A DNA stretch of 32,758 bases. It comes from Burkholderiaceae bacterium (GTDB lineage Bacteria > Pseudomonadota > Gammaproteobacteria > Burkholderiales > Burkholderiaceae_B). The notes beneath the pieces were generated by a model. It searched no databases, was not told where the DNA came from, and saw only the letters and a program-made list of their open reading frames with translations. The position numbers and the translations under genes were made by a program. The stretch spans positions 1 to 32,758 of the forward strand of contig JARXAG010000137.1 in NCBI GenBank assembly GCA_029866055.1, given 5' to 3'. Shown one piece after another: positions 1 through 32,758 of the stretch. Position 1 is the stretch's first letter. The number at the start of each line of letters is the position of its first letter.

Positions 1-1
1 G

Positions 2-175
2 CAACGTGCACAATCCGCAAAGCTGATGGCTGCCATGGATGCGATCAATGCAGAGTTCGGCCGAGACACGGTGAGAGCCGGTGCAGTGGGTACTGAGAAG
101 CGCTGGGCGATGCGTTCAGAAAATCGTTCACCTAGGTTCACAACGCGCTGGGATGAGTTACCGATTGCTAAGTGA
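2..175 (+). CDS. umuC: DNA polymerase V catalytic subunit UmuC, C-terminal fragment
   Basis: The frame is open from the left window edge and ends at TGA. The tail reads GTEKRWAMRSENRSPRFTTR followed by WDELPIAK, which matches the C-terminus of the Y-family translesion polymerase subunit UmuC (typical ending SPRYTTRWDELP). UmuC with UmuD'2 forms Pol V, which copies past DNA lesions during the SOS response. Only about 57 residues are visible, so the catalytic palm is outside the window and integrity cannot be judged. The gene runs tail-to-tail into the next gene with a single base between the two stop codons. umuDC operons are normally LexA-controlled, which is relevant to the LexA boxes near 30.7 kb. 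Confidence 0.85.
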   Translation, partial: QRAQSAKLMAAMDAINAEFGRDTVRAGAVGTEKRWAMRSENRSPRFTTRWDELPIAK

Positions 176-176
176 T

Positions 177-758
177 TCAGGGCACTAACCAATCCAATAC
201 GCCATCGGGTTTGAGCCTAGCCCGGCGATGCCCATCTTGCCTCAATGCTAGCCAGTCCATTGAGTGCACTTTAAAGTTCAAAATTGCCAAATGATGCCCA
301 AGGGGCGAGTCTCTGGGGGTTTCCGCTGTTGGATCGCCGCAAGGTTGAATGTCACCGGGTGCCACACGACTTAAGTAATCGGCAGAAGCACGTGATTGCC
401 GGATACGCTCCCAGGCGGCTTTGACTTGTTCGCCATCAAAGGCAATCGTGGCTAAAGCAGACACACGAAGCTGCCAATTGAGTCGCTTGCTCCAAAAGGT
501 CAATTGCGCCAAGGGCTGTGCCATAAGCTCAGCGCATTTGGGAGAACGCGCATCGGTGTAGATACGCAAGCTCCACGAACTTGCATCTGCATGCCTAAGT
601 ACAACTGTCCGTGCCTTGGGGCCGCTTTGATTAACTCCCTGCGTCGCCAAAATAGGCGTGCGCCAGTCATGGTGCCGGTCATGCGGTGCACGTGTCAGTT
701 CTTGCCACAAACGGGTGCGCAACTGGTCGGGCGATATTTCTAAGTTCTCGTGTGTCAT
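177..758 (-). CDS. Pyridoxamine 5'-phosphate oxidase-like FMN-binding protein
   Basis: This 193-residue protein has the split-barrel flavoprotein pattern. An N-terminal strand region (RTPILATQ...ARTVVLRHAD, about residues 33-58) precedes IYTDARSPK and LTFWSKRLNWQLRVSA, the region that usually contacts FMN phosphate. The C-terminus (LNFKVHSMDWLALRQDGHRR) resembles the Alr4036/PNPOx-like subgroup rather than canonical PdxH, which has a longer N-terminus and a conserved R-W-E-x-W C-terminal motif. It is likely a soluble FMN enzyme, but substrate and reaction are unknown, so no pdxH symbol is given. The start is the first ATG of the frame. It is convergent with umuC and has no visible terminator between them. 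Confidence 0.8.
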   Translation of the reverse strand: MTHENLEISPDQLRTRLWQELTRAPHDRHHDWRTPILATQGVNQSGPKARTVVLRHADASSWSLRIYTDARSPKCAELMAQPLAQLTFWSKRLNWQLRVSALATIAFDGEQVKAAWERIRQSRASADYLSRVAPGDIQPCGDPTAETPRDSPLGHHLAILNFKVHSMDWLALRQDGHRRARLKPDGVLDWLVP

Positions 759-811
759 AAAAATTTAAGCTGAGGCTAACGGCGCTGCACAGTAGACAAT
801 TTTCTGGAAAG

Positions 812-1168
812 CTAAAGCTGCCCTTTTTTACGACTGCGTCTTGTCGGGGGATTGAAGTCACTTGGTTTGTCTTGCACCCAGTCGATGAACCGCTTCACCT
901 CAGGATGTTCACGCAGCGCCTGTGGACTAGGGTAATGTCTTGCTAATTCGGTCTCTGTGAACAAAGCGTGCACTTGCTTGTGGCACGCACGGTGCATGAA
1001 GACTGTGACACTACCACCTCGTGATTTGGGGATCAAGTGATGTGCGTCTCGTAAAGCTGGCGGGATGGGTCGATCGCACAACGCGCAGATTGCTTGTTCT
1101 TCAGCCTTGAGTAATTGAACTTGCAACAGAGCTGCTGACTGCAGCCTCTTGATACGACCTTGCGCCAT
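812..1168 (-). CDS. HNH endonuclease family protein
   Basis: This 118-residue protein carries a clear HNH core. A CxxC knuckle (C28-C31, CALC) is followed by the DAHHLIPKSRGG motif at residues 41-52 with the double His, then HRACHKQVHALF at 59-70, which supplies the third metal ligand. The CxxC plus HxxCH pair suggests a structural zinc beside the catalytic divalent metal. It is a short stand-alone HNH protein of the kind scattered through proteobacterial chromosomes. No restriction methylase or phage terminase gene is visible nearby, so its target is unknown. The C-terminus is basic (RRSRKKG). The start ATG follows a weak upstream AAGCAAG. Confidence 0.85.
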   Translation of the reverse strand: MAQGRIKRLQSAALLQVQLLKAEEQAICALCDRPIPPALRDAHHLIPKSRGGSVTVFMHRACHKQVHALFTETELARHYPSPQALREHPEVKRFIDWVQDKPSDFNPPTRRSRKKGQL

Positions 1169-1195
1169 GGCACTTGCTTTGGTGTCTTTTCGGGG

Positions 1196-1405
1196 TCAAC
1201 GAACCATATGAATCAGAACTACAGGCGCTAGAATAATGTGTCCAAGCGTTAAAAGAACAGAAAAACCATATAGCCAAACAAAGCGCTTTCTGTACCCTTG
1301 GTCCGTAGCTCGGTTGAAAGATTCCAAAAGACCGAACTTGCGCGCTTTAAGTTCGCTTGCTTTAAATCGTTTTTTTTTCGAACGTTTGTAGATTCGATTA
1401 ATCAA
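1196..1405 (-). CDS. Hypothetical small membrane protein
   Basis: The predicted 69-residue product has a very basic N-terminus (KRSKKKRFKASELKARKFG) and one hydrophobic segment near the C-terminus (VWLYGFSVLLTLGHIILAPV, about residues 43-64). That pattern suggests a single-pass protein with its charged part in the cytoplasm. The frame opens with TTG and has no in-frame ATG and no convincing Shine-Dalgarno, so the start is doubtful. It lies 27 bases upstream of the HNH gene on the same strand and may be co-transcribed. Base composition is more AT-rich than the flanking core genes. No family is recognised. Confidence 0.4.
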   Translation of the reverse strand: MINRIYKRSKKKRFKASELKARKFGLLESFNRATDQGYRKRFVWLYGFSVLLTLGHIILAPVVLIHMVR

Positions 1406-1575
1406 CCAACATCTGTCATAAGCGAAACTTAAGGCGAATAAAAAGCTTCTGCGAATTTTATGAAAATTAATCTTCCAGATGGCATACGAATGCTAAGCTT
1501 GGAAGAGAATTGTTTGGAGCTTAACTTGACGATAATGTCTTGAAAGTGATAAAAAAAATTGCAGATAACGGGGGT

Positions 1576-1953
1576 ATGAATATGTTCGGTATCTTTAAGT
1601 TTTTTCATTTTCTGTTTCAAAATGTGCGCCAGCTTCTAGACCCAAATCTCAATCCTCTGCGCCACGCACCTGTATATGTTCGTTACATCGCCAGCATTCT
1701 GTTGTTCTGTTTTTGGTGTTTAGCTTTCGGGCTTTATATAGGCGATCCACTCTCTATCCCATACAACATGCTTGGGCATATAGCGGTGATCAGCATGGCA
1801 TTCATCACGTGGGCTGTATTTAAGCAATCTACTAGAATCTATGGCCCCAGAGCCGGCACACAAGATTGGCTGCGCAGTCCAGATCGAAGCAGTCGTTGCG
1901 ATGAAATGACTGATGAGCAAAGAGACGCAAGGGCTAAAGAGCTAAATAAGTAA
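1576..1953 (+). CDS. Hypothetical two-helix membrane protein
   Basis: The open frame begins upstream at 1540, but a run of G (1570-1574) sits just before ATG 1576 and 7 bases before ATG 1582, so translation probably starts at one of these. The roughly 125-residue product has two hydrophobic segments, YIASILLFCFWCLAFGLYI and GHIAVISMAFITWAVF, then a polar tail ending DEMTDEQRDARAKELNK that is probably cytoplasmic. No family is recognised. It stands alone on the plus strand between minus-strand genes, in an AT-rich stretch that looks acquired or fast-evolving. The helices and G-rich start region support it as real; the function is unknown. Confidence 0.5.
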   Translation: MNMFGIFKFFHFLFQNVRQLLDPNLNPLRHAPVYVRYIASILLFCFWCLAFGLYIGDPLSIPYNMLGHIAVISMAFITWAVFKQSTRIYGPRAGTQDWLRSPDRSSRCDEMTDEQRDARAKELNK

Positions 1954-1972
1954 TTTGCCGGTCAAAAAATAG

Positions 1973-2392
1973 TCAGCTAATGTCGTTTTGATTATTGCTA
2001 GAAAAATTTGTGCTTGTATAGCGGATGATAAAGATAGCGATCGCTATCGCTAGGGTTGTGGCTCCGACCGCTAGCATCTCGTTGATGTTGATGGGAACGT
2101 GACTCATGATATCAACCATGTGTCGGGTGAGTGCAGTGATAGCGATGTACAACAAGAATCTAACGGGCATGTGGTTTGTCTTAAAATAAATGCCAACCAT
2201 CGCGCCTATTTCTAAATATATAAACAACAGCAAAAGATCTTGAATTGAGGCATGATGTTTTTGAAAAAGTTCAAAAAATGTCCACCCAGCTGCCCACATT
2301 GTGGCGGCTCCGATGCCGAAAAGTGCAATTCTATGAAATATACCAACGCAAACATTTCCTAATTGGTCTAGATCTTTTAGTTGCTTGTTCAC
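1973..2392 (-). CDS. psiE: PsiE-like phosphate-starvation-inducible membrane protein
   Basis: The 139-residue protein has four hydrophobic segments and the family signature in the middle: LLLLFIYLEIGAMVGIYFKT, then HMPVRFLLYIAITALTRHMV. This parallels E. coli PsiE (FLYFEFIALIVKYF...PLRYFVYIGITAIVR). PsiE is an inner-membrane protein of unclear biochemical role, induced by phosphate starvation in enterobacteria. The frame begins with GTG, about 9 bases after AAGGA. No Pho box was identified. The polar C-terminal tail (SSNNQNDIS) is not conserved. Length fits the family (about 136 residues). The symbol reflects family membership, not proven orthology. Confidence 0.75.
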   Translation of the reverse strand: MNKQLKDLDQLGNVCVGIFHRIALFGIGAATMWAAGWTFFELFQKHHASIQDLLLLFIYLEIGAMVGIYFKTNHMPVRFLLYIAITALTRHMVDIMSHVPININEMLAVGATTLAIAIAIFIIRYTSTNFSSNNQNDIS

Positions 2393-2431
2393 TGTGTTTA
2401 TCCTTCGTGAGAGTTATCTTGATGTAGACCG

Positions 2432-2812
2432 TTAAACGCGATTGAGTTCAGTTCTGTCCATGCATAGCCTCACCCCAAGGGCCCCAAAGCCGTTGAGAGC
2501 TGGTTGTTTTCTCAGGCTGATTTCTAGCGATTGGATTTCGGCATGTGCAGCACAGGCTTTGACGATACGTGTGATGAGCCGCTCTTGCGTTTCGTAATGT
2601 TTATCCGCAGCAAGTCGTTGAATTTCAAGCAAGAGAGGATCGTAGTCAAATACCTTTTGCATCGAGTCTACGTCGATCAGAACAAGTGTTGAATCGATAC
2701 AGAGTGCGAGGCTGAGTAGGTGCTCATTGGGCGCCGCCGAGCCCGGTGCATAGGTTCCGATCTTTGTATCTATTTTGATGTCATGCAGTTCAATGAATGC
2801 TTGTCGCGTCAT
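2432..2812 (-). CDS. folB: Dihydroneopterin aldolase (FolB-like)
   Basis: The 126-residue protein has the tunnel-fold pattern of FolB/FolX: an N-terminal strand ending IGTYAPG (about 18-24), a central FDYDPLLLEIQ helix start (55-65), and the ERLITRI segment with E77 in the position of the pterin-anchoring glutamate. ISLRKQPALNGFGALGVRL follows, with K102 where the catalytic lysine is expected. The enzyme cleaves 7,8-dihydroneopterin to 6-hydroxymethyl-dihydropterin in folate synthesis and acts as a cytoplasmic octamer. No other folate gene is adjacent. A FolX-type epimerase or paralogue role cannot be excluded, since the loop between strands 1 and 2 (GSAAPNEH) is divergent. Confidence 0.75.
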   Translation of the reverse strand: MTRQAFIELHDIKIDTKIGTYAPGSAAPNEHLLSLALCIDSTLVLIDVDSMQKVFDYDPLLLEIQRLAADKHYETQERLITRIVKACAAHAEIQSLEISLRKQPALNGFGALGVRLCMDRTELNRV

Positions 2813-2983
2813 TGCTAAGTGATCCGGTTCGCTAACTGATAACGCTAGTGTAACGGTTGCACGTTGAAAAAAAGTTATGCGCCTTGATAGGGGGCGAAGA
2901 TGGTTCAGATACCTTGCTCTCCCGCATTGGGAAAGTTATTCAGCGTAAATGGGTGTTTTATTGGGTTGCCACAGCCGGTAGGC

Positions 2984-3013
2984 AAAAAAATACCAACCCC
3001 CGAAGGGTTGGTA
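2984..3013 (-). terminator. Rho-independent terminator downstream of the rhuM remnant
   Basis: On the minus strand the 9-bp stem TACCAACCC/GGGTTGGTA closes a TTCGG loop and is followed by seven U. It lies just after the rhuM remnant and after a 16-base near copy of the ssrA 3' end. Its placement mirrors the true ssrA terminator. Confidence 0.8.
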
Positions 3014-3029
3014 TGTGCGGTAGTGGTGG
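3014..3029. repeat. Att-like direct repeat, distal copy of the ssrA 3' end
   Basis: TGTGCGGTAGTGGTGG here matches TGTGCGGTAATGGTGG at 4164-4179 at 15 of 16 bases, in the same orientation. The second copy contains the CCACCA end of tmRNA. Both copies are followed, reading the minus strand, by an intrinsic terminator hairpin. This is the expected footprint of site-specific integration at the tmRNA 3' end. No integrase is visible between the copies, so the attachment-site reading is inference. Confidence 0.5.
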
Positions 3030-3051
3030 CGGGGTGAGAGCAAACTTATCA

Positions 3052-4004
3052 TTACGTGGTTTCTGAACCATCACCAGAAGCCTCGATATGTTTGAGCACC
3101 CGGTCAAAATCACTCTGAAAAAGCCGATCCTGCACGATGCGGTATTTTTCGAATTCGCTATCGGCGTGTGTTCTGGCCATTTCAGTGCTTACAGTGCCGG
3201 CATCTTGCAGGACCTCGCGATCAGTGAACTCAAGAAATACATCCAGTCGCTTGGCCCAGTCTTCCATGGTCATAGGGATTTTGCGCTGTGCCCGTTCTTC
3301 GGCGAGGTCGAGGTAGGCGTTGACAATGCGACCCAAGGACTCTAGTTCTTCTCGGCTTAGGTAATTTTTTGCCACAACCACGTCGGTTCTCAGAATCTTA
3401 CCTTCAGGGGCATTCTCCCAACTGCTCAACCCCATCTTTGGCTGCGTGGCATCGGCGCGGCGAATGATCAATTCAGCTGCCGTGTGGCCGTGGATAGCGA
3501 AATGTAACTTATTTTGTACCTTGGCGAAGAAGACTTTGGTGGTTGGCGCATCGCGGTTGTAGTCCACCGCCATGGAGTAGATGTCGGTGATTTTTTGGTA
3601 GAACTTACGCTCAGAAATCCGTATTTCGCGAATTCCCGCAACACACCCGTCGCCCACTGCCGAAACTGTGTAGCCCGTACTGAATTGACCCGGTAGCCGA
3701 CCGAGATGATGGCGTCTAAGTTATAAAAATCGATATTACGCGCCACTTCCCGGTGACCCTCGGTTTGAACTGTCCGGAATTTCCGGAGAGTTGCCGCCCG
3801 CTCCAATTCGTCAGATTCGTAGATGTTTTTCAGATGCTCGCTGACCGTACGTACATCAACGGCAAACAATTCCGCCAACAGCTTCTGCGTCAGCCAGACG
3901 GTTTCCTGCTCGTAGCGCGCCTCGATACTCTGCTCACCTGCTTGGCCAGTGAAAATCAGAAACTCGGCAGTGCTGTTGCGGATGAGTTTGGTGCTCGTGC
4001 TCAT
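3052..4004 (-). pseudogene. RhuM-family protein, disrupted by an internal deletion and frameshift
   Basis: Two overlapping minus-strand frames are halves of one RhuM (virulence RhuM/DUF-type) gene. Frame 3468-4004 supplies the N-terminal part: EFLIFTGQAGEQSIEARYEQ, the VWLTQKLLAELFAVD helix-turn-helix-like segment, and ATQFRQWATGVLREFA. Frame 3052-3657 supplies the C-terminal part from IREIRISERKFYQKITDIYS through SEFEKYRIVQDRLFQSDFDR. Intact relatives, as I recall them, have about 30 residues between REFA and IREIRxSER (a GY-x-LDRKRL-x-NGAFLGEDYF-like stretch). Here that stretch is gone and the reading frame changes at GGAATTCGCGAAATACGG. RhuM proteins are common in genomic islands. The position next to ssrA, between att-like repeats, suggests the last gene of an eroded island. 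A shortened N-terminal product could still be made. Confidence 0.85.
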
Positions 4005-4132
4005 TTATCCCATCTCCACACTAGAACTGAATTTTAACGACATTTGTGAAGGGCCATAAAGGCGAAACAAAAATGTACTTGCGCACTTTGCATTGTCCCC
4101 CCCAAAACTCTAATAAACCCAAACCTGCGACT

Positions 4133-4162
4133 AAAAAAAAGACCACCCTCGAAAGGATGGTC
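4133..4162 (-). terminator. Intrinsic terminator of ssrA
   Basis: Reading the minus strand, an 8-bp stem GACCATCC/GGGTGGTC (one G-U pair) is followed by eight U. It begins about 12 nt after the CCA end of tmRNA. Confidence 0.85.
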
Positions 4163-4173
4163 TTGTGCGGTAA

Positions 4174-4537
4174 TGGTGGAGCCGGGGGGAATTGAACCCC
4201 CGTCCGCGAGCCCTCTGCAGGCAGTTCTACATGCGTAGTCGTTTCATTTTGAATTTAACCTTGGACTTTGCCAAACGACAGGCCGGACCTTGGCGATTCA
4301 CTTGGATTTAAGAAGTTGACGAGTGACCCGCCAACCGCCGATTCTTTGTAAATGACGCTGCTGTAGATTTCTCTACCTGACCCAAAGACAAATCAGTGCA
4401 GCGGCTCTACCGCTTAAGCGGCCAGAGCGAAACGCTCGTCGTTGGCGTTTATAGTGTTTCCAGTGGATTTACGAGCGAACTGGGGCTCGGCATGCCCTGC
4501 ACTGTTTCGCGACCCACGTCGAATCCGGATCGGCCCC
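4174..4537 (-). ncRNA. ssrA: Transfer-messenger RNA (tmRNA)
   Basis: On the minus strand the RNA starts GGGGCCGATCCGGATTCGAC and ends TTCAATTCCCCCCGGCTCCA plus CCA. The 5' GGGGCC pairs with 3' GGCUCC to form the tRNA-like acceptor stem, and the T-arm GTTCAATTC is intact. The internal message (4414-4446) reads GCC AAC GAC GAG CGT TTC GCT CTG GCC GCT TAA, giving the tag ANDERFALAA. The 364-nt length is normal. tmRNA with SmpB rescues ribosomes stalled on mRNAs lacking stop codons and tags the products for proteolysis. The tag is the form I recall from Bordetella. The 3' end is also the edge of the att-like repeat described above. Confidence 0.97.
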
Positions 4538-4546
4538 AGTACTGCA

Positions 4547-4552
4547 ATTGTA
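4547..4552 (-). promoter_or_regulatory. Probable ssrA -10 element
   Basis: TACAAT on the minus strand sits 9 nt before the first G of mature tmRNA. No strong -35 hexamer is seen at 16-18 bp. The mature 5' end is made by RNase P, so the true transcription start may lie slightly upstream. Confidence 0.45.
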
Positions 4553-4605
4553 GACGAACAACCGTCACAATCAGACAATAAATGTGTAAAAGAGTGCGGC
4601 CAGTG

Positions 4606-4746
4606 TTAACTGATGTAAATGTTCTTGCCCTGGATCACTTTTCTTGGATGGCGAGCGGCGTGCCAAGCTTCCAACAACTGGTTGAGCGATCGGGCATATG
4701 CTTTGGTCTGACCGCTTAACGCATTAATTGCTTGATAGCAGGCCAC
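4606..4746 (-). CDS. Possible short unlisted ORF overlapping the gph 3' end
   Basis: This frame is absent from the ORF track because it lacks ATG. It reads [20 protein letters not shown], then ARHPRKVIQGKNIYIS and stop. That is an amphipathic, charged sequence with natural-looking composition, filling the space between gph and the ssrA promoter. The only in-frame conventional start is GTG at 4746, inside the gph 3' end with GGGAG only two bases before it, which is poor spacing. It could be a real 46-residue protein coupled to gph, the relic of a longer gene, or chance. No family is recognised. Confidence 0.35.
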   Translation of the reverse strand: MACYQAINALSGQTKAYARSLNQLLEAWHAARHPRKVIQGKNIYIS

Positions 4747-5378
4747 ATCTCCCGCGCCGAGTACGCGCAATGATCAGCCTGCCAAGTTTCGGGCGGGTGC
4801 TCAGGCCCACAATAGCCGTAAGCGGCAGCAATCGAAGGCATACCGGCAGCCTGTGCGGCTTGTATGTCTCGCAGGTCATCACCCACGTACAGGCAACGCT
4901 CAACGTCATAACCAGCTTGCTGTGCGGCATGTAAGAGAGGAAGAGGGTGAGGCTTAGAATGTGCCGTCGTGTCGCCACAAACCAGCACTGCACAATCTTG
5001 TGCCAGACCTAAGGCCGCAACAATCGGTGTAGCTAAATAGGTAGCCTTATTGGTCACAATCCCCCAAGCCATCCCTTCATCTTTAATTTGCGCCAGTAGC
5101 TCGGGCACGCCATCAAACAAACAGGTGTCAACCGTCATGGCGGCTTCGTAGTCTTTTAAAAACTGCACGCGATGCGCTTCGTAGGTCTCATCAGTCGGCA
5201 TCAAATTTAACGCGCAACGTAATAACCCGCGTGCACCAGCTGAAGAGTAGGGGCGCAATACTTCAAGTGGCAATGGTTCAAGTCCTGCACGCGTGCGCTG
5301 GCGGTTTGCTGCTGCCCCCAGATCGGGGGCAGTGTCGGCTAAGGTGCCGTCAAAATCAAACAAAATCAAGGCAGTCAT
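4716..5378 (-). CDS. gph: Phosphoglycolate phosphatase (HAD family)
   Basis: The 220-residue protein has all HAD motifs in order. DFDGTLADT at residues 8-16 has D8 as nucleophile and D10 as general acid. GIVTNK near 105-111 is motif II, SKPHP near 140 supplies the motif III lysine, and [12 protein letters not shown] near 165 supplies the metal-binding acids. Gph removes phosphate from 2-phosphoglycolate formed during DNA repair and metabolism. The start ATG overlaps the stop of ubiG by 4 bases, so the two are translationally coupled. The ubiG-gph pair is common in beta- and gammaproteobacteria. Related HAD phosphatases, such as MupP-type, can look alike, so substrate assignment is by similarity and context. 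Confidence 0.88.
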
Positions 5379-6091
5379 TTTTTGGTGGCCATCAGGTAAT
5401 TGACGCTAGTGTCGTGGTTAAGCGAGTAGTGCTCTGTGAAAGGGTTATAGGTCATACCCATGAGTTGCTGTGTGGTGAGCCCGGCCGCACGTGCAGAAGC
5501 AGACAGTTCACTGGGGCGCACAAAACTGCGCCAGCTATGCGTGCCGCGTGGCAATAAGCGCAGCACATACTCGGCGCCAATAATGGCAAACAGAAACGAT
5601 TTTGGATTGCGGTTAAGCGTTGAAAAAAATACCCAACCACCAGGTTTGACCAAGGTCGAGCAAGCCCGCACGATTGACCCTGGATCAGGCACGTGCTCGA
5701 GCATTTCCATACACGTGACGATATCAAATTGCGCAGGTTGCTCAGCGGCCATGTCCTCGGCGCTGATGCTGCGATAGGTGACAGGTACGCCAGACTCTAG
5801 GCCATGCAGCTGCGCCACTTTTAGTGATTTGTCGGCCAGGTCAATCCCTGTGACTTCAGCACCAGCCACAGCCATACTTTCAGCCAAGATCCCACCACCA
5901 CAACCCACATCGAGTATTTTTTTACCCTCTAGGCCGCCCACGAGCTCTTTAATCCAGTTCAGCCTTAAGGGGTTAATGGCATGCAGCGGTTTGAATTCGC
6001 TATTTGGATCCCACCAGCGCGAAGCTAAAGCGCTAAATTTGTCGAGTTCAGCTTGATCGACGTTGCCAGATGGGGGAATGTGAGTGGTCAT
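5375..6091 (-). CDS. ubiG: Ubiquinone biosynthesis O-methyltransferase UbiG
   Basis: This class I SAM methyltransferase performs both O-methylations of the ubiquinone ring. The N-terminus [20 protein letters not shown] and [15 protein letters not shown] is the UbiG signature. [16 protein letters not shown] near residues 57-72 is the SAM-binding motif I, and [16 protein letters not shown] is the post-motif region. [12 protein letters not shown] and [20 protein letters not shown] complete the family C-terminus. The ORF track starts at 6118, but the ATG at 6091 (MTTHIPPSG) gives the expected short N-terminus and is preferred. Length is then 238 residues, close to E. coli UbiG (240). It overlaps gph by 4 bases. 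Confidence 0.95.
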
Positions 6092-6207
6092 CTTGATATT
6101 TGCTCTAGAAACGTTCATGCCCTGCGTAAAGGGTCTTACTCTTAGGATACTTACCCGTATCGTCGCACGATAGCGTATTCATTGTGAGGTAAAACCCTTC
6201 TGGGCAT

Positions 6208-6235
6208 AAAAAAAGGCCCCGCAAGCGAGGCCTTT
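6208..6235 (-). terminator. Intrinsic terminator after the OmpA-family gene
   Basis: The minus-strand stem AAAGGCCTCG/CGGGGCCTTT (one U-G pair) with a CTTG loop runs into a seven-U tract. It lies about 50 nt past the stop codon of the gene at 6288-6851. Confidence 0.9.
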
Positions 6236-6287
6236 CTAGTCAAAGCACACCGCACAAGGCGGTGATACTCAGCCAATGGTAGGGAGA

Positions 6288-6851
6288 TTAACCCTTGCTA
6301 CCAATGATTTCGACGTCTACGCGGCGGTTAGCTGCACGACCAGCTGCTGTCTTGTTGTCAGCAACAGGTTGTGATTTACCTTTACCAGAAGCAGTGATGC
6401 GGTTTGCATCGATGCCTTGGGTAACCAAGTAAGCTTTAACAGCAGCGGCGCGGCGCTCTGACAAGCCTTGGTTGTATGCATCTGAGCCGATCGAGTCAGT
6501 GTGACCGATAGCAATGATGGTTTCGAGTTTGATGGCTTTCTGCTGAGCGACAACTTGGTCGAGCAGTTTTCTGCCTTCAGGTTTAACGATAGCCTTGTCA
6601 AAGTCAAACAAAGACGTGGCTTTGATCGAAATTTTGTCGGCGACTGGATTGGCTTTTGGCTTACCGCAATCAACAGAAGCAGTTGCTGGGGTCCAGAAGT
6701 TATTCTGCCAGCAAAGTTCGTTGGTGCCGTTTTTCCAAGTTAATTCGTTGGTGCCATTACGCCAGTTGTCAACCGCTTGTGCGGAAACAACGCCTGAGGC
6801 GGTGACGGCTGCAAAGGCAAGTGCCAGAGCGATTTTAGAGGTCTTGTTCAT
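6288..6851 (-). CDS. OmpA-family outer-membrane/peptidoglycan-associated protein
   Basis: The 187-residue precursor has a signal peptide (NKTSKIALALAFAAVTASG, cleavage likely after AQA near residue 26). A short W-rich linker and a C-terminal OmpA-like peptidoglycan-binding domain follow. That domain shows LFDFDKAIVKPEG, IAIGHTDSIGSDAYNQGLSE, RRAAAVKAYLV, RITASGKGKSQPV and RAANRRVDVEI, including the D and R residues that bind diaminopimelate. It lacks the full eight-strand OmpA barrel, so it is probably a periplasmic or lipid-associated peptidoglycan linker, as with the short OmpA of Bordetella. The mature N-terminus contains a duplicated WxNGTNEL motif. A strong GAGGAG precedes the ATG, consistent with high expression. 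Confidence 0.9.
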   Translation of the reverse strand: MNKTSKIALALAFAAVTASGVVSAQAVDNWRNGTNELTWKNGTNELCWQNNFWTPATASVDCGKPKANPVADKISIKATSLFDFDKAIVKPEGRKLLDQVVAQQKAIKLETIIAIGHTDSIGSDAYNQGLSERRAAAVKAYLVTQGIDANRITASGKGKSQPVADNKTAAGRAANRRVDVEIIGSKG

Positions 6852-6910
6852 AATTCTCCTCGATGAGCTTGTAGCTGGATAAGTGACTCGCAGCGAACCC
6901 CCGCCGCAAA

Positions 6911-6940
6911 TAAATACATCAAAAAACTAAGTTAGTACAA
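6911..6940 (-). promoter_or_regulatory. Candidate promoter of the OmpA-family gene
   Basis: On the minus strand, TTGTAC (6935-6940) and TATTTA (6911-6916) are 18 bp apart, about 60 nt upstream of the start codon and ahead of the GAGGAG ribosome site. The -35 is a moderate match and the -10 is weak. Confidence 0.35.
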
Positions 6941-7316
6941 CAACGTTCAAACCACCCGAACATCACTAGCCCGATCTTTTGCGTGCTGTGTCGAATCTTA
7001 AGCTATTTGTTGAACTTTTGTGGGACTTCTTGAGTTCGGCTTGCTTTCATAGTCGGATTTCTACGTTTCTGTGAGGTTTCTTGTTGGTTTTTGGCAACAA
7101 GCGTGGTTTTTTCGTCAAAAAAGTCCCTTTTAGTTGCCTAAATCAGCGGGTTCAAGCGAGTGGCTCAGTGCCTGCCCCCGAGCGGTTGCGCTTGAATCAA
7201 CCGGTCAATAAAAGCGAGTCTGAGCCAAGAGGCCTTGTTCAAAAGAGAGCCTGAGTGCAGAGGCGCTGTTTCGAGGCGTTGTTGACCCAAACAGATCATA
7301 CAAGAGGCGGGCGGTG

Positions 7317-7322
7317 TAGAAT
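7317..7322 (+). promoter_or_regulatory. Probable gyrA -10 element
   Basis: GTGTAGAAT has TAGAAT as the -10, 74 nt before the chosen gyrA start. The same GTAGAAT string precedes etfB and rplS. No good -35 at 16-18 bp is seen; TTGACC at 7282-7287 is too far at 29 bp. Confidence 0.4.
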
Positions 7323-7396
7323 CCAAGGTTTACCTTTAGCTAGTCTTGACGCCCCGTTTTCGGGTTTTGCCCTCCCTGTTTATCCACCATCAGCTT

Positions 7397-10051
7397 ATGG
7401 ATTCCTTCGCCAAGGAAACGCTTCCGATCTCACTGGAAGAAGAAATGCGCCGCAGTTATCTCGATTACGCAATGAGCGTGATCGTGGGGCGCGCCCTCCC
7501 GGATGTCCGGGATGGTCTCAAGCCTGTGCACCGCCGCGTCTTGTTTGCCATGCACGAGCTCAACAACGACTGGAACCGTGCCTACAAAAAGTCGGCTCGT
7601 ATCGTCGGTGATGTGATTGGTAAATACCATCCGCATGGCGACCAGGCGGTCTATGACACGATCGTTCGTATGGCGCAAGATTTCTCACTACGCTATATGT
7701 TAGTGGATGGTCAGGGTAACTTTGGCTCGATTGATGGCGATAACGCCGCTGCGATGCGTTATACCGAAATTCGTCTGTCAAAAATTGCGCATGAGCTCTT
7801 GGCTGACATCGACCAAGAAACCGTTGATTTCGGCCCTAACTATGATGGCAGTGAAAACGAGCCGTTGCTCTTGCCTTCGCGCCTACCTAACTTATTAGTG
7901 AACGGCAGCTCGGGTATTGCGGTGGGTATGGCTACCAACATCCCTCCCCACAATCTGGCTGAGGTTGTAGACGGCTGCTTATATTGTTTGCGCAACCCTG
8001 AATGCACCATCGACGAACTGATTGAGCTGATCCCTGCGCCTGATTTTCCAACTGGCGGCATCATTTATGGCATCGTCGGCGTACGCGAAGGGTACCGTAC
8101 GGGTCGCGGGCGTGTCATCATGCGCGCCAAAACACACTTTGAAGACTTTGCCACCAACCGCCAGTCGATCGTCGTCGACGCTTTGCCCTACCAGGTCAAT
8201 AAAAAGACCTTGCAAGAGCGCATCGCCGAGCTCGTCAACGAAAAGAAAATCGAAGGCATCTCAGATATTCGCGACGAGTCCGATAAAGACGGTATGCGTC
8301 TGGTGATCGAGCTTAAGCGTGGTGAAGTCCCTGAGGTGGTGCTGAACAATCTCTATAAGCACACCCAGCTGCAAGATACCTTTGGTATGAACTTGGTGGC
8401 CTTAGTCGATGGCCAGCCGCGTCTGCTGAACTTAAAGCAGATGGTCGAGTACTTTTTATCGCACCGTCGCGAAGTGGTCACACGCCGTACCGTGTTTCAG
8501 TTGCGTAAGGCGCGCGAGCGTGGGCATGTGCTCGAGGGCTTGGCCGTCGCACTGGCAAATATTGACGAGTTCATTCGTATCATCAAGGCCGCGCCAACGC
8601 CACCGGTGGCGCGTCAGGATTTGATGGATAAATCTTGGGATTCGTCTTTGGTGCGCGAAATGCTGTCGCGTGCGGATACTGAAGCGGTTGGTGGGCGTGC
8701 TGCGTATCGCCCAGACAATTTGCCAGAGGCGTTTGGTTTGCAAGGCGATGGCTTGTATCGCTTAAGTGAAACACAGGCGCAAGAAATTTTGAACATGCGT
8801 CTGCAACGTTTGACCGGTCTTGAGCAAGACAAGATCGTCAGCGAGTACAAGGGCGTGATGGATACGATCTCTGACTTGCTCGATATCTTGGCGCGTCCTG
8901 AGCGTATCACTGTGATTATTAGTGAAGAACTACAGGCGATCAAAACTGAGTTCTCGATCAATGCCAAAGATTCGCGTCGTTCAGATATTGAATTGAATGC
9001 AACCGATCTTGATACTGAAGACTTGATCACGCCTGTTGATATGGTGGTGACACTGTCTAACAGTGGCTATATTAAAAGCCAGCCCTTGTCTGAATACCGT
9101 GCGCAACGCCGCGGTGGTCGTGGCAAGCGCGCTGCAGCCACCAAAGAAAACGACTGGATTGACCAGCTCTTTACGGCCAATACGCACGACTTCTTGTTGT
9201 GCTTCTCTGATCGCGGTCGCCTCTACTGGCTAAAGGTCTGGGAAGTCCCGCAAGGCACGTCAACGTCGCGCGGGCGCCCCATCGTCAATATGTTTCCGCT
9301 CGTTGACGGTGAAAAAATCACAGTCATCTTGCCGATCAAGGCGTTCAGCGATGACCAAACCATCTTTATGGCAACCTCGCGCGGTACGGTGAAAAAGACC
9401 TTGCTGTCTGATTTCTCAAATCCACGCAAGGCCGGCATTATTGCTGTTGACTTGGATGAAGGCGACTTCTTGATCGGGGCTGAACTCACCGACGGCAAGC
9501 ACGATGTCATGCTGTTTGCCGATTCGGGCAAGGCGGTGCGCTTTGACGAAAACGACGTGCGTCCGATGGGGCGTAACGCTCGTGGTGTGCGCGGTATGCA
9601 GCTTGAAGAGGGTCAAGCCGTCATTGCCATGTTGGTCGCGGGCGACGAAACACAAACCGTGCTCACGGCCACGCAAAATGGCTTCGGTAAGCGCACCCCC
9701 ATTGGCGAGTACACACGCCATGGCCGCGGTACCAAAGGCATGATCGCAATTTCAACATCTGCTCGCAATGGCAAGGTGGTGGGGGCGGTGTTAGCCAACG
9801 CCACTGACCAGATCATGTTGATCACAACAGGTGGCGTGTTAGTGCGTACACCCGTCGCAGGCATTCGTGAAATGGGTCGCGCCACTCAGGGTGTCACGTT
9901 GATTAGCGTTGACGATGGCAGTATGTTGTCGGGCGTCAGACGCGTGGTTGAAAGCGATGCAGATGACGATGGTGATGATCCCTCAGTTGACGGCACGACA
10001 CCTGACGCAAATGCACCCGGTACAACCGACGAGGCAGGGTCAGAGTCTTAA
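7397..10051 (+). CDS. gyrA: DNA gyrase subunit A
   Basis: Start ATG 7397 ([12 protein letters not shown]) is chosen over the track start at 7346 because the protein then aligns residue-for-residue with E. coli numbering; length is 884 residues. [20 protein letters not shown] opens the winged-helix/breakage domain. The [24 protein letters not shown] covers 75-94, and [11 protein letters not shown] places the catalytic tyrosine at Y122. The GyrA box QRRGGRGK begins the C-terminal DNA-wrapping beta-pinwheel, which shows repeated blade motifs such as [11 protein letters not shown] and [17 protein letters not shown] variable acidic tail ends the protein. With GyrB it introduces negative supercoils. 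Position 83 is Gln, not the Ser or Thr usual in quinolone-sensitive species. It heads a long co-directional run, with serC starting one base after the stop. Confidence 0.98.
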
Positions 10052-10052
10052 T

Positions 10053-11183
10053 ATGGCACGCCCCTGGAATTTTGCCGCAGGCCCTTCGGTCATGCCCGAA
10101 GAGGTCTTGCAGCAAGCAGCTGCAGAGATGCTTGATTGGCACGGCAGTGGCATGTCTGTGATGGAAATGAGCCATCGCGGTAGCGAGTTCATACAGATTT
10201 ATACCGAAGCCGAAGCTGATCTTCGTGAACTCTTGGGCGTACCGGCTGATTACGCGATCTTGTTTATGCAAGGCGGCGCGACCGCTGAAAACGCGATTGT
10301 GCCGTTGAACTTATTAGGGCGGATGGCCCAGCCTAAGGCTGATTTTGTGGTCACGGGGATTTGGTCGGTCAAATCCCACCAAGAATGTCAGCGCTACGGC
10401 GATGCCCATATTGCTGCAAGCAATGCTGCGCCTACGGTCATTGACGGCGTGCAACAACAACCGTTTACCTGGGTGCCTGCGCTTGATACCTGGCAGGTTC
10501 GTAAAGATGCTGCCTACCTACACCTGTGCAGCAACGAAACGATTGGTGGCGTTGAAACCATGGCTTGGCCTGACATGGCAAGCCTAGGGGCGCCTGAGGT
10601 GCCCTTGGTGGTGGATGCGTCTTCGCACTTTTTGTCGCGACCCTTTCGCGTTGAACAAACCGGCATGATCTTTGCAGGGGCGCAAAAAAACGCGGGCCCA
10701 GCCGGCCTGACAATTGTGATCGTGCGGCGTGATTTGATTGGCCATGCGTTACCGATCTGCCCTTCGGCGTTTGATTATGCCAATGTCGCAGCGCAACAGT
10801 CGATGTTCAATACACCGCCAACCTATGCCATTTACATGGCGGGCTTAGTGTTTAAATGGCTTAAAAAGCTGGGCGGTCTTGAAAAAATTGAGCAACTGAA
10901 TATTGCTAAAGCCCAAGCGTTATACGGTTTTTTTGAGCAAAGCGAGTTTTATCGCTTGCCGGTACATGGTTCGGCGCGCTCTCGTATGAATGCGCCATTT
11001 TTTTTACCAAACGCAGCGCTTGACACAGACTTCTTGCAAGGTGCTCAGGCGCGTGGTCTGATGCAGTTAAAGGGGCACAAATCAGTTGGTGGCATGCGTG
11101 CTTCGATATATAACGCGATGCCGCTTGAGGGCGTGCTCACACTGATTGACTATCTAAAGGACTTTGAGACAGCGCATGGATGA
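10053..11183 (+). CDS. serC: Phosphoserine aminotransferase
   Basis: The start [19 protein letters not shown] is the classic SerC N-terminus, so ATG 10053 is used and the long track extension from 9909, which runs inside gyrA in another frame, is discarded. The 376-residue PLP enzyme shows [38 protein letters not shown] and the PLP-lysine segment [12 protein letters not shown]. It converts 3-phosphohydroxypyruvate and glutamate to phosphoserine and also serves pyridoxal phosphate synthesis. Only one base separates it from the gyrA stop, and pheA overlaps its last 8 bases. Coupling to gyrA and pheA is expected. Confidence 0.97.
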
Positions 11184-12261
11184 GTCATTTCAAGCTAAGT
11201 TGTTGCCGCTACGTCAGCGGATTGATCAGATCGATGCCGAGATTCTTGATTTATTGAATCAGCGCGCACGCACGGCTCAAGACGTCGGTGAGCTCAAACA
11301 CGCGTTTAATGCCCAAGGCCCTGTGTTGCGCCCCGAGCGCGAGGCGCAGGTGATTCGGCAACTGCAAACTTTAAATCGCGGGCCTCTGCCCACTGAGGCT
11401 GTGTCCTCGGTCTGGACTGAAATCATTTCAGCGTGTCGCGGTCTTGAACAATCGTTGACGGTCGCTTTTTTAGGGCCTGCAGGCTCATTTTCTGAGCAAG
11501 CTGCCTTTGAACATTTTGGGCATTCGGTCACCGGCATGCCCTGTGCCTCGTTCGATGAAGTGTTTCGTGCAGTTGAGGCTGGCGCTGCACAGGTTGGTAT
11601 GGTGCCTGTTGAAAACTCGACTGAAGGCGCGGTCAATCGCACACTTGATTTATTGCTGGGGTCGTCTTTACGTATCTTAGGCGAGCGTTCGTTGTTGATT
11701 CGCCATTGTCTGCTGACAAAAAGTGGCGACATGACTGGCATCACGAAAATCATGGCGCACCCTCAGGCGTTAGCGCAGTGTCAAAGCTGGTTAAACCGTG
11801 AATACCCCGGTATCAAACGTGAACCCGTCTCGAGTAACTCTGAAGCCGCGCGCTTGGCGTCGCTCGATCCCTCTATCGCCGCAATCGCAAGCGACATCGC
11901 CGCGCGAGCCTGGGGCTTGCAAGTCTTGGCAGCAGGCATTCAAGACGACTCGCAAAATCGCACCCGCTTTTTGGCGATTGGTCAGCTGGCGATCCTGCCG
12001 AGTGGGCGCGATAAAACCAGTTTGATTCTTGCCGTCGCCAACCGAGCTGGTGCGGTCTATCAAATGCTAGCCCCCTTGTCGGCCAATGGCGTCTCTATGA
12101 CGCGTTTCGAATCACGCCCTGCGCGCACAGGTCAGTGGGAATACTATTTTTACGTTGACCTTGAAGGGCATTGCGATGACGCGCCGGTGAAAAAGGCACT
12201 TGCTACCCTCGAACAGCAGTGTGCCTTTTACAAGTTGTTGGGTTCGTATCCAGCACAATAA
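11176..12261 (+). CDS. pheA: Bifunctional chorismate mutase/prephenate dehydratase (P-protein)
   Basis: The 361-residue protein is a three-domain P-protein. The AroQ-type chorismate mutase helix bundle occupies residues 1-90 ([20 protein letters not shown]...DVGELK). The prephenate dehydratase domain covers about 92-270, with [38 protein letters not shown] and the NRTRFLAIG catalytic TRF motif. The C-terminal ACT domain has [11 protein letters not shown] and TRFESRPAR, the ESRP phenylalanine-binding motif, so feedback inhibition by Phe is expected. ATG 11176 is preferred over the TTG track start and overlaps the serC stop. It leads from chorismate to phenylpyruvate. Confidence 0.97.
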
Positions 12262-12268
12262 ACGGTGC

Positions 12269-12294
12269 GCGCTGTTGCAACGCGCTGTTGCAAC
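12269..12294. repeat. 13-bp tandem repeat with two palindromic GTTGCAAC cores
   Basis: GCGCTGTTGCAAC occurs twice head to tail just after the pheA stop. Each copy contains the 8-bp perfect palindrome GTTGCAAC, with centres 13 bp apart, and a third partial copy (GTTGTGCAA) follows. It could be a protein-binding site or a simple slippage product. Confidence 0.6.
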
Positions 12295-12324
12295 GTTGTG
12301 CAAGCGTATGGTTCAAATTTTAGT

Positions 12325-12338
12325 ACTACGATCGTAGT
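12325..12338. promoter_or_regulatory. 14-bp perfect palindrome upstream of the hisC-like gene
   Basis: ACTACGATCGTAGT is fully self-complementary and lies 40 bases before the hisC-like start codon. The position suits an operator for a dimeric regulator. No regulator is assigned. Confidence 0.4.
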
Positions 12339-12377
12339 TCAGCAGTTCACTTTTTGATTTCTGTCGGTGTCAACCTT

Positions 12378-13508
12378 ATGTCGTCTAAAGATTCGGTATT
12401 GATTGCTCCTCCCCATGTTGCTGCGATTGCGCCTTATCAGGCTGGCAAGCCAATCGAAGAGCTTGCACGCGAATTTGGTCTTGACCCAAAGCAGATCGTG
12501 AAGCTTGCTTCAAACGAAAATCCCTTGGGCATGCCTGAATCTGCGCGGTTGGCAATTGTGGCGGCTACGGCTCAGTTAGGGCGTTATCCTGATCCGGCCG
12601 GCTTTGAGTTGAAGCATGCTTTGTCTGCACGCTGGTCGGTGCCACAAAATTGGTTAACGCTGGGTAACGGGTCAAACGATATCCTTGAGCTCGTTGCCTC
12701 GGCCTTGCTCGAACCCGGTAGCTCAGTGGTGTATGCCCAGCACGCCTTCGTGGTGTATCGATTGGCCACGCAGGCACGTGGTGCACGTCATCTGGTCGTA
12801 CCCGCTAAAGACTTTGGCCACGATTTGCCTGCAATGCTCGAGGCAATTGATGACACGACGCGTGTTGTCTTCATTGCTAATCCAAATAATCCAACCGGCA
12901 CGTATCTGCCCAACGCACAGCTTGAGGCGTTTCTTGCGGCGGTGGCCCAACGTCACGGTACCCGCGTGACGGTTGTGCTCGATGAGGCTTACAACGAGTT
13001 TCTTGAGCCCGAACTGCGCGTCGACAGTGTGGGTTTAGTCAAACGTTACGCAAACTTGCTAGTGTCGCGCAGTTTTTCAAAAGCTTACGGTTTGGCCGGC
13101 TTGCGCGTTGGGTATGCGATTGCGCAGCCGACACTGACCGATTTGATGAACCGTGTGCGTCAACCGTTCAACGTAAATTCGTTGGCACAGGCAGCAGCGA
13201 TTGCTGCCTTACAAGATACCGAGTTTTTAGCAAAAAGTTTTGCCGTCAATCGTGATGGCAAAGCGCAGCTGCAAGATGGCTTTGCAAAACTCGGTTTAAC
13301 CTTTATCCCGAGCTACTCCAATTTTGTGTTGGTGAAAGTGGGCGATGCGCCTCACGTCAATCTTGAGTTGCTCAAGCGCGGCGTGATTGTGCGCCCGGTT
13401 GCAGGCGACGGCTTACCCGAGTGGTTGCGTGTCTCGATTGGTTTGCCACACGAAAATCAAACATTCCTAGACGCTTTGACAGCGATTGTGCAGGCTGACG
13501 CAAAATGA
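12378..13508 (+). CDS. hisC: Histidinol-phosphate/aromatic aminotransferase
   Basis: The 376-residue class I/II PLP aminotransferase has IVKLASNENPLGMP near the N-terminus, LGNGSNDILELV, FIANPNNPTGTYLP, VVLDEAYNEF and the PLP-lysine motif SRSFSKAYGLAGLRVGYAI. WLRVSIGLPHENQTFLDAL ends it. The sequence fits HisC, which makes histidinol phosphate. However, its place between pheA and tyrA suggests it is the second-type HisC that transaminates phenylpyruvate or hydroxyphenylpyruvate, or both. The start ATG 12378 (MSSKDSVL) is taken instead of the upstream TTG. It overlaps tyrA by 4 bases and is separated from pheA by 116 bases of repeats and dyads, so it may have its own promoter. Confidence 0.9.
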   Translation: MSSKDSVLIAPPHVAAIAPYQAGKPIEELAREFGLDPKQIVKLASNENPLGMPESARLAIVAATAQLGRYPDPAGFELKHALSARWSVPQNWLTLGNGSNDILELVASALLEPGSSVVYAQHAFVVYRLATQARGARHLVVPAKDFGHDLPAMLEAIDDTTRVVFIANPNNPTGTYLPNAQLEAFLAAVAQRHGTRVTVVLDEAYNEFLEPELRVDSVGLVKRYANLLVSRSFSKAYGLAGLRVGYAIAQPTLTDLMNRVRQPFNVNSLAQAAAIAALQDTEFLAKSFAVNRDGKAQLQDGFAKLGLTFIPSYSNFVLVKVGDAPHVNLELLKRGVIVRPVAGDGLPEWLRVSIGLPHENQTFLDALTAIVQADAK

Positions 13509-14398
13509 CCGCAGTCACAAAGACCGAGCCTTTTCATATTTCAACCCTAGCGATTGTTGGTGTTGGTTTAATTGGTGGATCGTTTGCGGCAGCGTTGCGC
13601 CAAGCGGGTTGTGTCGGGCGCGTGTTGGGCGCTGGGCGTCGGCCCGAAACCTTGCAAGAGGCCGTGCGCCTGAGCTTAATTGATGAAGCGGTTAGCCTTG
13701 CAGAAGCCGCGCAACGCGCGGATTTTATTTTTGTTGCAGCCCCTGTGGGGGCGTTTGCTGCAATTTTTGCTGGGCTTAAACCGACACTTAACCCTAAGGC
13801 CGTGATGACCGATGGTGGCAGCACAAAGCAAAACGTCATCGAGGCTGCACGCGAGGGGCTGCAAGACCGTATTGCCCAGTTTGTACCCAGCCACCCGATG
13901 GCTGGTTCGCACGAAACTGGGCCCCAAGCGGCTCAAGCGCGCCTTTACCAAGGTAAGCGTGTCGTGCTCACCCCCTTGGTTGAAAATCATCCTCAGGATA
14001 TTGCACGGGTGCAAGGCGCCTGGCAGGCCTGTGGGGCAAACCTAGTCATGCTGAACCCCGCGCAACACGACGCTGCGGTGGCTGCGATTAGTCACATGCC
14101 ACATTGGGTCGCAGCGCTGTTCATGCAACATTTGACGCAAAGCGATGACGCAGCACTAAAGCTTGAGCTTGCTGGGTCTGGTTTTAGAGATTTCACACGC
14201 GTCGCGCAAGGTTCACCTGAAATGTGGCGCGATATTTTTGAGGCGAATCGTCAGTCTATGCAAACTGAGATCGCGACCTTTCGAAAAGTGCTTGAGCGCG
14301 CCGAACATGCCTTAAACACAGGTGATTACGCCTATTTGCAAGACATGCTCGAAGTGGCTTCGCAGGCGCGCCGCGACTGGGTGGGTCAGCAATCATGA
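13505..14398 (+). CDS. tyrA: Prephenate dehydrogenase
   Basis: The 297-residue NAD(P)-dependent enzyme starts with a Rossmann fold, [20 protein letters not shown]. Further motifs are VFVAAPVG-like [24 protein letters not shown], and the substrate-binding [14 protein letters not shown]. The C-terminal helical dimerisation part includes [12 protein letters not shown] and [18 protein letters not shown]. It oxidatively decarboxylates prephenate (or arogenate) toward tyrosine. No chorismate mutase or ACT domain is fused, so this is the short monofunctional form. It overlaps hisC and aroA by 4 bases each (ATGA junctions), a tightly coupled set. Confidence 0.95.
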
Positions 14399-15711
14399 GC
14401 GGTGTTGCGTATCTTGATTTGCCGCACGTCAAACATGTGCGAGGCGACGTCGAGCTGCCCGGCTCAAAAAGTATTTCAAATCGCGTGTTGCTGTTAGCGG
14501 CGCTGGCGCTGGGTTCTACACGTATTGATGGTTTGCTAGAGTCAGACGATACGGCGGTGATGCTCAACGCTTTGCAGCAGCTCGGTGTGCAAGTGACACG
14601 CCACACCGCCGATTCAGTGACGGTGCAAGGGGTATCGCGGTTTGCAGTCGATCAGGCTGATTTGTTTATGGGCAATGCCGGTACTGCGATTCGCCCGTTG
14701 ACAGCGGTGCTTGCGCTAATGGGCGGGCATTATGGGTTGTCGGGTGTGCCGCGCATGCACGAGCGCCCGATCAGAGATTTAGTCGATGGGCTTCGCGACC
14801 TGGGTGCCAATCTCACCTACACGGGTCAAGAAGGCTATCCACCACTTCTGATTTCTCCGCCCGGTGCCTTGAGTGATCGCGTGCGCGTGCAGGGGTCGGT
14901 ATCCAGTCAGTTTTTGACGGCGGTGTTGATGGCAGCGCCCTTGGCTGTTGCGCGTTCGGGGCGCCCGCTCGTGATTGAGGTACTTGGCGAACTGATTTCA
15001 AAGCCCTATATCGACATTACCTTAAACCTGATGGCGCGTTTTGGCGTGCAGGTCGAGCGTAACGGATGGCAGCAGTTCGTCGTTCCTGCACGAGCCGCGT
15101 ACTCTTCCCCCGGCCAAATTTATGTTGAGGGCGATGCGTCTTCAGCCTCTTATTTTTTGGCGATGGGGGCGTTGGGGCTGGGGCCGTTGCGCGTGTTGGG
15201 CGTAGGTCAAGATAGTATTCAGGGAGATGTGGCGTTTGCCGACACGGTGCAAGCCATGGGCGCACACGTTAAGCGCGACGCCGCCTCGCTTGAGGTGTCG
15301 GGTATCGACTTAGCGAAAGGCCAGCGTCTCAACGCGTTTGACACAGACTTTAATTTGATCCCAGATGCCGCGATGACCGCGGCGATGTTGGCATTATTTG
15401 CCAACGGGCCGTGCACCTTGCGCAATATTGGTAGCTGGCGCGTCAAAGAAACAGATCGAATCTTTGCCATGCAAACCGAGTTGCAAAAGCTTGGTGCGCA
15501 AGTGCAAAGCGGCCCCGATTGGTTGCGCGTCTCGCCGATCGAGGCGGGCCAGTGGCGCGACGCGTCAATTGACACCTATGATGATCACCGCATGGCGATG
15601 TGCTTTTCTCTTGCGGCCTTTGGGCAGGCGAGAGTGCGCATTATGGATCCGGGCTGCGTCAGCAAAACGTTTCCGACCTATTTTGAGGTGTTTAAAGGGC
15701 TGTTGAGGTGA
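14395..15711 (+). CDS. aroA: 5-enolpyruvylshikimate-3-phosphate synthase
   Basis: The 438-residue protein has the two-domain EPSPS pattern. [19 protein letters not shown] near the N-terminus binds shikimate phosphate. [20 protein letters not shown] carries the glyphosate-site loop, followed by [40 protein letters not shown] and [16 protein letters not shown]. GNAGTAxRP (Gly-Thr-Ala with Gly at the sensitive position) looks class I. It transfers enolpyruvyl from PEP to shikimate-3-phosphate, the penultimate step to chorismate, feeding PheA and TyrA encoded upstream. It overlaps tyrA by 4 bases, and the GTG start of cmk falls in its last codons. Confidence 0.98.
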
Positions 15712-16391
15712 ATGTGCTGAGCCCTGTGATTACCATTGATGGTCCAACCGCGTCGGGTAAAGGCACAGTCGCCCACCGAGTCGCGCAAGCCCTAGGGTGG
15801 GGCGTGCTCGATAGTGGGGCCTTATACCGCTTGACCGCTTTGTCGGTGTTGCAACAGGCGATCGATCCCGAAGACATACCAGCGGTCGCGCGGGCAGGGC
15901 AACAACTTGAGGTCAGCTTTCATCCCAAAGGCGTGATGCTGTTTGGTCATGAAGTGTCTGAACTCATCCGGCAAGAGCACGTGGGTAACCTTGCCTCGCG
16001 CCTGGCGCCTAACCCAGCCTTGCGTCAGGCGTTGCTTGAACGGCAAAGGGCGTTTCGCCAGCCGCCCGGCTTGGTGGCCGATGGTCGCGATATGGGGACA
16101 ATCGTTTTCAAAGATGCTTCGCTAAAGATATTTTTAGTAGCCGACGCGCAGGCACGTGCCGAGCGTCGCTGTAAGCAGTTGATCGAAAAGGGAATTTCTG
16201 CTAATCTAGACGACCTTGTCGCTGATATGCGCGAGCGTGACGCACGTGATATTGAACGTGCGGTTGCGCCACTTCTACCAGCATCAGACGCACACGTGGT
16301 CGATTCGTCGCAACTGACGGTCGAGCAAACGGTGCAAAACGTCCTTGACCTGTGGTCAAGGGTTCTACCAACCCCACCCGCGCAGGCGTAG
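15708..16391 (+). CDS. cmk: Cytidylate kinase
   Basis: The 227-residue NMP kinase has the P-loop [20 protein letters not shown], then [25 protein letters not shown], and [20 protein letters not shown] with the LID segment [20 protein letters not shown]. It phosphorylates CMP and dCMP. The start is GTG inside GGTGAATGTG, overlapping the aroA stop by 4 bases. Length equals that of E. coli Cmk. The aroA-cmk-rpsA-ihfB order is widely conserved in proteobacteria. Confidence 0.96.
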
Positions 16392-16486
16392 GGGCTGTTC
16401 GCCCGGCGAGCTTTGCTCGGGCACGCAGCAACTGCAATCTAAACGGCGTGTAACCCGGCCCCCAAGGCCACCTGGATCTCCTTCAC

Positions 16487-18199
16487 ATGTCAACTCAACA
16501 ACTCTCAACCGATGCAGGCGAAAGCTTTGCAGCGATGTTTGCAGCAAGTATCGAAAAGCAAGATATGAAGTCCGGCGAGGTCATCTCTGCCGAAGTCGTG
16601 CGTATTGACCATAATTTTGTGGTGGTAAACGCCGGCCTGAAGTCTGAGGCACTGATTCCTCTTGAAGAATTCTTAAACGATCAGGGCGAGCTCGAAGTCA
16701 AACCAGGCGATTTTGTTTCTGTTGCCATTGATTCGCTCGAAAACGGCTACGGTGACACCGTGCTGTCTCGTGATCGCGCCAAGCGCCTGTCGGCCTGGCT
16801 GTCACTCGAAAAATCACTCGAGAAAAACGAACTGGTTACCGGCACCATCACCGGTAAAGTCAAAGGCGGCTTGACTGTCATGACTGCAGGCATTCGTGCC
16901 TTCTTGCCAGGCTCGCTGGTTGATCTGCGTCCTGTGAAAGACACAACGCCGTTCGAAGGCAAGACCATGGAGTTCAAGGTCATCAAGCTTGATCGCAAGC
17001 GCAACAACGTGGTGGTATCGCGTCGTGCTGTGCTCGAAGCCAGCATGGGCGAAGACCGCCAGAAGCTGCTCGAAAATCTGCAAGAAGGTTCGATCGTTAA
17101 AGGTGTGGTTAAAAACATCACCGATTACGGCGCATTCGTTGACCTGGGCGGCATCGATGGTCTGTTGCACATCACCGATATGGCCTGGCGTCGCGTGCGT
17201 CATCCGTCTGAAGTGTTGGCTGTTGGCCAAGAAGTCGAAGCAAAAGTTCTTAAGTTTGATCAAGAAAAAAGCCGTGTGTCATTGGGCGTCAAGCAGCTTG
17301 GCGAAGATCCATGGGTGGGTCTCGCACGTCGCTACCCACAGCACACACGTCTGTTCGGTAAAGTCACTAACCTCACCGACTACGGTTCATTCGTTGAAGT
17401 CGAAGCCGGCATTGAAGGCTTGGTACACGTGTCTGAAATGGATTGGACCAACAAAAACGTTGATCCACGCAAGGTTGTGACCTTGGGCGAAGAAGTCGAA
17501 GTCATGGTTCTTGAAATCGACGAAGACCGTCGCCGTATTTCGTTGGGCATGAAGCAATGCCGTCAAAACCCCTGGGAAGAGTTCGCCTCTAACTTCAAAC
17601 GTGGCGATAAAGTTTCAGGCGCGATCAAGTCAATTACTGACTTCGGCGTGTTTGTTGGCTTGCCAGGCGGCATCGATGGTTTGGTGCATTTGTCTGATTT
17701 GTCCTGGACCGAAACCGGTGAAGAAGCCGTTCGTAACTTCAAGAAAGGCGACGAGCTGCATGCAACCGTGTTGGGTATCGACACTGACAAAGAGCGTATT
17801 TCGCTTGGCGTGAAACAGCTTGAAGGCGACCCCTTCAACAACTACGTGGCAACCTACGACAAGGGCGCTGTTGTACCTGGCACCGTTAAGTCTGTCGAAG
17901 CCAAGGGCGCTACCGTGACTCTGTCGCTCGAAGTTGAAGGTTACCTGCGTGCGTCTGAGATTTCGACAGGCCGCGTTGAAGACGCAACCACAGCGATTAA
18001 GGCTGGCGATAACATCGAAGCAATGATCATCAACGTCGATCGTAAGACGCGTCAGATTCAGTTGTCGATCAAAGCGCGCGATACAGCAGACACTGCAGAA
18101 TCTATGCAGCGTATTTCAGAGTCGAGTGCATCGTCGGGCACAACCAATTTGGGCGCGTTGCTCAAGGCCAAGCTCGATCAGGCTCGCGACACTGAATAA
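16487..18199 (+). CDS. rpsA: 30S ribosomal protein S1
   Basis: The 570-residue protein consists of six S1 (OB-fold) repeats beginning near residues 30, 115, 200, 288, 373 and 460. Repeats 3-6 are most regular, for example [40 protein letters not shown] and [20 protein letters not shown], each ending in an ISLGxKQ motif. S1 draws mRNA to the ribosome. The 95-base gap from cmk holds an imperfect GC hairpin (GCCCGGCGAGC/GCTCGGGC) and no good Shine-Dalgarno, as expected for S1 mRNA, which is often autoregulated. ATG 16487 gives [18 protein letters not shown]. ihfB follows after 5 bases. Confidence 0.98.
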
Positions 18200-18204
18200 T
18201 CCCA

Positions 18205-18528
18205 GTGACTAAGTCTGAACTTATCGCTGCGCTGGCGGCCCGCTACACACAGCTGGCCGCTCGCGACACCGATTACGCTGTTAAAACGGTGCTCGATGCC
18301 ATGACCGAGGCGTTAGCCGAAGGTCAACGCATCGAGATCCGTGGTTTTGGCAGCTTTTCGCTGTCTGAACGCGCACCACGCGTCGGGCGCAATCCCAAGT
18401 CGGGCGAACAAGTGTTGGTACCAGGTAAGCAGGTGCCACACTTCAAGGCCGGCAAAGAGTTGCGCGAACGTGTCGACTTGAATGGCGGTGCACCGAGCAC
18501 CGACCCAACAAGTGCGACAGATCATTGA
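18205..18528 (+). CDS. ihfB: Integration host factor subunit beta
   Basis: The 107-residue HU/IHF protein starts at GTG with [20 protein letters not shown]. The DNA-binding arm has the IHF signature [20 protein letters not shown] followed by [23 protein letters not shown], with the arm-tip proline. With IhfA it bends DNA sharply at specific sites. The extra C-terminal tail ([17 protein letters not shown]) is longer than in E. coli IhfB (94 residues). It sits 5 bases after rpsA and is followed at once by a strong terminator, closing the unit that begins upstream. Confidence 0.96.
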
Positions 18529-18536
18529 TTTATTAG

Positions 18537-18562
18537 AAAAACCGCCGAAAGGCGGTTTTTTT
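18537..18562 (+). terminator. Intrinsic terminator after ihfB
   Basis: AAAAACCGCC-GAAA-GGCGGTTTTT is a GNRA-capped 10-bp stem followed by further T. It starts 9 bases after the ihfB stop. Confidence 0.95.
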
Positions 18563-18618
18563 ATGCGCCGAAACGGCAGGACGCTTACAATCGACTTTTG
18601 CACTTTGGAGCATCAGCC

Positions 18619-18936
18619 ATGCGCTACCTTGTCTGGGCTTTACGCTTAATTGTTTTTGTCGCCGTCTTAATGTTTGCCTTAAAAAACACTGACCCAGTGG
18701 GCGTGACGTTTTATGGCACGTGGGAGCTTCAAAGCGTTCCGCTGATTGTGGTGATGCTTTCGACCTTTGTGCTTGGCACCCTGTTTGGGCTCTTGCTGAC
18801 AGTACCCGGTTCACTGCGTCGTCGCCGCGAGGTTGTGCGTCTTAAAAAAGACCTTGAGCGTATACAAGCTGCAGTCAACCCGCCGGGCTCAGCACCGCTT
18901 TCACCTGATGCCTTGGTGCCTTTGTCGCCGATTTGA
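18619..18936 (+). CDS. lapA: LapA-family (DUF1049) inner-membrane protein
   Basis: The 105-residue protein has two transmembrane helices (LVWALRLIVFVAVLMFALKN and VPLIVVMLSTFVLGTLFGLL) joined by a short loop with the family motif TDPVGVTFYGTWELQSVP. A basic region (RRRREVVRLKKDLERIQ) and a Pro-rich tail follow. LapA is co-encoded with LapB and works in LPS assembly. ATG 18619 has GGAG 8 bases upstream and gives MRYLVW; the longer track start lacks support. It begins a cluster with lapB, hldA and hldD. Confidence 0.9.
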   Translation: MRYLVWALRLIVFVAVLMFALKNTDPVGVTFYGTWELQSVPLIVVMLSTFVLGTLFGLLLTVPGSLRRRREVVRLKKDLERIQAAVNPPGSAPLSPDALVPLSPI

Positions 18937-18952
18937 CGCTGGTATTTTTTGC

Positions 18953-18990
18953 CGCGTAAAGCTCAGCAGACTTTGCGCGCTTATTTTTTG
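18953..18990 (+). terminator. Possible attenuator hairpin between lapA and lapB
   Basis: CGCGTAAAG/CTTTGCGCG forms a 9-bp stem with one G-U pair and a 9-nt loop, followed by CTTATTTTTTG. The stem is AT-rich in its inner half and the T tract is interrupted, so it may only reduce read-through into lapB. Confidence 0.4.
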
Positions 18991-19006
18991 ACCTTAGGAA
19001 CACTGC

Positions 19007-20227
19007 GTGGATTTTGAGTCTTGGTGGCTGATTTTTGTGCCGTTGTTGTTCGCGTTAGGGTGGATGGCTGCGCGTTTTGATATCCGGCAGATTTTGTCCG
19101 AAACGCGTAATCTGCCCGATTCGTATTTTCGTGGTTTAAATTTCTTGCTCAACGAAGAGCCTGATCGTGCCATCGACGCGTTCGTTGAGGTCGCCAAGCT
19201 TGATCCCGAAACGACCGAGCTTCACTTTGCCCTAGGTAGCTTGTTTCGGCGGCGTGGCGAAATGGAGCGCGCCATCCGCGTGCATCAAAGCTTATTGTCG
19301 CGTGCCGATTTACCAGTCGGTCAGCGCGAGCACGCGCAGCATGAACTCGCACAAGACTATCTCAAGGCGGGCATGCTTGATCGTGCCGAAGAGGCCTTTA
19401 CAGTACTTAAAGATACAAGCTTTGGTTTAGCGGCGTTGCGCGCCTTGATTCGAATTTATGAATCCGAACACGACTGGACGCGCGCGATTCAAGCGGTTGA
19501 AAGCCTGAGAAAGTTGGTAGATGAGCCTGTGCCACAGTTGGTGCACTACTATTGTGAACTCGCTCAGGTTGCACTTGCGACTAAGCCCCCTTTGGTCGAG
19601 CAAGCGCAAGAGGCCTTGAAACAGGCAGAGCGCGCGGCAAAAGCACGCGATGCAGGCTCGGCTGCAGCCGCGAGTGTTCGCGTGACGATGATTCACGCCT
19701 CGATAGCAGGCTCTGCGCAACAAACGCTCTTACAACGGCAGTATTTTCAAGTGGTGCTCGACCAATCGCCCGAGTTTGCAGGGTTGGTTGCCGAGCAACT
19801 ATTGCAAAATTTTTCTCAAACCCAAGAATCTGCTCAGGGCTTGGCGTTGTTGCTGTCGCATCACGAAAAATACCCGTCTCTGGATTTGTTTAACGTGGTC
19901 TTTCGAGCGTTGCGAGCCCAAGAGGGCGTTGACGTTGCATGGGCGTTTGCTCGGCAGGCCTTGCAAGCCAACCCCTCGTTACTCGGTCTTGATCGCTTGC
20001 TTGAAGCCGAACTGGCACATGCTGAGGCAAATCAAACACCGCTTGAGAGCCCCATCCCCGGTGCTGATTTGGCGTTGTTGCGTCGGTTGATTAACCAGCA
20101 CAGCCAACGTCTTGATCGCTATACCTGCCGTAGCTGTGGGTTTCAGGCGCGGCGCTACTATTGGCAGTGCCCTGGTTGTAATGCGTGGGAAACTTATAAA
20201 CCACGCCGGATGGAAGAACTTGCATGA
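19007..20227 (+). CDS. lapB: Lipopolysaccharide assembly protein LapB
   Basis: The 406-residue protein has one N-terminal membrane helix (WWLIFVPLLFALGWMAARFD). A long tetratricopeptide region follows (about residues 35-350, e.g. YFRGLNFLLNEEPDRAIDAF and LARLGDxxRAI-like LFRRRGEMERAIRVHQ). It ends in a rubredoxin-type zinc knuckle, YTCRSCGFQARRYYWQCPGC, with four cysteines. LapB adapts FtsH to degrade LpxC and so sets LPS synthesis. The start is GTG with AGGA 7-8 bases upstream. It overlaps hldA by 4 bases, tying LPS control to core heptose supply. Confidence 0.95.
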   Translation: MDFESWWLIFVPLLFALGWMAARFDIRQILSETRNLPDSYFRGLNFLLNEEPDRAIDAFVEVAKLDPETTELHFALGSLFRRRGEMERAIRVHQSLLSRADLPVGQREHAQHELAQDYLKAGMLDRAEEAFTVLKDTSFGLAALRALIRIYESEHDWTRAIQAVESLRKLVDEPVPQLVHYYCELAQVALATKPPLVEQAQEALKQAERAAKARDAGSAAAASVRVTMIHASIAGSAQQTLLQRQYFQVVLDQSPEFAGLVAEQLLQNFSQTQESAQGLALLLSHHEKYPSLDLFNVVFRALRAQEGVDVAWAFARQALQANPSLLGLDRLLEAELAHAEANQTPLESPIPGADLALLRRLINQHSQRLDRYTCRSCGFQARRYYWQCPGCNAWETYKPRRMEELA

Positions 20228-21153
20228 AGACATTTCCTAAAGACGCGGTGACACGTGCCCGAGTATTGGTTGTTGGTGACGTGATGCTTGATCGTTATTG
20301 GTTTGGTGACGTTGAGCGCATCTCTCCTGAGGCGCCTGTGCCGGTGGTGCACGTGGCCCGCCGCGAAGATCGCTTGGGCGGTGCTGCCAACGTTGCGCGC
20401 AACGCCGTGGCTTTAGGTGCAAAAGTTACCTTGGTCGGTTTGGTTGGGGTAGACGAGGCCGCGACCCGGGTGCATGAACTGCTAGCAGAGGCCGGCGTCA
20501 CCGCGCACTTGATCGCCGATGCCGCACACCCGACGACACTTAAAATGCGTGTGCTGGCGCGTCAACAACAAATGATGCGTATCGATTTCGAAGAAAAACC
20601 CACCGCGCAGTTGCTCGACACCTTACAGGCGCAAGTGGCGCCTTTGTTCGCCGAGCATGACGTGGTTGTTTTTTCTGACTACGCCAAGGGCGCGCTGGCG
20701 CATGTCGAGGCCTTAATTACCTTGGCCCGCCTGCAAGGGATTGCGGTCTTGGTTGACCCTAAGGGCAGTGATTATCAACGTTACCGCGGTGCCACCTTGG
20801 TCACCCCTAATCGTGGCGAGATGCAGCAGGCTGTGGGGCACTGGTCGAGCGAGACGGATTTGGCAGAACGCGCGCAAGGTTTACGCGATCAGCTCGAGCT
20901 CGAGGCGTTGCTAGTGACCCGCTCAGAGCAAGGTATGACGCTATTTACTGCGAACGGCAGTGATCATGTTGATGCCCAGGCGCATGAGGTGTTTGATGTC
21001 TCGGGGGCAGGCGACACCGTGTTAGCGACTCTTGCTGTGATGCGCGCAATCGGAGTCGATTGGCCTGAGGCGATGCGTTGGGCGAATCGCGCAGGTGGAA
21101 TCGTTGTGGGTAAACTAGGAACATCGATCGTAACTGCCGGAGAACTTGCATGA
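20224..21153 (+). CDS. hldA: D-glycero-beta-D-manno-heptose-7-phosphate kinase (stand-alone)
   Basis: The 309-residue PfkB/ribokinase-fold protein has [20 protein letters not shown], the [20 protein letters not shown] motif, [22 protein letters not shown] and the anion-hole/catalytic-base motif [16 protein letters not shown] near the C-terminus. It phosphorylates heptose-7-phosphate at C1 for ADP-heptose synthesis. Unlike E. coli HldE (about 477 residues) it lacks the C-terminal nucleotidyltransferase domain, so an HldC-type enzyme must be encoded elsewhere. The symbol rfaE1 is also used. It overlaps both lapB and hldD by 4 bases. Confidence 0.94.
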
Positions 21154-22151
21154 TTGTTGTCACAGGCGCGGCTGGCTTTATTGGCAGCAATATCATTCGC
21201 GGCTTAAATCGCCGTGGCATCACAAATATTTTGGCGGTCGACGATCTGACGGATGGCGATAAATTCGTGAATCTGGTGGGTGGTCAAATTAGCGATTACA
21301 TGCACAAAGACGAGTTTCGTCGCGGCGTGCTTGAGGGCTTTTTACCTGGCGTGCGTGCGGTGTTTCATCAGGGTGCCTGTTCGGATACAACCGAGCGTAA
21401 TGGCCAGTTTATGATGGACAACAACTATCGCGTCACCCTCGAGTTGTTTGAGTATTGCCAAACGCATAAAGTCCCGCTGATGTATGCGTCGTCGGCGGCG
21501 GTGTATGGCGCGGGCCCGCACTATGCTGAGTCTTTAGAAAATGAAAAGCCGTTAAACGTGTATGGCTATTCAAAATTTTTGTTTGATCAAGTGTTGCGCG
21601 CGCGCATGAGTTCGCTCACTGCGCAAGTCGTTGGTTTGCGCTATTTCAATGTGTATGGTCCGCAAGAGCAGCACAAAGGGCGCATGGCTTCGGTGGCGTT
21701 TCACAACATGAATCAGTTTATCGACGAGGGTCATGTCCGTTTGTTTGGTGGCTGGGATGGCTATGCCGATGGCGGGCAGTTGCGTGACTTTATTTCAGTG
21801 CACGATGTGGTCGATGTCAATTTGCATTTTCTCGATCACCCCAAAGTATCTGGTATCTTCAACTGCGGTACCGGGCGAGCCCAACCGTTTAACGATGTGG
21901 CCAGTACAGTCGTCAACACCATGCGCACGCTGCGCGGGCAAGCGCCCATGTCGCTTGAAGAACTGGTGCGGCACGGATCGCTGCGCTATACGGCGTTTCC
22001 TGAAGACCTGAAGGGTCGTTATCAAAGCTATACACAGGCTGATGTGTCGGCGCTGCGTGCCGCGGGTTACAAGTCTGAGATGCGCGACGTGCAAACGGGC
22101 GTGGCTGAGTATGTCCGCGCGCTGCACGAGGCAAGTGCTGGCGCGCAGTAA
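21150..22151 (+). CDS. hldD: ADP-L-glycero-D-manno-heptose-6-epimerase
   Basis: The 333-residue extended SDR enzyme starts [20 protein letters not shown] with the NADP Rossmann glycines. It has the family-specific [42 protein letters not shown] and the catalytic YGYSK (Tyr-x-x-x-Lys). [20 protein letters not shown] follows. It inverts C6 of ADP-D,D-heptose to give the LPS inner-core donor. It overlaps hldA by 4 bases and ends the LPS cluster. Also called rfaD or gmhD. Confidence 0.96.
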
Positions 22152-22235
22152 GCACGTTGAATTACGGGTGGATATTGCCTGGCTATCTGCCCCGTAAGCT
22201 CTACAAAAAACCTCAAGATGGCGCTGCGACAGTGT

Positions 22236-22247
22236 TGGCCTAGGCCA
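22236..22247. promoter_or_regulatory. 12-bp palindrome upstream of the ComEA-like gene
   Basis: TGGCCTAGGCCA is perfectly self-complementary and lies 37 bases before the start codon of the ComEA-like gene. It could be an operator; there is no other evidence. Confidence 0.25.
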
Positions 22248-22284
22248 CGCGCTGGTTCGCATCATCCTTTTTAGAGGTAGAGCC

Positions 22285-22848
22285 ATGAACCCTTTTCTTG
22301 AGTCGACCGTTGCAGTGCCCTTGGCATCTGAACAATCGCTAGTCCAACCTCAGAAACAGATCGAACCGCCCAGAGGACGTTGGTCGTTTCCGTTCGCCCA
22401 TCAAGCCGCCAATCGCTTGGCTCGACGTTCTCGCGTGGCGGTCATGTTGGCCGGAGTTGGAGTCGGGTTGTCGGCTCAGGCACTCGAATTGAACACGGCG
22501 ACCGCTGAGCAACTCAGAGATTTGCGCGGGGTGGGGCCGCGTACCGCACAGATTATTGTGCAAGAGCGTAACCGCGCGGGCCCGTTTGAGTCGCTCGAAG
22601 ACTTGTCAGACCGAGTCCGCGGAATCGGCCCTAAGCGGTTGCAAACCCTACAGGCAGCTGGCTTGCGCGTGTCAGAGGTGGGGCGCAGCGCTAGCGCCTT
22701 GTCGGGCAAGGTGCTGGGCACCTCTTCACAGGTGACAGGTTCTCGGGTTGCCGCCTCTGAGGCTACCGCTTCTCAGGCTGCGCGTGGTCGTGTCGCACCG
22801 TCTACAAGTGTTGCGATACCGTTGATTGAGACCTCGCCTCCTCACTAA
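22285..22848 (+). CDS. ComEA-like helix-hairpin-helix DNA-binding protein
   Basis: The 187-residue protein has a hydrophobic segment near residues 50-66 (VAVMLAGVGVGLSAQAL). Two helix-hairpin-helix motifs follow: LNTATAEQLRDLRGVGPRTA and LEDLSDRVRGIGPKRLQTLQ. This is the ComEA pattern, in which a membrane or secretion signal presents an HhH domain that binds DNA during uptake. Two things are unusual: about 50 residues lie before the hydrophobic segment, and a Ser/Ala/Val-rich low-complexity tail follows the HhH. AGAGG lies 9 bases before the ATG, supporting this start; ATG 22444 would give a bare short signal. Whether the cell is competent cannot be told from the window. Confidence 0.8.
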   Translation: MNPFLESTVAVPLASEQSLVQPQKQIEPPRGRWSFPFAHQAANRLARRSRVAVMLAGVGVGLSAQALELNTATAEQLRDLRGVGPRTAQIIVQERNRAGPFESLEDLSDRVRGIGPKRLQTLQAAGLRVSEVGRSASALSGKVLGTSSQVTGSRVAASEATASQAARGRVAPSTSVAIPLIETSPPH

Positions 22849-22887
22849 AGGCGTGCGCGCGTGAGTCGCCGGCAGCTCGTTGTGCCT

Positions 22888-22897
22888 TTGGTATGAT
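22888..22897 (+). promoter_or_regulatory. Candidate extended -10 promoter for cysM
   Basis: TTTGGTATGAT contains TGG-TATGAT, an extended -10 match, 55 nt before the cysM start. No clear -35 hexamer is present, which fits an extended -10 promoter. Confidence 0.4.
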
Positions 22898-22951
22898 CAT
22901 TGCTTTGATGCGCCCTCGTTCTGCAAAGCGAGGGGCTACCGAGGCAAAATG

Positions 22952-23866
22952 ATGAAAACATATCCAAGCGTAGAACAGGCCGTGGGCAACACGCCACTCG
23001 TGCGTCTGCAGCGACTGCCCTCAAAGCTCGCCCAAGAGCGTGGCAACATTGTGTTGGGTAAGCTTGAGGGCAATAATCCCGCTGGTTCGGTCAAAGACCG
23101 CCCAGCGTTGGCCATGATTTTGGGGGCAGAGGCCCGCGGTGAAATCAAGCCAGGTGATACCTTGATCGAGGCCACCAGCGGTAACACAGGGATTGCGCTG
23201 GCAATGGCCGCTGCCATGCGTGGTTACAAGATGATTTTGATCATGCCCGACAATCTTTCGGTTGAGCGTCGCGCGTCAATGGCGGCCTACGGGGCTGAAC
23301 TGATACTGACCCCTTCGAGCGGTGGTGGGATGGAGTTTGCGCGTGATTTAGCCACCAATATGCAAGCCGAAGGGCGCGGCAAGGTGCTGGATCAGTTCTC
23401 AAATCCTGACAACCCGTTAGCGCACTTCAAGACAACGGGCCCCGAGTTGTGGGATCAAACAGGCGGCGAAATCACGCACTTTGTGAGTGCCATGGGTACC
23501 ACCGGTACGATCATGGGTGTGAGCCGTTATTTAAAGTCAAAAAATCCGGCCATCACGATTGTCGGTGCCCAGCCTGCCGAAGGCTCGCAGATCGCAGGTA
23601 TCCGCAAATGGCCCGAGGCCTATCTGCCTGCCATTTATGATCCAAAGCTAGTGGATCAGTTTGAATCGATTGAGCAAAAAGACGCTGAAAACATGGCCAG
23701 ACGCCTAGCCGCCGAAGAAGGAATCTGCGCCGGGGTCTCAGCAGCAGGCGCCTTAGTGGCCGCGCTGCGGGTGGCCGAAACCGCCCGCAATGCCACGATT
23801 GCCTTTATCGTTTGCGATCGTGGTGATCGTTACTTGTCGACAGGTTTATTTGACCCACAAGTTTAA
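22952..23866 (+). CDS. cysM: Cysteine synthase B (O-acetylserine sulfhydrylase)
   Basis: The 304-residue PLP enzyme shows TPLVRLQRLPS, LEGNNPAGSVKDRPALAMI with the PLP lysine, and EATSGNTGIALAMAAAMRGY. MPDNLSVERRASMAAYGAEL follows, then HFVSAMGTTGTIMGVSRYL, the PLP-phosphate loop. VGAQPAEGSQIAGIRKWPE and CDRGDRYLSTGLF are typical of CysM rather than CysK. It makes cysteine from O-acetylserine and sulfide or thiosulfate. ATG 22952 is chosen because GAGG lies 7 bases upstream; ATG 22949 is equally in frame. The track start at 22880 runs through the promoter. Confidence 0.95.
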   Translation: MKTYPSVEQAVGNTPLVRLQRLPSKLAQERGNIVLGKLEGNNPAGSVKDRPALAMILGAEARGEIKPGDTLIEATSGNTGIALAMAAAMRGYKMILIMPDNLSVERRASMAAYGAELILTPSSGGGMEFARDLATNMQAEGRGKVLDQFSNPDNPLAHFKTTGPELWDQTGGEITHFVSAMGTTGTIMGVSRYLKSKNPAITIVGAQPAEGSQIAGIRKWPEAYLPAIYDPKLVDQFESIEQKDAENMARRLAAEEGICAGVSAAGALVAALRVAETARNATIAFIVCDRGDRYLSTGLFDPQV

Positions 23867-23881
23867 GCAAATGCGCAGAAA

Positions 23882-23903
23882 TCCTCCCTGCTAATGGGGA
23901 GGA
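23882..23903. terminator. Possible hairpin between convergent cysM and mltB
   Basis: TCCTCCC/GGGAGGA forms a 7-bp GC-rich stem with an 8-nt loop, 15 bases after the cysM stop. No T tract follows on either side, so it may act as an mRNA 3' end stabiliser or a weak terminator. Confidence 0.35.
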
Positions 23904-23937
23904 TGAATAGCGCGGGCATCGTAGGAGTCTCTTTTTG

Positions 23938-25143
23938 TCAATTATCAGCCAAGGCGCGGGCCAAATCCGCGACAGAGGCTGCGTAAAAATAGCTGCGGTT
24001 GTATAGGGTGATCGTAAAGAAGTTTTGGGTGGCCGTGCGAAACTCAACAGTCCCCGCACGTTCCTCGGGTAGGTCAATCACACCGAGCGCTGCGCGCATC
24101 CACGGCGCGTCTTTGGCGCCTGGGGCTAGTTTGGCACCAGCTGCCCGTAATTGAGGCCAGTCAAGGGTGGGCTTTAAGCCGCCATCGACAAGTTTGTCTG
24201 CAGAAGCGGGTAGGCTGACCGGAACAAAAGTCGGTAAGCCTCGTAGCCAGCCATGCTCAACCAAAAAGTTCGCCACTGAAACAATCGCATCGGCCATATT
24301 GGTGCTTAGGTTGATCTCTTGGGCGCCGCGCGCGCTCACGGCAAAACGTTTGATACTGCCAGGCATAAATTGTGGGATGCCGACGGCGCCCGCAAACGAC
24401 CCCTTCAAGGTTCTGGCGTCGACACGACCCGCCAAGTCCAATTCGATCAGGTCTGCTAATTGACCGCGAAACATTTCGGCGCGATCTGGCCTTGAGGCAT
24501 CGGGGTAGTCAAAGCCTAGCGTGGCCAACGAGTCAAGGACGCGAAAACTCCCTTGGTTTTTGCCGTATCCGGTTTCAACCCCAATAATGGCTGCAATGAT
24601 ATTTTGTGGTACGCCGTAGCGGGCAGTTGCGCGGTCTAACTCGGCCCCGTACTGTTTCATAAAGGCGTGACCTTGGGAGATCAGAATCGGTTCGACCACA
24701 CGACCACGGTAGGTTGCCCAACTGCGTGGTGGGCGGATTTGGCCGGGGGCGACAGGCGCCACAATGCGGGCAACCGTAGGGTTATAGCGTGCCTCGTCAA
24801 GCAGCTTCAGTACCTTATCTTCGGGCAGTTTTCGCTCTGAGGCCAGTTCAACGCCAAAGCGTTGCATGGTTGCGCGACGAGCTGCTTCGGTTTGGGGACG
24901 AGAAACAGGATCAAAACGACTGTTCGCGCTTGCAGAGCCGCTCGCCTTTGTGCCCCCTGATCCCGCAGTGCCTGGGCCTGTCGTGCCGCCTGAGGTGGTG
25001 CTTGAAGTGGTGTTTGAAGTGGCGCCTGTTTTCGAGCTTGCGTCAGCCGTAGCTGTCTTGTCCGGCCCCGAAGGGGGCGTCGAACAGCCGCACAGTATGG
25101 CTGTCAGCAAACTCAATTGAAGCAGGCGTCGGGGGCAAGGCAT
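23938..25143 (-). CDS. mltB: Membrane-bound lytic murein transglycosylase B
   Basis: The 401-residue lipoprotein precursor has the lipobox LCGC (cysteine about residue 20). A Ser/Thr/Gly-rich linker of about 55 residues follows, then the GH103 catalytic domain: RYGVPQNIIAAIIGVETGYG with the catalytic Glu, NQGSFRVLDSLATLGFDYP, GSFAGAVGIPQFMPGSIKRF, and VANFLVEHGWLRG. It cleaves peptidoglycan to 1,6-anhydro products at the inner face of the outer membrane. The low-complexity linker is longer than in E. coli MltB (361 residues in total). It faces cysM and lies divergent from etfB. Confidence 0.94.
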   Translation of the reverse strand: MPCPRRLLQLSLLTAILCGCSTPPSGPDKTATADASSKTGATSNTTSSTTSGGTTGPGTAGSGGTKASGSASANSRFDPVSRPQTEAARRATMQRFGVELASERKLPEDKVLKLLDEARYNPTVARIVAPVAPGQIRPPRSWATYRGRVVEPILISQGHAFMKQYGAELDRATARYGVPQNIIAAIIGVETGYGKNQGSFRVLDSLATLGFDYPDASRPDRAEMFRGQLADLIELDLAGRVDARTLKGSFAGAVGIPQFMPGSIKRFAVSARGAQEINLSTNMADAIVSVANFLVEHGWLRGLPTFVPVSLPASADKLVDGGLKPTLDWPQLRAAGAKLAPGAKDAPWMRAALGVIDLPEERAGTVEFRTATQNFFTITLYNRSYFYAASVADLARALADN

Positions 25144-25207
25144 AAATTTTTCCTTATGAAATCAGTCGATATCATACCGATTGCCTGAGCCTAGGCGCGA
25201 GTTCCGG

Positions 25208-25213
25208 TAGAAT
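25208..25213 (+). promoter_or_regulatory. Probable etfBA -10 element
   Basis: CCGGTAGAATCAGAGG contains TAGAAT, 65 nt before the etfB start. It shares GTAGAAT with the sites before gyrA and rplS. The -35 is unclear; TTGCCT at 25181 is 21 bp away. Confidence 0.4.
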
Positions 25214-25277
25214 CAGAGGTTGATTGTCGGGCGTCAGACCCGATTGAGCTGTATTTTTAATATCTGGAGATCGCTGG

Positions 25278-26030
25278 ATGAAAGTGCTTGTTCCTGTAAA
25301 GCGCGTCGTGGACTACAACGTGAAAGTGCGTGTGAAGTCTGATCACACGGGCGTTGATATTGCAAACGTGAAAATGTCGATGAACCCCTTTGACGAGATC
25401 GCGGTCGAAGAAGCGACTCGTTTAAAAGAAAAGGGTGCCGCCACAGAAGTGATCGCCGTGTCTTGCGGTGTCGCACAATGCCAAGAGACCTTGCGTACCG
25501 CGATGGCGATCGGGGCAGACCGTGGCATCTTGGTGCAAACCGATGTCGAACTTCAACCTTTAGCCGTTGCTAAGTTGCTCAAGGTCTTGGCCGAGAAAGA
25601 ACAGCCCTCGCTGATCATCTTGGGCAAGCAAGCGATCGATGACGACTCTAATCAAACCGGCCAAATGCTTGCCGCGTTGTTGGGTTGGTCGCAAGCGACG
25701 TTTGCCAGCAAAATTGAACTGGGCGATGGCGTTGCGCGTGTCACACGTGAAGTCGACGGCGGGCTCGAAACCATTGAACTGAAGTTGCCGGCCATTGTCA
25801 CCACCGATCTGCGCTTGAATGAGCCACGTTACGTGACCTTGCCTAACATCATGAAGGCCAAGAAAAAGCAGCTCGATACCGTTACGCCTGAGTCATTGGG
25901 TGTAGACGTGGCGCCTCGCCTAAAAACGCTGAAGGTCGTTGAGCCTGCATCGCGTTCGGCGGGCATTAAAGTGCAAGACGTTGCTGCATTAGTTGACAAA
26001 CTCAAGAACGAAGCAAAGGTGGTGGTGTAA
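25278..26030 (+). CDS. etfB: Electron transfer flavoprotein subunit beta
   Basis: The 250-residue protein has the EtfB signature throughout: [59 protein letters not shown] and [20 protein letters not shown] with the AMP-binding and ETF-recognition regions. With EtfA it holds FAD and AMP and accepts electrons from acyl-CoA dehydrogenases, passing them to ETF:ubiquinone oxidoreductase. A GGAG lies 8 bases before the ATG. etfA starts 2 bases after its stop. Confidence 0.97.
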
Positions 26031-26032
26031 AC

Positions 26033-26959
26033 ATGTCAATACTAGTCATCGCTGAACACGATAATGTTCAATTAAAAGGTGCCACGCATAACGTCGTGGC
26101 GGCCGCTGCCGAAATTGGTGGCGATATTCACGTGCTGGTTGCCGGTGCCAATGCGCGCGCGGTTGCCGATCATGCTGCAAAAATCACGGGTGTTTCAAAG
26201 GTTTTACTCGCTGAGTCACCAGCCTTGGCTGATAGCTTGGCCGAAAACGTTGCCAAACAAGTCTTGGCTTTAGCCAGCGGCTACAGCCACATTCTGTTTG
26301 CGGCAACGGCCTCTGGTAAAAACGTGTCACCGCGTGTGGCTGCTAGCTTAGATGTTGCACAAATTTCAGAAATTCAAGCAGTCGATTCACCCGATACGTT
26401 TCAACGTGCAATCTATGCGGGTAATGCGATTGCAACCGTGCAGTCTAACGACCCCATCAAAGTGATTACGGTGCGTACGACTGGTTTTGATGCAGCTCCA
26501 GAAGGTGGCAGCGCGTCAGTCGAAACTGTTGCAGCTGCTGATTCAGCAGGCCTGTCGACCTTTGTTGGCCGCGAAGTCGCTAAAAACGATCGTCCAGAAC
26601 TCGCAGGTGCGCGTGTCGTGGTGTCTGGCGGGCGCGGTATGGGCAGTGCTGAAAACTTCAAACTTCTTGATCCACTGGCTGACAAGCTTGGGGCCGCCAT
26701 GGGCGCGTCTCGCGCCGCGGTTGACGCTGGTTATGCACCCAATGACTGGCAAGTTGGTCAAACGGGCAAAATCGTTGCGCCTCAGCTGTATGTGGCGATT
26801 GGAATCTCTGGTGCGATCCAACACTTGGCTGGCATGAAAGATTCAAAGGTCATTGTTGCGATTAACAAAGATACCGAAGCGCCAATCTTTGGCGTGGCCG
26901 ATTATGGTTTGGTGGCTGATTTATTTCAGGCCGTTCCTGAACTCGTGACCACTCTGTAA
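26033..26959 (+). CDS. etfA: Electron transfer flavoprotein subunit alpha
   Basis: The 308-residue protein has an N-terminal Rossmann-like domain ([20 protein letters not shown]) and the C-terminal FAD domain. The latter shows [60 protein letters not shown] and [20 protein letters not shown], the FAD-binding signature. It pairs with the product of etfB just upstream. A strong terminator follows the stop, then the acyl-CoA dehydrogenase gene that probably uses this ETF. Confidence 0.97.
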
Positions 26960-26989
26960 GCTTCATTCAAGCATGACAGAGTATTCTGA

Positions 26990-27013
26990 CCCCGTCCCCG
27001 TGACGGGGTTTTT
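26990..27013 (+). terminator. Intrinsic terminator after etfA
   Basis: The 7-bp stem CCCCGTC/GACGGGG with a 5-nt loop is followed by TTTTT, 30 bases past the etfA stop. Confidence 0.92.
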
Positions 27014-27040
27014 ATTTCGGTTTGTATCGAGGTTAGTGTG

Positions 27041-28870
27041 ATGACGTATCGTGCCCCAGTTGATGATTTTCGTTTTGTGTTTGAGCATATTGCAGGCTTG
27101 CCCGAACTCTTAACGCTGCCAGCCTTTTCTGAGCTCGAGCCCGACTTGATCGAGGCGGTGCTTCAAGAGAACGCTAAGTTCGCCTCTGAAGTGGTGGCAC
27201 CGACCAACTGGGATGGCGATCAGCATCCGCCGGTGCAGGCCAACGGTGTGGTGAAGATGCCTGCCTCGTATCACCATGCCTTTAAACAATTTGTAGCGGG
27301 TGGCTGGCAAGGCTTGCGTCACCCAGAACAATGGGGGGGTCAAGGCCTGCCCAGACTGTTGGGCTGTGCAGCAACCGAAAATTTAAACGCAGGCAATTTG
27401 GCGTTCTCGTTGTGCCCCTTGTTGACCGATGGCGTCATTGAGGCGTTGCTGTTGTCGGGCTCTGATAAGCAACAAAAACTGTACATCGAAGCGTTGGTTC
27501 AGGGTAAATGGACCGGCACCATGAACTTAACTGAGCCGCAGGCTGGTTCTGATTTGTCGTTGGTGAACACGCGTGCGGTCGCGCAAGCAGATGGTACCTA
27601 TCGCCTGTTTGGTCAAAAAATTTACATTACCTTTGGCGAGCACGATCTCGCTGAAAATATCGTGCATCTGGTGTTGGCTCGCATGGCTGATGCGCCACCC
27701 GGTGTGAAAGGGCTGTCGCTCTTTGTTGTGCCTAAGGTACTGGTGAACGACGATGGCTCGTTGGGCGCGCGCAATGATGTCTGGTGCGCGTCGATCGAAC
27801 ACAAGTTAGGGATTCACGGCAGTCCGACCGCTGTGTTGCTGTTTGGCGATGAGAAAGGCGAGGTGGGTGCCGGTGCCATTGGTACGCTGGTTGGTCAAGA
27901 AAATCGTGGCCTTGAGTACATGTTTATCATGATGAATGCTGCGCGTTTTGGCGTGGGAATTCAGGGTATCGGAGTGAGTGAGGCGGCGACTCAAAAAGCG
28001 CGTGCGTATGCACGCGATCGTGTGCAAAGTCGTGCCATCGAGGGCTCTGCGGCTGCAGTGCCGATCGTGCAACACCCAGATGTACAACGTATGTTGTCGA
28101 CCATGCGTGGTTTGACCGAAGCGGCGCGTTCGATTGCCTGCGTAGCCGCCGTCACCGACGATGTAAGCCTTGAGCATACTGATCCTGAAGTGCGTCGCAC
28201 CAAGCAAGCGCTCTACGATTATTTAGTACCCGTCGTGAAAGGATTTTCAACCGAATGCGCGCTTGAAGTGACCTCGTTGGGTATACAGGTGCACGGTGGC
28301 ATGGGTTTCATTGAAGAAACGGGGGCGGCTCAGTTTTATCGCGACGCCCGTATTTTGACGATCTATGAGGGCACTACAGCGATTCAAGCCAATGATTTGA
28401 TCGGGCGTAAAACCTTGCGTGATGCAGGTGCCACCGCCTTGGGTTTAGCGCAAGCGATGCAACAAACGCTGCGTGCACTCAACACCGAAAGTGCGCTGGC
28501 ACACGTCGAGAACGCGGCGGGGCTGAAGTTGATTCATGCCAATTTAACGCTAGCAGTCGAGGCGTATGAAAGCGCTGTGCACTTTGTGCTCGACCATGCC
28601 AAAACCGACATTCGCGCAGTCTACGCGGGCAGCGTGCCCTATTTGATGCTGACAGGCTATGTGCTGGGTGGTTGGCATCTGGCACGCGCTGCGTTGGTCT
28701 GCAGTGCAGCACAGCGTGAGTCGCGCACAACGCCTTTCATGCAAAATAAATTTGCCACCGCAGTGTTCTATGCTGGGTCGATCTTGCCGCGCGTGCAGGC
28801 ACTGAACCTAGCGTTGTCTCAAGGTGCAGTGATGACAGAGGCGCTAACGCGTTCTGATCTGACGGTTTAG
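27041..28870 (+). CDS. Long-form acyl-CoA dehydrogenase (DmdC/AcdA-like)
   Basis: At 609 residues this is longer than classical acyl-CoA dehydrogenases (about 380-400). It fits the subgroup with an extra N-terminal segment (DDFRFVFEHIAGLPELLTLP) and a C-terminal helical domain, as in DmdC-type proteins. FAD and substrate motifs are MNLTEPQAGSDLSLVNTRA, YRLFGQKIYITFGEHD, VQVHGGMGFIEETG-like IQVHGGMGFIEETGAAQFYR, and DARILTIYEGTTAIQANDLI with the catalytic Glu. It oxidises an unknown acyl-CoA to the enoyl-CoA and should donate electrons to the neighbouring EtfAB. ATG 27041 has GAGG 8 bases upstream. The substrate (fatty acyl, methylmercaptopropionyl or other) is not determinable here. Confidence 0.92.
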   Translation: MTYRAPVDDFRFVFEHIAGLPELLTLPAFSELEPDLIEAVLQENAKFASEVVAPTNWDGDQHPPVQANGVVKMPASYHHAFKQFVAGGWQGLRHPEQWGGQGLPRLLGCAATENLNAGNLAFSLCPLLTDGVIEALLLSGSDKQQKLYIEALVQGKWTGTMNLTEPQAGSDLSLVNTRAVAQADGTYRLFGQKIYITFGEHDLAENIVHLVLARMADAPPGVKGLSLFVVPKVLVNDDGSLGARNDVWCASIEHKLGIHGSPTAVLLFGDEKGEVGAGAIGTLVGQENRGLEYMFIMMNAARFGVGIQGIGVSEAATQKARAYARDRVQSRAIEGSAAAVPIVQHPDVQRMLSTMRGLTEAARSIACVAAVTDDVSLEHTDPEVRRTKQALYDYLVPVVKGFSTECALEVTSLGIQVHGGMGFIEETGAAQFYRDARILTIYEGTTAIQANDLIGRKTLRDAGATALGLAQAMQQTLRALNTESALAHVENAAGLKLIHANLTLAVEAYESAVHFVLDHAKTDIRAVYAGSVPYLMLTGYVLGGWHLARAALVCSAAQRESRTTPFMQNKFATAVFYAGSILPRVQALNLALSQGAVMTEALTRSDLTV

Positions 28871-28910
28871 TTGGTGTTAGCTGATCTAGGCCTCAACGGG
28901 CGAGGCTTGA

Positions 28911-30548
28911 TCAGACTTGAGGCAACATCGCATCTAAGCTCGTATTCACTTCAATCAGTATCGGCGCCTTCGCCTTGAAGGCCGCCTGTATCACGCCATC
29001 GATGTCGTCTTTGTGGGTGATGCGAGCAGATGCCATGCCAAAACTGCGTGCCATGTCATGGAAGTCAGGATTAAACAGCGAAGTGCCGCTCACGCGCCCT
29101 GGATAACCGCGCTCTTGGTGTAAGCGAATCGAGCCGTAGCTCGCGTTGTTTGAAACGATAAAGATAATCGGCAGCTTGCGCTCAACGGCCAAAATCATTT
29201 CGTTACCCGTCATTAAAAAGCCGCCATCCCCCACGATACAAACTGTTGTGCGAGAGGGTTCGCGCAGTGCACAAGCGACTGCTGCCGGTGTGCCATAGCC
29301 CATCGCGCCTGCCAGCGGCGCCATCAAGCGTTGACCTGTTTTGAAGGTGAAGTGACGATAGACAGGGGCGGCAAAGGTGCCAGCGTCTAAGCAGATAGTG
29401 GTATCAAGCGACGAGTGAGCCTCGAGTGCGCGCACGACTTCGGTAAAGTTCACACCCTGCTTGGCTTGACGCGATGGCCAGGCAGCCCAAGACTGAGAGT
29501 GCTCGCGCAGTGTACCTAGCCAACTCACCCGAGCGGCGCTCACAGTGGGGGCAGGGTCTTGCGTCAAGGCTTTTACCAAGCCAACTGGGTCGCAGACCAA
29601 GGGGTAGTCGGCCACAGTATCCCAGCTGACCACACGCGAATCGGGGTAGCAGTGCAGTAGCGTTTGTGGAGCCTGACCATAGGCCGGAAATTGATAGTTT
29701 TGTGTGGTGATGTCGCCCAAACGGGTGCCTAAGGCAAGGATGAAATCACTGGTTTGTAAGGTTGCCATCTGTGCAGCTGGGTTGGATAAGCCCAAGTCGC
29801 CCACAAAGAGCGCGTCATCGTTTGCAAAAATATCGTGACGTCTGAATGACACCATGGTGGGTAACTGCCAGTGGTGGACAAAGGCCGCTAACGCTTCACG
29901 TCCGCCTGGGCAATCGAAGCAGCCACCTGCGATCACGACTGGGCGTTGTGCGGCCTTGAGTTGCTCAACGATTTTTGCCATTGTGTCGGGCGCTGGTAAG
30001 CCAAAGACGTGTGGGTGTTGTTTGAACGTTGGCACAGGCACCGTTTGCTGCTGAATATCTTCAGGCAGCACCAACACGACTGGGCCGGGTACCCCCGAGG
30101 TTGCCATCCGAATGGCTTTGAAAGCAGCCTGAGCGATTTGTTCGGGGCCTGTGCACTCGAACACCCATTTTGCGATCGAGCCAAACATTTTTTGATAATC
30201 AATTTCTTGAAACGCTTCACGACGCAGATCGCGTGCAGCGATTTGACCAATCACAAGAATCATTGGCACAGCGTCTTGCTGCGCGGTGTGCACTGCAATC
30301 GCGGCGTTCGAGGCACCTGGGCCACGACTCACTAAGGCCAAGCCAGGGCGACGCGTCAGGCGACCGTCTGCGACCGCCATGTAGCCCGCCCCGCCTTCAT
30401 GGCGACAGGTCACAACATCGATGGCCGGAAAATCGACCAAGGCATCGAGCAGGCCAAGATAGCTTTCGCCAGGCACAAGAAAAAGTCGATCCATCCCGTA
30501 GTCAGAGAACACTTTAAACAAGGCGTGGCTTGAGGTGAAGTTTGTCAT
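28911..30548 (-). CDS. Acetolactate synthase-like thiamine diphosphate enzyme
   Basis: The 545-residue protein has the three-domain POX/AHAS architecture. The N-terminal PYR domain has FLVPGESYLGLLDALVDFPA and CRHEGGAGYMAVADGRLTRR with the activating Glu51, and RGPGASNAAIAVHTAQQD. The central domain includes RPVVIAGGCFDCPGG. The C-terminal PP domain has VGDGGFLMTGNEMILAVERK followed by the NNASYGS metal motif of the GDG-x(24-27)-NN ThDP site. It likely acts on pyruvate or another 2-oxoacid. No small regulatory subunit (ilvH) lies next to it, so it is probably not the main branched-chain enzyme. It is convergent with the acyl-CoA dehydrogenase and divergent from the SOS-type gene. Confidence 0.87.
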   Translation of the reverse strand: MTNFTSSHALFKVFSDYGMDRLFLVPGESYLGLLDALVDFPAIDVVTCRHEGGAGYMAVADGRLTRRPGLALVSRGPGASNAAIAVHTAQQDAVPMILVIGQIAARDLRREAFQEIDYQKMFGSIAKWVFECTGPEQIAQAAFKAIRMATSGVPGPVVLVLPEDIQQQTVPVPTFKQHPHVFGLPAPDTMAKIVEQLKAAQRPVVIAGGCFDCPGGREALAAFVHHWQLPTMVSFRRHDIFANDDALFVGDLGLSNPAAQMATLQTSDFILALGTRLGDITTQNYQFPAYGQAPQTLLHCYPDSRVVSWDTVADYPLVCDPVGLVKALTQDPAPTVSAARVSWLGTLREHSQSWAAWPSRQAKQGVNFTEVVRALEAHSSLDTTICLDAGTFAAPVYRHFTFKTGQRLMAPLAGAMGYGTPAAVACALREPSRTTVCIVGDGGFLMTGNEMILAVERKLPIIFIVSNNASYGSIRLHQERGYPGRVSGTSLFNPDFHDMARSFGMASARITHKDDIDGVIQAAFKAKAPILIEVNTSLDAMLPQV

Positions 30549-30674
30549 GGTGCGAGTCTGGCAAAAAAGTTTTTGAGAAGATCGAAAATTAGCACAGCGC
30601 GGCCCTTTTCACCTAAGGCGCAGCCTGAGTTGGCTTTTTTGTGTTTTGTTGTAAAAAACATTCATTTTAAATAA

Positions 30675-30690
30675 CTGTGTTTGCAAACAG
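30675..30690. promoter_or_regulatory. LexA box 1
   Basis: CTGTGTTTGCAAACAG fits the beta/gammaproteobacterial LexA consensus CTGT-N8-ACAG exactly in both half-sites. It covers the proposed -35 (TTGCAA) of the downstream small gene. Confidence 0.8.
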
Positions 30691-30709
30691 TACTGTATGC
30701 GTGTACAGT
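30681..30709 (+). promoter_or_regulatory. Promoter overlapped by two LexA boxes
   Basis: TTGCAA (30681-30686) and TACAGT (30704-30709) are separated by 17 bp, with transcription expected to start near 30716. Box 1 covers the -35 and box 2 covers the spacer and -10, so LexA binding would block RNA polymerase. Confidence 0.6.
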
Positions 30710-30716
30710 ACTGTTT
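30685..30716. repeat. 32-bp inverted repeat around LexA box 2
   Basis: AAACAGTACTGTA and its exact complement TACAGTACTGTTT flank a 6-base centre, TGCGTG. The symmetry goes well beyond the 16-bp LexA core. Each arm also holds the small palindrome ACAGTACTGT, so CTGT/ACAG half-sites are stacked. This suggests cooperative or multiple LexA dimers, or an additional regulator. Confidence 0.8.
30691..30710. promoter_or_regulatory. LexA box 2 (near-consensus SOS box)
   Basis: TACTGTATGCGTGTACAGTA matches the E. coli consensus TACTGTATATATATACAGTA at 16 of 20 positions, including every base of both CTGT/ACAG half-sites and the outer TA pairs. Its start is 18 bp from that of box 1, so the two dimers would sit nearly on adjacent turns. 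Confidence 0.9.
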
Positions 30717-30761
30717 ATGGTCACTGACCAAACAGTTTTGCCGGTTCTAGGTCCCCGGCAA
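30710..30761 (+). promoter_or_regulatory. Two successive hairpins in the leader of the SOS-type gene
   Basis: The first dyad, ACTGTTT-A-TGGTCA-C-TGACCAAACAGT (30710-30736), has long arms with one bulged base and is followed by TTTT, so it could act as a weak terminator or attenuator. The second, TTGCCGG/CCGGCAA (30738-30761), has a 10-nt loop. Together they make the beginning of a roughly 120-nt leader highly structured. A role in RNA-level control is inference. Confidence 0.5.
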
Positions 30762-30835
30762 CCATCCTGGGTCGCTACGGCGGTCGGGGGTGGTTACTTA
30801 AACGTAGTGCATTTCCAGTCTAAAGGAGCCACACC

Positions 30836-31093
30836 ATGCGTCAATCTTCTGCACAGCAAGCCCCACGCGGCCAATTTGCTTCATCTTCTACACAGCAAAC
30901 CCCACGCGGCCAATTTGCCTCATCTTCTTCACAGCAAGCCCCACGTGCCCCGTTTGCCCGATCTTTCGCAACGGCAGCCGCGCGCAATGATTCACCAAGC
31001 GTAAAAGGGATGTTGTCTGACATCCTCTTGCTATCTTTTTGGGTTGCCATGATCCCAGCTGTCCTCTTGATCGGTAACGCAGCCGGTTATTAA
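30836..31093 (+). CDS. Putative SOS-induced small repeat/membrane protein
   Basis: The 85-residue product is not a family I recognise. AAAGGAG lies 7 bases before the ATG, an excellent ribosome site. Residues 4-42 are three 13-residue repeats (SSxQQxPRGQFAS; the third reads SSSQQAPRAPFAR), polar with one or two Arg each. After ARSFATAAARNDSPSVKG comes a single hydrophobic helix (LLLSFWVAMIPAVLLIGNAA, about residues 64-83) ending GY at the C-terminus. This suggests an inner-membrane anchor with a basic, disordered N-terminal part, probably cytoplasmic. Two LexA boxes overlap its promoter, so induction by DNA damage is expected. By analogy with SidA, YneA or TisB it could halt division or alter membrane potential; this is inference. 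It is divergent from the ThDP enzyme and convergent with the transporter gene. Confidence 0.8.
   Translation: MRQSSAQQAPRGQFASSSTQQTPRGQFASSSSQQAPRAPFARSFATAAARNDSPSVKGMLSDILLLSFWVAMIPAVLLIGNAAGY
30845..30961 (+). repeat. Three in-frame 39-bp tandem repeats
   Basis: The units 30845-30883, 30884-30922 and 30923-30961 begin TCTTCT-x-CACAGCAAxCCCCAC. Copies 1 and 2 are almost identical, while copy 3 diverges at its 3' half. The unit length keeps frame and encodes 13 residues, so copy number could vary without breaking the gene. Confidence 0.9.
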
Positions 31094-31108
31094 GGCTTTA
31101 GAAGGGGC

Positions 31109-31981
31109 TTAGCTGCTTGCCAGCAACACCACGCCTACGGCGATACCACCGCAGCCTACCAAGCGCCCCCAGCCGACAGGCTCACGTAGCAAGTAAAGTC
31201 CGGCAAGTGTCACCAACAACATTGACATTTCACGCGCGGGTGCCACTAAGCTAACTGGGGCGCCATCGCGTAACGCGTACAGCACCAAAATATATCCCAT
31301 TGGGGATAACACCCCGATTGTCCACGCCAACGGCCAATATCCTTTCATCGCTGCCCAGGCCTGCCGGGGCTGCCTTGCTGTGTGTGGCAACAGTAGCAAG
31401 GTGCGGGTCGCGCAGGTGGCCCAATCGTACACAACGGGGGCAATCAAAAGAGTTTTGACGCCATAGGCATCCACCAAGGTATAGGCGGCGATCAACGCGC
31501 CAATCAAGGCTCCCCAACGGACTCCTACCATCGCTTCTGGTTGCAGCAGACGACGAAGCTGGCCTTGTGTCGCAATCAGCAACACTCCCGCCACCACGCA
31601 CAGCATCCCGCTGATGCCACGTATCGTTGCAGGCTCGTCTAGCAGCAACAGAGCCCCTACAGTCGCAAGCAGCGGCCCTGTGCCGCGCGCGATCGGATAC
31701 ACGACTGATAAGTCGGCCAACTGGTAACCACGCTGCAGGCACAGGCTGTAGACTAGGTGCACGGTACCCGACAGCGCGATACAGCCAACGATTGGCCAAC
31801 TCCACTCGTTTTGCTCAAAGACCAACACCCAGAGCACCCAGGGGGCGTACAAAATGGTGCAGCACAGGCCGTAGGCAAATACAAAGGTCGGTCCAACGTG
31901 TGCCGCGCGTTTGGCAAGCAGGTTCCACGAGGCATGCGCAACCGCCGCCGCAATGACAAAGAGTAGGGCGGTAGAACTCAT
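31109..31981 (-). CDS. EamA/DMT-superfamily transporter
   Basis: The 290-residue protein is hydrophobic throughout, with about ten transmembrane segments in two homologous EamA halves. The first half opens ALLFVIAAAVAHASWNLLAK and ends LLLLDEPATIRGISGMLCVV; the second ends LLVTLAGLYLLREPVGWGRL and CGGIAVGVVLLA. The DEPAT and REPVG loops before the last helices are the usual EamA motif. It probably exports or imports a small metabolite across the inner membrane; the substrate is unknown. The ATG overlaps the TAA of an upstream repeat-encoded frame (TAATG), and no Shine-Dalgarno is seen. It is convergent with the small SOS-type gene. Confidence 0.9.
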   Translation of the reverse strand: MSSTALLFVIAAAVAHASWNLLAKRAAHVGPTFVFAYGLCCTILYAPWVLWVLVFEQNEWSWPIVGCIALSGTVHLVYSLCLQRGYQLADLSVVYPIARGTGPLLATVGALLLLDEPATIRGISGMLCVVAGVLLIATQGQLRRLLQPEAMVGVRWGALIGALIAAYTLVDAYGVKTLLIAPVVYDWATCATRTLLLLPHTARQPRQAWAAMKGYWPLAWTIGVLSPMGYILVLYALRDGAPVSLVAPAREMSMLLVTLAGLYLLREPVGWGRLVGCGGIAVGVVLLASS

Positions 31982-31986
31982 TAAAA

Positions 31987-32118
31987 TTTAGGATTCAAGG
32001 TAGGGCTCAGGCTAGAGTTCAAACTAGGATTCAACGTATTACCCAACCTAAGCTCCAAACTGGACTTCAACACAGGGCTCACACTAAGGTTCAGTCTTGG
32101 CTTTAGCCTAAGCTTTGT
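31987..32118. repeat. Eleven degenerate 12-bp tandem repeats upstream of eamA
   Basis: The plus strand divides without gaps into eleven 12-mers with consensus close to ACTAGGATTCAA, e.g. TTTAGGATTCAA, GCTAGAGTTCAA, ACTAGGATTCAA, CCTAAGCTCCAA, ACTGGACTTCAA, ACTAAGGTTCAG. Degeneracy suggests age. On the minus strand the array is an open frame of four-residue repeats (LNPS LNSS LSPT LNPK F) ending TAATG on the eamA start codon. It has no ATG and no ribosome site, so I class it as a repeat and not as a gene. Confidence 0.8.
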
Positions 32119-32375
32119 CCGGGGCAGTTCTTGTCACAAACTAGTCACAGCTAGCTTTGTAACATCAGGCGAGCCAAGCTACTGGCGTATCAACCCAAAA
32201 ATGTTGTAGAATCAATGGCTTTGTTAACGCATCCTCTGCCCGGTAACGGCCCCTGAATAGGTCAGGCGCACGTCAAACAATACCGATCCAGGCTTGATTT
32301 GTTGTCAGCTTTTTGTAGCCGGCACCAATGACTGCACTGGTGAAACCACCGAGAGCAAGATGACTTGGAGTTCAT
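32119..32375. other. rplS promoter and leader region
   Basis: No credible coding frame is present. The left part contains TAGAAT at 32207-32212 (in GTTGTAGAAT), the likely -10 for rplS, with a weak -35. The resulting leader of about 155 nt contains a short CCTGA/TCAGG hairpin near 32250-32266 and a CACCA/TGGTG dyad near 32325-32342. A leader of this length before a ribosomal protein gene could serve autoregulation, but no known motif is recognised. Confidence 0.45.
32207..32212 (+). promoter_or_regulatory. Probable rplS -10 element
   Basis: TAGAAT preceded by GT, as before gyrA and etfB, 164 nt upstream of the rplS start. The -35 region (about 32184-32189) is not close to TTGACA. Confidence 0.45.
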
Positions 32376-32756
32376 ATGAACCTAATTGCTATTCTTGAGC
32401 AAGAAGAAATTGCTCGCCTCACCGGCGGTAAACCCGTCACCGAATTCGCTCCTGGCGACACCGTGATTGTCAGCGTCAATGTGGTTGAAGGTGCACGTAA
32501 GCGCGCCCAGGCCTTTGAAGGCGTTGTGATTGCCCGTCGTAACCGTGGCCTGAACTCATCGTTCATCGTTCGCAAGATTTCTTCTGGCGAAGCTGTCGAG
32601 CGTACGTTCCAACTTTACTCAACTCAAATCGCCTCGATCGAAGTGAAGCGTCGTGGTGATGTGCGTCGCGCCAAGCTCTATTACCTGCGTGACCGCTCAG
32701 GCAAGTCAGCACGTATTAAAGAAAAACTCGTTCGTAAAACTGTTGTGGCCGCGTAA
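32376..32756 (+). CDS. rplS: 50S ribosomal protein L19
   Basis: The 126-residue protein has the bL19 hallmark sequence: [20 protein letters not shown] at the N-terminus, FAPGDTV-like [60 protein letters not shown], and [25 protein letters not shown] near the end. It sits at the 30S-50S interface. TTGGAG lies 5-6 bases before the ATG. The gene is usually last in rpsP-rimM-trmD-rplS, but here it is preceded by a divergent transporter and its own promoter and leader. It ends two bases before the window edge, so what follows is unknown. Confidence 0.97.
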
Positions 32757-32758
32757 GC

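Follow-up and report, generated by a model that had tools for sequence, protein, structure and literature searches.

A degenerate 12-bp tandem array between divergent eamA and rplS genes of Zwartia-type bacteria, probably a decaying intergenic minisatellite

Introduction

Bacterial intergenic minisatellites, including the VNTR loci used in MLVA typing, are head-to-tail arrays of 10-60-bp units that lie between genes, change by whole units and are restricted to particular clades. The array described here resembles them in each of these respects, but differs from typical loci in that its units are strongly decayed, with an identity of 0.57 at a lag of 12 bp, and that it is nearly missed by standard repeat finders. 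Phase-variable simple-sequence repeats are a second known class with a likeness to it, as both are tandem repeats adjoining a gene start. However, those repeats are short and near-perfect, forming long tracts of near-identical units, whereas the 12-bp units of this array are degenerate, and no switch of frame or promoter spacing is evident. The literature retrieved on degenerate intergenic arrays consisted of general tandem-repeat papers only.

In this study, we report an analysis of the array in a 32,758-nucleotide contig (JARXAG010000137.1, assembly GCA_029866055.1; hereafter, the window) from a freshwater genome of the Zwartia type (Alcaligenaceae), where it occupies part of the gap between the divergently transcribed genes eamA and rplS (Table 1). 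A preliminary description of the window had noted eleven gapless 12-mers filling the upstream region of eamA, and had considered a relic of a coding repeat, a spacing device and multiple binding sites as explanations. We assign a probability of about 0.82 to another reading, namely that the array is a clade-specific, decaying intergenic minisatellite, neutral or nearly so and with no coding role.

Results and Discussion

The array and its genomic setting

Each of the eleven 12-mers shares 6-12 of its 12 positions with ACTAGGATTCAA, compared with 0-4 for the flanking 12-mers. The column information at period 12 amounts to 120.8 bits, about 13 standard deviations above the value for 5000 dinucleotide shuffles (26.6 +/- 7.0, maximum 59.4), and the lag-12 identity is the highest among periods of 5-30 in the window. 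The gapless repeat is thereby confirmed, and the concern that its periodicity might be no better than chance does not apply. Tandem Repeats Finder (TRF) reports the first 3.8 copies only, with a score of 43 that falls under the usual cut-off of 50, so routine annotation would miss the array.

The statement that the array fills the region upstream of eamA stands in part: it abuts the gene, but positions 32119-32375 are taken up by other elements, namely a conserved spacer and the probable promoter and leader of rplS. The probable -10 element of rplS is conserved throughout the genus and in Achromobacter and Bordetella, where the eamA-rplS pair is kept as well. Within the spacer, conserved TGTCACAAA and inverted TTTGTAACA boxes are found, which are possible candidates for the eamA promoter or a regulator site. 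Searches for consensus sigma-70 promoters and terminators found none in the region, and the eamA promoter was not placed.

Table 1. Features of the eamA-rplS region, in window coordinates
Feature	Position	Strand	Details
eamA-family transporter gene	31109..31981	-	290 aa; Pfam PF00892, E 9.3e-17
Mechanical ORF through the repeats	31981..32082	-	33 aa, GTG start; TAA overlaps the eamA start; judged no gene
Degenerate 12-bp tandem array	31987..32118	no strand	11 units, consensus NCTAGGNTTCAA
eamA-proximal unit TTTAGGATTCAA	31987..31998	no strand	Better conserved among the carriers than any other unit; possible seed
Conserved spacer	32119..32206	no strand	TGTYACAAA-like boxes; may contain the eamA promoter
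TAGAAT, probable -10 element of rplS	32207..32212	+	Putative promoter
rplS 5' leader	32230..32375	+	CATCCTCTGC at 32230-32239, GATG at 32359-32362, covarying helix 32241-32244 / 32348-32351; not part of the array
rplS, ribosomal protein L19	32376..32756	+	Pfam PF01245, E 1e-43

Distribution and copy number

The array is carried by eight species including that of the window, which form a single clade with 100/100 support in the eamA tree; the sister of this clade, L009 (placement support 84/85), is without it. Relatives with a named record are Zwartia hollandica and Zwartia vadi, with eamA 80% and 78% identical, and freshwater metagenome-assembled genomes (MAGs). Using a unit chain model, for which 300 random stretches gave a null maximum of 13.8, we obtained scores of 118 for the window, 104 for L003, 125 for L004, 90 for L007, 67.5 for L005, 65 for L006, 32 for L008 and 24 for L010. 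Ten other members of the genus scored at most 7.8 and have no array by this measure, although relics may be understated in distant members because the window array served to train the model. These non-carriers retain the eamA-rplS pair. The preliminary description had also raised the possibility that close relatives with unchanged eamA expression lack the array altogether; its absence is observed, but only outside the eight-species clade.

Compared between species, with one genome for each, the number of units is 11 in the window and 11, 14, 10, about 8-10, 6-7 and 4-5 in the relatives. Two of the differences are clean indels, of exactly one 12-bp unit missing in L007 and of a 37-bp duplication, three units plus one base, in L004. 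Since the array is lineage-specific and has gained and lost whole units, its earlier labelling as a degenerate minisatellite was apt. In the aligned upstream sequences, the eamA-proximal unit is nearly invariant across the carriers, and the sister group L011-L013 has one similar stretch, GGAACCCAAGC, at the same place; the array may have grown from an eamA-proximal seed sequence.

Four freshwater-type MAGs in our set (L062, L071, L076 and L079) have Bordetella parapertussis as their record title, yet in eamA they are scattered among the Zwartia-type genomes; the names are apparently wrong.

Rate of divergence

In the closest species, the array decays at a roughly neutral rate. Its divergence matches that of the eamA 4-fold sites in three close pairs (22/132 vs 28/174, or 0.167 vs 0.161, p = 1.0; 17/132 vs 27/172, 0.129 vs 0.157, p = 0.52; and 9/132 vs 14/179, 0.068 vs 0.078, p = 0.83). 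Between the window and L003, the array is about five times as diverged as the rplS promoter and leader, which carry 7 changes in 192 positions (p = 9e-5). Two of the divergence results count against neutrality. One is the near invariance of the eamA-proximal unit, and the other is the comparison of L004 with the more distant L007, where the divergence of the array falls clearly below that of 4-fold sites (16/120 vs 73/161, p = 7e-9). The flanks of the array are similarly low in divergence from L007 (8/65 and 19/188), and constraint on the whole gap, homogenisation of units, the choice of alignment or gene exchange are possible causes.

The repeat frame on the minus strand

The preliminary description had pointed to an open frame on the minus strand in which leucine recurs every fourth residue (Leu-x-x-x), and which ends in TAATG at the eamA start. 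Both the frame and the overlap of its TAA with the eamA ATG (31983-31979) were found as described. It could be proposed that this frame is, or was, translated as a leader peptide coupled to eamA through the TAATG/ATGA junction, as it is open across the array in L002, L003, L007, L008 and L010 with its stop overlapping the eamA start, and substitutions are slightly, though not significantly, in excess at third codon positions (16, against 9 at second and 10 at first positions; p = 0.29). In all six species pairs, however, the nonsynonymous changes are as numerous as expected when the same substitutions are placed at random (p 0.08-0.76), that is, with no excess of synonymous changes, and the frame is shifted by 13-bp units in L004 and in L005/L006. 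The consensus unit carries TGA or TAG in both other minus-strand frames, so the remaining frame is the only one of the three able to be open, and the stop-start overlap is automatic because eamA begins with ATGA in all carriers. The TAATG itself is not conserved, being due to a single substitution in the species of the window, and a conserved start codon or ribosome site is absent. We therefore reject coding, past or present, for the array, and regard a coupled leader peptide as extremely improbable. The composition of the unit is enough by itself to produce an open repeat frame with a tidy overlap of stop and start.

Binding sites, spacing and structure

Eleven similar 12-mers within a divergent promoter region, with a core TAGG-TTCA that is still recognisable, might be taken as targets of a protein that binds DNA or RNA and controls eamA or rplS. 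Against this, the core has changed nearly as often as the rest of the unit (17/70 vs 18/50 substitutions, p = 0.22), close relatives with the same genes are missing the array, and the unit is not arrayed elsewhere in the genome. With up to three mismatches, a two-unit pattern matched the genome 22 times, including five times within the array, and its reversed control matched 12 times; the matches outside the array were only scattered. The earlier suggestion of multiple binding sites thus gains no clear support, and we consider it very unlikely. With two mismatches, the hits in the window genome are confined to the array.

A dispersed repeat family was rejected as a separate candidate, since, away from the eamA-rplS locus, matches to the two-unit pattern were no more than scattered, also in a genus-wide search. 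The array unit had no match in phages or plasmids.

Another possibility is that eamA expression is tuned by the array, as a spacer or as a 5' leader, with the copy number altering the promoter-start distance or the leader structure slowly, between lineages. In favour of this are the position of the array right beside the eamA start, the spread of its length among the species (about 4 to 14 units), the absence of a Shine-Dalgarno-like sequence before eamA in the array species, and the arrays that arose independently in this gap in other genera (see below). Outgroups with 0 units nevertheless retain the gene pair, and no promoter could be placed. The decay of the units makes frequent slippage unlikely, even though copy number still differs between species. 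The folding of the array RNA is inconsistent between species, with minus-strand z-scores from -2.9 to +0.7, which also argues against this reading. We regard tuning of eamA as unlikely, and both the spacing and the binding-site roles are at present unsupported.

RNA structure in the array was likewise rejected in its own right, as the predicted fold is different in each species. An Rfam search of the region returned no match even at E <= 5.

Recurrent arrays in the eamA-rplS gap

Tandem intergenic arrays at the same genomic position are found in Bordetella genomosp. 1 (13 bp x 6.3), Achromobacter sp. Root83 (15 bp x 5) and Bordetella genomosp. 5 (40 bp x 4), corresponding to the gaps L110, L120 and L124. 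They are like the window array in position and arrangement but differ from it in their units, and because the 13-, 40- and 15-bp units are unrelated, these arrays are independent in origin. A 127-kb sample of the window's genome contained a second degenerate intergenic array, of 17 bp x 7 (L173:2109-2227; G000 contig C78), flanked by genes for an MlaD-like protein and an ABC-auxiliary lipoprotein (ABC_trans_aux). Together with the arrays of the other genera, it indicates that degenerate intergenic arrays are a recurrent and ordinary feature here.

The independent arrays could mean that the length of the gap matters. In its strongest form, the argument would be that the eamA-rplS gap of Alcaligenaceae regrows unrelated arrays because selection favours extra length between the rplS promoter and the eamA start, for example to keep the strong transcription of the L19 gene away from eamA, so that the array acts as a sequence-independent insulator or spacer. 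We consider such an insulator quite improbable; if it were real, it would imply selection for intergenic length regardless of sequence.

Origin and decay of the array

For the preferred reading, a decaying minisatellite, we propose the following scenario. In the common ancestor of the eight Zwartia-type species, a short sequence immediately before the eamA start would have undergone tandem duplication, then spread to about 4-14 units by replication slippage or unequal recombination, and subsequently decayed by point mutation. Its location would be a dispensable spacer between the divergent genes, and any effect on eamA, via spacing or leader length, would probably be small. The array, its restriction to one clade, the gain and loss of whole units and the match with 4-fold sites in the closest species are observed, and slippage as the mechanism, the seed sequence and near-neutrality are what we infer. 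Taken alone, the array matters little, adding a single locus to a common class; its interest is as a fairly clean case in which a minisatellite can be followed along a species tree from birth through growth to decay.

Neighbouring elements

The 5' leader of rplS, which lies beside the array, is a candidate L19 autoregulatory leader, and its helix is more likely than the array to be a regulatory element. A survey of leaders of ribosomal genes published in 2020 mentioned those of L19 for Firmicutes and Flavobacteria, and neither rplS nor betaproteobacteria (PMC7247131). In the window and 69 related leaders, the CATCCTCTGC and GATG ends are invariant, the latter adjoining the Shine-Dalgarno sequence; being invariant, the outer helix is uninformative with respect to covariation. 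The inner helix changes from CCGGT/ACCG in Zwartia to TTGCGG/CCGCAA in Achromobacter and Bordetella. The rows compared were selected by hand and joined over an interior of variable length. Its four inner pairs are paired in 80% of cases among 33 distinct rows, compared with 31-41% when slid. For 18 rows, pairing reached 83.3% of cells vs 75.5 +/- 1.9 when shuffled, and changes on both sides were seen in 18 cells vs 8.9 +/- 2.3, although a slide of +3 gives a similar covariation score. The single-sequence fold of the leader was no more stable than its shuffles, and comparison with Rfam 15 gave no match. A restrictive spacing pattern had 0 hits in 120 genomes of the order and also 0 in the window's own genome, and says little on distribution because the interior of the window's leader exceeds the length that the pattern allowed.

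On the other side of eamA, an 85-aa ORF without a match in Pfam (30836-31093, plus strand) contains a 39-bp x 2.6 tandem repeat at 30844-30945; its product would have QQAPRGQFASSS-like repeats and a hydrophobic C-terminal part.
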